Below, in pieces: positions 1 through 64,000 of a stretch of DNA of 64,000 nt. The position numbers and the translations under genes are program-made. The notes beneath the pieces were generated by a model. That model did no database searches, was not told the origin of the DNA, and saw only the letters and a list, made by a program, of their open reading frames with translations. The stretch is from Pukyongia salina (GTDB lineage Bacteria; Bacteroidota; Bacteroidia; Flavobacteriales; Flavobacteriaceae). Every line of letters begins with the position of its first letter. Position 1 is the stretch's first letter. The stretch lies in the NCBI RefSeq assembly GCF_002966125.1, contig NZ_CP027062.1, positions 1,798,001 to 1,862,000 of the forward strand, in the 5' to 3' direction.

Positions 1-303
1 TTCACGAAATTGGGGTACAGCTTCAAGTGATAATTCTTCTTCAAAGATAGCGTACAAGGCAGCGAGATGTATGTGTACCGAATTGATAGCTCTTTTATCC
101 ATTTTCTTACCCACATGTTGCGCGGCGTAGGCATCTACAGTGAATTGATGGCCTTTCCAATACAATGGATGTGAGTATTCTTTTGCCATGACTTCCCCGA
201 ACATGGCCCAGCAACCCGGAGATGACAGCATATATTTATGACATTCGCCCTCAATATTGGGCGATATAGCACCGCAGGCAAAACATGGAATATATTCATC
301 CAT
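1..303 (-). CDS. DUF5946 family protein (partial, 3' end outside window)
   Basis: The open frame runs from an ATG at 303 leftwards off the window edge, so only the first 101 residues are visible. The N-terminus reads MDEYIPCFACGA, followed by a conserved-looking SSPGCWAMFGEVMAKEY block and then TVDAYAAQHVGKK. This combination (CxxCG, PGCW, DAYxxQHxG) is what I recognise for DUF5946, a small family of unknown function whose early CxxC plus later Cys/His residues could bind a metal. No biochemical role is known to me. It is the last visible gene of the minus-strand run at the left edge. Confidence 0.7.
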   Translation of the reverse strand, partial: MDEYIPCFACGAISPNIEGECHKYMLSSPGCWAMFGEVMAKEYSHPLYWKGHQFTVDAYAAQHVGKKMDKRAINSVHIHLAALYAIFEEELSLEAVPQFRE

Positions 304-337
304 ATCGCTAATCTATAACTGCAAGTTTTACAGTTGA

Positions 338-1102
338 TTATTGTATTTCTTTATCGATTAGATCCAGAATAGTATTCAATTCATCCATCAAGGGAAGGTA
401 ATGTGCTTCCTCCGTTCCCTTACTGGTGAGTATGAACATTAAAATGTTGTTCTCAAATTCTCTGGAATCCAAAAGTTTGAGATTACTTTCCGGTTGCTCC
501 AATTTTACAATCCCAAGGTCCTCATTCACACCTGTTAAGTCTAAAATAGTCCTTAAGCTGTTTTCGTTTCTTCTAAAAATATCAAGTACTTTCTCCCGTT
601 GGATAGCAAGTTCTTGTTCCTGTTTCGAAACATCTTCGATCGTAGAGATCCAATTGGTCAATCTCACTCTAAGTCGGGTGTTGGAAATATCCTTCAAACT
701 ACCCGAATTTATTATTTCATCCAGGAGAGAGTTGTTTGGATTAAAAGAAATATCCGGGGAAAAGGTGTTAAATAAAATTTCGGAAAACATTTCTTCATCG
801 GGAATCTTAGTATTATCAGAAGCATAGCCAATAAGTTTTTTCGCCTCCCTCAAATTCTTTCGGTTAATATCTGTGAGCACAGTTAGTTTTGCTTTACTGG
901 TTTCAAATTCTTCTTTTAATCCCTTTAAATAAACTTGTTCTTTTTCCTCGATAACCCGCCTCTGATTGCTGTTATTTATAGCGAGGGCAATTAAGATCCC
1001 TATTACCACAAGCACTATTTCGCCTATGGCATATAAGAGGTATTTACTTATTTTATTTTCTGAAAGTAATCGTTGACGTATTCTTCTAAAAAATTTTATC
1101 AT
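338..1102 (-). CDS. DUF6090 family membrane-anchored protein (copy 1)
   Basis: A 254-residue protein with a basic N-terminus (MIKFFRRIRQRLLSENK), a single membrane helix at about residues 22-43 (YAIGEIVLVVIGILIALAIN) and a long, mostly helical C-terminal region. The KYLLYAIGEIVLVVIGILIA block is the hallmark of DUF6090, which is frequent in Flavobacteriaceae and has no assigned function. The start is an ATG. A paralog lies immediately upstream at 1177..1923, 74 bp away and in the same direction. The N-terminal coding region is strongly conserved between the two copies even at DNA level, while the rest has diverged. Function is unknown; a topology of one anchor plus an extracytoplasmic helical domain is inferred. 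Confidence 0.8.
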   Translation of the reverse strand: MIKFFRRIRQRLLSENKISKYLLYAIGEIVLVVIGILIALAINNSNQRRVIEEKEQVYLKGLKEEFETSKAKLTVLTDINRKNLREAKKLIGYASDNTKIPDEEMFSEILFNTFSPDISFNPNNSLLDEIINSGSLKDISNTRLRVRLTNWISTIEDVSKQEQELAIQREKVLDIFRRNENSLRTILDLTGVNEDLGIVKLEQPESNLKLLDSREFENNILMFILTSKGTEEAHYLPLMDELNTILDLIDKEIQ

Positions 1103-1176
1103 AGCATAGATTCAAATAGAGCTAATTGTGATCGATCATCGTATAAAAGTGACGGTGGTTTTTATTTACAAACTAT

Positions 1177-1923
1177 CTATTCGATGTGCTCCGGTAAGCC
1201 GGTCATCACTCGGTGAATGAGCACTGAATAGAGATTATTTATTTGCTCGTAAGTAGAGATACCCGAATAAAATAAATTTTCAAGCATTATTTTCTTTTCT
1301 TCGTTTTGTAAAAGTATATTGAAATAGGCACATCTTTCCTTTTCGCTTATTGTCAAATTCTCATCTAAGTAAGCCAGAGAAATAGTTCCATCCATCGATA
1401 CTTTATTATTGAACGCACGAAAATCTTTAACATACATCCAAATAATTTCATCGAAATGGGCGGATAATTGGTAGTAATTGGCAATCTGCGATTTTAATGT
1501 CTGTTCCTCAATCTTACTGTAAGCACCCGAATTCACCATTTCGTCGTAAATAGAACGATCTGCAATATTGGTTCGAACCTCTATGAGTTGATTGTAATTT
1601 GTAACAAATTCTTTGCAATTTTCTTCGTCCATCGGGGTATGCATCAATTGGATCAATCGCTTCAAATTATTAGCCTGCTTTGTGTTGTATTGAATCAAAC
1701 CACTAAATGACAAGCTATCCCGATAAACAGATTGCCTTAGCAAACTAAGTTGATTGTCCACATTCTCTTTCAGATTTTTCTGTTGGTTGGAGTTGTTTAA
1801 ACTAATAGCGATCAAGATACCAATTACCACAAGCACTATTTCGCCAATGGCATATTTAAGATACTTAGCTGTTTTCCCTTCAGAAAGAAAATTCCTTCTT
1901 ATGCTACTGAAAAATTTGATCAT
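1177..1923 (-). CDS. DUF6090 family membrane-anchored protein (copy 2)
   Basis: A 248-residue paralog of the neighbouring 338..1102 gene. I start at the ATG at 1923 (MIKFFSSIRRNFLSEGK) because the codon before it is GTG and the paralog begins with the same MIKFF. The membrane helix (about residues 22-42) carries the same IGEIVLVVIGILIAI sequence. The C-terminal part is helical and polar with little similarity to copy 1. The tandem arrangement suggests local duplication followed by divergence of the soluble domain. There is no catalytic signature, and function is unknown. Confidence 0.8.
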   Translation of the reverse strand: MIKFFSSIRRNFLSEGKTAKYLKYAIGEIVLVVIGILIAISLNNSNQQKNLKENVDNQLSLLRQSVYRDSLSFSGLIQYNTKQANNLKRLIQLMHTPMDEENCKEFVTNYNQLIEVRTNIADRSIYDEMVNSGAYSKIEEQTLKSQIANYYQLSAHFDEIIWMYVKDFRAFNNKVSMDGTISLAYLDENLTISEKERCAYFNILLQNEEKKIMLENLFYSGISTYEQINNLYSVLIHRVMTGLPEHIE

Positions 1924-2072
1924 CACTGGTTAGTTAAATTAAAGATATTAATTTTTAATTGATCAAACATTCAACATTTTGAAATACAATTCCCTTATAA
2001 CTTTATTTAATTCAGCCTAAAAATTTTTCAGGGATACAAGTACCCAGATCTATTTTCATTTTAGTGAGGCGT

Positions 2073-2675
2073 TTATTTCTCAATATATTCGGGGCAATCT
2101 ATACGGATGTCTTCATTAAGTAATTCTACTTCCAACAAATTACAGTAGTCAATTTCATTGTTATTTTCATAGAATGTACAGCCAAAACACGTTCGCTGAA
2201 CAGACAGAACACCCACGCGATTCAATTTGTAGATCAATTGACTTAATGTGCGAAATAAGCTCTGTAATTCTACAGGTGATAACCTATCCACCTGAGTTTT
2301 TAAAGGATCTGAAAAATCGTACGTTTTAGAAACTAATTCGATTCCCAGATCGGATAAAATAATGGTATAGCTACGACTATCTGCAGATGAAAAGTCCTTT
2401 AAGATGAATCCTTTTTTATCTAAAATTCTAACGGCATCACTAACGGTTGGTTTTGTAACGTTAAACTCTTTGGCAAGATGACTTACGTTGCATAATTCTC
2501 TTTTGTGAAAGGCTAAGAAAATAAGGATCTGAATTTGTATAGGACTTAAACCAACCTGTTTTGCTTTATCCCATAAAAGGATCTTAAACACCTCCGAAAT
2601 ACGTTCCAGACCGGCAACGATCTTACTCGAGATATCCTTTTGTTGTTGTTCGGGATTAAAGGTGCTTTCTTCCAT
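2073..2675 (-). CDS. MarR-type winged-helix regulator with four-cysteine C-terminal tail
   Basis: A 200-residue protein. Residues about 25-150 form a MarR-like winged helix (recognition region NVTKPTVSDAVRILDKKGFI, wing with SADSRSY). The last 40 residues hold four cysteines at 163, 166, 178 and 194, arranged C-X2-C-X11-C-X15-C, with the text TCFGC and IDCPEY. MarR proteins repress transcription by binding short dyads; the cysteine set is what one would expect for a metal or Fe-S centre used for sensing, but that is inference. A TTAGTAATCCTAA dyad lies 36 bp before the ATG, and related dyads occur upstream of the next genes at 2863..2896 and 3193..3205, suggesting autoregulation and a small local regulon. 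Confidence 0.85.
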   Translation of the reverse strand: MEESTFNPEQQQKDISSKIVAGLERISEVFKILLWDKAKQVGLSPIQIQILIFLAFHKRELCNVSHLAKEFNVTKPTVSDAVRILDKKGFILKDFSSADSRSYTIILSDLGIELVSKTYDFSDPLKTQVDRLSPVELQSLFRTLSQLIYKLNRVGVLSVQRTCFGCTFYENNNEIDYCNLLEVELLNEDIRIDCPEYIEK

Positions 2676-2710
2676 AAAAAAGCCTGTCCAATTTGGTTTG
2701 ACTGGCTAAG

Positions 2711-2723
2711 TTAGTAATCCTAA
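2711..2723. promoter_or_regulatory. putative MarR operator (site 1)
   Basis: TTAGTAATCCTAA is a 13-bp dyad with one mismatched pair, fitting TTAGGANTCCTAA. It lies just upstream of the MarR gene start at 2675. The same core recurs at 2863..2896 and 3193..3205, which is why I read it as an operator rather than chance AT-rich symmetry. Binding is inferred. Confidence 0.45.
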
Positions 2724-2728
2724 TTAAA

Positions 2729-2839
2729 TTATGTACAATTTTCCATTTCAATAATGGCAAATCCATACTGTCTAATAGATTGCATTATATTTTCATCGGC
2801 ATGTTCAAAGTGACAGAATTTACATTCCCTGGCCGTTAT
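2729..2839 (-). other. short unassigned reading frame, possibly a decayed gene
   Basis: Between the MarR and thioredoxin-fold genes a minus-strand frame encodes about 36 residues including RECKFCHFEHADENIMQSI and ending MENCT before TAA at 2729. It has no ATG at its 5' end (an ATA or ACG follows an AGGAG at about 2845), so it could be a gene remnant or a peptide with a non-standard start. It carries a CxxC pair, and the double operator-like repeat 2863..2896 sits just upstream. The residue composition looks protein-like, but I cannot name a family. Confidence 0.25.
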
Positions 2840-2862
2840 TTCTCCTGATATCTGGTGTTAAG

Positions 2863-2896
2863 AGTTAGGACTCTTAGATAAATAGGAGTCCTAACT
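2863..2896. repeat. perfect 11-bp inverted repeat built from two TAGGANTCCTA-type boxes
   Basis: AGTTAGGACTC at 2863-2873 and GAGTCCTAACT at 2886-2896 are exact reverse complements with a 12-base spacer. Each arm also contains its own small dyad (TTAGGACTCTTA and TAGGAGTCCTA), with centres about 19 bp apart, roughly two helical turns. It lies downstream of the thioredoxin-fold gene and upstream of the short frame 2729..2839. It could act as a hairpin, but the matching dyads at 2711 and 3193 favour a double operator for the MarR protein. Confidence 0.5.
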
Positions 2897-2911
2897 AAAT
2901 GAATTAAAAAA

Positions 2912-3145
2912 TTATCCTTTTACGTCTTCCATGGATGCGCCAAAGTTGATGTGGAGGGCATTACCATTTGGTGTTACCAGGGCAGGAACCGATTTTACAC
3001 CTGCTTCTTCGGCTTCTTTTATTCGCGCTCTGTTTTCCCCGATGTTGACTACTTCAACATTTTCGGTCCCAATTAAATTAAGGATGTCATTTTCGGCACT
3101 TACACATACGGGACATCCCGCGTGATAAAAAATTGATTTACTCAT
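2912..3145 (-). CDS. small thioredoxin/glutaredoxin-fold protein
   Basis: A 77-residue protein beginning MSKSIFYHAGCPVCVSAEN, with a CPVC redox motif at residues 11-14 right after the first strand, and a cis-Pro-like VKSVPALVT at about residues 50-58. This length and motif placement match minimal thioredoxin or glutaredoxin-like domains that exchange dithiols in the cytoplasm. No signal peptide is present. It is separated from the four-cysteine MarR regulator by 236 bp. An AAGGAATCCTAA dyad lies about 48 bp before its ATG, so control by that regulator is likely. The substrate is unknown. Confidence 0.8.
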   Translation of the reverse strand: MSKSIFYHAGCPVCVSAENDILNLIGTENVEVVNIGENRARIKEAEEAGVKSVPALVTPNGNALHINFGASMEDVKG

Positions 3146-3192
3146 TTCTTGAAGTTTTAAAAGTATTATGCACTATTGCGATTCAAATATAG

Positions 3193-3205
3193 TAAGGAAT
3201 CCTAA
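3193..3205. promoter_or_regulatory. putative MarR operator (site 3)
   Basis: The dyad TAAGGAATCCTAA lies about 48 bp upstream of the thioredoxin-fold gene and shares the AGGANTCCTA core with 2711..2723 and 2863..2896. The position suits promoter occlusion by the nearby MarR regulator. The rest of 3206-3374 shows nothing I can assign. Confidence 0.45.
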
Positions 3206-3374
3206 CAAAATAAAATATTTCTGAATTTTATTCTAATTCCTGCTAGTTAGCGCTTGTACAAACGATGATAAGGAAGCCGATTTAAATAATAAGGTAGGTT
3301 AGCAATGAGGTTACTTGGTGATGGAGCTTGGACCTCAGTTAAGGTTCACCCTGCGCTGTAATTGGAAAATGACT

Positions 3375-3779
3375 TTATTCTGAAATTATTATTACCTCAC
3401 CCTCAACAGAACATGAAGCTTTTACCGTATTAAAGATCGTACCAAATTTTTCGATATTCTTCCTTAGCAGATCAATATTTATAGTGTCATCCAAACTGTA
3501 AATTCTCAATTCATATTGTAACTCGTCCATTCTGGGAGGTTTCTCCAGGCGTGTGGCGTGAACTACTAATTCGGCCTTAGTGTAGCTAAAATTCATGAAG
3601 TGCGAAAAACGTTCCACATTCTTTAGTATACAGGCCGAGAATGAACCCAGGAATAATTCGGCGGGATTGGGTAATTGCTCTTCCGCTTGAGACGTGATCC
3701 CAAATGCTATATCCGAATCCTTAATTTTTACAGAAGCGTTACTATTTGAGATGGAGCTTGCTTTGATACTATACTGCAT
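3375..3779 (-). CDS. OsmC/Ohr family protein
   Basis: A 134-residue protein with the OsmC fold signature: LPNPAELFLGSFSACILKNVERF with the first conserved Cys, and a second Cys in NTVKASCSVEGEV. OsmC/Ohr proteins use these two cysteines to reduce organic hydroperoxides in the cytoplasm. The spacing (about 70 residues) fits the family. It begins 49 bp after the YceI-like gene on the same strand, so the two may share a transcript. A second, unrelated-context OsmC occurs at 54267..54686. Confidence 0.8.
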   Translation of the reverse strand: MQYSIKASSISNSNASVKIKDSDIAFGITSQAEEQLPNPAELFLGSFSACILKNVERFSHFMNFSYTKAELVVHATRLEKPPRMDELQYELRIYSLDDTINIDLLRKNIEKFGTIFNTVKASCSVEGEVIIISE

Positions 3780-3827
3780 AAAACGATATTTTATGGTCTT
3801 TGTAATTGTCTTGGCTGAAGATGATTT

Positions 3828-4460
3828 TTATTCTGTGAATAACTGTATTTCTAAAATAATATCCTTGTCTACCAAAGTCTTATCCACCCAACTTCCTTCG
3901 TATCCAATATTCCATTGAAAGCGATCGATGGTGAAACCAGTTTTAAAAGTTTTTTCTTTATAGTTTGCGGCAAAACTAATGTTCCGTGTAATGTCTTTGA
4001 GGGTTAGATTTCCGGATATGAAGAGGCTGTCGTTTGTTTTATATTGAATGCTGGTAATTTCGAATTTTGAAACGGGGTAGGTTGCCGTATCAAAAAAATC
4101 CGCGCTTTTCATATGATCATTAAATCGTCGTCTGGGGACGGGTTCATGAGTCGGAATATCTGTAACTTCAATGGAGTTCATATTGGCTATAAAATACCCC
4201 CCTGTTAATAGGCTATTCGTGATTGTGAAGAATCCATCTTCTAACTCGATCTGGCCCTCATGCTTTCCCAGACCTTTCATTTTGGTGCCTTTCCAACGTA
4301 TGATCGATCGGGACATATCTATTCTTAGAGTATCACTATCAATCTGAACATCCGTAGGCGATGACTCTGTAACAGTAGCTTGCTGAAGTTCTGTTGTGCG
4401 CTTCCCATTACATGAGGAAAGTACAAGGAGCAACAAGAGTAAGAAAGAGACATTATTCAT
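3828..4460 (-). CDS. YceI-like domain lipoprotein
   Basis: A 210-residue protein with a lipoprotein signal (hydrophobic residues 5-14, LSSC with Cys17). Residues about 45-208 form a YceI-like beta barrel: MSRSIIRWKGTKMKGLGKHEG at the front, then strands ending in FQWNIGYEGSW and VDKDIILEIQLFTE. YceI-like proteins form lipocalin-like barrels that bind isoprenoid-type ligands in the cell envelope; the ligand here is unknown. Its ATG overlaps the end of the intradiol-dioxygenase-like gene by 8 bp, a strong sign of translational coupling. Confidence 0.85.
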   Translation of the reverse strand: MNNVSFLLLLLLVLSSCNGKRTTELQQATVTESSPTDVQIDSDTLRIDMSRSIIRWKGTKMKGLGKHEGQIELEDGFFTITNSLLTGGYFIANMNSIEVTDIPTHEPVPRRRFNDHMKSADFFDTATYPVSKFEITSIQYKTNDSLFISGNLTLKDITRNISFAANYKEKTFKTGFTIDRFQWNIGYEGSWVDKTLVDKDIILEIQLFTE

Positions 4461-5082
4461 AACCCGGAATGTTTTTGCCTAAAATGATATCTCTAGTTCC
4501 AATCAAAAGATCTCCTTCTTTCCGAAAAGTTAGAACCCCAGAAGTTCCTCCTCTAGGCGACTTTGGATTTATTTCCTTACCGGTTAACAGACTGTCTGCT
4601 TCAAAATAACAGCTTTCCAGATAATAATATTTGCCGTTAGGTTCTAAAACCTCATAATGAATATGTGCCGGTTCGGACCGACTGGGATATGGAGCGGGTA
4701 AAATGGTGTAGAAGGAATATCTTCCATCCTTGTTTGTCTTCAGCCAGCTACGATTGTAGCCATGATTCCTTGCCCAACCTTTGGCGTCTGCCGCAGGAGT
4801 ATACAAGCCTTCCAGATCGGTGTGGTGAATGTATAGGATTACATTATTGGCGGGTGTCTTTCCATCCGTCTCGTATATGGTTCCTTCAACTTTTATTTTT
4901 TTGCCCTTTTTGTTGAAGTCGGGTAGCGTATCTGTGTTGGTTAGTTTTGTATCACCATATTCGAATATAGCTTCACATCCTTCGCAGGGAGCACCAACAA
5001 GTTTAGGCTTTATTTTTTGCTGAGCATTGGAACAGGACGACAATAAAACAGTGAAGAGTAAGACCGATAAAAAAGTTCTCAT
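4453..5082 (-). CDS. intradiol ring-cleavage dioxygenase-like lipoprotein
   Basis: A 209-residue protein with a lipobox (LSSC, Cys17), so it is probably membrane-tethered outside the cytoplasm. Residues 50-190 follow the intradiol dioxygenase core: a VEGTIYETDGKTPANNVILYIHHTD strand region, GLYTP with a candidate iron-binding Tyr, DGRYSFYTILPAPYP, and PAHIHYEV with the paired histidines. Cytoplasmic relatives cleave catechol or protocatechuate using Fe(III) bound by two Tyr and two His. Secreted and lipoprotein members exist in Bacteroidota with unknown substrates. It overlaps the YceI gene, so ring-opening of an aromatic or isoprenoid-linked ligand is a reasonable guess only. Confidence 0.8.
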   Translation of the reverse strand: MRTFLSVLLFTVLLSSCSNAQQKIKPKLVGAPCEGCEAIFEYGDTKLTNTDTLPDFNKKGKKIKVEGTIYETDGKTPANNVILYIHHTDLEGLYTPAADAKGWARNHGYNRSWLKTNKDGRYSFYTILPAPYPSRSEPAHIHYEVLEPNGKYYYLESCYFEADSLLTGKEINPKSPRGGTSGVLTFRKEGDLLIGTRDIILGKNIPGYE

Positions 5083-5185
5083 ATAAAGATCAAATTATTA
5101 TTTCCGATAAATAAACCTAAAGGAATACTGCTGTCCAAACAAAATAGGCTAAAATGAGTACTTATTGGTCTGTCTGGGGCACTTT

Positions 5186-5953
5186 TTAAGCAGACCTGAA
5201 GAAGGAATTGAAATTGCGACTTACTCTTAGCATGTCGTTATTTTTCATCAGGACATCATAATCTCCATTCTTTCTCGATTGATAAGATTGTATCTGGTCC
5301 AGATTAATGATAGTGCTTTTATGTATTTGTTTAAATGTACCGCTGGGCAATTTCTCCATTATCTCTCTCAAGGTACTGTTGTATAGAAACTTCTTTTTCC
5401 TGGTGACGATGGCAACATAAGGCCGTTCAGATTTTACATACAAGATCTCTTCGGGTGAAAGTAGTTTAATCTGATTTCTGTGGGTTACTCTTATCTTCTT
5501 CAAATTCTCCCCAATTTCTTTGGTAGGTTTTATGAAATTCAGAAAAAAGAAAGTTACTAACCCATAAATAGCAAGGCAAGTGAGCCCGTGATCTAACAAA
5601 GTTTCTGCAAAAACAGCGCCCGGGTTGAAAGTATGGTTAAAGAAGATTGCTGATACCGAAAATACCAGTAATGCAAATGCCGAAATATGTAAAAAACCAG
5701 AAACTATTGGGAGAACTATTTTATTTAGTGGGTAATTTCCCTTTAATACCCGGTAATTTAAAACTATGAAAGGGATGAACAGCAACCAGAACGAACCGAA
5801 AAGTAATGATTCTGAAAAGTAAAAATCATAATCGGCAACTACAGCATGCAGCATATCCTTGCCAAGGATAAGCAAAATACTTCCGAAGAGAAAAAGAAGA
5901 ATAAACCGTTCTCTACTAATTCCTCCTATTGGGATAATTCTCAAAGCCTTCAT
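5186..5953 (-). CDS. membrane-bound LytTR-family transcriptional regulator
   Basis: A 255-residue protein with four predicted membrane helices (about residues 18-37, 48-66, 80-104, 118-142) followed by a LytTR DNA-binding domain (about 155-255: IKLLSPEEILYVKSERPYVAIVTRKKKFLYNSTLREIMEKL, HKSTIINLDQI, RVSRNF). It lacks a receiver domain, so the membrane part probably senses directly. It lies 103 bp upstream of the dioxygenase/YceI pair on the same strand and could control it, though no LytTR site was identified. Confidence 0.85.
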   Translation of the reverse strand: MKALRIIPIGGISRERFILLFLFGSILLILGKDMLHAVVADYDFYFSESLLFGSFWLLFIPFIVLNYRVLKGNYPLNKIVLPIVSGFLHISAFALLVFSVSAIFFNHTFNPGAVFAETLLDHGLTCLAIYGLVTFFFLNFIKPTKEIGENLKKIRVTHRNQIKLLSPEEILYVKSERPYVAIVTRKKKFLYNSTLREIMEKLPSGTFKQIHKSTIINLDQIQSYQSRKNGDYDVLMKNNDMLRVSRNFNSFFRSA

Positions 5954-6120
5954 TTATATTTCACGTTAGGGTCTAAAATAGTATACTTATCGACTCTAAA
6001 GTTAAGCATTTTCGAATAGGATGGTGAAGGTAACAGCTGTTCACGCGATATAAAGGAAGTGGATTTATGTTGTTATAAATAAATTGAGATTATTGGGAGA
6101 TCGTTAAGCCGTATGTCCGG

Positions 6121-6954
6121 CTATTTTTCGAAATCTTCCGGGCTTAATCCATTGTTAAATTTAATGTTGGTCCAACTAACTTCGATCCAGGGGTCGTTCG
6201 TAACAAGAGCATCCCAATTGGATTTTTTATACTTCCGTTTGGTAGGTATTAAAAGATCCTCAATTTGCTCATATTCAAGTTGCATTAAAAAGGGCGTTTC
6301 GATCACGCCAAAATCGGCTACGGTAAATAAAAACTGGTCTACCAGGCCACTTTCTTCATTTATATAAAGCTGATAGATATCTGTTGGCTTGTTGTTTTTA
6401 GACTCGAACGAAATGCTAACTATGTCGTAGGTTTTAGGTCCGATAGTTTTTTTATCGAGGTATTCGTAATTCAAGCCGGGGTCCAATAACTTCTGAAACA
6501 TGGTAAACCAATAGAAATTGGTAGGTCTGGCAAACGCAACCCGTTTTAGTGCTGTAGTGTCGGTTATTGTTTCACCATTTAGTTTCAGCCAGAATTCTTG
6601 GCCGTTAAAACCTTGTTCCATGGTTCCCTCTAGATGCGGCAGGGTTCGCTGGTGTTGCTTGTACTCACCATAAGATAATTCACCATCGAAGATGTATTTT
6701 TCGGTGGATACATCTGTCTTCCCGTCGGGTACGCGATAGGTGTAGGTATACACCACATCCTTTTTATTTCTAAGGGTTTGGTAGTCTCCTACTTTCTGAA
6801 CCAGCTTATGGATGAGCTCATGACCTTTATTTTGAAATGTGATCGCGGGTTCGCTAAGGGTTTTAGTCGCTTTTAATTCTTTTTCTGAAGGGTTTTTACA
6901 ACTTGTTAAAAGCAACAATAGACCCGATGCTATGGCAATAGTTTTATATTTCAT
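6121..6954 (-). CDS. DUF6503 family lipoprotein
   Basis: A 277-residue lipoprotein (LLLLLTSC, Cys19). The body matches what I recognise as DUF6503: HELIHKLVQKVGDYQTLRNKKDVVYTYTYR, FDGELSYG, FNGQEFWLKLNG, then RPTNFYWFTMFQKLLDPGL. The fold resembles outer-membrane-sorting LolA/LolB-type sheets, but no function is established. It sits 18 bp after the DoxX gene on the same strand, so the two are probably cotranscribed. Confidence 0.75.
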   Translation of the reverse strand: MKYKTIAIASGLLLLLTSCKNPSEKELKATKTLSEPAITFQNKGHELIHKLVQKVGDYQTLRNKKDVVYTYTYRVPDGKTDVSTEKYIFDGELSYGEYKQHQRTLPHLEGTMEQGFNGQEFWLKLNGETITDTTALKRVAFARPTNFYWFTMFQKLLDPGLNYEYLDKKTIGPKTYDIVSISFESKNNKPTDIYQLYINEESGLVDQFLFTVADFGVIETPFLMQLEYEQIEDLLIPTKRKYKKSNWDALVTNDPWIEVSWTNIKFNNGLSPEDFEK

Positions 6955-6972
6955 CTGTATAGTTTATTGGAG

Positions 6973-7380
6973 TTAGATTTTTATTTTTTCAACTGAATCA
7001 TTATTGTCTCTGGTAAAATAGAGGAGTAGGAATAAGAATCCAATATAGGTGGCCTGTAAACCTACCAGATCCCATTTCTGTGCGAATGAGCTTCCTATAA
7101 CCAGGATATTCATTAATGCTATTGTGATTACCAGGGTTTCTCTGGTTTTAATATTGAGAATTAAAAGTAAGCCAACGATAATCTCGGCGAAGGGAATACC
7201 ATAGGCTAATTGGGTAACCAAAAACTGAGGCAATGGCGTATCTCGCATGGTGTTTTGCATGCTATCAACAAAGGAGTCGAGGTGGGGGATTCGCACTATG
7301 CCGTGAAAGAAATAATTTATTCCGAATGAGATACGGAATAAATGTAGCGCGAGCGCTTTATTACTTAGATTATTAAACAT
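6973..7380 (-). CDS. DoxX family membrane protein
   Basis: A 135-residue protein with four hydrophobic segments. The N-terminal ALHLFRISFGINYFFHGIVRIPH and the following AYGIPFAEIIVGLLLILN are typical of DoxX/DoxD-like inner-membrane proteins, which are associated with redox and thiol stress. It lies just after the carboxymuconolactone decarboxylase-like gene, but a strong hairpin (7421..7449) sits between them, so readthrough would be partial. It probably forms a unit with the DUF6503 gene that follows after 18 bp. Confidence 0.8.
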   Translation of the reverse strand: MFNNLSNKALALHLFRISFGINYFFHGIVRIPHLDSFVDSMQNTMRDTPLPQFLVTQLAYGIPFAEIIVGLLLILNIKTRETLVITIALMNILVIGSSFAQKWDLVGLQATYIGFLFLLLYFTRDNNDSVEKIKI

Positions 7381-7420
7381 TGTTTAGATTATAATATTTC
7401 TTAATAAAATGTATGGAAAG

Positions 7421-7449
7421 AAGGTGCTGGAAGTAAGCTCCAGCACCTT
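7421..7449 (-). terminator. intrinsic terminator after the carboxymuconolactone decarboxylase-like gene
   Basis: AAGGTGCTGGA (7421-7431) pairs exactly with TCCAGCACCTT (7439-7449) over 11 bp with a 7-base loop. On the minus strand the hairpin is followed by CTTTCC, a short pyrimidine run. It begins 10 bp past the stop of the 7459..8022 gene. Confidence 0.75.
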
Positions 7450-7458
7450 TCTTGATCA

Positions 7459-8022
7459 CTAATCCCAGGCATATTTCTCAAATGCCTTATCCATAGGTGT
7501 TTCAGCAATATGGTTTGTGTAATTACTAATTGTTTTTTGAGCTATGCCCAGAATGATCTCTAACAATTGTCTTTGGGTAAATCCCGCATCATAAAACACT
7601 TGAATTTCGTCCTTCGATATATTCCCCCGATTTCTAACCACAGATAGGGTGGTATCTCGCAACACTTCGAGTTTGGATGAGGGTAGTTCGGTTTTATTTC
7701 GCAGTGCATCTGTAATAGCATCGTCTACCTTCATAGCTTTTGCAATAGCAGTGTGTGCCGGAACACAATAATGACATTGGTGTTCAACATTAATCGACTG
7801 CCAAACGACGGTTAATTCGTCATTGTTAAAGGAAGAGTTTACAAATAACTGATGGATATTCTGATAGGCTTCCAACAACCCTGGGGCGCCTGCTAATGCC
7901 GCATGTAGATTGGGGATGTAGCCAAACGCCTTTTTTGACTTTTCAAGTAAGGCCTTACTTTCTTCAGGGGCTGTCTCTATTGTGTGGATTTTCAATGGAG
8001 TATTCGCTTCAATTGTACTCAT
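7459..8022 (-). CDS. carboxymuconolactone decarboxylase / AhpD-like family protein
   Basis: A 187-residue all-helical protein. The active-site region reads SINVEHQCHYCVPAHTAIAKAM, with the CxxC plus His pair (CHYCVPAHT) typical of AhpD-like peroxidase or alkylhydroperoxidase members of this family. Upstream is FGYIPNLHAALAGAPGLLEAY, and the C-terminus has the family's LEIILGIAQKTISNYTNHI helix. A thiol-dependent antioxidant role is more likely than true decarboxylation. A 26-bp perfect palindrome lies immediately upstream (8050..8075), and the TetR regulator follows, so TetR repression is likely. Confidence 0.85.
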   Translation of the reverse strand: MSTIEANTPLKIHTIETAPEESKALLEKSKKAFGYIPNLHAALAGAPGLLEAYQNIHQLFVNSSFNNDELTVVWQSINVEHQCHYCVPAHTAIAKAMKVDDAITDALRNKTELPSSKLEVLRDTTLSVVRNRGNISKDEIQVFYDAGFTQRQLLEIILGIAQKTISNYTNHIAETPMDKAFEKYAWD

Positions 8023-8049
8023 AGCTTAGATTTTTTATGTTAATAATAT

Positions 8050-8075
8050 TATATCTAACCAATTGGTTAGATATA
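8050..8075. promoter_or_regulatory. perfect 26-bp palindrome, putative TetR operator
   Basis: Positions 8050-8075 are perfectly self-complementary, with core CTAACCAATTGGTTAG at 8055-8070. The site lies 28 bp before the carboxymuconolactone decarboxylase-like ATG, in the gap after the TetR gene. A related 16-bp dyad, CTAAACAAACGTTTAG, precedes the TetR gene itself, supporting a shared operator CTAANCAANNGNTTAG. Confidence 0.7.
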
Positions 8076-8088
8076 GTTAAAAAAAATA

Positions 8089-8652
8089 TTAAAGGTTAAT
8101 AAATATGTTCTGTATATAATTGTCTAATTGTGTTTTGGTAAAAATTCGTGTGGCCGAGGATAACCCAAACATCGAAATAATTAAATAGTCTGCTTGTTGT
8201 TCAACGGTTACTTGATCTTTAGTAGTATCTTGTTTCAATACCAAGGCGAAAACAGATCTCACATTCTCGGTAAAACTAAACAAGGCTTCTTTGATCGAGT
8301 CATCCGCATCCTGTGAGATTTCGTTGGCGGTATTGGTGATCAGGCATCCTTTACCAATTTCATTTTCCTTTGAAAATTCGATAAAATCGTAGAAATATTC
8401 CTTGATGCCGTTTATACCCTTATTAGAATCTTTTAAGGTATTTAGGAGCACATTTAATTTCTGTTTGTAACATTTTAAACTTTCCAGAAAAACTCCGTTT
8501 TTATTGCCAAAGCTAGAATAGATGGAGAATTTGTTAATTCCCATTTCTTTTTCAAGCATCTGCATAGAAGTGGCCTCGTACCCGTGATGCCAAAACGCAT
8601 TCATAGCTTTCTCAATCACTTCCTGCTCGTTATATTTCTTTGTTCTTGGCAT
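8089..8652 (-). CDS. TetR/AcrR family transcriptional regulator
   Basis: A 187-residue protein with an N-terminal TetR helix-turn-helix (residues about 8-55: EQEVIEKAMNAFWHHGYEATSMQMLEKEMGINKFSIYSSFGNKNGVF) and a helical ligand-binding C-terminal domain. The region GKGCLITNTANEIS near residue 95 is common in TetR regulators of this YbjK/YxaF-like type. The dyads at 8676..8691 (own promoter) and 8050..8075 (decarboxylase-like gene) suggest that it represses itself and the downstream genes. The inducer is unknown; the target enzyme hints at electrophiles or quinones. Confidence 0.9.
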   Translation of the reverse strand: MPRTKKYNEQEVIEKAMNAFWHHGYEATSMQMLEKEMGINKFSIYSSFGNKNGVFLESLKCYKQKLNVLLNTLKDSNKGINGIKEYFYDFIEFSKENEIGKGCLITNTANEISQDADDSIKEALFSFTENVRSVFALVLKQDTTKDQVTVEQQADYLIISMFGLSSATRIFTKTQLDNYIQNIFINL

Positions 8653-8675
8653 TGTGAATTAAATTCAACACAAAA

Positions 8676-8691
8676 CTAAACAAACGTTTAG
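8676..8691. promoter_or_regulatory. putative TetR operator upstream of the TetR gene
   Basis: CTAAACAAACGTTTAG is a dyad (CTAAAC/GTTTAG, inner AAACGTTT) located 24 bp before the TetR ATG. It matches the core of the 8050..8075 palindrome at the outer CTAA/TTAG and inner CAA positions. Autoregulation is inferred. Confidence 0.6.
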
Positions 8692-8854
8692 AAATATTCT
8701 TAAGTTTAACACTTATTTAATTTTTGCTCATTTAATTTTCCGTGAAAATTCCACCTCAATAATTTAAACTAATGGAATAGAGAAGATCTTTTTGGATAAT
8801 TTTTAAATCGAAGGTTAGAGTATATAAGAGGCCTCATAACAGCTCAGGACCCGG

Positions 8855-9829
8855 CTAGGGCTTACGATAGATCCCAAATACAAAATCTGAAGCATGATTG
8901 GCTAAATATTCATCTTCTAATAGAAAAAGTTCGTCCAATACCTTACTTTTTTCCGAATCTAATTCGACGAAATGGTGTGAGATATCCTTTAATGCACTCA
9001 TCAAAATATTCCCACCATAGGGTCTTTCCAGGACAGTTTCAAAATTTGAGTGTATAGCGGGTAAGATGCTGGCAGAATCAATACATTCGGAAGGATCTGC
9101 GATTATCATTCTAAAAATACCCGATCCGTAGTATCTGCGTTTTAATAAATTAGACTTGTATCGGGTTCGGTACTTTTTGGGGATGATTCGCAAAGCTTCG
9201 TTGATCTTTGCAATTTGATGTTTTGGGAATTGCAAGCGGGTTGCTCCTACAAATTCATTTATAACCAGTAAACCATTTGATTTTAAACTGTCCTTAATTG
9301 TGGTTTTTACGAAATTCTCAATTTGGTCGAAATGATGTAAAGACGCATGAAAGAAAACCACATCAAAATACTCTTTGGGTATTTCATAATTGTTAATGTC
9401 TGCACAGATAAATTTTATATTTTTTAAATTGAGGTCATGTGCCTTAGCTTCGGCTTCTAACAATCTGTTCTTGGCAATATCAATACAGATAATTTCTTCA
9501 AAATTATCGTATTTGGCCAGTTCGATCTCATGATGACTGGCTCCGCTTCCTAGAGATATCAATTTAAGCCCGGTTTTGTTTTGCAGATAATTGGTTACAA
9601 AAAACTCTTTGTAATCCATATCTGCGTTTCCTGTGGTCAATTCATTCCAGCGCTCTATCACTTTTGGTACAATCCACCAATCTGCACTTTTATAATCTAA
9701 TTGATCGAATGTTTTCTCGGTGCGTTTTAAGCCGAAGATGTTTAGTTTTGATAAGAGAAACCCAACTCCTCTTTGTTTGGATTTATGTAAGATGTCGGTT
9801 ATGTCGTCTACTGTTAAGTATCTCTTCAT
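8855..9829 (-). CDS. class I SAM-dependent methyltransferase
   Basis: A 324-residue protein with a Rossmann methyltransferase core: motif I LKLISLGSGASHHEIEL (about residues 93-109), an acidic strand end IICIDIAKNRL, motif III-like FICADINNYEIP, and the post-motif VVFFHASLHHFDQ. The N-terminal 90 and C-terminal 100 residues are not recognisable. The LHHF element is common in small-molecule methyltransferases, but the substrate is unknown. It stands alone with 202 and 262 bp of flanking noncoding DNA. Confidence 0.8.
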   Translation of the reverse strand: MKRYLTVDDITDILHKSKQRGVGFLLSKLNIFGLKRTEKTFDQLDYKSADWWIVPKVIERWNELTTGNADMDYKEFFVTNYLQNKTGLKLISLGSGASHHEIELAKYDNFEEIICIDIAKNRLLEAEAKAHDLNLKNIKFICADINNYEIPKEYFDVVFFHASLHHFDQIENFVKTTIKDSLKSNGLLVINEFVGATRLQFPKHQIAKINEALRIIPKKYRTRYKSNLLKRRYYGSGIFRMIIADPSECIDSASILPAIHSNFETVLERPYGGNILMSALKDISHHFVELDSEKSKVLDELFLLEDEYLANHASDFVFGIYRKP

Positions 9830-10091
9830 AATTTTTATTTCACGCCAAATTTAAGTGCTTTTTTCCCGACATCCGGTTGTGGCTAATAACAAGGTAAATT
9901 AGAAGGTTCGAATTTAGTGGTAAATTCTGCAATAACCGTATACTCTTTAAAAGATTTTCGTACGCTTTAAACTCCAGATTTTGTAAAGGTTTGTTCCGAA
10001 ATTACACGTGGTTTAAGAGATTTACGGTTCGTAAATTGAAATATTATTAACACCGCCTAATAGGGATGTAATTTCGGGCAGGTGAGTAAAT

Positions 10092-10400
10092 TCAATTCGA
10101 TCTTTTATACTTTTTCGAATTTGCCGCTATTAACAAGTAGGGGACACCAATGATCATCGAAGCCCAGAAGAAATAATCCAGGAGATGTGGAATGTCGGTT
10201 ATTTTTTCAATAAAGTATCCCAAAAAGATCATCGTTGCCATCCCGAACATCACATTTCGAAACAGCGTTGAAATCCCCTCAATATCGTATTTCACTTTTT
10301 CTTCCTTCGGTAGTGTATTATACCCGGCAATAAGGAAATACAACTTTCCATATTTTATTAAAATTCCAAGGACTATAAAAATAAATGCTGCTACAATCAT
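10092..10400 (-). CDS. DUF3784-type small membrane protein
   Basis: A 102-residue protein starting at the ATG at 10400 (MIVAAFIFIVLGILIKYGK). A longer frame would need a TTG at 10415, and family members begin near this ATG. It has three hydrophobic segments, and the block YFLIAGYNTLPKEEKVKYDIEG is diagnostic of DUF3784, small inner-membrane proteins of unknown role. It is monocistronic. The 262 bp upstream of the methyltransferase gene (9830-10091) show nothing I can assign. Confidence 0.75.
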   Translation of the reverse strand: MIVAAFIFIVLGILIKYGKLYFLIAGYNTLPKEEKVKYDIEGISTLFRNVMFGMATMIFLGYFIEKITDIPHLLDYFFWASMIIGVPYLLIAANSKKYKRSN

Positions 10401-10560
10401 CTTTATGTATTTCAATTAAAATTAATAAATTTTGGTAATTGAAGTCAAGAGTTTTTACGATGTGGTTACTAGTTGTGAAGCAAGTTTTTGTCCACTCTAT
10501 AGGATTTCATCGTAGGAGTTGCTAAAAGCACAAAACCGTCATCAGCTATCCTAAAAACCT

Positions 10561-11403
10561 TTATTGGCTGAATTTATGTTTTAATAATTCTTCCTGTACG
10601 ACCAGATGTCCTCCTCCTACTAGTACAAAAACCTTATTATATGTTTCTGAAGCACTTACAATTTTATCGATCATATACAAGTTTCTAAACTCATCCGACG
10701 CCCGATTTACTTCGTTGAGTTTAGTGAGATACTTATTCGGATAGTAAATGTCTGGATCAAATTTTCTCCACTCCAATTTTCTTTCCAGTTGTTCTTGGTA
10801 TACTTGCTTCCAATGGGTAAATTCCAGCTGGTATTTATTGAGAGGTAATCCCTTGTCCTTTAACATCCGAAAAAAATAATTCATATTCTGAACGAATTGT
10901 TCATCGGTAGTGCCATACGCTTTCGCCAATCTTAGTTGATTATCGATTTGACGGCACATATACATCAAAACAACCCAGTTGAGCTCGAATTTATTCAGTA
11001 AATAGGCGTATTCTAACTCTTCTTCAGGTTCTATCGATTCAAAAGGAATATTGTTTTCTTTGGCCAAGTGTATAATAAATCCAGGCTCTCCAGACTGCGC
11101 GATGGTACTATCTCTATCTTTAAATATAGGCCAATTACTGCCACCTTCATGCAATATAAAAGTTGGATCGAATTGAGTGAATCGCTTTTCAATTAGTGTA
11201 AACAATGAGTCGTTTACCGAATTAGAATGATAGGTGCCGAAATATAAAACCTCCCGGTTGGCTGAGTTCAGGTGAAGTATTTTCGGTAAATTAAAATTAT
11301 CAATTTCCGAAAACTCTTTATACGACATTAATTTAGGAGAAGAGCATCCTAATAATAGTATGGTCAAAATTAAGTAGTAATATCTGGCAACTCTAAGTTT
11401 CAA
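10561..11403 (-). CDS. TraB/GumN (Tiki)-like lipoprotein, DUF5694-type
   Basis: A 280-residue protein with a lipobox (LLLGC, Cys20). No ATG precedes the signal peptide, so the TTG at 11403 is the best start. The motifs EVLYFGTYHSN near residue 55 and FVLVGGGHLVVQEELL at the C-terminus correspond to the GTxH and GxxH elements of the TraB/GumN/Tiki superfamily, with Glu in FILHEGGSN between them. Tiki proteins of this superfamily are metal-dependent proteases, but bacterial members are mostly uncharacterised. It is membrane-anchored and probably periplasmic. It stands alone. Confidence 0.6.
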   Translation of the reverse strand: MKLRVARYYYLILTILLLGCSSPKLMSYKEFSEIDNFNLPKILHLNSANREVLYFGTYHSNSVNDSLFTLIEKRFTQFDPTFILHEGGSNWPIFKDRDSTIAQSGEPGFIIHLAKENNIPFESIEPEEELEYAYLLNKFELNWVVLMYMCRQIDNQLRLAKAYGTTDEQFVQNMNYFFRMLKDKGLPLNKYQLEFTHWKQVYQEQLERKLEWRKFDPDIYYPNKYLTKLNEVNRASDEFRNLYMIDKIVSASETYNKVFVLVGGGHLVVQEELLKHKFSQ

Positions 11404-11526
11404 TGAAGGGTAATTGGTTTCATAAAGGACGAAAAGATTTTAATTTGGTTACCTTAAATATAGGATTTTAAATAAAGGATGGAACGGGAAGTGAAAAAGG
11501 ACGACTATAACTTACTGCTGCTTCAC

Positions 11527-11874
11527 CTATAATTGGATCTCGCCTTCCCCTTCAATATTGTAATACGAAATGATCTCCCTAATTCTATTGCCATCAGTTT
11601 TATACCATTCGCTTACGTCCAGCGAAAAATCACCCCGTTTCCCGGTATAACGAACACATGCGGTTGTTTCACCGTACAAGGCGTCGTGAATTTTGAAGGT
11701 ATGTCCTAAAAATTTATTCTCATTGGCTGCTACCAGGGCTAAATAAGCGTCTTTACCGGCTATTGTCCCATACGGACTCGTATGCTTAAAATCATCTGTA
11801 ACCGGGATGTCTTTATAGTTGCCTGTTTCCCAGGATTCAAACCATTTTGCGATTAGTTTCTCTGTGTCCTCCAT
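11527..11874 (-). CDS. NTF2/SnoaL-like family protein
   Basis: A 115-residue protein starting at the ATG at 11874 (MEDTEKLIAKWFESWETGNY); an in-frame TTG lies five codons earlier. The helix-rich start WFESWETGNYKDIPVTDDFKHTSPYGTIAGKDAYL followed by strands ending in DVSEWYKTDGNRIREIISYYN is typical of SnoaL-like NTF2 domains. These form a cone-shaped pocket used as small enzymes or ligand binders; the ligand is unknown here. Confidence 0.75.
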   Translation of the reverse strand: MEDTEKLIAKWFESWETGNYKDIPVTDDFKHTSPYGTIAGKDAYLALVAANENKFLGHTFKIHDALYGETTACVRYTGKRGDFSLDVSEWYKTDGNRIREIISYYNIEGEGEIQL

Positions 11875-11932
11875 CTTATTTGCATCCAACTAAACTTTGG
11901 TGTCAATCTAAAGGTATTTAAATTTTATACTA

Positions 11933-11963
11933 AAGAAAAACGCCTGTCTATAAAACAGGCGCT
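11933..11963 (-). terminator. intrinsic terminator downstream of the cytochrome gene
   Basis: CGCCTGT (11941-11947) pairs with ACAGGCG (11955-11961). On the minus strand the stem is followed by TTTTTC at 11940-11935. It lies 37 bp after the end of the c-type cytochrome gene at 12000 and would end the rhodanese-cytochrome transcript. Confidence 0.8.
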
Positions 11964-11999
11964 TTCAAAGGTTTGAACCTATATAATATCTTTTCTTTT

Positions 12000-12566
12000 T
12001 CATCCACGGGATTTTCGCATACCTTTTCCCATTCCCTGGCCGTTACCCTTACCTTTCATAGAATGATTTCCCTGGCAATTCCCGGAGCAGCTTTCGGTAC
12101 AATTTCCCATACCTTTTTTCATTTGCTGGTTCATGTGGGCTTCAAACCATACCGGCTGTTCGATCTCATAATCGTACATATACTCAGAGATCAGCCTGAT
12201 GGCGTCTTCCGGGTATATTTGTTTTGGCATTACACCAAATCGCTGGACTGCGCCAAACATTTTTGCATTAGCTTCAGTGGGTTCATCAAGCCAGGCCAGC
12301 ATTTCTGTTGTAAATTCTTCCTTGGTGGTACCTTCAGTAATATAATGTTTCTTTATCGCGATCATTGGCGGGCCAATTCTGTCCACCTCGGCCGTTGTAG
12401 CATCATGGCAAGCATAGCAATATTGTTCCATTAAGGCCTTGCCTGGGTGTTCAGGTTCGGAAACCGAAATCATTGTTGGGCTCAACACTGCCTGGTAGGG
12501 TTCGTTTGGGGTTGAATTACAACCCATCAATAGTAGTAATGCAGATAGAAATGCGAGTGTTTTCAT
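12000..12566 (-). CDS. monoheme c-type cytochrome lipoprotein with Met/Gly/Cys-rich tail
   Basis: A 188-residue lipoprotein (LLMGC, Cys16) with one heme c site, CYACH at residues 50-54, and the later FGVMPKQ that can supply the Met axial ligand. The last 45 residues are unusual: basic, rich in Gly, Met and Lys, with three further cysteines in GNCTESCSGNCQGNHSM. That tail has the look of a metal-binding or flexible segment and is not part of the cytochrome fold. It follows the rhodanese gene by 10 bp, so the two form an operon in a sulfur-type cluster. Electron transfer from sulfur oxidation is a plausible role. Confidence 0.8.
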   Translation of the reverse strand: MKTLAFLSALLLLMGCNSTPNEPYQAVLSPTMISVSEPEHPGKALMEQYCYACHDATTAEVDRIGPPMIAIKKHYITEGTTKEEFTTEMLAWLDEPTEANAKMFGAVQRFGVMPKQIYPEDAIRLISEYMYDYEIEQPVWFEAHMNQQMKKGMGNCTESCSGNCQGNHSMKGKGNGQGMGKGMRKSRG

Positions 12567-12576
12567 AATTGTGTGT

Positions 12577-12921
12577 TTAGTTCCACTTCATATAACCACC
12601 TTTTAGGTCGTAGATCTCTGTGAAACCCAATTTAACCAGTTGTGCTGCAGCGCCTCTGCTTCTGGATCCGGATCGGCAATAAATATACACGGCTTTGTTC
12701 TTGTCCAGTTTTGCAACTTTTTCAGCAAAGACCTGAGGTTGGAAATAATCGATATTCACGGCGTTGGGGATATGTCCTGCCCGGTATTCGTTTGGGGTTC
12801 GAACATCCACTAATTGTACTTTTCCCTTGGAGATCGCTGCTTTGTACTCGGAGGTGTTTAAAATTCGAATACTGTTTGAACTTGACCCTGCAGCAGTACC
12901 TAAGAGTGATTTAAAAAACAT
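12577..12921 (-). CDS. single-domain rhodanese
   Basis: A 114-residue protein with one complete rhodanese domain: VQLVDVRTPNEYRAGHIPNAVNIDYF, then the active loop YCRSGSRSRGAA with catalytic Cys82, and the closing DLKGGYMKW. Single rhodaneses carry persulfide sulfur on this Cys. The N-terminal 20 residues are Ser/Gly-rich with no clear lipobox. It lies 10 bp before the cytochrome gene and near the MBL-rhodanese fusion, so a role in sulfane sulfur handling is well supported by context. Confidence 0.9.
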   Translation of the reverse strand: MFFKSLLGTAAGSSSNSIRILNTSEYKAAISKGKVQLVDVRTPNEYRAGHIPNAVNIDYFQPQVFAEKVAKLDKNKAVYIYCRSGSRSRGAAAQLVKLGFTEIYDLKGGYMKWN

Positions 12922-12953
12922 AAGTAATTTATTTTTGGTGTGTTTACAAATTA

Positions 12954-12989
12954 TTAATGAAGCAGCCGTATTTCAGGCTGCTTCATTAA
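12954..12989 (-). terminator. 14-bp perfect hairpin between peroxiredoxin and rhodanese genes
   Basis: TTAATGAAGCAGCC (12954-12967) pairs perfectly with GGCTGCTTCATTAA (12976-12989) around an 8-base loop. It starts 20 bp after the peroxiredoxin stop. There is no long U-run on the minus strand (next bases TAATTTG), so it may terminate weakly or protect the 3' end. Confidence 0.6.
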
Positions 12990-13008
12990 ACCTAACATAA
13001 AAACCCTT

Positions 13009-13668
13009 CTACACCAGCTCCTTTTTAGCCAGGTAGAAGTCAACTTTCTCTACTGTATCATCGTTGATCCGATCTTCCATTTCAGCAAGAGTCTTTGGTG
13101 GCGGTACGATTACCTTGTCACCTCTTTTCCAGTTTAGCGGTAAAGCCACTTTATAATCATCAGATATCTGAAGGGCTTCAAGGGCTCTTAAGATCTCTTC
13201 CATATTTCTTCCCACATTAAGCGGGTAGTACATGATAAGTCTTATCTTTTTAGTTGGATCTATAAAGAAAACGGCTCTTACTGCTGCGGTCTCACTTTCG
13301 TTTGGTTGCAGCATTCCATAGAGCTTGGCAACTTTCATATCGATGTCTGCTATGATCGGGAAATCGAAGTAAACCCCTGTATTTTTTCTCACATTGTTCA
13401 CCCATGCCAGATGAGCATGTATACTATCAATACTTAAGCCAAGCAATTCGGTGTTCATTGCCTCGAATTCCTTCTGATGTTCGGCAAAACCACTCATCTC
13501 GGTAGTGCAAACCGGTGTAAAATCGGCCGGATGTGAGAACATCACTATCCACTTGTCTTTGGCATATTCGGATAGTTTTATCTTTCCTTTGGTAGTCACT
13601 GCTTCAAAATCGGGAGCATTATCCCCTATTCGCGGCATGCTAAATTGTTGATTCTCTTCAGTTGTCAT
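13009..13668 (-). CDS. 1-Cys peroxiredoxin (Prx6 type)
   Basis: About 219 residues from the ATG at 13668 (MTTEENQQFSMPRIGDNAPDF); an in-frame ATG at 13689 would add seven residues. The peroxidatic site reads SHPADFTPVCTTE with Cys54 (PXXXT/SXXC form), and the long C-terminal extension with LNWKRGDKVIVPP is typical of Prx6. No resolving Cys is evident. Such enzymes reduce peroxides in the cytoplasm with an external thiol donor. A GTAAC-N4-GTTAC dyad (13722..13735) lies upstream and matches those before the MBL-rhodanese and Crp genes, so it is probably in the same regulon. Confidence 0.9.
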   Translation of the reverse strand: MTTEENQQFSMPRIGDNAPDFEAVTTKGKIKLSEYAKDKWIVMFSHPADFTPVCTTEMSGFAEHQKEFEAMNTELLGLSIDSIHAHLAWVNNVRKNTGVYFDFPIIADIDMKVAKLYGMLQPNESETAAVRAVFFIDPTKKIRLIMYYPLNVGRNMEEILRALEALQISDDYKVALPLNWKRGDKVIVPPPKTLAEMEDRINDDTVEKVDFYLAKKELV

Positions 13669-13721
13669 AATTTCATTCTTTAAATTCATTATAAAATTAT
13701 AGCTTCCCTATGTCCTGTACA

Positions 13722-13735
13722 GTAACTTATGTTAC
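13722..13735. promoter_or_regulatory. putative Crp/Fnr operator before the peroxiredoxin gene
   Basis: GTAACTTATGTTAC, a dyad with 5-bp arms and 4-bp centre. With its flanks (ACA before, ATAA after) it is nearly identical to 15293..15306. It lies between the MBL-rhodanese terminator and the peroxiredoxin start. Binding by the neighbouring Crp/Fnr regulator is inferred. Confidence 0.65.
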
Positions 13736-13739
13736 ATAA

Positions 13740-13775
13740 TGAAAAGAAAAGAGCGGGCAATCCTGCTCCGCTCTT
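13740..13775 (-). terminator. intrinsic terminator downstream of the MBL-rhodanese gene
   Basis: AAGAGCGG (13749-13756) pairs with CCGCTCTT (13768-13775). On the minus strand the hairpin continues into TTCTTTTC. It begins about 40 bp after the MBL-rhodanese stop. Confidence 0.75.
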
Positions 13776-13815
13776 CCTTGTTGTGTCCTATAAAATGAAA
13801 CAAAAATCAAACAAC

Positions 13816-15234
13816 TTATAGCATAGTAGTTGGACACACATAATCGGTCAATGGAAGGCCCGATTTTTTCATTGCATCTACTCCTCCGGCTATATCGATG
13901 ACATTGTGAATCCCGCGACTCTTTAAAATGGAAGCCGCGATCACACTTCGGTAACCTCCCTGGCAATGGAGATAGAAATTTTCTTCTGAAGGAAATTGAG
14001 GTAAATAGTCGTTAAAATAGTCTAAGGGAGTATTTACAGCACCCTCGAAGTGTTCGGCGTTATACTCACTTGCTTTCCGAACATCAAAAACCTTAGCGTC
14101 CGGCTTCATCACATACTGCTTTTTAAATTCCTGTACCGTAACCGAAGTAAGGGTGTCGAATTCTTTCGAAGCTCCCTTCCATGCCTCGAATCCGCCTTTG
14201 AGGTATCCCAGCGTATGGTCGAAACCAACTCTGGATAAGCGGGTAATTACTTCATCCTCTTTTCCTTCCGGAACCACCAGGAGGATAGGTTGTTTCACAT
14301 CTGTGATGAGTGCACCGGCCCAGGGAGCAAAGTTTCCGTCCAGGCCAATGTATATCGACCGCGGAATATGTCCGCTTGTAAACTCATCTCGCGTGCGTAC
14401 ATCAAGGATAACGGCTCCCGTTTCTTCGGCTGCAGCTTCAAATTCATGTGGGTCTAAAGGACGGATAGCTCGTTTTTTTATACTATCAAGACTTTCATAT
14501 CCTTTTATATTCATTAGCACGTTCTGAGGGAAATATCCCGGAGGAGGGGTAAGTCCGCTTAGTAATTCTTCTACAAATTCTTCTTTGGTCATATCGGCTC
14601 TTAATGCATAGTTTACCTGTTTCTGATGTCCCAAAGTATCGGTAGTTTCCTTGCTCATCATTTTTCCACAAGCCGAGCCAGCTCCGTGATTGGGGTAAAC
14701 GATCAGGTCGTCGCTAAGGGGCATGATCTTGTTGCGCAGGGAATCGTACAGGTGTCTTGCTAGTTTTTCTTCAGTAAGATCTGAAACCACATGCTGGGCA
14801 AGATCGGGCCTGCCCACGTCACCTATAAACAGTGTATCTCCGGTAATGATACCATGCTCCTTCCCGTTCTCGTCTATTAGAAGATAAGTGGTGCTTTCCA
14901 TGGTATGCCCTGGTGTATGGATTACCTTCACCTTATAATCACCAACATTAAAAACCTGGTTATCTTCGGCTATGATGGCCTCATAATTTGGTTTGGCCGT
15001 AGGTCCAAAAACTATGCGGGCTCCCGTTTTGGTTTTCAAATCCAGATGGCCACTTACAAAATCGGCATGAAAATGCGTTTCGAAAACATATTTGATCTTA
15101 GCATTATCTTTTTCGGCCCTGGCCAGGTAAGGCCCTACTTCCCGAAGCGGATCGAAAATGGCTGCTTCTCCTTTACTTTCCAGGTAGTAGGCGGCATGCG
15201 CCAAACATCCTGTATATATTTGTTCTACTTTCAT
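13816..15234 (-). CDS. MBL-fold hydrolase (persulfide dioxygenase-like) fused to two rhodanese domains
   Basis: About 472 residues. I start at the ATG at 15234 (MKVEQIYTGCLAHAAYYLES) because the frame's earlier start is TTG and relatives begin here. Residues 1-240 are a metallo-beta-lactamase fold with ETHFHADFVSGH, HTPGHTMES, GDTLFIGDVGRPD and VYPNHGAGS, the layout of ETHE1-like persulfide dioxygenases. Two rhodanese domains follow. The first (ILDVRTRDEFTSGHIPRS) has no cysteine in its active loop (VVPEGKED), so it is catalytically dead. The second has HCQGGYRS with an active Cys about 49 residues from the end. Oxidation of protein- or glutathione-bound persulfide to sulfite in the cytoplasm is the likely role. 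A GTAAC-N4-GTTAC site lies upstream. Confidence 0.9.
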   Translation of the reverse strand: MKVEQIYTGCLAHAAYYLESKGEAAIFDPLREVGPYLARAEKDNAKIKYVFETHFHADFVSGHLDLKTKTGARIVFGPTAKPNYEAIIAEDNQVFNVGDYKVKVIHTPGHTMESTTYLLIDENGKEHGIITGDTLFIGDVGRPDLAQHVVSDLTEEKLARHLYDSLRNKIMPLSDDLIVYPNHGAGSACGKMMSKETTDTLGHQKQVNYALRADMTKEEFVEELLSGLTPPPGYFPQNVLMNIKGYESLDSIKKRAIRPLDPHEFEAAAEETGAVILDVRTRDEFTSGHIPRSIYIGLDGNFAPWAGALITDVKQPILLVVPEGKEDEVITRLSRVGFDHTLGYLKGGFEAWKGASKEFDTLTSVTVQEFKKQYVMKPDAKVFDVRKASEYNAEHFEGAVNTPLDYFNDYLPQFPSEENFYLHCQGGYRSVIAASILKSRGIHNVIDIAGGVDAMKKSGLPLTDYVCPTTML

Positions 15235-15292
15235 CTTTATCAAAATTTTTAATTGTTGAGGATAAAAGTAAAACCTTGCAGCGTGCTACACA

Positions 15293-15306
15293 GTAACTTA
15301 GGTTAC
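15293..15306. promoter_or_regulatory. putative Crp/Fnr operator before the MBL-rhodanese gene
   Basis: GTAACTTAGGTTAC, the same 5-4-5 dyad as at 13722 and 16808. The flanks ACA and ATAA are also shared with 13722. It is about 60 bp upstream of the ATG at 15234, immediately after the TauE/SafE gene. Confidence 0.65.
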
Positions 15307-15313
15307 ATAAGGA

Positions 15314-16078
15314 TCAATGGGTAAATTCCTTGATGATGATATAAATCGCCATCAGCAAAACAAACCATCCAAACCCTTTCTTTAGTTTGCTTCCATCAAT
15401 GAATTTGTTCAGCCATACCCCGATAAAGATCCCTGCAATAGAAACTGCGGTGAATGACAATAGAAAATTCCATTCGATACTCATGGTCTCTATGTCGCCA
15501 ATAAAGCCTATCAGCGATTTAATAGCAATAATGAGCAGGGAAGTGGCTACCGCCTTTTTCATGGGTAGCTTGGCCAATAAAACCAGGGCAGGAATGATTA
15601 GAAAACCCCCTCCCGCGCCAACCACGCCGGTAAGCAGGCCTACGATAAAACCTTCTATAAAGATAAGGGGGAAATTGAGCTTTACCGCTTGCCTTGGCTT
15701 ATCCTCCTTATTATTGTTCCTTATCATGGAAAAGGAAGCAATAAGCATGATCAGGGCGAAAAAGACCATGATACCTGTATTCTTGCTCACTGTATATTCT
15801 CCAAGGGAAAATAGTGTATCAGGAATGGCGGGAACTATGAATTTCCGAGTGATATAAACTGCAATAAATGCCGGGATCGAAAAAACAATGGCGGTCTTGA
15901 AATCCACCAACCCCTTCTGTATGTTTCTAATAGCACCTACCAGAGCTGACACGCCTACAACGAAAAGAGAATAGGCTGTGGCCGTAACAGGGTTTACGTA
16001 AAGCAAGTACACAAAAACAGGCACCGTTAATATAGAACCTCCACCACCGATAAGACCCAGTACGATCCCAATGATCAA
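15314..16078 (-). CDS. sulfite exporter TauE/SafE family permease
   Basis: A 254-residue protein with about seven to eight membrane helices. The repeated family motif is visible twice: GLIGGGGSILTVPVFVYL near the start and GVVGAGGGFLIIPALVLL in the middle. These permeases export sulfite or related sulfur oxyanions; here the product of the adjacent persulfide dioxygenase would be the natural cargo. The start is unclear: TTG at 16078 is the first accepted codon, but the frame reads upstream as TEIAGYIGAL with an ACG at 16105 exactly where related proteins have ATG. It follows the Crp/Fnr gene on the same strand with a gap of only 33-60 bp, so they are probably cotranscribed. Confidence 0.9.
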   Translation of the reverse strand: MIIGIVLGLIGGGGSILTVPVFVYLLYVNPVTATAYSLFVVGVSALVGAIRNIQKGLVDFKTAIVFSIPAFIAVYITRKFIVPAIPDTLFSLGEYTVSKNTGIMVFFALIMLIASFSMIRNNNKEDKPRQAVKLNFPLIFIEGFIVGLLTGVVGAGGGFLIIPALVLLAKLPMKKAVATSLLIIAIKSLIGFIGDIETMSIEWNFLLSFTAVSIAGIFIGVWLNKFIDGSKLKKGFGWFVLLMAIYIIIKEFTH

Positions 16079-16138
16079 AGCTCCTATATATCCTGCAATT
16101 TCCGTGATAACGATATTAATTTAGAACTGAATGTTTTA

Positions 16139-16771
16139 TCATATCGAAACAACCTCGATACTATTTCTGTGTAATTGTATTTTTCCTAGTTTTTCCAGTT
16201 TTTTCAATAACCTGGAAATAACCACTCTGGAAGTGTGAAGTTCGTAGGCGATTTCCTGATGCGTATTCTTTATAGTTTTACTACCAGTTATATGCACTTT
16301 TTCTTGAAGGTATTTTAACAATCTCTCATCCATTTTCAGAAAGGCAATGCTATCTATCGTCTTTAACATTTCCTCCAGCCTGTCGTGATAACTCTGAAAA
16401 ACAAAATTTCGCCAGGTCTTGTATTTCCCGGTCCATTCTTCCATCTTTTGTATAGGGATCATGATCAGTCTGGTGTCGGTTTCGGCAATGGCCCGAATCT
16501 CACTTTTGGTTTGCCCCATACAGCAGGTCATAGACATGGCACAGGTTTCGCCTCTTTCGAGAAAATAAAGCAGGAGCTCGTCTCCATCGTCATCTTCCCT
16601 GATAATTTTGATAGCGCCAGAAACCAATAAAGGCATAGATCTTATATAATCACCTATTTCCATGAGCTTCTGGCCTGCTCTTACTTCTTTGATAGTTCCC
16701 ACCTGGTTTATTTCCGAAAGCAATTCTTCCTCGAATAATCCTCCAAAATTTTCTTTTAATTCTGAGATCAT
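16139..16771 (-). CDS. Crp/Fnr family transcriptional regulator
   Basis: A 210-residue protein: cyclic-nucleotide-binding-like domain at about 20-125, a dimer helix, then a Crp-type winged helix at about 145-208 (NTHQEIAYELHTSRVVISRLLKKLEKLG). Three cysteines cluster at 77, 83 and 84 (ETCAMSMTCCMG), inside the ligand pocket region rather than in FNR Fe-S positions, and could react with persulfide or oxidants (inference). It heads the run with TauE/SafE. The dyad GTAACATTTGTTAC lies 37 bp before its ATG, with near-copies before the MBL-rhodanese and peroxiredoxin genes, suggesting it is the cluster's regulator and autoregulated. Confidence 0.9.
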   Translation of the reverse strand: MISELKENFGGLFEEELLSEINQVGTIKEVRAGQKLMEIGDYIRSMPLLVSGAIKIIREDDDGDELLLYFLERGETCAMSMTCCMGQTKSEIRAIAETDTRLIMIPIQKMEEWTGKYKTWRNFVFQSYHDRLEEMLKTIDSIAFLKMDERLLKYLQEKVHITGSKTIKNTHQEIAYELHTSRVVISRLLKKLEKLGKIQLHRNSIEVVSI

Positions 16772-16807
16772 AGAATGTAAAAATACTCACTTCCCGAAAG
16801 AACCTCG

Positions 16808-16821
16808 GTAACATTTGTTAC
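16808..16821. promoter_or_regulatory. putative Crp/Fnr operator before the regulator gene
   Basis: GTAACATTTGTTAC is a perfect 5-bp-arm dyad in the 99-126 bp gap between the divergent Crp/Fnr and era genes. It is the third copy of the GTAAC-N4-GTTAC pattern in 3.1 kb. Confidence 0.65.
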
Positions 16822-16876
16822 AAATTTTTTAGATTTCATTATCTGTCAAATCAAGGGGGACAGATTATAATTGATG

Positions 16877-16884
16877 TATCTTTG
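16877..16884 (+). promoter_or_regulatory. Bacteroidota -7 promoter box for era
   Basis: TATCTTTG matches TAnnTTTG exactly. With a start of transcription a few bases downstream, the leader to the ATG at 16898 is very short, which excludes the earlier in-frame ATG at 16871 as the translation start. Confidence 0.6.
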
Positions 16885-16897
16885 TCGAAAATTAGTT

Positions 16898-17782
16898 ATG
16901 AGTCATAAGGCCGGTTTTGTAAATATCATAGGGAATCCTAACGTGGGGAAAAGCACTCTGATGAATGCTTTTGTTGGCGAACGGTTGTCTATAATTACTA
17001 GCAAGGCACAAACTACGCGGCATCGTATACTAGGAATAGTGAACGGAGAAGACTTTCAGGTGATCCTAAGTGATACCCCGGGCATAATAAAACCTGCGTA
17101 CGAATTACAGCAAAGTATGATGGATTTTGTGAAATCTGCTTTCGAGGATGCCGATGTTTTACTGTATATCGTCGAATTGGGGGAGAAAGAACTTAAAGAC
17201 GAATCCTATTTCAGCAAAATAAAAAATTCTCCTATTCCTGTACTCTTACTAATAAATAAGATCGATAAAGGTGATGAGGAACAACTTGCAAAAGCACTGG
17301 AACTATGGCAGTCCCAATTGCCGAATGCTGAGATATTTGCAATTTCCGCCCTGGAGAATTTTGGGGTGGCAGAGGTCTTTCAGCGCATAATCGAGCTTTT
17401 ACCCGAGTCTCCACCATTTTATCCAAAAGATCAGCTTACCGATAAGCCGGAACGATTCTTCGTGAACGAGATAATAAGGGAAAAGATACTACTGCATTAC
17501 AAGAAGGAGATTCCCTATGCCGTGGAGATAGATACTGAAGAATTCTTTGAAGATGATAATATCATTAGGATTCGCTCTGTCATCATGGTGGAACGCGAAA
17601 CTCAGAAAGGGATCATCATAGGGCACAAAGGCGCGGCGTTGAAAAGGGTAGGAGTGGAGGCACGAAAGGATCTGGAAGCTTTCTTCGGAAAACAAATTCA
17701 CCTGGAAACCTATGTAAAGGTTAATAAGAACTGGCGAAGTAACAAGAACCAGCTGCGCAGGTTTGGGTATAATCAGGGATGA
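16898..17782 (+). CDS. era: GTPase Era
   Basis: About 294 residues from the ATG at 16898 (MSHKAGFVNIIGNPNVGKS). The G1 P-loop GNPNVGKS, G2 region TTRHRILG, G3 DTPG, and G4 NKID are all present, followed by a C-terminal KH domain with QKGIIIGHKGAALKRVG and a basic end. Era binds the 3' end of 16S rRNA and assists 30S assembly. I chose this start because a clear -7 promoter box ends at 16884. It is divergent from the Crp/Fnr regulator and upstream of a membrane protein gene and der. Confidence 0.95.
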   Translation: MSHKAGFVNIIGNPNVGKSTLMNAFVGERLSIITSKAQTTRHRILGIVNGEDFQVILSDTPGIIKPAYELQQSMMDFVKSAFEDADVLLYIVELGEKELKDESYFSKIKNSPIPVLLLINKIDKGDEEQLAKALELWQSQLPNAEIFAISALENFGVAEVFQRIIELLPESPPFYPKDQLTDKPERFFVNEIIREKILLHYKKEIPYAVEIDTEEFFEDDNIIRIRSVIMVERETQKGIIIGHKGAALKRVGVEARKDLEAFFGKQIHLETYVKVNKNWRSNKNQLRRFGYNQG

Positions 17783-17783
17783 T

Positions 17784-17804
17784 CGGTTGACGGTTGACGG
17801 TTGT
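17784..17804. repeat. short tandem heptamer repeat
   Basis: Just after the era stop, the heptamer CGGTTGA is repeated two to three times (the third copy is incomplete, ending GGTTG). No gene is involved. Such short arrays are prone to copy-number change. Confidence 0.5.
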
Positions 17805-17853
17805 GATATATATGAAATTTATTACTTACGCTCTGAAAAGATTTTCATACTCC

Positions 17854-18348
17854 TCATAAATCCAGGGTCTCTTTCATAAAATTATACAAAACATGCATCT
17901 CGTTCCTACCTGCAGTTTTGCCCATCCTTCCGGCGAAATACAAGGCGAACCAGGCAATTACCATTAGTCCCATAAGCAACAACTGTACTGCATAGGGTTC
18001 ATCGAGAGAAGCCCTGGTGTATGCCCATATACCAAATCCCAGAAATAGGGTTGCTACCACAAAATGGAGAAACATAAACATGGTCCACACCGCAGGTTTA
18101 GGGCCAAATACTCCGTGTAATTGTGATCTGCCTTCTTCAAATGATACGATCTCCAGGTCTAGTTGTGGCGACCAAAAGTGTTGTTTCTCCTTCGGTATCT
18201 TCAGAAATACATGATCATCAACTCGGGTGATCACAACCTCTAGTGAAGTATTCTTAACAGTGTCGAAAGCAGCCAAAGCATCTTTATTAGTGCGTTCTAG
18301 CTCTATTTTAAAACGGGGCCGCAACACCACTTCATTAGTTAACGACAT
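17854..18348 (-). CDS. small two-helix membrane protein of unknown function
   Basis: I start at the ATG at 18348 (MSLTNEVVLRPRFKIELERTN), giving about 164 residues; the longer frame has an in-frame ATG 19 codons earlier that is poorly placed. A polar beta-rich N-terminal half (HVFLKIPKEKQHFWSPQLDLEIV) is followed by two membrane helices (about 87-110 and 120-140) and a short cytoplasmic end. I recognise it only as a conserved-looking protein between era and der. It is convergent with era and divergent from der. Confidence 0.7.
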   Translation of the reverse strand: MSLTNEVVLRPRFKIELERTNKDALAAFDTVKNTSLEVVITRVDDHVFLKIPKEKQHFWSPQLDLEIVSFEEGRSQLHGVFGPKPAVWTMFMFLHFVVATLFLGFGIWAYTRASLDEPYAVQLLLMGLMVIAWFALYFAGRMGKTAGRNEMHVLYNFMKETLDL

Positions 18349-18397
18349 ATTTTTTCGGAATAAAACTTTCAATCTAAATAAATTTAAAGAAACTAAA

Positions 18398-18413
18398 GCT
18401 GACAAAGGTCAGC
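18398..18413. repeat. short inverted repeat between divergent genes
   Basis: GCTGAC and GTCAGC flank a 4-base AAAG centre. The site lies about 20-30 bp upstream of the der -7 box and so overlaps its expected -33 region. It could be an operator or chance symmetry. Confidence 0.3.
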
Positions 18414-18430
18414 CTTCCTTCAAAAAGCAC

Positions 18431-18438
18431 TATTTTTG
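18431..18438 (+). promoter_or_regulatory. Bacteroidota -7 promoter box for der
   Basis: TATTTTTG fits TAnnTTTG and lies 18 bp before the der ATG at 18457, ruling out the in-frame TTG-like start at 18436. Confidence 0.6.
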
Positions 18439-18456
18439 CAGCTAAATTCAGCAGGT

Positions 18457-19761
18457 ATGAGTATTGTAGCCATTGTTGGCCGGCCCAATGTAGGTAAATC
18501 GACCTTCTTTAACAGGTTGATACAACGCCGTGAAGCTATCGTGGATGCGATCAGCGGTGTTACGCGTGACCGTCATTATGGGAAGAGTGACTGGAACGGG
18601 AAGGAGTTTTCCTTAATAGACACCGGAGGTTATGTTGTGGGGAGTGATGATATATTTGAAGCCGAGATCGATAAGCAGGTGGAATTGGCCATAGACGAGG
18701 CCGATGCCATTATATTCATGGTAGATGTGGAAAGTGGTGTTACCGGGATGGATGAAGAAGTAGCTCAATTGCTTCGGAAAAGCAAGAAACCCGTTTTCCT
18801 TGCGGTTAACAAAGTGGATAGCGCAAACAGGTTACACGATGCGGTAGAATTCTATTCTCTGGGTTTTGAAAAGTACTATCCTATTTCCGGGATCAACGGT
18901 AGCGGAAGTGGAGATCTGCTGGATGATCTGGTAAAGGTTTTACCCGAAACCGAGACCCGCGATGATGACGAACTACCAAGATTTGCCGTAGTGGGGAGAC
19001 CCAACGCGGGAAAATCGTCTTTCATCAATGCCCTGATAGGTGAAGAAAGATTTGTTGTAACGGATATTGCCGGAACTACCCGCGATAGTATAGATACAAA
19101 ATACAATAGGTTTGGATTTGAATTCAACCTGGTAGATACAGCGGGGATACGAAAGAAAAGTAAAGTAAAGGAAGACCTCGAATTCTACTCTGTAATGAGG
19201 TCTGTACGCGCTATTGAACATTGCGATGTGATCATGCTTGTGTTCGATGCTACCAGAGGCTTCGACGGGCAGGTGCAAAATATATTCTGGCTTGCAGAGC
19301 GCAATAACAAGGGAATTGTGATCCTGGTGAACAAGTGGGATCTCGTGGAAGGAAAAGACAATCGAACTACCAAAGATTTCGAAGCTTATATTCGCAAACA
19401 ATGCGAACCTTTTACAGATGTTCCTATCGTTTTTATTTCGGCATTGACTAAACAACGGATCTTTAAGGCCATCGAGACTGCGGTTGAGGTATTCAAAAAC
19501 AGGAGTAGGAGAATAAAAACCTCCCAGTTGAACGATATCATGTTACCAATTATACAAACAACACCTCCTCCGGCTCTTAAAGGAAAATACGTAAAGATCA
19601 AATTCTGTACGCAATTACCAACGCCACACCCGTGCTTTGCATTCTTTGCGAATCTTCCACAATATGTAAAGGAACCTTATAAAAGATTTCTGGAAAATAA
19701 ACTTAGGGAGCATTTCGATTTTACCGGAGTGCCCGTTACTATCTACATTAGGAAGAAGTAA
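18457..19761 (+). CDS. der: ribosome biogenesis GTPase Der
   Basis: About 434 residues from the ATG at 18457 ([15 protein letters not shown]). It has two tandem G domains, each with P-loop (GRPNVGKS at 8-15, and GRPNAGKS at about 182-189), DTGG/DTAG G3 motifs and NKVD/NKWD G4 motifs, then a C-terminal KH-like domain ending [11 protein letters not shown]. Der (EngA) is essential for 50S subunit assembly. The promoter box at 18431 supports this start. Length and domain order are normal. Confidence 0.95.
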
Positions 19762-19837
19762 AAATTTCACATTAATTTTACCTCCATTTATAACAATTAT
19801 ATTATTTTTTAGGTTTATTCGATTCTGCGGAAATTCC

Positions 19838-21427
19838 ATGAGATCTTGTACTAACCTATATTATAATATAATACGAACGTTGGTTTGTATTGCGTTTCTA
19901 TTTTTTGGAGGCACCTCTATGGGTCAGAATAAGAAGGATTATTCTCATCTAATAGACTCTGCAGATGTTTATATACATTCTCATCCTGAATTAGCTCTAA
20001 AATACTTGGATTCAATTCCAACCCCTCCCAGCCGATCGATCGAAGGTCGTCTAGCAGACTATTATTTGTTAAAGGGGATGTTGTATCACAAATCCGGAGA
20101 ACAAGCTAAGTTATTTAACAGCTTTATTCAGGCCGTTAAATACGGTGAAATGGAGAAGAACTACGATGTAGCCGGGCAGGCAAGCTTAGATCTTTTTTCA
20201 AATGCGTACTCGCTAAACAAAGATTCGACAGCCTTTAAGTTTTTAGAACAGGCCAGGGAATTTTACACCTTGGCTAATAACCAGAACGGCTTAGTAGAAG
20301 TTGAGCAAATGCCGGCTTATATGGCCTTTCAGGATCATCAGTATGAGGAAAGTAATAGACTGATTTTGGAAAACCTCGATCTATATAAAAATGTAGAAGA
20401 GGATGCCTATTACTATCTGTTTGCCCTTTTTATGTTGACCTCCAACTATATCCATCTTGGCGATACAGTAAATAGTGAAAAATATTTTCGAATTTTTCAA
20501 TCCTTACAAGACAATACGACCATAGCACCGTACAATTACAGATCATACGAAGTTGATCTAAATATTTGCAACAGTCACCTTGCATTAGAAAATAATAATT
20601 TCAATTTAGCATTAGATTATCTAGCTGAAGCGTCCAGATCGAAGGCATTCATGGAACATGTTTCAGTAAAGGAATACTATACTTTATACTCAGATACTTA
20701 TGAGCATATTGGAAATATTGAAATGGCAAATATCTACAGGGATTCTTTACGGGATTATGAAAAGATGTTGTTGGAAGATAACATTTCAGCGAGTTTTGAG
20801 ATTCACGAAAACTTGATAAAAACTGAAGGAGAACTAAAAATTGAGGAAGCTAAAAAACAGCGAAATCTTCTTTTCGCACTGTCTATGGTTGCTGTCTTAA
20901 TAGTTCTTATTGTAATTTTCAGTCTTACTTATACCCGCTTATTAAACAAGCTCAAAGGCTTATTTTCTCAATTGAACAAGACATCTTATTTAAATAGAAA
21001 CCAGGAAAGGCTTAATGCAAAAGTTCAGGGTTTGGAAGATCTTATCAAGGATTATAAAAAGCAAATGAAAAAGATTTCCCTTACTAATGATGTAGGAAAA
21101 CAAAGAAACATGATCAGGGAATTATACAGCGAACTTAATTTAAAATCCTCAACGCTACTTAGTAACGAAAAACATCTTGAGATTGTAAATGATAGTAACG
21201 CAGAATTCTTTATAAATCTACGAGAACAAAGCCCTCAGTTAACAGAACTTGAAACCTTGGTTTGTTATTATTTGTTTTTAGATTTCAAGAATAAAGAAAT
21301 CGCGGTTTTTTTAAATCGTTCCGTTCGTGCCATAGAAAGTATTCGATATCGTCTGGTAAAAAAGCTCGAGCTTGAAAAGAATGGAGAATCTCTTGTAGAC
21401 TTTCTTCATAAAGCTGTAAATCCTTAA
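19838..21427 (+). CDS. TPR-containing membrane protein with C-terminal LuxR-like HTH
   Basis: A 529-residue protein. Residues 1-30 form a signal or membrane segment, residues about 40-330 contain degenerate tetratricopeptide repeats, one membrane helix is at about 345-368 (LLFALSMVAVLIVLIVIFSLTYT), then a coiled-coil, then a C-terminal helix-turn-helix (LTELETLVCYYLFLDFKNKEIAVFLNRSVRAIESIRYRLVKKLEL). This architecture, periplasmic TPRs linked to a cytoplasmic LuxR-like HTH, is a known Bacteroidota one-component regulator type. The next gene encodes a T9SS cargo 168 bp downstream, which it might regulate. Confidence 0.8.
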   Translation: MRSCTNLYYNIIRTLVCIAFLFFGGTSMGQNKKDYSHLIDSADVYIHSHPELALKYLDSIPTPPSRSIEGRLADYYLLKGMLYHKSGEQAKLFNSFIQAVKYGEMEKNYDVAGQASLDLFSNAYSLNKDSTAFKFLEQAREFYTLANNQNGLVEVEQMPAYMAFQDHQYEESNRLILENLDLYKNVEEDAYYYLFALFMLTSNYIHLGDTVNSEKYFRIFQSLQDNTTIAPYNYRSYEVDLNICNSHLALENNNFNLALDYLAEASRSKAFMEHVSVKEYYTLYSDTYEHIGNIEMANIYRDSLRDYEKMLLEDNISASFEIHENLIKTEGELKIEEAKKQRNLLFALSMVAVLIVLIVIFSLTYTRLLNKLKGLFSQLNKTSYLNRNQERLNAKVQGLEDLIKDYKKQMKKISLTNDVGKQRNMIRELYSELNLKSSTLLSNEKHLEIVNDSNAEFFINLREQSPQLTELETLVCYYLFLDFKNKEIAVFLNRSVRAIESIRYRLVKKLELEKNGESLVDFLHKAVNP

Positions 21428-21595
21428 TAAAAATCTCTTCTTCTCTAATAGATCTGATTTCCTGAACGTCGGTTTAAACGTTAAAAATACAAGCTGCGTA
21501 GTAAGTGAGTAGTATATAATTTCAATACAAGTCTATTGATTATTAATCTTTGTTCAACTAATTATTCAATTCGTTTTACATATAAATTACTTACT

Positions 21596-23458
21596 ATGAA
21601 ATTAAAGAATTACTTGTCCTTAATAGGATTTGGTTTTGTTGCTTTTTGGGCACAATGCCAGGAAATAGAAACGAGTGAGGTGATAGAGGTGAGATCACCA
21701 GATGGTTTTTTTGTAACAGCGCCGATGACCTCATATCCTCAGGTTGATCCGAGAACCGTTCAGAAACGAGAAGTTCCTAGAAACGGTTTAAGCAAAAAGG
21801 CTCTGAAGAAACAGGAATTTAATCAAACTATAGCCCCGAGTTCAACTACCGAAGATCCAATAGCTCAAACCGCTCCGGCAACTCGATTAGGAAACCCTCC
21901 AATTGTGAATTTCGATGGAATTAATATAGATATAAGTCCGCCGGACCCAACCGCAGCTGTAGGGCCAGATCATGTGGTTCAAATGACTAACGGGTTGTGG
22001 AGCGTTTGGGATAAGAACGGTGTTCAGGAGCCGGGATTCCCGAAAGACATAAATGACCCTCTTGGAGGTGTTGTAGCTGGTGATCCAATCGTGCTATACG
22101 ACAGGGAGGCCGATCGTTGGTTTATTTCACAATTTCAGTTACCGGGAAGTAATCAATTTAAAATAGCAGTTTCCACAACTTCCGATCCCACAGGATCATA
22201 TTCAGTATACAGCTATGATGTGCCGGAAAACGACTATCCTCATTATAGTATTTATGGAAATAGCTACATAGTTACCGGGAATTTTAACCCTACAGAATCC
22301 GGACGATTTTACGCGTTTAACCGTCAGAAAATGATCGATGGTGACCCTACAGCCGAAATTGCAACCTTAACTCTTCCAAATTACATTGGTAGCGGAGGTT
22401 TCCAGGCGCCGCAACCTGCTCACTCGGAAGGTGCAGGAATTGCAGCAGGACCTGCTCCCATAGTTTGGTTTCAGGATGATGCTTGGACCGGAGTAGCGAA
22501 CGACCACATTAAAGTATGGGATCTTAGCATAGATTGGAATAATCCCGGAGGGGCTGTAGTATCTGCACCTCAGGAGATCATGGTCTCTGCTTTCGATTCG
22601 TTCCTGGATGGAACAGGAGGGGACCCATTTGCAGTCCTGGAACAACCTGGAACCGCACAGCGAATAGATGCAATAGTATTCGCCATATATTTCCAAACGC
22701 ATCGCTACGACTTTGGAACACACGAATCACTACTGTTAAACTTTCCGGTGGAAATCACAGATGGATCTCAGATCAGCGGGATTCGATGGATAGAACTAAG
22801 AAGACCAACTCCATCAGATCCATGGTCTTTATACCAGGAAGGTACCTATCAGGATGCAGGAGGTGAAAGTGTATTCTTATCCGGGATGGCTATGGACCAG
22901 GAAGGGAATATAGCTATGGGCTATACCAAGACCGGTGCTACAACATTTCCTTCATTATACTATACAGGCAGATTGGCTTCAGACCCTCTTGGAACTATGA
23001 CGCTGGCCGAAGAACTTATAGTGGCCGGTACAACTTCTGTAACATCTAATTCCAGATATGGAGACTATTCTCAACTTAGCCGCGATCCCAACAATGATCT
23101 GGTTTTCTGGTTTACCGCAGAATATTCGGGAGAGCCTAGAAAGACAAGGATCGCTTCTTTCAAGATTTCGTCAACATTGTCGGCCGATGAATTAGACCTG
23201 GACAAGTCTGAACTAATAGTGACCTCCTCCGATCAGGAAAATTTTGAGATCACCTTGTTCAACAATACCACGAGGGACATTTTAAGATTATCTGTGTACG
23301 ATGCTTTGGGTAACCGTGTAATTTACGAGCAAATTGAGAAATCTACACCGTCTTATTACCGTACAAATATCGATATGTCTGCAAAAGCTTCAGGTGTTTA
23401 TATTGTTGAGCTTGGTAACGCCAAGACGAAAGTTAACTCTAAGATCATAGTTCGATAA
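21596..23458 (+). CDS. secreted protein with T9SS type A C-terminal sorting domain
   Basis: I start at the ATG at 21596 (MKLKNYLSLIGFGFVAFWAQC), a clear signal peptide; the longer frame begins with TTG and lacks one. About 620 residues. The middle has a beta-propeller-like or glycoside-like surface domain with PDPTAAVGPDHVVQMTNGLWSVWDKNG. The last 80 residues (FEITLFNNTTRDILRLSVYDALGNRVI ... ASGVYIVELGNAKTKVNSKIIVR) are a T9SS type A sorting domain. The product is exported through type IX secretion and attached to or released from the surface; enzymatic activity is unknown. Confidence 0.85.
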   Translation: MKLKNYLSLIGFGFVAFWAQCQEIETSEVIEVRSPDGFFVTAPMTSYPQVDPRTVQKREVPRNGLSKKALKKQEFNQTIAPSSTTEDPIAQTAPATRLGNPPIVNFDGINIDISPPDPTAAVGPDHVVQMTNGLWSVWDKNGVQEPGFPKDINDPLGGVVAGDPIVLYDREADRWFISQFQLPGSNQFKIAVSTTSDPTGSYSVYSYDVPENDYPHYSIYGNSYIVTGNFNPTESGRFYAFNRQKMIDGDPTAEIATLTLPNYIGSGGFQAPQPAHSEGAGIAAGPAPIVWFQDDAWTGVANDHIKVWDLSIDWNNPGGAVVSAPQEIMVSAFDSFLDGTGGDPFAVLEQPGTAQRIDAIVFAIYFQTHRYDFGTHESLLLNFPVEITDGSQISGIRWIELRRPTPSDPWSLYQEGTYQDAGGESVFLSGMAMDQEGNIAMGYTKTGATTFPSLYYTGRLASDPLGTMTLAEELIVAGTTSVTSNSRYGDYSQLSRDPNNDLVFWFTAEYSGEPRKTRIASFKISSTLSADELDLDKSELIVTSSDQENFEITLFNNTTRDILRLSVYDALGNRVIYEQIEKSTPSYYRTNIDMSAKASGVYIVELGNAKTKVNSKIIVR

Positions 23459-23504
23459 ATATAAACCAGGTCTCTATTTATAGAGACTAAAAACAAATAA
23501 TTTA

Positions 23505-23870
23505 ATGAAATTAATAAGAAGTGTTGTACTGGTTTTCATCTGCTCTTTATTTCTCTTTTGTAATTCAACCAAAGAACCCAAGATGGATTATGAGAATGGG
23601 GTAATTGTGGAGACTCGATCGGATAAGAAGATGAAGGCTGAAGGATACAATCTTGGCATCATCCTGAATTCAGAGGTTGAGGGTGACTGCCCATATGTGA
23701 TCCAGTTAGTTTCCGATCCAAATACCATGTTCGACCCTATCGACCTATCAGAAGATCATAAGGTGAATGGGCAGAAGGTTTGGTTTACTTATAACCCCCT
23801 TCGTATGAAAAACAGATGCGACAAAGCAAACCCGGTTAGTTTAGAAAAAATTGTGATTAAAGATGATTAG
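23505..23870 (+). CDS. small lipoprotein of unknown function
   Basis: A 121-residue protein with a lipoprotein signal (VFICSLFLFC, lipobox near residue 19). The remainder has a conserved-looking GDCPYVIQLVSD and KVWFTYNPLRMKNRCDKANPV with two cysteines that could form a disulfide. No family recognised. It lies 46 bp after the T9SS cargo and is followed at 20 bp by a strong terminator, so the two genes probably form one transcript. Confidence 0.75.
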   Translation: MKLIRSVVLVFICSLFLFCNSTKEPKMDYENGVIVETRSDKKMKAEGYNLGIILNSEVEGDCPYVIQLVSDPNTMFDPIDLSEDHKVNGQKVWFTYNPLRMKNRCDKANPVSLEKIVIKDD

Positions 23871-23889
23871 TTTATAATTAATTGGTTTT

Positions 23890-23914
23890 AAGGCCTCTCC
23901 GGAGGCCTTTTTTT
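23890..23914 (+). terminator. strong intrinsic terminator
   Basis: AAGGCCTC pairs with GAGGCCTT over 8 bp around a 4-base loop, followed by a run of T residues (23908-23914). It lies 20 bp past the small lipoprotein stop at 23870. Confidence 0.9.
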
Positions 23915-24698
23915 GTGACTTTTTTTTATTTCTGAAGATTCCTAAAACCGCCTATTCGGTATAGTATATGGAAACTAAATGAGATTAATTGTTCGGCTGT
24001 AAATGACCGTCTAAATTTCAGCAAAAAGTAAAAAGTAAATTTTCGGAAAATAGCTACCTAAGGAAACTATTCGACTGTTCAAATACCCGGATAGCAGCAA
24101 AAGATTTACTGAAATATTTAAGACTTAGATTTTTGATCTTCTAAGGATCTGAAATAAAGAGAACTATAAGAAATAATTAACATTCTCGGTTTTGCGTAGC
24201 GATTTAAATTAGACTACTTTTATCGATTCACGTTACTTTCCTTTTTATTAATCAATGCGATGCAAATCCCCCACATTTGACTCGATTTCTGCTTATTTTA
24301 TTTTCTAACAAAAGAATGACTTTTTTAGATTTTCGTATCACTTGCGCATTTATTTTAATGTCAATAGATTAATTAATCTCAGTAAAAAATTAAACACTGT
24401 TATTCTAACAAAGGTGTTTTGAGGCACTTTTTTGTAGGATAAAACGCACTATTTGTTAAAAAACCGGCTAAAAAGTTAATTTTAAGTGCATTTTGTCGAA
24501 ATAATATGCATTTAAACGATGTTTTCTTGTATAATTGTATGAGAGAATTGTAAAGCCCCTGATTTGTAACTGCTTATATAGTTCTTCTTTTAACAATTTG
24601 TTTCGCATTAGCGATTATGTTTTATCCAAAGACAGTTAGTCTTTAAGAACCTCACACTTATAGAATAATTAGTTTGATCATGTTGTAAACAACCCTAC
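23915..24698. other. 784-bp AT-rich intergenic region, no gene recognised
   Basis: No convincing reading frame or RNA gene is visible on either strand. The region is AT-rich with one small hairpin (AAAGAC/GTCTTT at about 24636). It probably holds the promoter of the large T9SS type B gene at 24699. It is the longest stretch without a gene in the window. Confidence 0.5.
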
Positions 24699-27600
24699 AT
24701 GAACAGGAAAACGACCTACTTAGTAATATCCCTATTCACTAGCTTCTTCGCATTACAAGCGCAGATTCAGGAACCTTTTGCTGTTCGATATAGCCAAACA
24801 CTTAACGGAGATTTCACTATTATCGCTAACAATGTGATCTCCAGAACTGCAACCGGAAACTATAATGGTCCGGGTAACAATCACGATTTTCAGAATAATG
24901 TTTATGTAGATATAGATAGCGACCCAACCACCTTTAATTCCAGTCAGGCGAATTTTACCAACCCTACTTCCAATGGTGCATGTGTTACCATTTTCAGGGC
25001 ATTCCTGTATTGGGCCGCCGTCGACGTAGAACAACCTAACGGTAGCGATAATCAGCCAAACTGGAACTTCGACGATGTAAAACTTATGCTTCCCGGGGAG
25101 ACAACCTATTCTACAATTACCGCAGATGATGTGATATTCCGTGGCCGTACTACACATTTCAGTAACGACCCTTATATCTGTATGAAGGACATCACTTCAC
25201 AGGTACTGGCATTGCCCAATAAGTTTGGAACTTACACAGTTGCCAATGTAGAAGCAGCAGAAGGTACCGTGGCTCACGACCCCATGGTGGGTACCACCGG
25301 CGGATGGCAGATCGTATTTGTATACGAAAGCCCCGGACTTCCTGCCAAGAACATCACCTTAAATGATGGTTATGCACACGTTACCAACATAATCAACAAC
25401 ATGGATATTAATTTCAGTGGTTTCCAAACCACACCTGTTGGTAATGTGAATGCTAAATTACTATTCGGAGCCCTGGAAGGTGACAGAGGTTTGAGTGGTG
25501 ACCGCCTGAGAATATTGGATGCATCCAATAACTTCGTGGATCTAACTGCTCCACAACGAACCGCAAATAACTTCTTTAACAGTAGAATTACCGTTGGTAA
25601 TGGAAACTTTGTAGACCGAAGTCCGGCAAGTACAAATACTTTAGGGTTCGATGCTTCGGTTTTCGATTTGGATAATACCGGGAATTCGATAATAACGAAT
25701 AACCAAACCAGTGCTACAGTACGAATTTCTTCGCAGAATGAGGTCTACGGAATTTATCTCCTCGGTCTCGCAGTTGAAGTATATAGCCCCAGCCTGGATC
25801 CCCTTGTCATTGCACAGACTTCCGGTGCCAACCCGGCAAACCCTGGCGATACCCTGGGCTTTAGTTTTACCTTTGAGAATACGGGAAATGACGATGCGAT
25901 AAACACAACATTAAGTACGGTAATTCCTCCTCAAGCTTCCTTATTGCCTATAACCAATTTACCCAATGGGGTCACCTATAACTATAATCCACCTACCGGA
26001 GACCTGGTGTTCACTGTTGCTAACGGATTTCTGGATGTGGGAGATCCTCCCATTTCGATCGATATGGAACTAGAGGTTAACGACGAGTGTTATTTTCTCG
26101 AAACAGATTGTACCCTTTCTTTCGATCTACAATTTACGGCTACTTATTCGGGTGCTCAGAATCCTAACCTAATCACCTCTATAAGTACTTCAGATCCTAT
26201 GTCCTGTACCGCGTTACCATATACGGTAAACATTAATCAGCCAATAGTGAACTGGCTAACGCCGGCAGGTGCGCTGGACGTTACTCTGGATTGTGACGAT
26301 ACAACAGGATTAAGTCAGGCCCAAAGCTTAGAACCTGTACCGGATAAATGTACATTTACCCTTAACAAAACATCCGGACCATTCGTACCCGGAAGTTGCC
26401 CAAGTACCGGAACCTATACAAATACCTGGAATTTTACAGATGCCTGTGGAGTGACCATTGCCAATTATGTGCAAGTGATCACCATTGCAGATAACGAAGA
26501 TCCTACGGCTAGTAATCCGCCTGCTATCAATGTACAGTGTGTGGCCGATATACCGGCCCCCGATCCTGCTGTGGTGACCGATGAAGCCGACAATTGCTCA
26601 ACCCCGACCGTAGCATTCGTTAGCGATGTTTCAGATAATCAATCTTGTCCGGAGACCGTAACGAGAACCTACAGCGTAACCGATGCCTGTGGAAATTCCA
26701 TCAATGTTACTCAGCAGATCGTAATTCTGGATGATATTTTACCTACGGCCAGTAATCCAGTGACAATACAAGTTTCCTGTATCACCGATGTACCCGCCCC
26801 GGATCCTGCCGTGGTTACAGACGAGGCCGATAACTGTTCAACCCCGGTTGTTGCTTTCGTTTCAGAATCGTCCGATAATCAAAGTTGTCCCGAAACCATT
26901 TCAAGAATATACAGCGTGACCGATGCCTGCGGGAATTCCATCAATGTCACCCACCTGATCCAGGTTCAGGATGATATTTTGCCAACCGCAAGTGATCCGG
27001 CTCCCATCCAAGTGTCATGTATCACCGATGTGCCTGCCCCGGATCCTGCTGTGGTCACAGACGAAGCCGATAACTGCTCAACACCTGTAGTAGCTTTTGT
27101 AATGGATAGTTCGGATAATCAAAGTTGTCCTGAAACCATTTCAAGAATCTATAGTGTAACCGATACCTGTGGAAATTCCATTCAAGTGACCCAACAAATT
27201 GTTGTCCAGGATGATATTCTGCCAACAGCCAGCAATCCGTCACCAATAACTGTGGAATGTTACGGAGATATACCAATTCCGGATATCGGTGTGGTAACCG
27301 ATGCCGCCGATAATTGTTCGGTTCCAATTGTGGCTTTTGTGGAAGATGTATCAGACAATGGTCTGTGCCCGGAAATAATTACAAGAAGCTATAGTGTTAC
27401 AGACACTTGTGGAAATAGAATTATCGTGGAACAACAAATCACCGTACGTGATGAAACCCCACCTCAATTAAGTTCTTCTCTGGAACCGGAGATAACTGTT
27501 GGTTGCGACGAAATGCCGGATGTGCCGGACCTTACATTTACCGATAATTGCTCAACGAACTTGCTGATAGAATATGATGAAGAGATCATAAACCTGAATG

Positions 27601-28274
27601 AGCTGGATTATAATATTATCCGAACCTGGTTCGTCACAGACGAATGTGATAATCGTAGTGACTATACTCAATTGGTTATGGTTCGACCCGAACTCGAATC
27701 GGATTCTGTATCACTCAATATTTGCCCCGAGGACGATCCGGTCAATCTGGAAGGTCTTATTGAGAATACTGCAAATCTAAATGGTACCTGGGAGAGCGAA
27801 TACCTGGATCAATTGGATGGAACGGTATTCGATCCGTCCGGTTTCGAATTTGGAGAATACAGCTTCAAATATACATATACAGAGAACGACTGCGAATGGT
27901 CTACTAATATTGAGTTATCCATTAACGAGTCTTGTATAAATTTCCCATGTATTCAGTCTAAAGATGACATTGAAATATCAAAATTAGTATCTGCCAATAA
28001 CGATGGAATCAACGATTTCTTCGAGGTTACCTATGCCTTAGATCCCAACAGCAACGAACCGTGCGATATCTCGGTAAGTGTGGAGATTTTCAACAGATGG
28101 GGAGCAAGAGTTTTTAAAGACGATAATTACAATAACGACTGGTACGGAGTTGCCCCATCGGGTGCCTTTGGAGATGCTACGTTATTGCCAACCGGAACTT
28201 ACTATTACCTCGTTACCCTGAATAATAGCGGCTTCGACCCAATTCAAGGTTTCATTTTACTAGGAACAGAATAA
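24699..28274 (+). CDS. large repeat protein with T9SS type B (gliding-motility-associated) C-terminal domain
   Basis: A 1191-residue secreted protein with signal peptide (LVISLFTSFFALQAQ). Residues 25-365 form a surface domain (FRAFLYWAAVDV, TGGWQIVFVYESPG), then a DUF11-like Ig domain (PANPGDTLGFSFTFENTGN), then four 80-residue HYR-type repeats at about 598-917 with conserved CxxD...PDPAVVTDEADNCSTP...VTDACGN cysteines. The C-terminal about 85 residues (VSANNDGINDFF ... VEIFNRWGARVF ... GTYYYLVTLNN) are the CHU_C/type B sorting domain. It is exported by T9SS. The next gene, a PorP/SprF protein, starts directly at its stop codon, the usual pairing for type B cargo. Confidence 0.9.
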   Translation: MNRKTTYLVISLFTSFFALQAQIQEPFAVRYSQTLNGDFTIIANNVISRTATGNYNGPGNNHDFQNNVYVDIDSDPTTFNSSQANFTNPTSNGACVTIFRAFLYWAAVDVEQPNGSDNQPNWNFDDVKLMLPGETTYSTITADDVIFRGRTTHFSNDPYICMKDITSQVLALPNKFGTYTVANVEAAEGTVAHDPMVGTTGGWQIVFVYESPGLPAKNITLNDGYAHVTNIINNMDINFSGFQTTPVGNVNAKLLFGALEGDRGLSGDRLRILDASNNFVDLTAPQRTANNFFNSRITVGNGNFVDRSPASTNTLGFDASVFDLDNTGNSIITNNQTSATVRISSQNEVYGIYLLGLAVEVYSPSLDPLVIAQTSGANPANPGDTLGFSFTFENTGNDDAINTTLSTVIPPQASLLPITNLPNGVTYNYNPPTGDLVFTVANGFLDVGDPPISIDMELEVNDECYFLETDCTLSFDLQFTATYSGAQNPNLITSISTSDPMSCTALPYTVNINQPIVNWLTPAGALDVTLDCDDTTGLSQAQSLEPVPDKCTFTLNKTSGPFVPGSCPSTGTYTNTWNFTDACGVTIANYVQVITIADNEDPTASNPPAINVQCVADIPAPDPAVVTDEADNCSTPTVAFVSDVSDNQSCPETVTRTYSVTDACGNSINVTQQIVILDDILPTASNPVTIQVSCITDVPAPDPAVVTDEADNCSTPVVAFVSESSDNQSCPETISRIYSVTDACGNSINVTHLIQVQDDILPTASDPAPIQVSCITDVPAPDPAVVTDEADNCSTPVVAFVMDSSDNQSCPETISRIYSVTDTCGNSIQVTQQIVVQDDILPTASNPSPITVECYGDIPIPDIGVVTDAADNCSVPIVAFVEDVSDNGLCPEIITRSYSVTDTCGNRIIVEQQITVRDETPPQLSSSLEPEITVGCDEMPDVPDLTFTDNCSTNLLIEYDEEIINLNELDYNIIRTWFVTDECDNRSDYTQLVMVRPELESDSVSLNICPEDDPVNLEGLIENTANLNGTWESEYLDQLDGTVFDPSGFEFGEYSFKYTYTENDCEWSTNIELSINESCINFPCIQSKDDIEISKLVSANNDGINDFFEVTYALDPNSNEPCDISVSVEIFNRWGARVFKDDNYNNDWYGVAPSGAFGDATLLPTGTYYYLVTLNNSGFDPIQGFILLGTE
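26490..27449 (+). repeat. four tandem 240-bp coding repeats
   Basis: Units begin at 26490, 26730, 26970 and 27210 with the codons for D-D/N-x-x-PTA and end at 27449; the period is exactly 240 bp. Units 2 and 3 are the most alike (shared VSCITDVPAPDPAVVTDEAD text). Unit 4 is more divergent. They encode HYR-like Ig domains of the T9SS type B protein. Confidence 0.9.
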
Positions 28275-29198
28275 ATGAAAGCGGTTAAAAACATATTACT
28301 TTGCTTACTAGCCTTTTTTGTGCTACAGAGTACCTATGCTCAGCAGACACCGCAGTTCTCTCAATACATGTATAATACCATTTCGATCAATCCGGCTTAT
28401 GCAGGATCTAAGGAGGTTTTAGTGGTAAATCTTCTGAATAGAAATCAGTGGATGGGCGTTGACGGGGCTCCTGTTACACAAACCCTTTCTGCACATAGCG
28501 GTATCCCCGGATCCAATGTGGGGGTAGGATTGTCTGTGATCAACGACAAACTGGGATTTGAAAGAACCACTTATGTATATTCAGACGTGTCGTACAAGCT
28601 CAACCTGGATCATTACGATGAATACAAACTCACCTTTGGTGTAAAGGCCGGTTTTAGAAAATACAGCATAGATGAAGAATTACTGAACGACCCAAATTAC
28701 GCCAATGATCCGTTCCTTATGGGTGCCGATTTTAAATGGGATCCCAACGTAGGAGTAGGGGTCTATTTTAGAGGTGAATCATTCTACCTGGGTGTTTCCG
28801 CTCCGCGATTGCTTACCTACAGGGGAAGTTCCGAATATTTCTCCCTCGAACGAATTACCTACTATGTGAACGGAGGATATGTAATGGATGTAAATCCGCA
28901 TCTTATCTTTAAGCCCGCATTTATTGTGAAGTACACAAATGGGGCACCTGTATCCTTCGATTTTTCGGCCATGTTCCTTATCAACCAGAATCTATGGCTT
29001 GGAGGATCCTACCGATTTAAAGATTCATTTGGTGCACTGGTGAATTTCAGGATCGCCAAAGGAGTGAATGTGGGTTATGCCTACGATTATGTAACTTCAG
29101 GACTTAATACCGCCACGTTTGGCTCGCATGAATTAATGCTGAATTTCGAATTCCTTTGGCCAAGACCGCGATGTAAGTGCAAGGATCTGTATAATTGA
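28275..29198 (+). CDS. PorP/SprF family type IX secretion system membrane protein
   Basis: A 307-residue outer-membrane beta-barrel protein with a signal peptide (LLCLLAFFVLQSTYAQ) and the diagnostic QTPQFSQYMYNTISINPAYAGSKE start. PorP/SprF proteins help anchor type B T9SS cargo at the surface. The ATG follows the upstream cargo stop with no gap (TAA then ATG), so the two are translationally coupled. Length and C-terminus (GSHELMLNFEFLWPRPR) are typical. Confidence 0.95.
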   Translation: MKAVKNILLCLLAFFVLQSTYAQQTPQFSQYMYNTISINPAYAGSKEVLVVNLLNRNQWMGVDGAPVTQTLSAHSGIPGSNVGVGLSVINDKLGFERTTYVYSDVSYKLNLDHYDEYKLTFGVKAGFRKYSIDEELLNDPNYANDPFLMGADFKWDPNVGVGVYFRGESFYLGVSAPRLLTYRGSSEYFSLERITYYVNGGYVMDVNPHLIFKPAFIVKYTNGAPVSFDFSAMFLINQNLWLGGSYRFKDSFGALVNFRIAKGVNVGYAYDYVTSGLNTATFGSHELMLNFEFLWPRPRCKCKDLYN

Positions 29199-29357
29199 GT
29201 TAGTAGTTAGATGCTTCTATGCAACGAATAATCAATTCACAACCAACAAATCACAAATGAATTCCAACGATCCATAAATCAAATTTGGACATTGGTACTT
29301 CAATATTATTTGATTTTTAGAGATCTGTGATTTTCTCAATCACTGATAACAGTCAAC

Positions 29358-30161
29358 TCACCAACTCCCACTGGCACCACCGCCGCCAAATCCGCCACCG
29401 CCAAATCCGCCACCAAAACTTCCGCCGCCGCCCCAGCTGCTTCCCGATCCACTGCTCCAGCTACCGCCTGTTCTACCCGCATTGCTAAGTACGATGATGT
29501 CCCAGAGACTTCCCATTCCACCGCCGCTATTCCCGCTGCCCCCATCGCGATTCTTATTACGTGCATTAATGATGATGATAAGGAAAAGAACAAAGATCGC
29601 GATCATGATCAAGGAGGTGTAAGGAAAATTTCTCTGCAGTTCTCCATCAAATTCTCCCGAGAGCATATCTATCATTACTGAAGTCGCCTTATCCAGGCCG
29701 GCATAGTAGTTCTCTTTTTTGAATTCCGGGATCATGTAATTATTAATGATCCTTTCGGCCATTCGATCCGTAATGCGGTATTCGATCCCGTAACCTGTGT
29801 TGATATCGACGGTGCGGTCGTCTTTTGCCAGGAGGATCAAAATTCCATTGTCGGTATCCGCCTGCCCAATACCCCATTTATGGCCCCATTTGGCGCCGAG
29901 AAGCGAAATATCCTCCCCTTTGGTGGTACTAATGATCACTACCACGATCTGAGTTGAGGTAGTATCGGCATAATTAACGAGTTTCGTTCCCAGGGAACTT
30001 CGCTCGCTGTCGCTAAGTAGCTCGATATAGTCGTATACCGCTGTTTGTTTAGAATTTGGAGGTATTTCGGGGATATCGAACTGAGAAACGACAGTTTCAG
30101 AAACAAAAAGAACTGATAAAAAAAATAAGTATCTAGAATATTTCTTTAAGGTCGTTAGCAT
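29358..30161 (-). CDS. TPM domain membrane protein (YgcG-like) with Gly/Ser-rich tail
   Basis: A 267-residue protein with a signal peptide, a TPM (TPM_phosphatase/Psb32-like) domain at about 40-170 (SSLGTKLVNYADTTSTQIVVVIIST, WGIGQADTDNGILILLAKDDRTVDINTGYGIE), a membrane helix (about 187-205) and a C-terminal Gly/Ser/Trp-rich tail of about 60 residues. The tail is low-complexity. It is in a typical TPM-TPM-LemA cluster: the next gene ends adjacent to its start. The role in Bacteroidota is unclear; envelope stress is often suggested. Confidence 0.9.
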   Translation of the reverse strand: MLTTLKKYSRYLFFLSVLFVSETVVSQFDIPEIPPNSKQTAVYDYIELLSDSERSSLGTKLVNYADTTSTQIVVVIISTTKGEDISLLGAKWGHKWGIGQADTDNGILILLAKDDRTVDINTGYGIEYRITDRMAERIINNYMIPEFKKENYYAGLDKATSVMIDMLSGEFDGELQRNFPYTSLIMIAIFVLFLIIIINARNKNRDGGSGNSGGGMGSLWDIIVLSNAGRTGGSWSSGSGSSWGGGGSFGGGFGGGGFGGGGASGSW

Positions 30162-30599
30162 CTATCCTACCGAAATTTTATCCGGGAGCTCATTTTTGTC
30201 GTTACCACCGTGAGGAAAATACATCTTCAGTTGTTCTCCGGCCATGAGTATACCATCAACCAGGCCTTGTTTCACGTTTCCGGATTTAAACTGATCTATG
30301 ATCACATCCTTGGTGGATTCCCAAAAACCCGGAGGTACAACATCGTTAATACCCTGGTCACCCATGATCACGAGCGTTCGATCTTCCACGGCGACGTAGA
30401 TAAGCACGCCATTGCTCAATTTTGTGTTATTCATATGTAGAAAATCGAATACTTCGGCGGCTCTCTCAAAGGCATCAATTTCTGAATGTGCCTCGAGGTG
30501 TACCCGAATTTCTCCTGAAGTATTCTTTTCTGCCGATCGAATGGCTTCGATGATCGCTGCTTCTTCCTCAGCACTGAGGAAATCTTCTAATTTAGACAT
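30162..30599 (-). CDS. TPM domain protein
   Basis: A 145-residue cytoplasmic-looking protein with one TPM domain: SAEEEAAIIEAIRSAEKNTSGEIRVHLEAHS, NTKLSNGVLIYVAVEDRTLVIMGDQGIN. No signal peptide. It abuts the membrane TPM gene (stop codon directly precedes that ATG) and follows LemA by 12 bp, so the three genes form an operon. Confidence 0.85.
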   Translation of the reverse strand: MSKLEDFLSAEEEAAIIEAIRSAEKNTSGEIRVHLEAHSEIDAFERAAEVFDFLHMNNTKLSNGVLIYVAVEDRTLVIMGDQGINDVVPPGFWESTKDVIIDQFKSGNVKQGLVDGILMAGEQLKMYFPHGGNDKNELPDKISVG

Positions 30600-30611
30600 C
30601 TAACTTACTGG

Positions 30612-31199
30612 TTAAAATTCTACAACCGGAGCCTCTTCCGAACCTTCTTTCGCTTCAAAGTATGCGTGTTCTTCAAATCCCAGCATCCCAGCAAACATGG
30701 AGGCTGGAAATTTCTTGATCCGGGTGTTATAGGGACGGGCCATTTCGTTATATCGATTTCGTTCCACATTGATCCTGTTCTCCGTGCGTTCGAGTTCGTT
30801 GATGAGTTCCTTGAAATTTTCGTTGGCTTTCAGATCTGGATATCGCTCGAAAACTGCCAGTAGTCGGGCAAGGGCAGAGGTTAAACCGCTTTGCACTTCC
30901 TGAAACTGTTGCAATTGTTCCGGGGTGATATTAGAAGGGTCGATAGTCACCGAAGTAGCCTTACTTCGAGCCTCTGTGACTTTTATTAGGGTTTCCTGTT
31001 CAAATTCGGCATAGCCTTTAGCAGTGTTCACAATATTGGGAATTAGGTCGGCTCGCCTCTGATACGAACTTTCCACATTACCCCATTGAGCAGATACACC
31101 TTCGTTTAATTCGACAAGGGAGTTATTGAGATTCATAAGGTAGAAACCCCCTATAGCGAGGAGCCCCACAATAACGATCACGGGTAGCCATTTTTTCAT
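30612..31199 (-). CDS. LemA family protein
   Basis: A 195-residue protein with an N-terminal membrane helix (VIVIVGLLAIGGFYLM) and the LemA four-helix body: NEGVSAQWGNVESSYQRRADLIPNIVNTAKGYAEFEQETLIKVTEAR. LemA proteins are membrane-anchored coiled helical proteins of uncertain function, commonly paired with TPM proteins as here. Confidence 0.9.
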   Translation of the reverse strand: MKKWLPVIVIVGLLAIGGFYLMNLNNSLVELNEGVSAQWGNVESSYQRRADLIPNIVNTAKGYAEFEQETLIKVTEARSKATSVTIDPSNITPEQLQQFQEVQSGLTSALARLLAVFERYPDLKANENFKELINELERTENRINVERNRYNEMARPYNTRIKKFPASMFAGMLGFEEHAYFEAKEGSEEAPVVEF

Positions 31200-31211
31200 G
31201 TTCTTCCGGGT

Positions 31212-31541
31212 TTAGAGTTGGTCTTTAATTTTAAGCAGCTCGGCTTTAACAGACTCTAATTTACGAATTATCTGAAAGTTGTCTAAGGATTTCTTTCGGT
31301 TTTCTTTTAGATGGATCTTAGCGCCTTCGAGGGTGAAACCGCGCTCTTTTACCAGATGATAGATAAGTTCTAGATTCTTAATATCCTCCTGAGTGAACTT
31401 ACGGTTTCCCTTGGCATTTTTCTTTGGCTGCAACACATCGAACTCCTTTTCCCAGAATCGCAATAGTGAAGTATTAACATCGAATGCCCTGGCGACCTCG
31501 CCAATACCGTAATAACGTTTTTCGGGCAATTCTACATGCAT
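31212..31541 (-). CDS. MerR family transcriptional regulator
   Basis: A 109-residue MerR-type protein with the HTH at 8-75: RYYGIGEVARAFDVNTSLLRFWEKEFDVLQPKKNAKGNRKFTQEDIKNLELIYHLVKERGFTLEGAKIHL. It lacks an effector-binding domain, ending in a short helix. Its ATG overlaps the stop of the M23 peptidase gene by one base (TAATG), so the two are translationally coupled. The target genes are unknown. Confidence 0.9.
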   Translation of the reverse strand: MHVELPEKRYYGIGEVARAFDVNTSLLRFWEKEFDVLQPKKNAKGNRKFTQEDIKNLELIYHLVKERGFTLEGAKIHLKENRKKSLDNFQIIRKLESVKAELLKIKDQL

Positions 31542-32518
31542 TAGTCCAGAGATTGATTTTCCTGCTGAGCATTTTGCAACATGATCGCAAATTCTTCAGG
31601 AGTAAGGTTACCGTAATAGAAATTGATCGGGTTGATGCGTTCGTTATCTTTAAAGATCTCGTAATGTAAATGAGGTGCTTCGCTTCGCCCCGTACTTCCC
31701 ACAAAACCTATAAGGTCACCACGTTTAACTCGCTGTCCCTTACGTACATTGTAGTCGAACAGATGTGCATACAAACTCTCATAACCGTATCCGTGATCAA
31801 TCCGAATGTGTTTTCCATAACCCGTCGCGGTATTGTCTGCTCTACTCACGATCCCATCACCCGAAGCATAAACAGGAGTTCCGCGTCTTGCGGTAAAATC
31901 CATTCCCCAGTGAAATTTACGGGCTTTTGTAAAGGGGTCGGTTCTATAACCAAAACCAGAGGCTACCCTTGTTAGATCTTCATTCTTCACAGGTTGTATG
32001 GCCGGGATCGCAGCTAATAGTTCTTCTTTTTCTTCAGCCATTTTTGCGATCTCGTCCAGGGATCGCGATTGAACTACAATTTGTTTTGTGAGTACATCCA
32101 GTCGTTTGCTGGTTGCGATAATGAGTTTAGAATTGTCGAACCCTTCCAGGTCCTTGTACCGGTTGATACCACCAAAACCTGCTTTCCGCTGTTCTTCGGG
32201 AATAGGATTAGCCTCGAAATACACCCGGTATAAATTATTGTCTCTATCGGCTATTTGTCCAAGAACCAGTTCCGCCTGCTCCATCTTCTTATTCAACAAC
32301 TCGTATTGAAGGTTCATATTAGCCAGTTCGCGCTTAAGTTCCTTCTCTTTGGGAGTCTCTACATAAGGTAAATTGATATAAATGAGCAACAATAGAAATC
32401 CACTTAAGAACATCCCCAGTATACTTAGCAGAATAATACCAAGTTTACGTCCTTTTTTACTTTCTATTTTTCGATAGGACAGAGTTTCACTATCGTAGTA
32501 ATATTTAACCTTAGACAT
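31541..32518 (-). CDS. M23 family metallopeptidase (membrane-anchored)
   Basis: A 325-residue protein with an N-terminal cytoplasmic stretch, one membrane helix (about 27-48), a coiled-coil region (about 55-150) and an M23 peptidase domain at about 195-295. The zinc site is visible as FHWGMDF (His, Asp) and HLHYEI. M23 domains cleave peptidoglycan cross-links, or when inactive regulate other hydrolases. The metal ligands are present, so activity is likely. It is divergent from alaS and coupled to MerR. Confidence 0.9.
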
Positions 32519-32532
32519 ACGTTAAAAAAACT

Positions 32533-32540
32533 TATTTTTG
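32533..32540 (+). promoter_or_regulatory. Bacteroidota -7 promoter box for alaS
   Basis: TATTTTTG matches TAnnTTTG. It implies a leader of about 95 bases before the alaS ATG. The leader contains GGTAGT (32551-32556) and its complement ACTACC (32616-32621), which could form a long-loop stem. Confidence 0.5.
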
Positions 32541-32640
32541 CTCGTTGAAGGGTAGTGCTAACTTTTACCTAACGTTTTGCAAATATAGAAATTGTTTTGC
32601 TGATAGAAATAATCTACTACCACGGCCAAAATTACATCGC

Positions 32641-35253
32641 ATGAAATCCAGTGAGATCCGTTCTAAGTTTTTAGACTTTTTCCAATCTAAATCGCATGAG
32701 ATCGTTCCTTCGGCACCTATGGTGATCAAGGACGACCCAACACTGATGTTCACCAATGCGGGAATGAATCAATTTAAGGAATACTTTCTAGGGAACAGCA
32801 CACCCAAAAGTGAGCGTATCGCCGACACCCAAAAATGCCTTCGGGTAAGTGGAAAACACAACGATCTGGAAGAGGTGGGGATGGATACCTATCATCATAC
32901 CATGTTCGAGATGTTAGGGAACTGGAGTTTCGGAAATTATTTTAAGAAAGAAGCTATAGGCTGGGCTTGGGAACTGCTCACCGAGGTATTAGGCATCGAT
33001 AAGGATAAATTATACGTTACCATTTTCGAAGGCGATAAAGCTGAAGGCCTGGAACGCGATCAGGAAGCCTACGATCATTGGAAACAACTCATTGCAGAAG
33101 ACAGGATCTTAAACGGCTCCAAGCACGATAATTTCTGGGAAATGGGAGATCAGGGTCCATGTGGCCCCTGTAGCGAGATCCATGTGGATATACGCTCGGC
33201 CGAAGATCGGGCAAAAATTCCGGGGGCAGATCTGGTAAACCAGGACCATCCGCAGGTAGTTGAGATCTGGAATCTGGTGTTCATGCAATTCAATAGAAAA
33301 GCAGATGGGAGCCTGGAAAAATTACCGGCCAGGCATGTGGATACAGGGATGGGTTTTGAACGACTCTGTATGGTGCTTCAGGACAAGCAAAGTAATTACG
33401 ACACCGATGTCTTTACTCCACTTATCAGGGAGATAGAGACTGTCACCAAGACCAGCTACGGGAAGGATGAAAAAGTTGATATTGCTATTCGCGTTATTGC
33501 AGATCACGTACGTGCCGTGGCGTTTTCTATTGCAGACGGACAGTTACCTTCCAATACCGGTGCCGGCTATGTGATAAGACGGATCCTTCGAAGAGCGATA
33601 CGTTACGGATTTACCTTCCTCGATAAGAAGGAACCATTTATATTCAGATTAACAGATACCCTGGTGAAGCAAATGGGAACTGCTTTCCCCGAGCTGGTTT
33701 CAGAAAAGAACCTGATCACCAATGTAATTAGAGAGGAGGAACAGTCCTTTTTAAGAACCCTCGATCAGGGACTTGTCTTATTGGAAAATATGATCACTAC
33801 TGCCAAAGGCAATGAAATTTCGGGACAAAAGGTCTTCGAACTTTACGATACCTATGGTTTCCCAAAGGACCTAACCGGACTTATTCTCAGAGAAAGGGGG
33901 TATAGCTATAATGAATCCGAATTTGACAGCGAGCTTCAGAAACAAAAGGAAAGATCTCGGGCCGCAGGAAAGGTAGAAACGGGAGACTGGAATGTCCTTG
34001 CGGACGATTCGGAAGAGGAATTTATCGGTTACGATTCTCTCGAAGCCAACGTGAAGATAACACGCTATCGCAAGGTGGAAAGTAAAAAAGAAGGAGAGCT
34101 ATTTCAGCTGGTATTTAACCTAACACCCTTTTATCCTGAAGGTGGAGGACAGGTAGGAGACAAAGGATATCTGGAAGCCGCCAACGGCGAAGTTACCTAT
34201 GTGGTAGACACGAAAAAGGAAAATAACCTGATCATTCACTTTGTAAAGAATTTACCGCGGAACCCGGAAGTGAATTTCAAGGCTGTGGTCGACGCAAAGC
34301 AACGTGCCAGGACAGCAGCAAATCATTCGGCCACGCATTTGCTACATCAAGCATTAAGAAATATACTCGGGCCGCATGTTACCCAAAAGGGATCTATGGT
34401 GCATAGCCGGTATCTCCGGTTCGACTTTTCACATTTCAGTAAGGTGACCGAAGAAGAACTTCACCAGGTTGAAGACTTTGTGAATGCCCGCATACGAGAG
34501 AGTATTGCCCTGGAAGAAAGACGAAATATTCCCTACAAACAAGCCATTGAAGAAGGTGCTCTGGCGCTTTTTGGTGAAAAATACGGAGACACTGTACGAG
34601 CGATCAAGTTTGGAAACTCCATGGAACTCTGTGGAGGAACCCATGTAACTAATACCAGTGATGTTTGGCACTTTATAATTACTTCTGAAAGTGCCGTAGC
34701 TTCTGGTATACGCAGAATTGAAGCGATCACGGGGGATGCGGCCAAGACGTATTTTATGGAGAGAAGTGAGGCGTTTAGAAAGGTTCAGAAAGTATTGAAC
34801 AACAGTAAAGATCCGGTAAGCGCGATCGAAAAGATACAGGAAGAGAACACCGCACTGCAGAAACAAATTCAGCAATTACAAAAGGACAAGGCCAAAGGTC
34901 TTAAAGGTGAATTAAAGAACGAACTGGAGGAAATTAACGGAGTACAATTTCTGGCAAAGGAAGTTCCACTGGATGCTGCCGGTATGAAGGACCTTGCATT
35001 CGAATTGGGCGCCGAAGTAGAAAACCTTTTCCTGCTTTTTGGTTCTAACCATGAAGATAAAGCGTTGCTCACTTGTTATATTTCGAAAGAAATTGTGGCC
35101 GAAAAAGATTTGAATGCGGGTACAATTGTCCGGGAATTAGGGAAGCACATCCAGGGTGGTGGAGGGGGCCAACCTTTCTTTGCCACGGCCGGTGGTAAAA
35201 ATCCCGCAGGGATCAATGCTGCACTCGAAGCCGCCAGAGCCTATCTTTCATAG
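32641..35253 (+). CDS. alaS: alanine--tRNA ligase
   Basis: About 870 residues from the ATG at 32641 ([28 protein letters not shown]). It attaches alanine to tRNA-Ala in the cytoplasm. Class II catalytic motifs are at the N-terminus ([29 protein letters not shown]), the editing domain zinc ligands are HSATHLLH and CGGTH, and the C-terminal DHHA1 domain ends with [17 protein letters not shown]. Upstream residues in the longer frame are not conserved-looking, and they would overlap the promoter region. It is followed 2 bp later by a GSCFA gene. Confidence 0.95.
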
Positions 35254-35255
35254 GT

Positions 35256-36209
35256 ATGAAACTTCAAACCACAATACCGTTAACCCCTGCGAAAGTCCTG
35301 ATCGATTATAATTCGGAGGTGCTTTTGCTAGGTTCTTGTTTTACCGAACATATAGGAGACAAACTGGAGTACTTCAAGTTTGCGAATTTTACGAATCCCT
35401 TCGGAATTATTTTTCACCCTAAAGCTTTGGAACGACTTATTGAACGAGCTGCGCTAGATCGACCGTTCAGTGAAAAAGACATTTTCGAGTGGAACGGACG
35501 ATGGCATTGCCTGGAGGTCCACTCGCTGGTTTCGGCCACCGAACAATCTGCCTGTCTTGATCTGCTGAACAACAGCTTAGCCGGCTTACAGGAGTATCTT
35601 AGCACCGCCTCTCACATCATAATAACTTTCGGTACCGCTTGGGGATATCGATATAAACCTTCCGGAGCCATAGTGGCTAATTGCCATAAGATCCCTCAAA
35701 ACGAGTTCGCCAAAGAAATTAGTTCGGTAGAGGATGTGGTTGAAATAACTAATCGTATCACAGAGTTGGTTACACTTCAGAATAAAAAAGCGCAATTAAT
35801 TTTCACCGTATCACCGGTACGGCACCTGAAGGATGGATTTGTGGAAAATACACGCAGCAAGGCGCATCTGCTGGCCGGGATTCACAGGTCTATCGAATTG
35901 AATCCTGCAAATCATTACTTCCCTTCTTATGAGTTGATGATGGACGAATTACGGGACTACAGGTTTTACACCGAAGACATGTTGCATCCTAATAAAACGG
36001 CTGTGGAGATCATTTGGCATCGATTTTCGGAAGTATGGATCGATTCGGCAACTGCCTCAATTCAAAAGGAGATCGCATCGATCCGATCGGATATGGCACA
36101 TAGGCCTTTCGATCCGGAGAGCGAGTCACATAAGGAGTTTCAGAAGAAATTACAAGAGAAAATACAAGAACTTCAGCGAAAGCTTCCTCACCTAAACTTC
36201 AAATTATAG
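35256..36209 (+). CDS. GSCFA domain protein
   Basis: A 317-residue protein with the family-naming motif LLLGSCFTEHIGDKLE near residue 26, plus FANFTNPFGIIFHP and FGTAWGYRY. GSCFA proteins are SGNH-hydrolase-like with a catalytic-looking Ser in GSCF; their substrate is not known. It begins 2 bp after alaS stop and is likely cotranscribed. Its stop codon directly precedes the regulatory box at 36209. Confidence 0.85.
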   Translation: MKLQTTIPLTPAKVLIDYNSEVLLLGSCFTEHIGDKLEYFKFANFTNPFGIIFHPKALERLIERAALDRPFSEKDIFEWNGRWHCLEVHSLVSATEQSACLDLLNNSLAGLQEYLSTASHIIITFGTAWGYRYKPSGAIVANCHKIPQNEFAKEISSVEDVVEITNRITELVTLQNKKAQLIFTVSPVRHLKDGFVENTRSKAHLLAGIHRSIELNPANHYFPSYELMMDELRDYRFYTEDMLHPNKTAVEIIWHRFSEVWIDSATASIQKEIASIRSDMAHRPFDPESESHKEFQKKLQEKIQELQRKLPHLNFKL

Positions 36210-36226
36210 GTCATTTGCCGTATTGA
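36209..36226 (+). promoter_or_regulatory. shared box GTCATTTGCCGTATT (copy 1)
   Basis: GGTCATTTGCCGTATTGA lies 57 bp before the lipoprotein ATG. Near-identical boxes precede the propeller (36941), MORN (38989) and response regulator (43299) genes. A CATCTTTG -7-like element follows about 26 bp later, so the box would sit near -40, where an activator binds. Confidence 0.65.
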
Positions 36227-36283
36227 ATGGCGTTGGGTTAATAGACATCTTTGTCTTATTCAATTAACTAAAACCCAACAATT

Positions 36284-36823
36284 ATGAAAACTTTAAAAAG
36301 ATCGCTATTATACGCAGTAATTTGCCTTGGTATGGCAGTAAGTAGCTGTAGTAATGACGATGACAACTCAAACAACAACCAAGGTGACAATGGAGGCGGT
36401 GAACTGTTTTCGGCAATGGTGGACGGCAGTAGTTTTGCAGCTTCAACAGATCCGGCTACATTAATAGGTGCCACCAAAACTTCTGCAAATGGCATGACAA
36501 CGGTGACTGCCCAGGGAAGCACGAACAACGGCGATTTTATCAATTTTAATATCATAGGATACAACGGTCCCGGAACCTATCAAACCGGGAACAACCTTAC
36601 TAATCCCAATTTTATCCAGTATGGGGAGCTGGTAGGGCAAACGGCCACAGTTTGGGCTTCCAATCTAGCCACCTCTGCCGCAGGTATTGGTCCGGGAGAA
36701 ATTGTTATTACTGTCGATGCCGATGGAAAACTGGAAGGAACCTTCAACTTCGAAGGATATAATGGCCAGGACATGACCACCAAGATGATCACCCAGGGTG
36801 AATTCAAGGTATCGGTAGACTAA
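36284..36823 (+). CDS. DUF6252-like lipoprotein
   Basis: A 179-residue lipoprotein (GMAVSSC, lipobox Cys near residue 23) with an acidic Asn/Asp-rich linker and then a beta-rich domain: SAMVDGSSFAAS, INFNIIGYNGPGTYQTGNN, GEIVITVDADGKLEGTFNFEGYNG. This GTYxxG / GKLEGTFxFE pattern resembles DUF6252-type lipoproteins. Function unknown. It is the first gene carrying the shared upstream box. Confidence 0.7.
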   Translation: MKTLKRSLLYAVICLGMAVSSCSNDDDNSNNNQGDNGGGELFSAMVDGSSFAASTDPATLIGATKTSANGMTTVTAQGSTNNGDFINFNIIGYNGPGTYQTGNNLTNPNFIQYGELVGQTATVWASNLATSAAGIGPGEIVITVDADGKLEGTFNFEGYNGQDMTTKMITQGEFKVSVD

Positions 36824-36870
36824 AGATTTGATCGTATTAAGAAAATCTCAGTGTTGAGGTTTTTACGTGG

Positions 36871-36910
36871 AACCGGGAGTACATCATTAGTATGTGCTTC
36901 CGGTTTTTTT
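36871..36910 (+). terminator. intrinsic terminator
   Basis: AACCGG with further pairs (ACAT/ATGT) forms a stem with CCGGTT, followed by T residues up to 36910. It lies 47 bp after the lipoprotein stop, so each member of the regulon appears to be its own transcription unit. Confidence 0.75.
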
Positions 36911-36940
36911 GTCTTTAAAGGGTTGCACTAGAACAGAATA

Positions 36941-36958
36941 GGGCATTTGCCGTATTGA
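36941..36958 (+). promoter_or_regulatory. shared box GCATTTGCCGTATT (copy 2)
   Basis: GGGCATTTGCCGTATTGA lies 51 bp before the propeller gene ATG at 37010 and differs from copy 1 by one base. A CAACTTTG -7-like element is at 36978-36985. Confidence 0.65.
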
Positions 36959-37009
36959 AATCGGTTTGATAATGAATCAACTTTGACTTGTAAACTAAAC
37001 ACCACGATT

Positions 37010-38869
37010 ATGAAAACTTCAATTATGATTAAAACGTTAACCGGATTTGTGTTCTTGATTAGCACAATTATTTCGGCGCAACGGGCAGAAACACCCGATT
37101 ACCGCTATGATGTTGGCGGAAAGATCAATGAGATGACACTAACCCAAGGGGGTACCATGGTAGTAGCAACCAATGATGGCCTGGTAGGTATCAAACCCGG
37201 GGTGAATGAGCTGTTGTTTAATTTTCAGGACTACGGAAGGGTAAAACCAGAAGAGCTGTTCTTCGTGCCAAACGCCCCTTATCTGATAGTGGGGCAAACC
37301 GGATTTGGTGCTATGACCACAAAGAAGGCAGTGATAGATTATATGTCTGGGAAAAAACTTTTCAGTACAGAAGATAACGGCTGGAAGCTGGTATGGACCT
37401 GTGATGTTATGATGCCTCAGAATAAACTGGTAGTAAGCGGACAGCGGAAGGCATCAGATAAATACGCAAATGCCGTAGCTATTTACGATTTGGATTCGGG
37501 AGAACAGGAACATTACTTTACCATGAAAGGATCTGAAACAGTATCGGGACGACCTTTGCTTTTAAAGGACGGGCTCATTCTGCCTACAACCAAAACCTTA
37601 AAAAAGGTAAATATGGGAAGTGGCGATATTGATTGGTCTGTAAAAGTAGATGATATCAAATGGATGGTTGCAGATGAAACCGAGAAGGAGATCTATGGCT
37701 TCGAGGTATCTGCCAACGGTTCGAATATGAAAGTACACAAAGTTGGAAGCAATGGTTCCCTATTATGGCCAGACCCTCATAAAGTGAAAGGCCATGTGGT
37801 GAATTTCGAGATCCTACCGGAGGGATTGGCTATTGTGAGCAATGTGGATAATTCGGGAAAATCGGGTCTGGCAAAATTAGCGAGTGGTCGTTCAGAATCG
37901 AAGATCGCATTTTTAAGTGCCTCTAATGGAGAAGACCTGTGGGAGAAGGCTCCGAAGACGAAAGGTTATGTTCAGCACTTCTATATTATGGATGACGGAA
38001 TTCTCTTCGGAATCTATGAAGGAGGGATCAATAAAATTTCTTTCGATGGGAATACCTTGTTCAAAAAACCTCTCAAGACAGGAGAGAATATCCTAACCAT
38101 GGCAAATACTCCCCAGGGATTGATCTACATCACTTCCGAAGATGCCAATATTGTGAATCTGAATACCGGAGACCAGGTGTGGAAGAAACCATTAAAATAC
38201 AAGCGGGCAGACGCCGTGGCTTCTGCTTTCGATGAGAAGAACAATCGTTATCTCATAAGTGCAGATGAGGATCTCTTTAGCGTGGATGCTGCGACCGGAG
38301 ACGTGTCTACCCTAGCCAAATCGAAATTTGATGGAAAGGAAAGTCCAACAGATATTGAAGTTCGTGATGGAGGGATCTTGCTCACCAGCGACCAGAACAT
38401 GATGATGCTTAATTGGGAAGGGAATTCCAATTGGCATGAATATCACCGTGCACCGGGGAAAAGTGCTGTTGGCGCCATACTAATGGGAATCACCGCCGTG
38501 GCTTCTGCTGCAACAGCAACAGCGGCTTACGCCGAGGCTAACCGAAACAGAAACCGATTGGGATATTATACGTCCAGAGGTGAAGCTTATGCAGATCTTG
38601 GAGACGGAATGGCGATGGCTGCAGGCGCATCGGTGGCAGAGATGTTACGCCGTTTTAAGGCCACTTCGGCAACTCAAAATGCACAGTTTATACTTACCAA
38701 ACTGGATGATGGAGTTGGACTGATAAAACTTAATAAGGATACCGGAGCCAAAGAAAAAGAAATCGTGCTAAAAGACAAGAAACCGGAATACGAAGTAGAT
38801 GAGTTTGGCGGGATCTTATATTATAAAGCCGATAATAATTCGATCTTCGCTTACGACCTGAAAAAGTAA
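37010..38869 (+). CDS. exported PQQ-type beta-propeller protein
   Basis: About 619 residues from the ATG at 37010 (MKTSIMIKTLTGFVFLISTIISAQ, signal peptide); the upstream in-frame ATG would overlap the predicted promoter. It has repeated propeller blades with WxxDxxTG-like turns (IYDLDSGE, NMGSGDIDWSVKVD, NLNTGDQVWKKPLKYK, KLNKDTGAKEKEIVL). An Ala-rich hydrophobic insert (SAVGAILMGITAVASAATATAAYA) interrupts the last blades and could be membrane-associated. No enzymatic residues for PQQ binding are evident, so a structural or ligand-binding role is more likely. It carries the shared box upstream. Confidence 0.8.
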   Translation: MKTSIMIKTLTGFVFLISTIISAQRAETPDYRYDVGGKINEMTLTQGGTMVVATNDGLVGIKPGVNELLFNFQDYGRVKPEELFFVPNAPYLIVGQTGFGAMTTKKAVIDYMSGKKLFSTEDNGWKLVWTCDVMMPQNKLVVSGQRKASDKYANAVAIYDLDSGEQEHYFTMKGSETVSGRPLLLKDGLILPTTKTLKKVNMGSGDIDWSVKVDDIKWMVADETEKEIYGFEVSANGSNMKVHKVGSNGSLLWPDPHKVKGHVVNFEILPEGLAIVSNVDNSGKSGLAKLASGRSESKIAFLSASNGEDLWEKAPKTKGYVQHFYIMDDGILFGIYEGGINKISFDGNTLFKKPLKTGENILTMANTPQGLIYITSEDANIVNLNTGDQVWKKPLKYKRADAVASAFDEKNNRYLISADEDLFSVDAATGDVSTLAKSKFDGKESPTDIEVRDGGILLTSDQNMMMLNWEGNSNWHEYHRAPGKSAVGAILMGITAVASAATATAAYAEANRNRNRLGYYTSRGEAYADLGDGMAMAAGASVAEMLRRFKATSATQNAQFILTKLDDGVGLIKLNKDTGAKEKEIVLKDKKPEYEVDEFGGILYYKADNNSIFAYDLKK

Positions 38870-38890
38870 CCAACTAGCCAGGTTACATAA

Positions 38891-38918
38891 GCTGCAAAGA
38901 TTGAGGAGTATTTGCAGC
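38891..38918. repeat. 8-bp inverted repeat after the propeller gene
   Basis: GCTGCAAA (38891-38898) and TTTGCAGC (38911-38918) are exact complements with a 12-base spacer, just ahead of the terminator at 38926. It may help RNA 3' folding. Confidence 0.4.
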
Positions 38919-38925
38919 ACACTTG

Positions 38926-38950
38926 AAACCCCATGAGAATGGGGTTTTTT
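38926..38950 (+). terminator. strong intrinsic terminator
   Basis: AAACCCCAT pairs with ATGGGGTTT around GAGA, followed by T residues to 38950. It ends the propeller transcript. Confidence 0.9.
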
Positions 38951-38988
38951 ATTTTTAAATGAATCTGAAATGATAATGGTGTAGAATA

Positions 38989-39006
38989 GGTCAATTGCCC
39001 TATTTT
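38989..39006 (+). promoter_or_regulatory. shared box GTCAATTGCCCTATT (copy 3)
   Basis: GGTCAATTGCCCTATTTT lies 51 bp before the MORN gene ATG. It preserves the GTCA, TGCC and TATT parts of copies 1 and 2. Confidence 0.6.
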
Positions 39007-39057
39007 CTGAACTCAGGAATTTTCGGTAATTTGGTTATCACTTAAAACCATTCAATT

Positions 39058-40443
39058 ATGAGATCGACAGTAAAAATATTAATCCTGCTGTTTTGTGTTA
39101 ACTTTTCGCTTCACGCGCAGGTTCCTTCTCCTCAAACACCTTCGGCAGCAAACGGACCAATGACCTGGTTAAAAACAGGTGAATCCACATATACTTTACG
39201 TGATGCAAATGGCACTGTACTTTCTAATGTGAAAGAACTCAATCGGCTAAAAACAGACACGCTGTCGTATCTGGATAAATCTTCCCGAACCATCTATCTA
39301 CTCCCGGATTGCGTTGATGCCGCGCAGGGAGCGTCTGGTAAATTAACAGTACTGGAGCGAAATATTGGGAAAGATTTTTATATCACAAATCCAAAATCGT
39401 TTGTAACCTATATTGATGATAAAAGTTATTTAGGAGATTTTGTTAACGTGAACGGTAGTTATGTTTACTACCTGGAAGAATTTGATAAGACGTTCTATCA
39501 CAAGGATATACGTGCATATACCGGATGGGGTGCAAGAAATATTGTAACCCTGGATTACGCCCCCGAGAATACTTATTGGTACCGAAATGCGGAGAAACAA
39601 TCGTATGGGGTGATCGTGAAAGGGCAATCTATAGATTACGATATTGCTTCAACCGAAAAAGACGGAAATGATCTAATTGTAAAGCTTAATGGGACGCCAA
39701 CATATAGACTCCCGGGTTATTACACCATGGCTTCTTTTGTTTTTAATCCTGTCGAATTGTATACAGCAAGTTCCGGAACGAGCACAGCCTCTACAGGATG
39801 TATAAGGGGCGATTGTAATAATGGTTGGGGAAAATGGCAATATGAAGGAGGATATTACGATGGATTCTGGAAGAACGGAATGCGACATGGTTATGGACTC
39901 TACCGATGGGATGGTGTTGGAAAGTATATCGGTAACTGGGAAAATGATAGCATGAATGGTTATGGGGCTTATATTGCCGATAATAATGATAATGTTGTTG
40001 GCGAATATCGCAACGGCAAACTGAATGGCAGGGGATATACAGTGGTTGGTAAAGATTGGAGCCAGGGATGGTATACTAACGGTGAATTAACAGACTCCTA
40101 TAGTTATATTCGAAACGATAGTGACACCGGGTGCACAACAGGCGATTGCCAGAATAAATACGGATACTTTAAATGGGACAATGGTGACCATTTTGTAGGA
40201 TTCTTCAAAAATGGAAAGATATACATGGGATCTTACACTTTCGCTAATGGTGATAAATACAGCGGCATGTTTAACGACCAGCAGCAATACCACGGAACGG
40301 GAAGGTTCTTTTTTAATGAAGGCGGATATTACGGCGGAGAATGGAAGAACGGAAAATACCACGGAAAAGGATACTACCACGATAAGGATCTGGTACAGTC
40401 TATTGGAGAATGGAGCGAGGGCGTCCTTGTAAAGAAATTATAA
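39058..40443 (+). CDS. exported MORN-repeat protein
   Basis: A 461-residue protein with a signal peptide (ILILLFCVNFSLHAQ). Residues about 240-460 contain MORN repeats (YYDGFWKNGMRHGYGLYRW, YIGNWENDSMNGYG, GEYRNGKLNGRGY, YGGEWKNGKYHGKGYY). Two similar CxxGDCxNxxGxxxW blocks (TGCIRGDCNNGWGKW and TGCTTGDCQNKYGYFKW) start each repeat group, with cysteines likely disulfide-bonded outside the cytoplasm. Function is unknown; MORN repeats often bind proteins or lipids. It carries the shared box upstream. Confidence 0.85.
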   Translation: MRSTVKILILLFCVNFSLHAQVPSPQTPSAANGPMTWLKTGESTYTLRDANGTVLSNVKELNRLKTDTLSYLDKSSRTIYLLPDCVDAAQGASGKLTVLERNIGKDFYITNPKSFVTYIDDKSYLGDFVNVNGSYVYYLEEFDKTFYHKDIRAYTGWGARNIVTLDYAPENTYWYRNAEKQSYGVIVKGQSIDYDIASTEKDGNDLIVKLNGTPTYRLPGYYTMASFVFNPVELYTASSGTSTASTGCIRGDCNNGWGKWQYEGGYYDGFWKNGMRHGYGLYRWDGVGKYIGNWENDSMNGYGAYIADNNDNVVGEYRNGKLNGRGYTVVGKDWSQGWYTNGELTDSYSYIRNDSDTGCTTGDCQNKYGYFKWDNGDHFVGFFKNGKIYMGSYTFANGDKYSGMFNDQQQYHGTGRFFFNEGGYYGGEWKNGKYHGKGYYHDKDLVQSIGEWSEGVLVKKL

Positions 40444-40596
40444 TTCATACCAACTGCAATATTTCTGAATTCTGCCGAACATTGGTTTGTGTAAATCATT
40501 TTCCTGAATGAATTTGATTCGGGAAAGCGTTATATATCGCCTTCGTTCTGAAGATATATATTTTAAATTTTATTGTGAACCTCGAATTCGCACAGA

Positions 40597-40839
40597 ATGA
40601 TAACACCTGTTTTGATACTTGTTTTTATACTAATTGTCTGTGCGTTACTGTTTGTTTTATTTAATCTTCGTAACCGCCGGTTAACTGATGAATTTAGTAC
40701 AAGAACCATAGAACTTGAGAGAAACTTAATGTTGAATGAACTTCAGATTGGTCGCCGCTCGAAACAATTGGATCGGTATGATTTTCTGCGCTACAATCTC
40801 GACGAGGCTTTATTAGTGCAGATGGAAATAAAAGTGTAA
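40597..40839 (+). CDS. small single-pass membrane protein
   Basis: An 80-residue protein: an N-terminal membrane helix (residues 3-24, VLILVFILIVCALLFVLFNL) followed by a basic, helical cytoplasmic tail with EFSTRTIELERNLMLNELQIGRRSKQLDRYDFLRYNLDEAL. The tail looks like a coiled coil. It starts 9 bp before the histidine kinase, so a role as a kinase accessory is possible but unproven. No family recognised. Confidence 0.6.
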   Translation: MITPVLILVFILIVCALLFVLFNLRNRRLTDEFSTRTIELERNLMLNELQIGRRSKQLDRYDFLRYNLDEALLVQMEIKV

Positions 40840-40848
40840 TCTGAAATC

Positions 40849-42807
40849 ATGAACATCAAGAAACTTCTCAGTTTATTATTTATAAGCCTCCTTCTTCCGG
40901 TTGTCACTGCCCAGGAAACTCTTAAAAACATCGATAGTGTTCTCTTGGTTTTGAAGAATGCTCCCAGGGATACGGCCACCGCAATCTTATATCAGAAGGT
41001 TGCCGGACATTACAATGTTACTCATTTGGATAGTGCCAGAGCGTTTGCCGTAGAAGGCATAAAACTTTCTGAAGAATTGAATTTTCCAAAAGGAAAATGG
41101 ATCAACCTGAATGCACTGGCTAATTATCACGAAAGAAAAACCCAGTACGATGAAGCCATGGCAACTTATAAAGAGGCCCTAAAGATCGTAGAATCAATAA
41201 ATAGCACTAAAGGATTTGCGGTGGTTCTAAATAATATTGCCACAGTTCATATTCGATTGGGGAATTACGATGAAGCTTTGGAATATCTCTTCGACGCTCT
41301 AAAGGCCGAAGAAGAACTGGGTAACCGAAATGGAGTTGCACAAGCTTACAATAATATTGGTGTGGTCTATTATTATTTGCAGGACTTTGATAAAACCACC
41401 AAATATCTCACCGATGCACTGGTGATCCAGGAAGAATTAGGTAATTATAACGGATTACAGAACGGATACAACAATGTAGGTGCTATTTACGATTATCAGA
41501 AGAAATATGATGACGCTATAACGTCTTACCAGAAAGCTTACGAGATAAGCCTGAAGATCGGGGATAAAAAAGAACAGGCTTCTAACCTTTCCAATATCGG
41601 ATTGGCATACTCGAAGAAAAAGGATTATGTGAATACGGATACATATTTCAATCGGTCCATTAAACTGAGAGAGGAGATAAAAGACTACAACGGAATGGCG
41701 ATAACATATTCCAATTACGGGGAGGCGCTGCGTACGCAACGACAATTCAGAAAAGCCGACGAATTCCTTCAAAAAGCGCTTCAGATCTCTGTAGATCACA
41801 ATATAAAACTCACGGCTAAGGAAACTTATGCCAGTCTTTCCCAATTAGCCGTCGACCAAAACAACCACCGGCTTGCCAACGATTACCTCTATAAGTACAT
41901 AGCGGTAAAGGATTCCATCCTCAATGAAGATAACGCACGTATCATTGCAGAGACCGAAACAAAATATGAAACCGAGAAGAAAGAGAAGGAAATTTTAAAG
42001 CAACGTGCAGAATTAGCGGAAAAGGAATTAGAGGGTAAACGAAAAAATATGATGATCTATGGTGGTTTTTCACTTGCCCTCATCCTAGGGTTACTGGGTT
42101 ACCTGCTTTTCAACCAGCAGAAGCTAAAGAACAGGCAGTTAAAGAAAGAGAATGAACTTAAAACCGCCCTGGCAAGGATCGAAACTCAAAACCGCTTACA
42201 GGAACAACGGCTCCGTATATCGAGAGATCTGCACGATAATATTGGAGCACAGCTTACTTTTATTATTTCCAGTTTAGATAATCTGAAATTTGGTTTTAAG
42301 GATATGAATGAAAAGTTGGGAGATCGGCTATCTGGGATAAGTGCATTCACGGGACAAACCATTTATGAACTAAGGGATACTATTTGGGCCATGAATAAAA
42401 ATAATATATCCATTGAAGATCTTCAGGCCAGAATTACTAACTTTATTGAAAAAGCAAAACTGTTCACCGAAAAAACCAACTTCACTTTTATAGTGTCACC
42501 AGAAATCAACCCCGAACATACGTTTTCGTCTGTGAAAGGGATGAACATATATCGGATCATTCAGGAAGCCGTGAATAATTCTTTGAAGTATTCGGGCGCG
42601 GATGATATAAGAGTATCTATCGAAAAAGGCATTTCCGCCTATGAGATCAAGGTTTCGGATAATGGCAATGGCTTTAATACTGAAAATGTTTCGGATGGAA
42701 ACGGACTGAACAACATGAAAAAGCGCGCCAAAGATATCGATGGTGAACTGGACATCAGATCTTCAGATTCCGAAGGAACCTTAATAACTTTACTAGTACC
42801 AAATTAA
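40849..42807 (+). CDS. TPR-containing sensor histidine kinase (HisKA_3 type)
   Basis: A 652-residue protein: signal peptide (residues 5-20), about seven TPR units at 40-385 (NNIGVVYYYLQDFDKTTKYLTDAL and similar), one membrane helix (about 402-420), a coiled coil, then a HisKA_3 dimerisation domain with RDLHDNIGAQL (phospho-acceptor His462) and an HATPase_c domain (IIQEAVNNSLKYS, DNGNGFN, GNGLNNMKKRA). It is a NarX/DesK-class kinase. The NarL-type response regulator at 43365 is its likely partner. The TPRs are extracytoplasmic and may detect a secreted protein or peptide. Confidence 0.9.
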   Translation: MNIKKLLSLLFISLLLPVVTAQETLKNIDSVLLVLKNAPRDTATAILYQKVAGHYNVTHLDSARAFAVEGIKLSEELNFPKGKWINLNALANYHERKTQYDEAMATYKEALKIVESINSTKGFAVVLNNIATVHIRLGNYDEALEYLFDALKAEEELGNRNGVAQAYNNIGVVYYYLQDFDKTTKYLTDALVIQEELGNYNGLQNGYNNVGAIYDYQKKYDDAITSYQKAYEISLKIGDKKEQASNLSNIGLAYSKKKDYVNTDTYFNRSIKLREEIKDYNGMAITYSNYGEALRTQRQFRKADEFLQKALQISVDHNIKLTAKETYASLSQLAVDQNNHRLANDYLYKYIAVKDSILNEDNARIIAETETKYETEKKEKEILKQRAELAEKELEGKRKNMMIYGGFSLALILGLLGYLLFNQQKLKNRQLKKENELKTALARIETQNRLQEQRLRISRDLHDNIGAQLTFIISSLDNLKFGFKDMNEKLGDRLSGISAFTGQTIYELRDTIWAMNKNNISIEDLQARITNFIEKAKLFTEKTNFTFIVSPEINPEHTFSSVKGMNIYRIIQEAVNNSLKYSGADDIRVSIEKGISAYEIKVSDNGNGFNTENVSDGNGLNNMKKRAKDIDGELDIRSSDSEGTLITLLVPN

Positions 42808-42828
42808 ATACACTTTAATAATTCTCTT

Positions 42829-43281
42829 ATGAAAACCATTTCAACAAAATTATGCTTCGTTCTATTATTAATGGCAGGTGTTAATGCATTTGCTCAAACA
42901 CCACCGCTTCCTCCAGCACCGGCTGCTGCAACTGGTTCGGGAGTAAATATGGCTGTTATCAATGAAAATCTTAGGGTGATCAATAGTGCCTTCAGTAAAT
43001 ATAATTCGTACAACACTGTTTTTAGCGTGGAAGGGAGGACCCTTCGTTGGAAAAGTACTGTTGCCGATATTACCGGAGATATTTCAGACCTTATCTTTTA
43101 TGTAAATTATACCAACAATTGGATCGTAATAAAATGTCTGGAAGGTGAATGCCTTACCGGGACCACTTTCAATAAAGAATATTCTATGTCGCTTAAAACC
43201 CAAGCTGAGGAAATTAGCCCGGAAATGAGCAATGTTCTCAACGCCTTGAACAATATAAGGGCTGAGGTACTTAGCAAATGA
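42829..43281 (+). CDS. small exported protein of unknown function
   Basis: A 150-residue protein with a signal peptide (FVLLLMAGVNAFAQ) followed by a Pro/Ala-rich stretch (TPPLPPAPAAATG). The core (LRVINSAFSKYNSYNTVFSVEGRTLRWKSTVADITGDISDLIFYV) and CLEGECLTG hold a likely disulfide. It lies 21 bp after the kinase gene and before the regulator gene, so it is in the same transcript as the kinase. A sensory ligand or accessory role is speculation. Confidence 0.65.
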   Translation: MKTISTKLCFVLLLMAGVNAFAQTPPLPPAPAAATGSGVNMAVINENLRVINSAFSKYNSYNTVFSVEGRTLRWKSTVADITGDISDLIFYVNYTNNWIVIKCLEGECLTGTTFNKEYSMSLKTQAEEISPEMSNVLNALNNIRAEVLSK

Positions 43282-43298
43282 TGTATTCTTTAAATAAT

Positions 43299-43318
43299 AA
43301 GTCAAATGCCTTATTTCA
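43299..43318 (+). promoter_or_regulatory. shared box GTCAAATGCCTTATT (copy 4)
   Basis: AAGTCAAATGCCTTATTTCA lies 46 bp before the response regulator ATG. A TACCTTAG -7-like element is at 43332-43339. Placement before the regulator suggests autoregulation. Confidence 0.6.
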
Positions 43319-43364
43319 ATTAAGTTGGAATTACCTTAGCTTAGGATAATCCAAACTGGTTTCA

Positions 43365-44015
43365 ATGAACCTTAAAATAGCCATAGTAGACGATAATAGT
43401 TTCCTTATTCATGCCATTAAGGAAAAGCTGTCATTCTTTGAAGATATCACAGTAAAAGTAACCGCATTGAACGGTAGCGAGTTACTATCTCGCCTGGAGG
43501 AGAACCACAATATCAATCTCATACTTATGGATATTGAAATGCCGGTTCTCAACGGTATTGAAGCTACCAGGCTTGTAAAACAGAAATATCCGCAGATTAA
43601 GATCATCATGCTTACGGCTTTCGATAATGATGAGAATATCTTCAATGCAATTAAAGCTGGTGCCGATGGATATCTATTGAAAGAGATCAATCCCGAGGAG
43701 TTGTATGGAGGGATCAGGGAAACCTTAAATGGCGGTGCGGCGATGAACCCCTCCATTGCAATGAAGACTCTTAAGTTACTTCGTAATCCTATCGATATTC
43801 AGAATCCGGGTGACCAGGAAGAGATCTCGCTTTCAAAGCGTGAGATCGAAGTTCTGGAACAATTGAGTAAAGGGCTAAGCTATACGGCCATAGCAGATAA
43901 CCTGTTTCTCTCCCCAAGTACGGTAAGAAAACACATAGAGAATATTTACAAGAAATTACAGGTTCATAGTAAACTGGAAGCAGTGCAGAAAGCACGAAAT
44001 CACAATATTATTTAG
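43365..44015 (+). CDS. NarL/FixJ family response regulator
   Basis: A 216-residue protein: receiver domain at about 4-122 with DDN acidic pair near residue 9 and phospho-acceptor Asp56 (LMDIEMP), conserved Thr/Lys (MLTAF, LLKEI), then a LuxR-type HTH at about 152-212 (SKREIEVLEQLSKGLSYTAIADNLFLSPSTVRKHIENIYKKLQ). It is the expected partner of the TPR histidine kinase. The shared box upstream of it and three other genes is its most likely binding site. Confidence 0.95.
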   Translation: MNLKIAIVDDNSFLIHAIKEKLSFFEDITVKVTALNGSELLSRLEENHNINLILMDIEMPVLNGIEATRLVKQKYPQIKIIMLTAFDNDENIFNAIKAGADGYLLKEINPEELYGGIRETLNGGAAMNPSIAMKTLKLLRNPIDIQNPGDQEEISLSKREIEVLEQLSKGLSYTAIADNLFLSPSTVRKHIENIYKKLQVHSKLEAVQKARNHNII

Positions 44016-44041
44016 TTGAAGGTAACTATGAAATGGGTTCT

Positions 44042-45298
44042 TTACAGTCCAAATGCTTCTTTCACCTTATCCACATAATCAAGTTTTTCCCAGGTGAATA
44101 ATTCTACAGACAAGCTGGTTTCTGTATTATCAGGGGTTCTGAAAGTCTTGTGAACGATCTCGTTTTTTCGTCCCATATGTCCGTAGGCTGCGGTTTCGGA
44201 GTACATGGGCTGTCGTAATTTTAATCGATCTTCAATTGCCGAAGGTCTCATATCGAAAATTTCGGAGATCTTGGCCGCAATTTCACCATCGGTTAGATTT
44301 ACTTTGGAAGTCCCATAAGTATCAACAAAAATTCCCATAGGTTCAACCACACCAATAGCGTACGAAACCTGAACAAGCATTTCATCGCAAACGCCAGCCG
44401 CCACCATGTTCTTAGCGATGTGTCTGGTAGCATAAGCCGCAGATCTGTCTACTTTACTGGGATCCTTTCCACTGAAGGCTCCTCCGCCATGTGCGCCTTT
44501 TCCGCCATAGGTATCTACAATTATCTTTCTTCCGGTAAGCCCCGTGTCGCCATGTGGCCCGCCTATCACAAATTTTCCGGTAGGGTTGATATGATAATTG
44601 ATATTATCGTTAAAAAGTGCCTGGATCTCCGGCTTAAGTTGGGCCTTCACCCGAGGGATGAGTATACCAATAATATCATTCTTGATCTTTGCCAACATAC
44701 GTTCTTCGTTCTCATCGAAATCGTCGTGTTGGGTAGATAATACGATAGAGTCTATCCTTACAGGTTTGTTATCGTCGTTATATTCGATGGTAACCTGCGA
44801 TTTCGAATCAGGGCGCAGATATGTGATCTCGTTATTCTCGCGGCGAATAACAGCAAGTTCCTTCAATATTTTATGAGAAAGGTCCAGCGCAAGCGGCATA
44901 TAGTCGTCTGTTTCCCTGGTAGCATAACCAAACATCATTCCCTGATCCCCGGCACCTTGCTCTTCTTTGGTTGCCCGGTCCACTCCTCGATTGATATCCT
45001 CGGATTGTTCGTGGATAGCCGAAAGTACCCCGCAGGAATTTCCATCAAATTGGTATTCTCCTTTGGTATAGCCAATACGATTTATCACGTCCCTGGCGAT
45101 CTTTTGAACATCCAGGTAAATATTAGATTTAACCTCTCCTGCCAGTACTACTTGTCCTGTTGTTACCAGGGTCTCGCACGCAACCTTCGATTGAGGGTCG
45201 AAGGCGAGAAAATTATCAATAAGGGCGTCACTGATCTGATCTGCGACCTTGTCCGGATGTCCTTCAGAAACACTTTCGGAAGTAAATAAATATGCCAT
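44042..45298 (-). CDS. metK: S-adenosylmethionine synthetase
   Basis: A 418-residue enzyme that makes SAM from methionine and ATP. Family signatures are complete: [28 protein letters not shown], and [16 protein letters not shown]. It is cytoplasmic and acts as a homotetramer in the family. The start is an ATG at 45298. A SAM-II-type riboswitch (45362..45412) lies in the leader after a clear promoter (TACATTTG at 45421), so expression is probably reduced by its own product. It is convergent with the response regulator gene. Confidence 0.95.
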
Positions 45299-45328
45299 AA
45301 ACGATGTAAATAATTAAATATTCGCGGG

Positions 45329-45338
45329 AAGATTTGAC
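45329..45338 (-). promoter_or_regulatory. segment complementary to the SAM-II core (candidate expression platform)
   Basis: In the metK leader RNA this segment reads GUCAAAUCUU, the exact complement of AAGAUUUGAC inside the riboswitch (45396-45405). Including neighbours, 12 of 13 positions pair. The two structures are mutually exclusive, so this could be the switching partner. It lies about 30 bases before the metK ATG and has no U-run, so translational control or RNA stability is more likely than termination. Confidence 0.55.
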
Positions 45339-45361
45339 GAACCTATGGAAGGAAGTTTACA

Positions 45362-45412
45362 CTGCCTTTAGCATTTTTTATCGAGGTTGCAATCAGTCAA
45401 ATCTTTCCTCTT
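45362..45412 (-). ncRNA. SAM-II-type riboswitch in the metK leader
   Basis: On the minus strand the leader reads GAGG, then the conserved AAAGAUUUGACUGAUUGCAA, CCUC, and AAAAAAUGCUAAAGGCAG. This matches the SAM-II (metA) consensus: short P1 (GAGG/CCUC), a GAUUUGAC loop, UUGCAA, and a 3' segment UGCUAAAG that forms the pseudoknot. ACUG can pair with CAGU and GCA with UGC for the second helix. It starts only a few bases after the predicted transcription start. SAM binding would lower metK expression. Confidence 0.8.
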
Positions 45413-45420
45413 CGAGCGCA

Positions 45421-45428
45421 CAAATGTA
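45421..45428 (-). promoter_or_regulatory. Bacteroidota -7 promoter box for metK
   Basis: TACATTTG (minus strand) matches TAnnTTTG perfectly. The expected transcription start (about 45414-45416) places the SAM-II riboswitch at the very 5' end of the mRNA. Confidence 0.65.
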
Positions 45429-45453
45429 CACAAATCCTCATAATTTAAAAAGT

Positions 45454-45987
45454 TTATTGCCTTTTTAAAACAGCCCTCTGAACAGTAGAAACGGGATATG
45501 AGATCACCTCGGTTCTTTCATCATTTTCTGCATAGGTGGTCCGTGCGTTTTCACGCCTGGCAGCCGCTATTTCGAAGATCATGTGATCTTCCTTGAATGT
45601 GATAAAAGTGGTGAGCAAAGTGCCTTGTACTTCGAATAAGGCGTACATCCTGTTGTCCACAACTTTATCATCAAGCAAAATACCATTGTTCTCGTCTACT
45701 AGGTATTCTCCCTTTGCTTTATTCAATGTGCGTAAAGTATAATTTCTTTGCTGCCAGCTATCTCCTTCACCGTACACAAGAATATATTCGAACGTATCCA
45801 TACTATCTGTTGCCTTCAGGTGAAATTCCATGGTAATCTCCTGAGTGCCGCGATCCGAATTGATATTCAGTTTTCCTTTGTAAACCCCTAGAAAATCATC
45901 GGGAAAGACCGAAGAAACATCGTTTTGCGCAAAGGAAATCGCAGTAGTGATAATACCGGCAAGGATGAGATGAATGAAGCGCTTCAA
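45454..45987 (-). CDS. exported protein of unknown function
   Basis: I start at TTG at 45987, giving LKRFIHLILAGIITTAISFAQ, a good signal peptide of about 20 residues; the longer frame begins with GTG and would add a second hydrophobic stretch. The mature 155 residues are beta-rich (DFLGVYKGKLNINSDRGTQEITMEFHLKATDSMDTFEYILVYGEG), with WQQRNYTLRTLNKAKGEYLVDENNGI. I recognise no family; a lipocalin-like or calycin fold is possible. It is upstream of metK on the same strand but has its own gap with the metK promoter. Confidence 0.65.
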   Translation of the reverse strand: MKRFIHLILAGIITTAISFAQNDVSSVFPDDFLGVYKGKLNINSDRGTQEITMEFHLKATDSMDTFEYILVYGEGDSWQQRNYTLRTLNKAKGEYLVDENNGILLDDKVVDNRMYALFEVQGTLLTTFITFKEDHMIFEIAAARRENARTTYAENDERTEVISYPVSTVQRAVLKRQ

Positions 45988-46137
45988 AATGAAAATTTTA
46001 GATAGGTGAAAAGTAAATAAAATTATGTGAAAAGGCAGGCTTGCGAATAGATAAAATACAAGGATTATGATGGGTATCACCTGTATTTCCTTCAGATTTT
46101 AGTATACTTACAGCTTAAATTTTATAAAAGAGAAAAG

Positions 46138-48576
46138 TTGCAAGTTTTAAAATTTGGTGGAACCTCGGTAGCGAACGCAGAGAACATTAACAAAGTTGTT
46201 GATATTCTGAAAAACAAATCGGTTGAAGCGCCGGTTATTGCAGTTGTTTCAGCGCTTGGCGGAATGACAGATACACTGCAGCAGGCTGGAGAATTGGCTA
46301 ATGCGAAGGACCAACAATATATTCAGCTGTGGGAATCTATAAAAGAAAGGCATCTGGAAACTGCTTCTCAATTAGGATTGGGTTCAGAAACCAAAGATGA
46401 GATTAACCAGCGGTTAAATGAACTTAAAGAGATCTACCACGGGATTTTCCTGATCAACGAATTTACCACCAAAACCAGGGATAAGGTTCTTAGTTATGGC
46501 GAATTATTATCCGCATTTATAATTTCCAATTGTCTTAAGAACGAACTCGATGGTACGGAGCTCAAAGACAGTAGAGAGCTTATTGTTACCGACTCCAACT
46601 ATACAAATGCGCGGGTGATGGACGACGTAACATCTCAAAACATTAGGTCTTACTTTAAAAACAGTACGGCCAGAGTTACATTAATGCCCGGTTTTGTGTC
46701 GAAAAGTACGGAAGGGGAAACCACAACCCTGGGCCGAGGAGGATCCGATTTTTCTGCAGCTCTCATGGCGGCTGCCCTCAAAGCCTCCGTCCTGGAGATA
46801 TGGACCGATGTAAGTGGAATGTATACCGCCAATCCGAAACTTGTGAAACAAGCCTTTCCTATCGCCGAGATCTCATATCACGAGGCGATGGAACTCTCGC
46901 ATTTTGGAGCCAAGGTATTGTACCCTCCTACCATTCGTCCGGTACTGGATTTAAATATACCCATCCTTATCAAAAATACATTCGAGCCCGAAGCCGAAGG
47001 CACACTTATCAATCAATCCGGTAAACTAGATTTTGGGCCGGTAAAAGGAATTAGTCATTTACCTAATATCTCGTTAATCACCCTGGAGGGCTCCGGCATG
47101 GTGGGAATACCCGGTATTTCAAAACGACTGTTCGAGGCACTTGCCAACGAAAAAATAAATATTGTCCTGATAACCCAAGCCTCATCCGAACATTCTATCT
47201 GTATCGCAGTACAATCTGGCGATGCGCAAAGAGCCGAAGAAGCCATTAGTAATGAATTTCTTTTCGAAATTTCCCTGGGGAAGATAAATGAGGCCATAGT
47301 AGAACACGGCCAGGCTATCATAGCCGTTATAGGGGATAATATGAAAAATCACCAGGGTATCAGTGGGAAGATGTTTAGTTCTCTGGGTAAGAACAATGTA
47401 AACATCAGGGCTATTGCTCAGGGGGCATCGGAGCGGAACATCTCGGCAGTAATTCAGGCCAGGGATGTGAAGAAAGCCCTCAATACTTTGCACAACAGGT
47501 TCTTCGAGAAGCAACGAGGTACGTTAAACCTTTTTATAGTTGGAACCGGTAATGTGGGTAAACGATTGTTGGATCAGATAGCGCAGCAATGGGAACATTT
47601 ACACGATCAACTCTATTTAAATGTAAAGGTTGTGGGCCTGAGTAATTCCCGCACTATGATCTTCGATGAAGAAGGGATCGACCTGGAAAATTGGGAACAA
47701 TTACTTTCAGAAGGCAATAAGAAGGATGAAGAAACCTGGTTCAATACCATAAAAGAACTCAATCTGCAAAACAGCATATTTGTGGATATTACAGCCAATG
47801 AAGAAGTTGCCAATAGCTACAGTAATTATCTAAGGGAAAGTATCTCGATCATTGCCTGTAATAAGATCGCCTGTTCTTCTCAATACTCCAAATACGAACA
47901 ACTAAAATACCTGGCGAGAAAATACAATGCTTCCTTTCTTTTTGAAACGAATGTAGGAGCCGGCCTGCCTGTAATCAATACACTGAACAATCTTGTAAAT
48001 TCCGGAGATAAGATCACTTCGATCGAAGCTGTTCTTTCTGGAAGTTTGAATTTTATTTTCAATAATTTCAATGCTGAAACAACCTTTCTGGACATCGTGA
48101 AAAAAGCCGGGGAAGAAGGCTACACCGAACCCGATCCGCGAATCGACCTGAGTGGAGTTGATGTAGCACGAAAAATTCTGATCCTGGCGCGGGAAAGCGG
48201 ATATACCATAGACATGGAGGATATTGAAAACATTTCTTTCCTGCCGGATGCTTCATTACAGCCTGGAAGTGTAGACCAGTTCTATGAAAGCCTGAAGGAG
48301 GAGGAAGCGCATTTTCAGAAACTCTATGTGGAGGCGGCCGATAAAGAAAACCGACTTAAATACGTTGCCGAATTTCGTGATGGGGTTGCAAAAGTAGGAC
48401 TTCAGCAGATCGCAAAGGATCACCCATTCTACAATTTGGATGGAAAAGATAATATTGTCTTGTTCTACACCCAACGATATTCAGATCAGCCGTTGATCAT
48501 CAAAGGTGCCGGGGCCGGAGCCGAAGTTACCGCTTCGGGATTGTTCGGGGATATAATCAGTTTGGGTAAAAATTAA
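46138..48576 (+). CDS. thrA: bifunctional aspartate kinase / homoserine dehydrogenase I
   Basis: An 812-residue fusion. Residues 1-290 are aspartate kinase (MQVLKFGGTSVANAENI, LGRGGSDFSAALMA), about 305-455 hold ACT domains, and 460-812 are homoserine dehydrogenase (NLFIVGTGNVGKRLLDQIAQ NAD(P) loop, ETNVGAGLPVINTL, YTEPDPRIDLSGVDVARK). It makes aspartyl phosphate and reduces aspartate semialdehyde to homoserine. The start codon is TTG at 46138 because no ATG occurs before the conserved MQVLKFGG text. It forms an operon with thrB (4-bp gap) and thrC. Confidence 0.95.
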   Translation: MQVLKFGGTSVANAENINKVVDILKNKSVEAPVIAVVSALGGMTDTLQQAGELANAKDQQYIQLWESIKERHLETASQLGLGSETKDEINQRLNELKEIYHGIFLINEFTTKTRDKVLSYGELLSAFIISNCLKNELDGTELKDSRELIVTDSNYTNARVMDDVTSQNIRSYFKNSTARVTLMPGFVSKSTEGETTTLGRGGSDFSAALMAAALKASVLEIWTDVSGMYTANPKLVKQAFPIAEISYHEAMELSHFGAKVLYPPTIRPVLDLNIPILIKNTFEPEAEGTLINQSGKLDFGPVKGISHLPNISLITLEGSGMVGIPGISKRLFEALANEKINIVLITQASSEHSICIAVQSGDAQRAEEAISNEFLFEISLGKINEAIVEHGQAIIAVIGDNMKNHQGISGKMFSSLGKNNVNIRAIAQGASERNISAVIQARDVKKALNTLHNRFFEKQRGTLNLFIVGTGNVGKRLLDQIAQQWEHLHDQLYLNVKVVGLSNSRTMIFDEEGIDLENWEQLLSEGNKKDEETWFNTIKELNLQNSIFVDITANEEVANSYSNYLRESISIIACNKIACSSQYSKYEQLKYLARKYNASFLFETNVGAGLPVINTLNNLVNSGDKITSIEAVLSGSLNFIFNNFNAETTFLDIVKKAGEEGYTEPDPRIDLSGVDVARKILILARESGYTIDMEDIENISFLPDASLQPGSVDQFYESLKEEEAHFQKLYVEAADKENRLKYVAEFRDGVAKVGLQQIAKDHPFYNLDGKDNIVLFYTQRYSDQPLIIKGAGAGAEVTASGLFGDIISLGKN

Positions 48577-48579
48577 ATT

Positions 48580-49506
48580 ATGGATCAGCTTCAGATATTC
48601 TCTCCTGCAACTGTTGCCAACGTATCTTGCGGTTACGATGCTATGGCGTTCGCACTGGAATCTCTAGGGGATGAAATGACATTTCGGAAGAATGATTTGG
48701 GGAAAACCCGCATTGTAAAGATAGAAGGGGCCGATCTGCCATTCGAATCCAATAAGAATGTAGCGGCTGCAGTTGCCAAACGAATGCTGCAGGACGCAGG
48801 CGCCAATTTTGGTGTGGATATAGAGATCGTTAAAAAATACAAACCGGGAAGCGGATTAGGAAGTAGCGCAGCCAGTGGAGCGGGAGCTGCTTTTGCCATA
48901 AACCAACTGCTTAATAACCGCTATACAAAACTAGAACAACTTAAATACGCTATGTTTGGGGAAGAAGTGGCGTGCGGATCTCAGATCGCAGATAATGTGG
49001 CCGCTGCACTCTACGGAGGATTTGTGCTAATTCGTAGTTACGAACCTTTGGATATCGTTTCTATTCCTACACCCTCCCAATTATTCGTTACAGTGATCCA
49101 TCCACAAATTGAAATAAAGACCGAAGACGCCAGAAATATTCTACCCAAAGAGATCCCAATGAAAACAGCAATATCCCAATGGGCGAATGTGGGCGGACTC
49201 ATAGCAGGGTTGCATAGTTCAGATTACGATCTCATTGGCAGGTCACTAACCGATCATGTGGTAGAACCTTATCGCAAGAAGTTCATTCCACATTTCGATG
49301 CCTTAAAAAGAGCTGCGTTGGATCATGGAGCTTTGGGAGCAGGGATCTCAGGATCCGGGCCCTCGGTATTCGCCCTGGTAAAAGGAGCAGAAATGGCAGA
49401 AAAGATCGCGGCTGCTTTCAATGAGGTGTATAAGGATTCGGCCATCGATTACCGAATTTATACCTCGGGAATCGCCAAAACAGGAATAACATTGAGCAAC
49501 GAATAA
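48580..49506 (+). CDS. thrB: homoserine kinase
   Basis: A 308-residue GHMP-family kinase with the ATP loop KPGSGLGSSAASGAGAAFA (about residues 88-106), N-terminal SPATVANVSCGYDAMAFAL substrate motif and C-terminal GAGISGSGPSVFAL. It phosphorylates homoserine for threonine synthesis in the cytoplasm. It overlaps thrC by one base (TAATG). Confidence 0.95.
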   Translation: MDQLQIFSPATVANVSCGYDAMAFALESLGDEMTFRKNDLGKTRIVKIEGADLPFESNKNVAAAVAKRMLQDAGANFGVDIEIVKKYKPGSGLGSSAASGAGAAFAINQLLNNRYTKLEQLKYAMFGEEVACGSQIADNVAAALYGGFVLIRSYEPLDIVSIPTPSQLFVTVIHPQIEIKTEDARNILPKEIPMKTAISQWANVGGLIAGLHSSDYDLIGRSLTDHVVEPYRKKFIPHFDALKRAALDHGALGAGISGSGPSVFALVKGAEMAEKIAAAFNEVYKDSAIDYRIYTSGIAKTGITLSNE

Positions 49507-50804
49507 TGCAGTATTTCAGCTTAAATAAACAGGCAGAAAAGGTGAGTTTCAAGGAGGCTGTCATTAAAGGACTTGCGCCCGATAAAGGATTGTATTTCCC
49601 GGAAACCATCACCAAACTTCCTACGCGATTCTTCGATCGAATTGAACAATTGGAGGATCACGAGATCGCATTTCATGTTATAGACCAATTTGTGGGAGGT
49701 GAGATCCCGGCCCCTGAATTAAAGCAGATATTAAAGGAAGTGCTTTCGTTCGATTTCCCCCTGGTGGAGGTAAAACCCGATATTTTTTCTCTCGAACTGT
49801 TTCATGGGCCTACGCTTGCCTTCAAAGACGTTGGAGCCAGATTCATGGCACGTTGCCTGGGGTACTTCAACCGGGAGAAGCAGGCCGAAAAGGTGACCGT
49901 ACTCGTGGCCACGTCTGGAGATACGGGCGGAGCTGTGGCCAATGGATTTTTTAATGTTCCGGGGGTTGAAGTGGTGATCCTGTATCCGTCCGGCAAGGTG
50001 AGTGAAATTCAGGAAAAACAACTCACAACACTGGGTAAAAACATAAGCGCAATGGAAGTTAAAGGCAATTTCGACGATTGCCAGACCATGGTAAAACAAG
50101 CTTTTCTGGATGAGGATTTCGCAGGTAAAGTGAAACTTACTTCGGCTAACAGTATCAACGTAGCGCGCTGGTTGCCGCAGATGTTTTATTATTTCAGTGC
50201 ATACAAACGATTAAAAGAAAAAGGTAAACCAATAATTTTTTCGGTGCCTAGTGGCAATTTCGGGAATATCTGCGCCGGGATGATGGCGAGGAAACTAGGA
50301 CTCCCAATTGCACATTTTATAACGGGAACTAATGAGAATGATGTTGTACCGGAATATCTGAGAACCGGTATTTACCAACAAAAAAATACGATCTCCACTA
50401 TTTCCAATGCGATGGATGTGGCGGCCCCAAGTAATTTTGTTAGGATAAAAGAACTTTACGATCACGATCTGGAGAAGCTACGGGAGGACTTGTCGGGATA
50501 TAGTTATACCGATACACAAAACTTAATGGTAATGAAGGATCTGTGCGGTGCATATTCCTATACGGCCGATCCTCATGGCGCGATCGGGTTTGCGGCTCTT
50601 TCAGATTATATTACTGAAAATGATTTTCAGGGGATAGGGGTGTTTTTGGAAACCGCCCATCCGGTAAAATTCCTGGATGTTATTCCGAAGGAAATAGCCG
50701 AACAAATTACCCTGCCGGAAAGTATTCAAGCCATTATTGATAAAGAAAAAAGCGCTATGCAGATCTCCTCATACAAGGAATTGAAGGACTATCTCTTGCG
50801 ATAG
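49506..50804 (+). CDS. thrC: threonine synthase
   Basis: A 432-residue PLP enzyme converting phosphohomoserine to threonine. PLP lysine is in HGPTLAFKDVGARFMA (Lys107); phosphate-binding SGDTGGAVANGF and SVPSGNFGNICAG are present. It is the last gene of the thr operon; its ATG overlaps thrB stop by one base. The SAM-I leader of the methionine operon begins about 80 bp after its stop. Confidence 0.95.
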   Translation: MQYFSLNKQAEKVSFKEAVIKGLAPDKGLYFPETITKLPTRFFDRIEQLEDHEIAFHVIDQFVGGEIPAPELKQILKEVLSFDFPLVEVKPDIFSLELFHGPTLAFKDVGARFMARCLGYFNREKQAEKVTVLVATSGDTGGAVANGFFNVPGVEVVILYPSGKVSEIQEKQLTTLGKNISAMEVKGNFDDCQTMVKQAFLDEDFAGKVKLTSANSINVARWLPQMFYYFSAYKRLKEKGKPIIFSVPSGNFGNICAGMMARKLGLPIAHFITGTNENDVVPEYLRTGIYQQKNTISTISNAMDVAAPSNFVRIKELYDHDLEKLREDLSGYSYTDTQNLMVMKDLCGAYSYTADPHGAIGFAALSDYITENDFQGIGVFLETAHPVKFLDVIPKEIAEQITLPESIQAIIDKEKSAMQISSYKELKDYLLR

Positions 50805-50849
50805 AATGTTCGGGCAAAAGAAACTTTTCTCAAGATTTTAACAGAATAA

Positions 50850-50882
50850 TTTGGAGAAGTCGAATCTGTTTCTCAATATTTG
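50850..50882 (+). promoter_or_regulatory. promoter of the methionine operon
   Basis: A TTTG -33-type element at 50850-50853 and AATATTTG (one mismatch to TAnnTTTG) at 50875-50882 are separated by 21 bases, which fits Bacteroidota sigma-A promoters. The SAM-I riboswitch starts about 30 bases downstream. Confidence 0.55.
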
Positions 50883-50912
50883 TACTCATAAAGTTCAAAC
50901 TTTTACTGAAGT

Positions 50913-51016
50913 GTTATCAAGAAAGGTGGAGGGATTAGACCCTGTGAAACCTTAGCAACCCTTTCTCCGGAATGAAGGTGCTAAATTCTACACAGCTTAG
51001 GCTGATGATAGATAAC
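50913..51016 (+). ncRNA. SAM-I (S-box) riboswitch before metB
   Basis: GTTATC (50913-50918) and GATAAC (51011-51016) form P1. Between them are the conserved SAM-I blocks AAGAAAGGTGGAGGGA, TGAAACCTTAGCAACC, and AAGGTGCTAAATTC, in the right order and spacing for the four-way junction. It is followed by a hairpin at 51020. SAM binding would lower expression of metB and the downstream genes. Confidence 0.95.
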
Positions 51017-51019
51017 AAC

Positions 51020-51050
51020 GTGACAATAGTTCTTTTTGTCACTTTATTTC
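51020..51050 (+). terminator. riboswitch-associated terminator hairpin
   Basis: GTGACAA (51020-51026) pairs with TTGTCAC (51036-51042), followed by a T-rich run (TTTATTTC). It directly follows P1 of the SAM-I riboswitch, so it is the likely expression platform; the antiterminator pairing is not obvious to me. Confidence 0.65.
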
Positions 51051-51134
51051 TTATAACATTTTTCTGGTAAATACGTCCTACGGGCGCATTTTGACTTTTG
51101 TTTTAATTATCTATTAACTCAAAAAAAAAGAAAA

Positions 51135-52304
51135 ATGAGTGCAACAAAAATTATTCATGCGATCCCAAGTGATCCGCTTACCGGGGCTATTTCTGTACCG
51201 GTCTATCAAACTTCAACTTTTATTCAGGAAGCGCCTGGTGTGAACAAGGGCTTCGACTATGCCCGCTCTAACAATCCAACCCGTAAGGTGCTGGAAGATG
51301 TGATCGCCGAATTGGAAGGTGGCGATGCCGGTTTTGCCTTCTCTACCGGACTTGCGGCCATCGACGCCGTATTAAAACTCTTATCGGCCGGAGATGAGAT
51401 CGTGGCAGTAGATGATATTTACGGTGGTGCCTACAGACTTTTTACCCACGTCTACGAAAAACTTGGTATTAGTGTGAACTATGTGGACACAACCGAGGTG
51501 GACAATGTGGCTGCCGCTGTTAATGAAAAGACCAAATTCATCTGGATAGAATCTCCAACAAATCCTACCCTAAAAGTTTCAGATATCCGCGCTATTGCCG
51601 CAATAGCTGCACAAGTTGGAGCATATCTTGTGGTGGACAACACTTTTGCCAGTCCCATCGGGCAAAACCCTATTTCCCTGGGGGCCGATATTGTTATTCA
51701 CAGCGGTACCAAATATATTGGAGGCCATTCAGACCTGGTAGCAGGACTTGTGGTCACCGCTGCGCCGGAGCTTTCAGAAAAAATAAAATTTGTGCAGAAT
51801 GCCTCTGGAGGAGTATTGGGTCCCTGGGATTGTTTTCTTACCATACGCGGTATCGAAACCCTGGATATCCGGTTTAGAAAACAATCTGAAAATGCCTTAT
51901 CAATAGCGCGATTCCTGCAACATCATCCCGAAGTTGACGAGGTGTTCTATCCGGGTCTGGATACCCATAAAAATCATCACATCGCAGCCAGACAACAGAA
52001 TAATCTGTTTGGCGGTGTGGTTTCATTCAGTTTAAAAAACGATTCCACTGATGTAGCAAATGCCTTTGTTACCCACACCAGGTTCTTCAAATTGGCGGAA
52101 AGTCTGGGAGGGGTGAAAAGTCTGCTATGTCATCCGGCTCAAATGACGCATGCCTCTATCCCAAGGGATCGTAGACTGCGGTCGGGAATTAAGGATTCAC
52201 TCATTAGACTATCCTGCGGAATAGAAGAACCACAGGATCTAATAGAAGATCTGAATACTGCCTTTAAAAGCGTCAATACAGCAACCCAATTAATCTATGC
52301 CTGA
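51135..52304 (+). CDS. metB: cystathionine gamma-synthase-type transsulfuration enzyme
   Basis: A 389-residue PLP enzyme of the Cys/Met metabolism family. PLP Lys193 is in SGTKYIGGHSD; YARSNNPTRKVLE and the C-terminal SLGGVKSLLCHPAQMTHA are conserved. It makes cystathionine from an activated homoserine and cysteine, though O-acetylhomoserine sulfhydrylase or lyase activity cannot be excluded from sequence alone. It is the first gene behind the SAM-I riboswitch and overlaps the next gene by 8 bp. Confidence 0.9.
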   Translation: MSATKIIHAIPSDPLTGAISVPVYQTSTFIQEAPGVNKGFDYARSNNPTRKVLEDVIAELEGGDAGFAFSTGLAAIDAVLKLLSAGDEIVAVDDIYGGAYRLFTHVYEKLGISVNYVDTTEVDNVAAAVNEKTKFIWIESPTNPTLKVSDIRAIAAIAAQVGAYLVVDNTFASPIGQNPISLGADIVIHSGTKYIGGHSDLVAGLVVTAAPELSEKIKFVQNASGGVLGPWDCFLTIRGIETLDIRFRKQSENALSIARFLQHHPEVDEVFYPGLDTHKNHHIAARQQNNLFGGVVSFSLKNDSTDVANAFVTHTRFFKLAESLGGVKSLLCHPAQMTHASIPRDRRLRSGIKDSLIRLSCGIEEPQDLIEDLNTAFKSVNTATQLIYA

Positions 52305-53445
52305 GATGAGTACCGAAATAAAAGAAAACAATACCAGCCGAATTGATCTTCAACTTTTGAAAAAGAAGAAGGTCAATCTGGCGGTATTTGGTCATGGAAA
52401 CGTAGGTGGTAAGCTGTTGGATCAGATCCTGGAATCGGCGGCATCCATTAGTGAAAGGAAACATATCGTCCTTAATGTTTTTGCTGTGGCGAATTCCGGG
52501 CAACTATTGTTTCAAACCGATGGCATTGATGAGAACTGGAGAAATAAACTGAAGGCAGAGAAAGCAGGTTGGGACATTTCCGAGGTGATAAAATTTGCCA
52601 GGCAATATAACCTGAAGAACCTTATCGCTATTGATAATACAGGGAGTACAGAATTTGTAGAACATTATCCGAAGCTGATCGAAGGAGGATTTAACCTTGT
52701 TTCATCCAACAAACATCCTAACACCAGGGATCTTGAATTCTACCACGAACTGCGTAGTCTGCTTCAGCGTCATGAAAAGGAATTCTTTTATGAAACAAAT
52801 GTAGGTGCGGGTTTGCCTCTTATAGACACCATAAAATTACTTCATTTGTCCGGTGAGAATATCACGCGTATCCGAGGAGTGTTTTCCGGTTCTCTGAGTT
52901 ATATCTTTAATACTTTTTCTGAAAATGATGATAGCTTCGGAAATGTGCTGAAGAAAGCCATGAATTATGGTTTTACCGAACCCGATCCAAGGGAAGATCT
53001 TTCGGGTAACGACGTGGGAAGAAAATTGCTTATTTTGGCTCGCGAATTAGATTTACACCACGAATTAACCGACGTGAATATCGAGAATCTAATTCCGAAG
53101 CCTTTACGAACCATTCCGAAGCATGAATTCCTGGAACAGTTGGATGCTCTTGATGTTAAGTTTCATATTAAGAAACGAAATCAGAAAAAAGATCACGTGC
53201 TTAGATACATTGGTGATCTCCATGGGGATCTTTCCGAAGTAAATGGTGGTACACTGGATGTGAAGCTGGTTTCGGTACCGCGGGACAGTACCCTAGGACA
53301 GCTTAGTAACAGTGATTCGTTATTCGAGATATACACTCAAAACTACGCCCAGCACCCCATTACCATAAAAGGTGCGGGTGCAGGCGGAGCGGTTACGGCC
53401 CGGGGTGTATTGGGCGATATATTGAGATTAAGCGATAAACTATAA
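52297..53445 (+). CDS. hom: monofunctional homoserine dehydrogenase (methionine operon copy)
   Basis: A 382-residue enzyme homologous to the C-terminal half of ThrA: NLAVFGHGNVGGKLLDQILE nucleotide loop, ETNVGAGLPLIDTIKLL, FTEPDPREDLSGNDVGRK. It lacks the aspartate kinase and ACT domains. It sits in the SAM-riboswitch operon, overlapping metB by 8 bp, so its output is likely directed to methionine and controlled by SAM rather than threonine. The start could be ATG 52297 or the ATG three codons later. Confidence 0.9.
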   Translation: MPEMSTEIKENNTSRIDLQLLKKKKVNLAVFGHGNVGGKLLDQILESAASISERKHIVLNVFAVANSGQLLFQTDGIDENWRNKLKAEKAGWDISEVIKFARQYNLKNLIAIDNTGSTEFVEHYPKLIEGGFNLVSSNKHPNTRDLEFYHELRSLLQRHEKEFFYETNVGAGLPLIDTIKLLHLSGENITRIRGVFSGSLSYIFNTFSENDDSFGNVLKKAMNYGFTEPDPREDLSGNDVGRKLLILARELDLHHELTDVNIENLIPKPLRTIPKHEFLEQLDALDVKFHIKKRNQKKDHVLRYIGDLHGDLSEVNGGTLDVKLVSVPRDSTLGQLSNSDSLFEIYTQNYAQHPITIKGAGAGGAVTARGVLGDILRLSDKL

Positions 53446-53455
53446 TTGAAGGAAC

Positions 53456-54250
53456 ATGGATAAGAAAGTAGCGATCATTGGTTGTGGGAATTTGGGAATA
53501 GCTATTCTAAAAGGATTGCTGGACAGCAAGTATACCGCAGCAGAGAATATCACCGTAACTCGAAGGAATGTGGAGGCTCTTAGCGAATTCTCCAGGGAAG
53601 GAGTAGTGGTTACAACCGATAATCGTTCAGCGGTTAAAAATGCCGATCTCATCCTCGTTGCCTTGAAACCGCATAACATCCTAACCGTTTTACAAGATCT
53701 AAAACAAGAATTTGACCCTAACAGGCATATCCTGATATCCCTCGCAACTGGAATCTCAATTGCCCAACTAGGAGAGGCTAGCTCGACAGAGCTGTCAATA
53801 TTCAGGGCTATGCCTAATACTGCCGCTTTTGTAAAGGAGTCGCTCACTTGTATTTGTGCGAATACCGATAACCGGCAGACGCTGGAAACAGTGCGGCAGT
53901 TATTTGATGGGATAGGGGAGATCCAGTTCATAGAAGAAGAGCTTATGGAAGCGGCCACCGTCCTGGGAGCCTGTGGTATTGCCTATGTCTTACGATTTAT
54001 GCGGGCCATGGTTCAGGGTGGGATCCAAATTGGTTTTAGCTCTAAAGTTGCAAGTTTTATAGTAAATCAGACAGTGAACGGAGCATCGAGATTACTTATA
54101 GAGAAAAGGGCACATCCCGAGGAGGAGATCGATAAGGTTACTACCCCCAAAGGATGTACAATTGAAGGGTTAAATGAAATGGAGCACAATGGATTTAGCT
54201 CTGCACTAATTAAGGGAATTGTTACCTCCTTTGAAAAGATCGAAAAATAA
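53456..54250 (+). CDS. proC: pyrroline-5-carboxylate reductase
   Basis: A 264-residue enzyme with N-terminal Rossmann motif VAIIGCGNLGIAILKGL, the ALKPHNI and FRAMPNTAAFVKES motifs, and the C-terminal TTPKGCTIEGLNEME signature. It reduces P5C to proline in the cytoplasm. Its position inside the SAM-I operon, 10 bp after hom, is unexpected for proline synthesis. Confidence 0.9.
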   Translation: MDKKVAIIGCGNLGIAILKGLLDSKYTAAENITVTRRNVEALSEFSREGVVVTTDNRSAVKNADLILVALKPHNILTVLQDLKQEFDPNRHILISLATGISIAQLGEASSTELSIFRAMPNTAAFVKESLTCICANTDNRQTLETVRQLFDGIGEIQFIEEELMEAATVLGACGIAYVLRFMRAMVQGGIQIGFSSKVASFIVNQTVNGASRLLIEKRAHPEEEIDKVTTPKGCTIEGLNEMEHNGFSSALIKGIVTSFEKIEK

Positions 54251-54266
54251 TTCAGAAATACAATTT

Positions 54267-54686
54267 ATGAAAGTAACGCTCAACAGATTAAACGATGATT
54301 TCCATTTCGAAGCCAAAGGTGCTTCCAATGTGGTGGTACATATAGACAGCAAAGTAAACGAAGAAGTGCATGGGGCTAGTCCCATGGAACTATTACTCAT
54401 GGCTGTGGGTGGATGCAATGCCATCGACATAGTGTCGATATTAAAAAAACAAAGACAGCAAATCACCTCCTACGCAATTGAAGTGGAAGGAAAACGTAAA
54501 GAAGTTAGGCAGGCCAAGCCGTTTGAGGCAATACATGTTACTGTTTTTCTTGAAGGTGATATAGATGAGGCCAAGGCTAAAAGAGCGGCCCAGCTTAGTT
54601 TCGAGAAGTATTGCTCTGTCTCAATTACGCTGGAAGGCGCGGTGGAGGTAACTTACGATGTGTATGTAAATGATAGGAAGGTATGA
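54267..54686 (+). CDS. OsmC family protein
   Basis: About 139 residues from the ATG at 54267 ([24 protein letters not shown]); the longer frame overlaps proC and is unlikely. OsmC signatures: [22 protein letters not shown] with one Cys, and [14 protein letters not shown] with the second. Likely a peroxide or thiol-related OsmC-like protein. It overlaps the split MetH gene by 4 bp (ATGA). Confidence 0.85.
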
Positions 54687-55693
54687 GTGTATTTTTAGAT
54701 GAACTAAATAAAAGAATACTTGTGTTGGATGGTGCGATGGGCACCATGTTACAGCGGTATAATTTTACCGAAGAGGATTTTAGGGGTGAACGGTTTAAAG
54801 ATCATCACAAGTCGGTAAAGGGAAATAACGACTTATTATCCATCACCCAACCCCAGGCCATCGCCGAAGTGCATGGTAAATATTTTGAAGCTGGAGCAGA
54901 CATTGTGGAGACCAATACCTTTTCGGGTACCAGGATCGCTATGGCCGATTACGACATGGAAGATCTTGTTTACGAACTAAACTACGAATCGGCTAAGATC
55001 GCTAAAGAAGTTGCTCTCGAATATACGCGACAAGATCCGGATAAACCGAGATTTGTGGCCGGAGCTATGGGTCCCACCAATAAAACAGCCAGCATGTCTC
55101 CTAATGTGAATGACCCGGGATACAGGGGAATAACTTTCGATGCGTTACGTGCGGCTTACAAAGAGCAGGCAGAGGCTTTGGTAGATGGCGGTGTTGATTT
55201 CCTGTTGGTTGAAACTATTTTCGACACGCTCAATGCCAAGGCTGCTCTGTTTGCCATTGAAGAACTCAAAGAAGAGAAAAATATCGATCTGCCTGTTATG
55301 GTTAGTGGTACGATCACCGATGCCTCGGGCAGGACCTTATCCGGGCAAACAGCCGAAGCATTTCTAATTTCAATTTCTCATGTTCCGCTGGTTAGTGTTG
55401 GTTTTAATTGTGCCCTGGGTGCAAAACAGCTCACCCCGCACCTGGAAGTGATCGCGCACAGGACAGATCTTGCCGTTTCGGCATACCCTAATGCAGGCTT
55501 ACCTAACGCCTTTGGAGAGTATGATGAGAGTGCCGATGAGATGGCCGAACAGATCCGCGAATACCTGGATCGGGGGTTGATAAACATCATTGGTGGTTGC
55601 TGCGGAACAACACCGGCCCATATAAAGGCTATTGCCCAACTGGCGGCCTCCTATCAACCTCGTCCCCTAAAAGTTAACACTTTAAAAGTGTGA
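54683..55693 (+). CDS. methionine synthase, homocysteine-binding subunit (split MetH N-terminal part)
   Basis: A 336-residue protein equal to the N-terminal homocysteine domain of Met[26 protein letters not shown], zinc ligands in GFNCALG and [11 protein letters not shown]. The remaining MetH domains are encoded by the next gene, 7 bp downstream. The two proteins would have to associate to transfer the methyl group. It overlaps OsmC by 4 bp. Confidence 0.9.
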
Positions 55694-55700
55694 TAAATCT

Positions 55701-58391
55701 ATGAACAGCACCATGATCGAAACAAGATATTTGAAATTATCCGGACTGGAACCTTTAGTTATCACTCCGGAAAGTAATTTCATTAATGTTGGTGAACGGA
55801 CTAATGTTGCCGGATCCAGGAAATTCTTAAGGCTCATCAAGGATGGTAAGTACGAGGAAGCACTGGATATTGCAAGACATCAGGTGGAGGGAGGAGCGCA
55901 GATCATAGACGTGAATATGGATGACGGTCTTATAGACGGTCGCGCCGCTATGGTAAAGTTTCTTAATCTCATTGTTTCCGAACCAGATATTTCGAGAGTC
56001 CCTATAATGATCGATAGCTCGAAATGGGAGATCATCGAAGCGGGATTACAGGTAGTGCAGGGGAAATGTGTGGTGAACTCTATAAGTTTAAAGGAAGGGG
56101 AAGAAGAGTTTCTCCATCAGGCAAAATTAATTAGAAGATATGGAGCCGCAGTGATCGTAATGGCCTTCGATGAGACCGGGCAGGCCGATAATTATGAGCG
56201 GCGCATTGAGATAGCGAAAAGATCTTACGATCTGTTGGTGAAGAAGGTAAATTTCCCTCCCGAAGATATCATATTCGACCTCAATATCTTTCCCGTGGCT
56301 ACAGGGATGGATGAACATCGTAGAAATGCCGTCGATTTTATAGAAGGGACACGCTGGGTAAAGGAAAATCTCCCGCATTGTAGTGTGAGTGGAGGAGTAA
56401 GTAACGTTTCTTTTAGTTTCCGGGGGAATGATGTAGTACGTGAAGCCATGCACTCGGTTTTCCTGTATCATGCCATCCAGGCAGGGATGAATATTGGTAT
56501 AGTGAACCCGGCCATGCTGGAGGTCTACGACGATATACCCAAAGACCTGCTGGAATATGTGGAAGACGTGATCCTGGACCGTAGGGATGACGCCACAGAA
56601 CGACTTTTAGAATTTGCCGAGACCGTAAAAGGGGAACGAAAAGAAAAAGTAGCCGATCTATCCTGGCGGGAACTACCGCTACAGGATAGGATAACACGGG
56701 CTTTGGTAAAAGGGATAGATGCTTATATTGAAGTAGATGTAGAAGAAGCCCGACAGCAAGTAGATAAACCTATAGAGGTGATCGAAGGCCATTTGATGAT
56801 AGGTATGAATGTAGTGGGTGATCTCTTCGGAAGTGGTAAAATGTTCCTTCCGCAGGTGGTGAAATCGGCGCGGGTAATGAAAAAAGCTGTGGCTTATTTG
56901 CTTCCTTTTATTGAAGAAGATAAGGATGCAACTTCATCCTCCAACGGAAAGATCCTTATGGCCACAGTAAAGGGCGATGTTCATGATATTGGAAAGAACA
57001 TAGTTTCGGTAGTTCTGGCCTGCAACAACTATGAGATCATCGATCTGGGGGTAATGGTGCCTGCAGAGAAGATCATAGCAACAGCCAAGGAGGAGAATGT
57101 CGATATTATTGGGCTCAGTGGTTTGATAACACCTTCGTTAGACGAAATGGTCTTTCTTGCCAAAGAAATGCAGCGCCAGCAGTTTGAAGTGCCGCTTCTT
57201 ATAGGTGGAGCTACCACAAGCAGAGCACATACCGCGGTTAAGATAGATCCGCAATACGAAAATGCCGTGGTGCATGTTAACGACGCCTCCCGGGCGGTAA
57301 CAGTGGTAGGAGACCTGCTTCAGAAAGACAGAAAACAGGGATATAAAAACGACCTAAAGAAAGAATACGCAGAATTTAGAGAAAACTTTCTTGGACGCCA
57401 GCAGAGGAAAGAATATCTCAGCCTGGAAGAGGCCAGAAAGAATAAGTTATCCCTGGACTGGAGTAGTGATCATATCGTTACCCCCAACGAACCCGGGATC
57501 CATCAAATTATGGATCTGGATCTCAATTTGTTATTGCCATATATCGATTGGACCCCTTTCTTCAGGAGTTGGGACCTGCACGGTCGGTTTCCGAACATTC
57601 TTGAAGATAGGGTGGTAGGAGAACAGGCCACAGAGTTGTATGAGGATGCTCAGCAAATGCTTAGGCGGATTATTTCTGAAAAATTGTTGCAAGCCAGGGC
57701 GGTTTTCGGACTTTTTGAAGCGAACAGTATAAACGATGATGATATAGAGGTTGTGGTTCCTTCTGAAGGTAATTCAGAAAAAAAGATCTTCCGAACCTTA
57801 AGACAACAATCCAGAAAAGCAAAAGATAGGCCCAACCTGGCTCTGGCAGATTTTATCGCGCCGAAGGATACGGGGATCACAGATTATATGGGTTGTTTTT
57901 GTGTAACGGCCGGCTTTGGAACCGACGAGCTGGCTATGAAATTTGAACAAGAGCACGACGACTATAACAGCATAATGGTAAAAGCACTTGCCGATAGGCT
58001 GGTGGAAGCTTTCGCCGAGTATTTACACGAACAGGTGAGAAAAAAATACTGGGGTTACGCCGCCGATGAAGAATTAAGCAATACAGAGCTTATAAGCGAA
58101 TCCTACCAGGGGATTAGACCGGCTCCCGGCTATCCTGCCTGTCCCGACCATCTGGAAAAAGAGACCATTTGGGACATTCTCAAAGTGAAGGAGACCATTG
58201 GTGTATCACTCACAGAGAGCCTTGCTATGTGGCCAGCAGCTTCGGTTTCGGGATATTATTTCGGAAATGCAGAGGCAAAATATTTTGGTTTGGGAAAGAT
58301 CAGGGAAGATCAGGTAAAAGATTTTGCATCGAGAAAAGGAATTTCAGAAGAAAAAGCCTTTAAATGGCTACAAACAAGTTTAGCAGATTAA
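55701..58391 (+). CDS. metH: cobalamin-dependent methionine synthase, folate/B12/activation part (split MetH)
   Basis: An 896-residue protein with the pterin (methyltetrahydrofolate) domain at about 20-290 ([19 protein letters not shown]), cap and B12 domains at about 320-560 with GDVHDIGKN (cobalt-ligand His428), and a C-terminal SAM-binding activation domain ([34 protein letters not shown]). The homocysteine domain is on the preceding gene. It needs vitamin B12, but no cobalamin riboswitch is visible. metF begins directly after its stop. Confidence 0.95.
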
Positions 58392-59348
58392 ATGAAAGTA
58401 ACAGAACATATTGCCAACGGAAAGGGAAAAACCCAGTTTTCATTCGAAATTTTACCCCCTTTGAAGGGGCAGAATATCCAGTCGATCTTCGACAGTATCG
58501 ACCCCCTAATGGAGTTCAAACCACCCTTTATCGACGTAACGTACCATCGGGAAGAGTACGTTTATAAAGAAATGGAAAATGGGCTACTTCAGAAAAAAGT
58601 AGTGAAAAAACGACCCGGGACTGTAGGTATTTGCGCCGCCATACAGAATAAGTACCAGGTAGATGCTATACCGCATATACTTTGCGGTGGCTTTACAAAA
58701 GAGGACACAGAGAATTTCCTGATCGACCTGGATTTCCTGGGGATTGATAATGTAATGGCCTTGCGTGGGGATGCCGTGAAAACAGAGACCTATTTCACTC
58801 CCGAGAAGGAAGGCCATCGTTATGCAAATGAGTTGGTTCAACAGATAGATGCTCTCAATAAAGGCGAATACCTGGACGAGGAAATAATGAATCAGGCACA
58901 GACAGATTTCTGTATTGGCGTGGCGGGATATCCCGAGAAACATATGGAAGCTCCCAATATGGAAAGCGATTTACATTTTCTGAAAAAGAAACTTAAGAAC
59001 GGTGCGGAATATATTGTTACCCAGATGTTCTTTGATAACAATAAGTATTTTGAATTTGTGGAAAAGTGTCGCTCTGCGGGAATAACTGCGCCTATCATCC
59101 CCGGACTTAAACCTATTTCTACTAAGAAACAATTAAACCTTATCCCGCAGCGATTTAATGCAGACCTGCCTGAAGCCCTTATCAAGGAAGTCCTTAAATG
59201 TGAGACTAATGAACAGGTAAAAGAGGTAGGGATCGAGTGGTGTGTGGAACAAAGCAAAGAACTTATAAAGGAAAAGGTTCCCTTTCTGCATTATTATTCT
59301 ATGGGAAAGAGTGATAATATAAAGGCAATTGCGAGGCAATTATTTTAA
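58392..59348 (+). CDS. metF: methylenetetrahydrofolate reductase
   Basis: A 318-residue flavoenzyme supplying methyltetrahydrofolate to MetH. Motifs: FSFEILPPLKGQN with the catalytic Glu, DVTYHREEY, LDFLGIDNVMALRGD, and QMFFDN. Its ATG follows the metH stop directly (TAA-ATG). It closes the seven-gene SAM-I operon. Confidence 0.95.
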   Translation: MKVTEHIANGKGKTQFSFEILPPLKGQNIQSIFDSIDPLMEFKPPFIDVTYHREEYVYKEMENGLLQKKVVKKRPGTVGICAAIQNKYQVDAIPHILCGGFTKEDTENFLIDLDFLGIDNVMALRGDAVKTETYFTPEKEGHRYANELVQQIDALNKGEYLDEEIMNQAQTDFCIGVAGYPEKHMEAPNMESDLHFLKKKLKNGAEYIVTQMFFDNNKYFEFVEKCRSAGITAPIIPGLKPISTKKQLNLIPQRFNADLPEALIKEVLKCETNEQVKEVGIEWCVEQSKELIKEKVPFLHYYSMGKSDNIKAIARQLF

Positions 59349-59401
59349 AAGAATTAACCCTAATATATATGAAATCTTATCTTTACTATAACTAATTCGA
59401 C

Positions 59402-59815
59402 ATGTTATCGCGTAAAACAAAATACGGATTAAAAGCACTCACATTCCTGGCTAAACAGGATAAGAACGAGCCTGTTCAGATCTCGGTGATCTCACAATCG
59501 GAAAACATCTCGCATAAGTTTTTGGAGAGTATCCTTCTCATTCTTCGGAAGGCGGGTTATCTGGGATCCAAGAAAGGCAAGGGTGGGGGATATTATCTTA
59601 TGAAGCATCCTTCAGAAATACCGATCGCTGCAGTTTACCGAATACTGGAAGGGCCAATTGCCATGATGCCCTGTGTAAGTCTCAATTTTTACGAAAAATG
59701 TGATGACTGCCCCGATGAGGAAGCTTGCAGTGTACATAATTTAATGGTTCAGGTACGGGATAATTGTCTGCAGATCTTTGAAAATACCAGTTTAGAAGAT
59801 CTTATTAAAAGTTAA
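59402..59815 (+). CDS. Rrf2 family transcriptional regulator
   Basis: A 137-residue protein with an Rrf2 winged helix (MLSRKTKYGLKALTFLAKQDKNEPVQISVISQSENISHKFLESILLILRKAGYLGSKKGKGGGYYL) and three or four cysteines in the C-terminal region (MMPCVSLNFYEKCDDCPDEEACSVH), spaced like the Fe-S ligands of IscR/CymR-type proteins. The near-palindrome AAATCTATAGGTTT before cysH is a likely target. It could sense cysteine or Fe-S status (inference). Confidence 0.9.
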   Translation: MLSRKTKYGLKALTFLAKQDKNEPVQISVISQSENISHKFLESILLILRKAGYLGSKKGKGGGYYLMKHPSEIPIAAVYRILEGPIAMMPCVSLNFYEKCDDCPDEEACSVHNLMVQVRDNCLQIFENTSLEDLIKS

Positions 59816-59840
59816 TAGAAACCCATGTAAAATATTATCG

Positions 59841-59848
59841 TAGATTTG
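59841..59848 (+). promoter_or_regulatory. Bacteroidota -7 promoter box for cysH
   Basis: TAGATTTG matches TAnnTTTG exactly; transcription would start about 59854, 29 bases before the cysH ATG. Confidence 0.6.
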
Positions 59849-59859
59849 TTTACTCTACT

Positions 59860-59873
59860 AAATCTATAGGTTT
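59860..59873. promoter_or_regulatory. putative Rrf2 operator before cysH
   Basis: AAATCTATAGGTTT is a 14-bp dyad with one mismatched pair (AAAnCTATAGnTTT). It lies just downstream of the expected cysH transcription start, an ideal place for a repressor. The adjacent Rrf2 gene is the likely source. Confidence 0.55.
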
Positions 59874-59882
59874 ATTATAGTT

Positions 59883-60515
59883 ATGAATACAATCACTTCG
59901 GAAAACATTCACTTATTCAACCAAAATTTAAGATACGAAGAACCTGCGGAAATTATTTCATTCGCTTTAGGTTTGGCCAAAAATCCACTTGTAACTACTA
60001 GTTTTGGGCCTTATTCGGCGGTTTTGCTTCATGCCGTAACCAATCAAAAGAAAGATATAAAAGTGGTATGGTGCGATACGGGTTACAATACAGACGAGAC
60101 CTATGAGCATGCTAAATACCTTATGGAAACACTTCACCTCAATATCGAAATCTTTGCCCCTAAATACACTACGGCCTTTTTAAATCATACTATTGGGAGA
60201 CCGGATATTGAAAATCCGAAGCATGCTGTTTTTTCCGAGAAGGTGAAGTTAGAACCCTTCACCAGGGCGCTGAACAAATACAAGCCTGATGTATGGTTTA
60301 CCAATATCCGTGCAGGACAGACTAAACATCGGGATTCGTTGGATATCTTAAGTCTGGATGAAGATGGAATTTTAAAAGTGAGTCCGTTCTATTACTTTAC
60401 AGATGCGCAGCTAAAATCTTATTTATCCCTTCATAAATTACCAGCCGAATTCAATTATTTCGATCCTGTAAAAGCATTGGAAAATAGGGAATGCGGAATC
60501 CACTTGCGGAATTAA
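59883..60515 (+). CDS. cysH: phosphoadenosine-phosphosulfate reductase family protein
   Basis: A 210-residue protein with the PAPS reductase fold: TTSFGPYSAVLLHAV P-loop-like, VVWCDTGYNTDETYEHAKYL, VWFTNIRAGQTKHRDSLDIL, and the C-terminal ECGIH with Cys204. It lacks the CC...CxxC Fe-S cysteines of APS reductases, so it fits PAPS-type reductases, releasing sulfite with thioredoxin. No cysD/N/I genes are present in the window, so its pathway partners are elsewhere. It ends only six residues after the catalytic Cys. Confidence 0.85.
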   Translation: MNTITSENIHLFNQNLRYEEPAEIISFALGLAKNPLVTTSFGPYSAVLLHAVTNQKKDIKVVWCDTGYNTDETYEHAKYLMETLHLNIEIFAPKYTTAFLNHTIGRPDIENPKHAVFSEKVKLEPFTRALNKYKPDVWFTNIRAGQTKHRDSLDILSLDEDGILKVSPFYYFTDAQLKSYLSLHKLPAEFNYFDPVKALENRECGIHLRN

Positions 60516-60534
60516 TTTTATTTATTTTTACGCT

Positions 60535-61500
60535 ATGGATTTGGCCATTCCACAGCGAGAAGAACTACTCAAAACACAGGAGGCATTGTTGCCGTACGTT
60601 CACCGGACACCTGTGTTGGAATCGGCTTTGCTCAATGAACTAAGCGGAGCCCGTCTTTATTTCAAATGTGAGAATTTTCAGAGAATGGGCGCCTTTAAAA
60701 TGCGAGGAGCCATGAATGCAGTGTTACAATTTTCGGAAGCTGAAAAAGAAGCCGGGGTGGTAACTCATTCTTCCGGGAACTTCGGCCAGGCGGTGGCCCT
60801 GGCAGCCAAAAATCTTGGGATAAAAGCATTTATAGTGATGCCATCTTCCGCACCTGCGGTTAAAAAGAGTGCTGTACGCACCTACGGAGGATTGATAACC
60901 GAGTGCGAACCTACTCTGGCCGCACGTGAGGCCGAAGCTGCGCGGATCGTTAAAGCTACCGGTGCTACTTTTCTACATCCTTCCAATCAGATAGAAGTGA
61001 TTATGGGTAATGCCACAGCTGCTATGGAGTTACTGGAATCGCAACCCGAACTCGACTTTATCTTTACGCCCATAGGGGGTGGAGGGCTTATCGCCGGGAC
61101 GGCTCTGGCGGTTCATTATTTTGGAAATGAATGTAAAACGATTGGGGGAGAACCGCTGGCAGCAGATGACGCCTGGAGGTCGCTAAAGACTGGCAAAATT
61201 GAAACCAACACAAACACCAATACCATTGCCGATGGATTAAGAACAAATTTAGGAGATGTAAATTTTCCTATTATTAAAATGTTGGTGCCGGAGATCATCC
61301 GCGTAACTGAAGATGAGATAATCGAAAGCCTGAGACTTATCTGGGAACGGATGAAGATAGTGGTTGAACCTTCCAGCGCGGTGCCCTTGGCTGCTCTAAT
61401 TAAAGAGAAGGGACGCTTCAGAAATAAAAAAATTGGCATCATTCTCTCGGGAGGAAATGTAGATCTGGCTGCACTCCCCTTTTCCCATAGCAAACAATGA
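60535..61500 (+). CDS. PLP-dependent threonine/serine dehydratase or serine racemase-like enzyme
   Basis: A 321-residue fold-type II PLP enzyme: FQRMGAFKMRGAMNAVLQ with PLP Lys55, SSGNFGQAVALAAK, PIGGGGLIAGTALAV and ILSGGNVDL. It lacks the C-terminal ACT regulatory domain of biosynthetic IlvA, so catabolic threonine/serine dehydratase or serine racemase is more likely. It is 20 bp after cysH, and its stop overlaps the PagL-like gene by 4 bp. Confidence 0.9.
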   Translation: MDLAIPQREELLKTQEALLPYVHRTPVLESALLNELSGARLYFKCENFQRMGAFKMRGAMNAVLQFSEAEKEAGVVTHSSGNFGQAVALAAKNLGIKAFIVMPSSAPAVKKSAVRTYGGLITECEPTLAAREAEAARIVKATGATFLHPSNQIEVIMGNATAAMELLESQPELDFIFTPIGGGGLIAGTALAVHYFGNECKTIGGEPLAADDAWRSLKTGKIETNTNTNTIADGLRTNLGDVNFPIIKMLVPEIIRVTEDEIIESLRLIWERMKIVVEPSSAVPLAALIKEKGRFRNKKIGIILSGGNVDLAALPFSHSKQ

Positions 61501-62603
61501 AGAAGGAGGCTATGATGAAATGGATGCTGATCTTGTTTTTTCTTGCTACTCCTCTCGTAGGCCAGGAAAAGTATCCGGGAAAATACTCTTTTGATGTTTC
61601 GTATGGCTACGGGACTATCCTTAGGCATAATAAGAATATTGCGCATTTGGTAATAGCCCATCCCCAGGTGATAACATTGGGTGTTAATCGTAAGACCTTC
61701 GGTGAAAAGCCCTGGCAGCAAAGTTTTAATTACCCGGACTGGGGGCTGTCGTTTCAGTTTACAGATTTTAGAAACGAGGTATTAGGGAAGAATTTCGGCA
61801 TTTTGGCACATTACAATTTCTATTTTCTCAATAGAAACGTAAGGCTTCACCTGGCCCAGGGAATAAGTTACAACACCCATCCCTTCGATCTGGAAACCAA
61901 CCCAAAGAACAATGCATTTGGTAGCCTTTTACTGTCTTCAACAGCCCTGGGATTATATTACGATCTACCGTATCTACTGGATGATTTCGGACTCTTATTC
62001 GGCATCTCACTTTATCATCATTCTAATGGGAGTATAAAAGCACCAAATACAGGGACAAATATTCTTTCCTTCGAAATGGCTCTTTCATACAACAAATCTG
62101 TTCAGCAGGAAAATTCGTTTAATTCGGGAGAACAAGAGGAAGTAGATAGATCTGTTCATTGGAATGTTGCTGTGAGTGGCGGATTTAACAGTAGCGATTA
62201 CCTTAACCTGGGAACACATCCGTTTGCGGTAGTTAGCGGATATGCGGATAAACGCCTAGGGAGTATTAGTGCAGTACAGTTGGGTGCCGAAATATTTTTT
62301 TCCGAATTCCTACGAGAAGAGATCAGGTATGTGGCCGCGGCATTTCCAAAGCGGGGAATAGATCCGGACACCGATTGGAAACGTGTGGGGATCTTTGCAG
62401 GCCATGAATTTAGGATAGGAGATATTGGCCTGCCCACTCAAATAGGATACTATATTTACTATCCATACACATACGAAAGCCGTGTGTACCTTCGTGTAGG
62501 GGGGAAATATTATTTTAACCACAGGTGGTTTACTACCTTAACCATCAAGGCCCATGCTGCAAACGCCGAAGCCATCGAATTTGGAGCAGGCATAAGATTG
62601 TAA
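61497..62603 (+). CDS. acyloxyacyl hydrolase / PagL-like outer-membrane protein (copy 1)
   Basis: A 368-residue exported protein with a signal peptide (MLILFFLATPLVGQ). It shows the PagL family features: beta-barrel strands, GRHN/H-rich start, and the active-site region HHSNGSIKAPNTGTN with the catalytic H-x-S pair. PagL removes a 3-O acyl chain from lipid A. In PagL a catalytic Glu lies 12 residues after the Ser; here that position is Asn. A paralog begins at 63382. It overlaps the previous gene by 4 bp. Confidence 0.8.
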   Translation: MKKEAMMKWMLILFFLATPLVGQEKYPGKYSFDVSYGYGTILRHNKNIAHLVIAHPQVITLGVNRKTFGEKPWQQSFNYPDWGLSFQFTDFRNEVLGKNFGILAHYNFYFLNRNVRLHLAQGISYNTHPFDLETNPKNNAFGSLLLSSTALGLYYDLPYLLDDFGLLFGISLYHHSNGSIKAPNTGTNILSFEMALSYNKSVQQENSFNSGEQEEVDRSVHWNVAVSGGFNSSDYLNLGTHPFAVVSGYADKRLGSISAVQLGAEIFFSEFLREEIRYVAAAFPKRGIDPDTDWKRVGIFAGHEFRIGDIGLPTQIGYYIYYPYTYESRVYLRVGGKYYFNHRWFTTLTIKAHAANAEAIEFGAGIRL

Positions 62604-62604
62604 A

Positions 62605-63354
62605 ATGAAAAAGTATCTCATTATATTATTTGTGATCCTGGCTGCATGTGACAGTAGTGATGCTCCAGACTGTCTCAGGGTGGCCGGTAACAGGGAGGTG
62701 AGATTTTTTTCTGTTTCTGAATTTAACTCCATCCGTATTGAGGATAATATCAACCTGGTGATAAGACAGGGTGATGAAATCAAGGTAAGTGTGGAAGCCG
62801 GCAAGAATTTATTTGAAGAAATTAAGGTGGTAGTTGAAGGAAATACACTTGTGATCACAAATGATAGTCGCTGTGAACTTTTCAGAAATTATGAAGATGT
62901 GACCGCTCTGGTATCGGCTCCTAATATATCGGAGATTCGCAATGCCTCAATTGGCAACGTGTATAGCGAAGGGATACTAAACTATCCGGTTCTCTCGTTG
63001 GGTAGTAATACCAACGGCGGAATTGATAATGTGAAAAAAAGCGGAGATTTCATCGTAGAACTGAATTGTGATCTTCTCATAGCCGAAGCCAATGGATTTA
63101 GCCGATATTTTGTGAGTGGAATTGCACGAGAAGCCAGAATTGTTTTTACAGATGAATTACCCTTATTTGAAGGCGCAAATTTTTTCGTGGACGACTTAGT
63201 TGTCTTTCAACGAAGTGCTAATATCATGAGAGTAAATCCTTTAAATAGTATTCGTGGTGAGATTAGAGGAACCGGGGACATAATTGCCGTGAATCGACCC
63301 GAAATTGTTGAGGTGGATGAATTTTTTACAGGGCGGCTAATATTTGAAGATTAG
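62605..63354 (+). CDS. head GIN domain lipoprotein (DUF2807-like)
   Basis: A 249-residue lipoprotein (ILAAC, lipobox near residue 15). The body follows the head-GIN (DUF2807) pattern: VREVRFFSVSEFNSIRIEDNINLVIRQGDEIKVSVEAG, VTALVSAPNISEIRNASIGNVYS, FIVELNCDLLIAEANGF. These form parallel beta-helical surface domains, of unknown function. It is sandwiched between the two PagL-like genes and starts 2 bp after copy 1. Confidence 0.8.
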   Translation: MKKYLIILFVILAACDSSDAPDCLRVAGNREVRFFSVSEFNSIRIEDNINLVIRQGDEIKVSVEAGKNLFEEIKVVVEGNTLVITNDSRCELFRNYEDVTALVSAPNISEIRNASIGNVYSEGILNYPVLSLGSNTNGGIDNVKKSGDFIVELNCDLLIAEANGFSRYFVSGIAREARIVFTDELPLFEGANFFVDDLVVFQRSANIMRVNPLNSIRGEIRGTGDIIAVNRPEIVEVDEFFTGRLIFED

Positions 63355-63381
63355 TGTATATTTACACGATTCTATGAAAAA

Positions 63382-64000
63382 ATGAAGTATTCTCTTGGCG
63401 TAATCATCTTACTTTTTTCTTTACAGTTTTCAGTAGCCCAGCAACGTGAGACTTTTCCTTTTTCTATTGATGTAGATACATTCACAGGAAGTATACTAGA
63501 ACACAATCCCGATATTGCTCACTTGATAACGGGACATCCTACCGGAATCATTGTACAATACAATCGAAAGACCTATGGTTGGAACGAACCTGAAGGCAGG
63601 TGGAATTATCCCGACTGGGGATTTACATTTTCCTATCAGGATATGAAAAACCCCTTCCTTGGTGAAAATTATGCGGTTTATGCGCATTTTAACTGGTATT
63701 TTCTTAACCGGAACATCCGGTTTACCATGGGACAGGGAGTATCCTACAATACGAATCCCTACGACCCCGAAACAAATTTTCAGAATAATGCATATGGAAG
63801 TCATTTCCTTAGCTCCACCTATTTAAAGGTGAACTATGTGAGGGAACGACTGGTGGGAGGAGTTGGCGTGCAGGCCGGATTTGGAGTTATGCATTACTCG
63901 AATGCAAATTTTAAAGCTCCCAACAACAGTACCAACACTTTATTTTTTAATGTGGGATTGAGCTATCAGCCCGATGCGATCAACTTCCCTACCTATATCC
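63382..64000 (+). CDS. acyloxyacyl hydrolase / PagL-like protein (copy 2, partial, right edge)
   Basis: The frame starts at the ATG at 63382 (MKYSLGVIILLFSLQFSVAQQ, signal peptide) and runs off the window after about 206 codons. It is clearly a paralog of copy 1: NPDIAHLITGHPTG against NKNIAHLVIAHPQV, WNYPDWGFTFSYQD against FNYPDWGLSFQFTD, and active-site HYSNANFKAPNNSTN against HHSNGSIKAPNTGTN. The H-x-S pair is kept, and Asn again replaces the PagL Glu position. Confidence 0.8.
   Translation, partial: MKYSLGVIILLFSLQFSVAQQRETFPFSIDVDTFTGSILEHNPDIAHLITGHPTGIIVQYNRKTYGWNEPEGRWNYPDWGFTFSYQDMKNPFLGENYAVYAHFNWYFLNRNIRFTMGQGVSYNTNPYDPETNFQNNAYGSHFLSSTYLKVNYVRERLVGGVGVQAGFGVMHYSNANFKAPNNSTNTLFFNVGLSYQPDAINFPTYI

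What the first reader, a model, noticed from the sequence alone, without database searches (positions are those of the whole stretch)
45329..45412. metK leader holds a downstream segment complementary to its own SAM-II core
The SAM-II-type aptamer (45362-45412) contains AAGAUUUGAC, the most conserved part of the SAM-binding loop. Only about 60 bases later the leader contains its exact complement GUCAAAUCUU (45329-45338); with neighbours 12 of 13 positions pair. If the long hairpin forms, the aptamer cannot. SAM-II aptamers usually act by hiding an adjacent ribosome binding site, but here the aptamer is about 60 bases from the ATG. This suggests a different expression platform in which a decoy strand competes with the pseudoknot.
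Basis: partly seen in the sequence, partly recalled or inferred. Interest (0 to 1): 0.75.

Follow-up and report, generated by a model that had tools for sequence, protein, structure and literature searches.

The report
Anti-aptamer strand in SAM-II metK leader
The RNA leader of a SAM-making enzyme gene carries, next to its SAM sensor, a built-in strand that can pair with and disable the sensor; many related bacteria keep this strand and change it in step with the sensor, so it is probably the working part of the switch.

Summary
GUCAAAUCUU (45338-45329) is the exact complement of the SAM-II core AAGAUUUGAC (45405-45396). In this window alone it is only mildly improbable (41 of 3000 shuffles reach a 10-nt match). 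Relatives decide. In 177 SAM-II/metK leaders the aptamer 5' strand pairs with its own downstream leader at -17.5 kcal/mol on average, against -11.3 for shuffled and -15.2 for swapped leaders. Exact GUCAAAUC stands in 42 of 102 leaders with core GAUUUGAC (0.17 expected), and neighbouring letters change in step (A-U to G-C). 13 of 17 later-fetched leaders agree. So the leader has two exclusive folds: SAM-II aptamer, or a rod that hides both aptamer strands. SAM dependence is untested, and how the released strands lower metK is unsettled here: one small-genome clade has a clear start-codon sequestor, the window's genus does not. A new variant of a known kind: known aptamer, with an expression platform not found in the papers searched.

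The parts
44042..45298 (-). metK, methionine adenosyltransferase (418 aa)
   Evidence: ORF; NCBIfam TIGR01034 509 bits over cut-off 309, three S-AdoMet_synt Pfam domains
45421..45428 (-). TACATTTG, match to the Bacteroidota -7 box TAnnTTTG (consensus recalled, not from a call); would place the transcript start at the 5' end of the aptamer
   Evidence: TAnnTTTG lies within 50 nt upstream of the core in 163 of 174 leaders (shuffled expectation 10.4), its end 16-24 nt before the core in the 5-95% range
45358..45416 (-). SAM-II aptamer
   Evidence: Rfam RF01726, 61.9 bits, model positions 1-60
45396..45408 (-). aptamer 5' strand, GGAAAGAUUUGAC; outer stem of the rod, 5' side
   Evidence: sequence; duplex tests
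45327..45338 (-). anti-core GUCAAAUCUUCC; outer stem of the rod, 3' side
   Evidence: exact in 6 of 7 same-genus leaders, one U.G wobble in the seventh; covariation
45361..45368 (-). aptamer 3' strand AAGGCAGU; inner hairpin of the rod, 5' side
   Evidence: RNAalifold picks this hairpin unprompted in 32 close leaders
45357..45360 (-). GUAA tetraloop (GNRA) of the inner hairpin
   Evidence: CAGU-[GNRA]-(A/G)CU in 31 of 177 leaders, mean 0.47 and max 2 in 200 shuffles
45349..45356 (-). ACUUCCUU; inner hairpin of the rod, 3' side, with a C.U 1x1 mismatch at 45364/45353 whose 3' letter is U, A or C but never G in the GG-type relatives
45299..45326 (-). A/U-rich stretch between the rod and the metK start, not conserved in sequence

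Best explanation
A two-state SAM switch for metK. The transcript begins at the aptamer. If SAM is plentiful while the next ~30 nt are being made, the SAM-II pseudoknot forms and is locked. If SAM is scarce, the later-made anti-core (GUCAAAUCUUCC) invades the SAM-binding 5' strand while ACUUCCUU pairs with the 3' strand, giving a nested rod in which no aptamer can exist; the rod ends 28 nt before the AUG here and leaves the start region open, so metK is made. Shown computationally: the competing pairings, conservation and covariation of both halves of the rod, a promoter-like box at the expected place. Inferred: SAM dependence, the rod as ON state, kinetic choice between the folds. Unsettled for this window: how release lowers expression (pairing with the start region, as in the UUGCUUU clade, or Rho, or loss of a helpful structure).
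For: 177 leaders: own pairing -17.49 vs shuffled -11.34 (sd of the 60 means 0.21) and swapped -15.18 kcal/mol (sd 0.17, lowest of 2000 permutations -15.78); the reversed-strand control shows nothing (-10.22 vs -10.28, sd 0.13). 123 of 177 individually p<=0.05; later-fetched set 13 of 17. With CAAAT as an anchor that ignores the flanks (82 of 170 leaders vs 34.2 shuffled), core -1 A faces U in 41 of 56, G faces C in 15 of 19; with CARAT (92 of 177), paired 77.5% vs 62.6% permuted, max 71.9, at core -1, and 92.3% vs 86.0%, max 90.1, at core 0. Exact GUCAAAUC 42 of 102 vs 0.17. Inner hairpin, where ACU-N-C-N-U was found: 3'-strand GG with C 33 of 33 (38 GG leaders), AG with U 27 of 31 (96 AG leaders); GNRA caps 31 of 177. 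Independent pairs on a metK DNA tree, all branches, same/opposite: 6.9/1.0, 5.9/0.2, 7.8/0. Growing window RNA: core pairs downstream with P 0.09 at 82 nt and 1.00 at 86 nt; joint fold 10-14 kcal/mol better than aptamer (no pseudoknot) and leader folded apart in 6 same-genus leaders. Two metY-type leaders carry the arrangement (L027 p=0.003, L256 p=0.023).
Against: Nothing here measures SAM response or expression. The bound state is not predicted to close the start region in the window's genus (-20..-1 unpaired 0.645 apo, 0.615 bound, p=0.47, n=7). 54 of 177 leaders are not significant and 4 of 17 later ones; L193 has lost the anti-core. Only core -1 and core 0 exceed all 500 permutations; the other flanking positions do not (core +7 59.8% vs 53.4%, max 60.9; core -2 61.8% vs 58.8%). 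Single changes in GUCAAAUC: 9 leaders with a G.U-type change (0.91 expected) but also 11 with a pair-breaking one (3.79 expected), 9 of the 11 observed breaks being at the end letter G. On well-supported branches the tree test has 5, 4 and 6 pairs and no site is significant alone. In the closest 32 leaders pairing is 91.8% vs 91.5% for column shuffles (28-53% for slid partners), and RNAalifold picks P1 plus the inner hairpin, not the outer stem. For L033 the MFE is not the rod. The 3'-strand energy barely beats swapping (-6.41 vs -6.22, sd 0.08). SAM-II leaders of genes other than metK and metY: 0 of 5 at p<=0.05.
Confidence: 0.72

Rival explanations
1. (Output of the switch) Rho: the SAM-bound state frees two C/U-rich, G-poor strands that Rho can load on; the rod masks them.
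For: The downstream leader has more C than G (0.201 vs 0.103 over 177 leaders; 0.224 vs 0.106 in the genus); region -40..-21 opens from 0.335 to 0.532 unpaired on release; no start sequestor in the genus and no terminator-like site in the window leader.
Against: C-richness follows from complementarity to a purine-rich strand; no Rho site was tested; no background set of other leaders was compared.
Confidence: 0.3
2. (Output of the switch) Translation: a strand freed by SAM pairs with the start region (sequestor), the rod being the anti-sequestor.
For: Of 19 leaders with UUGCUU right after the aptamer, 14 carry AAAGCAA in the last 30 nt before the AUG, complementary to the strand that otherwise pairs with the aptamer 3' strand; over 171 leaders own switch/start pairing is -5.72 vs shuffled -5.09 (sd of means 0.11) and swapped -4.93 (sd 0.15). 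Over all 177, -20..-1 falls from 0.582 to 0.551 unpaired, p=0.0017. In the window CCAUA (45348-45344) can pair UAUGG over the AUG.
Against: Only 25 of 171 leaders are individually p<=0.05. The window's CCAUA/UAUGG pairing is in 2 of 7 same-genus leaders, two near-identical ones (read); group I accessibility at -20..-1 does not fall (0.602 to 0.614, p=0.56).
Confidence: 0.4
3. A DNA-level inverted repeat, an operator for a protein, not an RNA pairing.
For: The two arms are an inverted repeat and are conserved.
Against: At the six inner letters of GUCAAAUC tolerated changes are G.U-type 6 times, pair-breaking twice; GNRA caps and a kept 1x1 mismatch are RNA features; one arm is the SAM-binding core itself, downstream of the promoter-like box.
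Confidence: 0.04
4. The rod is a folding competitor that only tunes the SAM threshold; the aptamer itself lowers expression.
For: In group I the anti-core is kept while sequence from there to the AUG is not; I found no common second structure there.
Against: The aptamer ends 59 nt from the AUG, far for direct blocking of a ribosome (inference); the anti-core lies at a fairly even distance from the AUG (median 21 nt, 5-95% 12-39, in the 123 significant leaders), which suggests a positional role.
Confidence: 0.2
5. Chance complement in an A/T-rich leader.
For: In the window alone 41 of 3000 shuffles reach it.
Against: The family-wide tests.
Confidence: 0.01

Closest known systems
SAM-II riboswitch, Bacteroidota long-loop form (RF01726; Weinberg 2010, PMC2864571, passages seen)
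   Same: Aptamer sequence and structure model; Bacteroidetes.
   Different: The passages found in the main text list it in a table and send details to Additional File 1, which could not be read; they describe no expression platform. Here a covarying alternative fold is described.
S. meliloti metZ and metA SAM-II riboswitches (PMC9373788, start of abstract and passages seen)
   Same: SAM-II aptamer with a downstream platform; metA concerns translation at a distance.
   Different: metZ is predicted to form a Rho-independent terminator when SAM is bound, metA to make a Shine-Dalgarno inaccessible; the passages describe no strand pairing with the SAM-binding core. The window leader has no terminator-like site and no Shine-Dalgarno by eye.
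Antisequestor/antiterminator platforms of other OFF riboswitches (PMC2258182, passages seen)
   Same: Ligand binding disrupts a mutually exclusive pairing.
   Different: There the exchange strand is commonly the aptamer's closing stem (recalled); here both strands of a pseudoknot aptamer, including the most conserved core, are taken into the alternative fold.

Membership tests
SAM-II riboswitch (RF01726) | Covariance-model score above gathering, whole model matched | tested here: met
   61.9 bits vs 44, positions 1-60
SAM-II riboswitch (RF01726) | Upstream of a SAM/methionine gene | tested here: met
   metK starts 59 nt downstream; 190 of the 225 metK loci held also have the aptamer, but these were fetched for SAM-II or metK, so this is no frequency
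SAM-II riboswitch (RF01726) | Binds SAM | not testable with these tools
   needs probing or calorimetry
SAM-II with intrinsic-terminator platform | G+C-rich hairpin and U run between aptamer and gene | tested here: not met
   0 terminator-like sites in window 45200-45500 (simple consensus scan). In relatives only T runs were counted: six or more T in 37 of 177 leaders
SAM-II with adjacent-SD platform | Shine-Dalgarno within or beside the aptamer, close to the AUG | tested here: not met
   59 nt from aptamer to AUG and no purine-rich SD before 45298, by reading only
Antisequestor/sequestor translational platform | Freed strand pairs with the start region in the bound state | tested here: inconclusive
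   supported for the UUGCUUU clade (14 of 19); not supported for the window's genus

The most novel reading that the evidence does not exclude
A lineage-wide, previously undescribed expression platform: in these Flavobacteriaceae-like bacteria, which as a rule lack Shine-Dalgarno leaders (recalled), SAM-II controls metK by exchanging the pseudoknot for a rod that swallows both aptamer strands, and the output is neither a terminator nor SD occlusion but exposure of the released pyrimidine-rich strands (to Rho or to the start region, by clade).
Probability: 0.4. Interest if true: 0.72.

Novelty: new variant of a known kind. Interest (0 to 1): 0.58.

Why it matters
SAM-II is found in 283 of 299 genomes of the window's family (Flavobacteriaceae by its named relatives), yet the papers I could search describe no regulatory output for it there. 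The finding supplies a concrete two-state model with named strands, explains why leader segments downstream of the aptamer are conserved, and makes the question of riboswitch output in bacteria with few Shine-Dalgarno sites directly testable. It also suggests that the most conserved core of a riboswitch can serve as one half of the switching helix.

Tried and rejected
Whole-leader MFE z-score as evidence: not informative (z -0.46). A short upstream ORF inside the aptamer (AUGCUAAAGGCAGUGUAA): considered by eye, dropped because a number of leaders lack the in-frame stop (sequences). Start-codon sequestor in the window (CCAUA/UAUGG, UGUAAA/UUUACA): not kept across the genus. Intrinsic terminator in the window leader: none by consensus scan. 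Covariation inside the closest 32 leaders: columns nearly invariant, not above column shuffles. A protein tree gave similar pair counts on all branches (13, 7 and 10) but few well-supported ones (4 each): same/opposite 2.3/1.1, 3.4/0.1, 3.8/0; I then used the DNA tree. My regular expression for non-metK SAM-II leaders matched nothing and was widened. The P1 column printed used a wrong index and is ignored.

Rows left out: of 227 loci, 2 had no metK (L005, L027) and 35 no recognisable SAM-II aptamer by my pattern; 190 leaders became 182 distinct; 5 were dropped by hand as pattern misfits (L059, L079, L095, L101, L105), leaving 177 (one search used a stricter pattern and 170). Of the 25 new loci, three were already in the set, four (family f17) did not match my pattern and one had no metK, leaving 17; in two of these (L235, L237) the pattern cut too early, so the tested stretch includes the tail of the aptamer, and 9 of the 17 come from one genus (g128). 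For one search, 32 of the 35 group I leaders were aligned; L050, L058 and L074 were left out by hand because of their long loops. Regions fetched were chosen by hand from the listed, best-scoring SAM-II hits, about one per genus, so weak aptamers are under-sampled. The 177 are distinct, not independent.

Full report
WHAT IS THERE. metK (45298-44042, minus strand) is preceded by a SAM-II aptamer at 45416-45358 (RF01726, 61.9 bits). A TAnnTTTG box at 45428-45421 sits just before it; such a box lies within 50 nt upstream of the core in 163 of 174 leaders against 10.4 expected, so the aptamer is probably the first RNA made (the box as Bacteroidota -7 consensus is recalled). Taken alone it is weak: 41 of 3000 shuffles of the downstream leader reach a 10-nt perfect match to the aptamer.

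RELATIVES. SAM-II was found in 283 of 299 genomes of the family, 7 of 7 of the genus, and 26 of 198 drawn from the phylum. The family has a code, not a name; Flavobacteriaceae is inferred from the named relatives. In the seven same-genus leaders the anti-core GUCAAAUCUUCC is exact in six and GUCAGAUCUUCC (one U.G) in the seventh, while the eight or so letters before it and most of what follows up to the AUG drift. I collected 177 distinct SAM-II/metK leaders (selection and drops in Tried and rejected).

OUTER STEM. Pairing energy of the aptamer 5' strand with its own downstream leader averages -17.49 kcal/mol; with shuffled leaders -11.34 (sd of the 60 means 0.21); with other genomes' leaders -15.18 (sd 0.17; 2000 permutations, lowest -15.78). 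The same strand reversed gives no own-versus-swapped difference. 123 of 177 leaders are at p<=0.05 with 300 shuffles each, and 13 of 17 fetched afterwards, 9 of them one genus. Outside Flavobacteriales the share is lower: 8 of 17 Bacteroidales and Marinilabiliales leaders. Among 102 leaders with core GAUUUGAC, 42 hold exact GUCAAAUC downstream (0.17 expected). Of the rest, 9 hold a form with one G.U-type change (0.91 expected) and 11 a form with one pair-breaking change (3.79 expected). At the six inner letters the changes seen are 6 G.U-type and 2 breaking; at the end letters, 9 breaking at G and 3 G.U-type at C. With CAAAT as an anchor that does not use the flanking letters (82 of 170 leaders, 34.2 expected), the flanks follow the core: core -1 A/U 41 of 56 and G/C 15 of 19. 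With CARAT (92 of 177 leaders have just one), core -1 is paired in 77.5% against 62.6% when leaders are permuted (max 71.9) and core 0 in 92.3% against 86.0% (max 90.1); the other flanking positions do not exceed all permutations. A leader from a Prolixibacteraceae record (L139) has core GAUUUGUGAA and downstream UUCACAAAUC.

INNER HAIRPIN. The aptamer 3' strand has its own partner. In the window AAGGCAGU (45368-45361) - GUAA - ACUUCCUU (45356-45349) forms seven pairs around one C.U mismatch. A GNRA cap closed by (A/G)CU follows CAGU in 31 of 177 leaders (GUAA 20, GCAA 7, GAAA 3, GAGA 1; mean 0.47, max 2 in 200 shuffles). Where a partner ACU-N-C-N-U is found within 45 nt, its second N is C in 33 of 33 leaders whose 3' strand reads GG (38 such leaders in all) and U in 27 of 31 that read AG (96 in all); the first N, opposite the mismatched C, is U 24, A 5, C 4 and never G in the GG type. 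RNAalifold finds this hairpin unprompted in 32 close leaders, together with P1 and not with the outer stem. Its energy is better than shuffles (-6.41 vs -5.14, sd 0.11), but own versus swapped is weak (-6.22, sd 0.08), as the 3' strand hardly varies.

INDEPENDENCE. On a DNA tree of metK, independent pairs over all branches go the predicted way in 6.9, 5.9 and 7.8 cases and the other way in 1.0, 0.2 and 0 (core -1, core 0, 3' strand). On well-supported branches only there are 5, 4 and 6 pairs, 3.0, 2.7 and 4.7 the predicted way and 1.0, 0.1 and 0 the other way; no site is significant by itself. Within the closest 32 leaders the columns are nearly invariant, so pairing (91.8%) does not exceed column shuffles (91.5%), only slid partners (28-53%).

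MECHANISM. The two halves make one nested rod that uses up both strands of the pseudoknot; aptamer and rod exclude each other (inference from base use). In the unconstrained ensemble the core pairs downstream with probability over 0.5 in 120 of 177 leaders. In folding of growing window RNA this probability goes from 0.09 at 82 nt to 1.00 at 86 nt, some 30 nt after the aptamer is complete; the joint fold is 10-14 kcal/mol better than aptamer plus leader folded apart in six same-genus leaders, without counting pseudoknot or ligand, though the MFE of L033 is not the rod. Without SAM the -40..-21 region is mostly paired (0.335 unpaired), on release 0.532; -20..-1 is 0.582 and 0.551. In the 123 significant leaders the anti-core ends a median 21 nt before the AUG. 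Since metK makes SAM, SAM should lower it (established logic of SAM riboswitches), so the rod is taken as the ON state. The clearest output is in small-genome relatives, where UUGCUUU pairs either with the aptamer 3' strand or with AAAGCAA just before the AUG (14 of 19 leaders with UUGCUU): anti-sequestor and sequestor. The window's genus has no conserved sequestor and the window leader no terminator-like site, so translation, Rho or simple tuning stay open.

OTHER GENES. Of seven SAM-II leaders that are not before metK, two before metY-type genes carry the arrangement (L027 p=0.003; L256 p=0.023) and five do not reach 0.05 (L005 0.359, L253 0.721, L254 0.256, L255 0.076, L257 0.233). The genes of L027 and L005 are named; the others are read from resemblance of the translations.

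LITERATURE. Eight library searches listed no paper that, by title, abstract start or the passages I opened, treats the expression platform of Bacteroidota SAM-II. Seen as passages: PMC2864571, PMC2258182, PMC9373788, PMC1273637, PMC12121620, PMC3723493; the rest only as listings. Supplements were not readable and subscription papers are mostly not held, so absence from print is not shown.

VERDICT. A real, conserved, covarying alternative fold: a new variant of a known kind. Its regulatory output and its SAM dependence need experiment.

Noticed in passing
window 50911-51018 (+): A SAM-I riboswitch (78.3 bits) precedes a Cys/Met PLP-enzyme gene (51135-52304) in the same genome as the SAM-II. 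A 2007 survey (PMC2258182, passage) found no species with both classes; here SAM-I is in 94 of 120 family genomes, and 91 of those 94 also have SAM-II (not G048, G066, G118).
   Followed up: partly
G101:C1:2736104-2736395, also G005:C15, G009:C20, G027:C6, G038:C4, G097:C2, G107:C8, G117:C13: SAM-II and SAM-I aptamers stand back to back, 126-310 nt apart on opposite strands: divergent units read by two SAM sensors of different class. Only these eight were checked by eye from the listed places.
   Followed up: no
L194, L195, L044 and 16 other leaders, between the inner hairpin and the anti-core: GACG-loop-CGUC, at its longest UUUGACG-loop-CGUCAAA: a copy of the core's letters that can hold the anti-core in a local hairpin; in 19 of 177 leaders. 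Absent from the seven leaders of the window's genus.
   Followed up: partly
L244, L248, L250, L251: Leaders of another family of the class (code f17) have a different SAM-II-like architecture (e.g. GUGGAUUGAUUUGCG and an extra hairpin) that my pattern missed; their downstream strands were not tested.
   Followed up: no
L005; by resemblance of the first ORF also L254, L255, L257: A SAM-II leader stands before a preQ1-synthase (queF) gene; in L005 a metH start follows two ORFs later. A queF gene behind a SAM sensor is unexpected.
   Followed up: no
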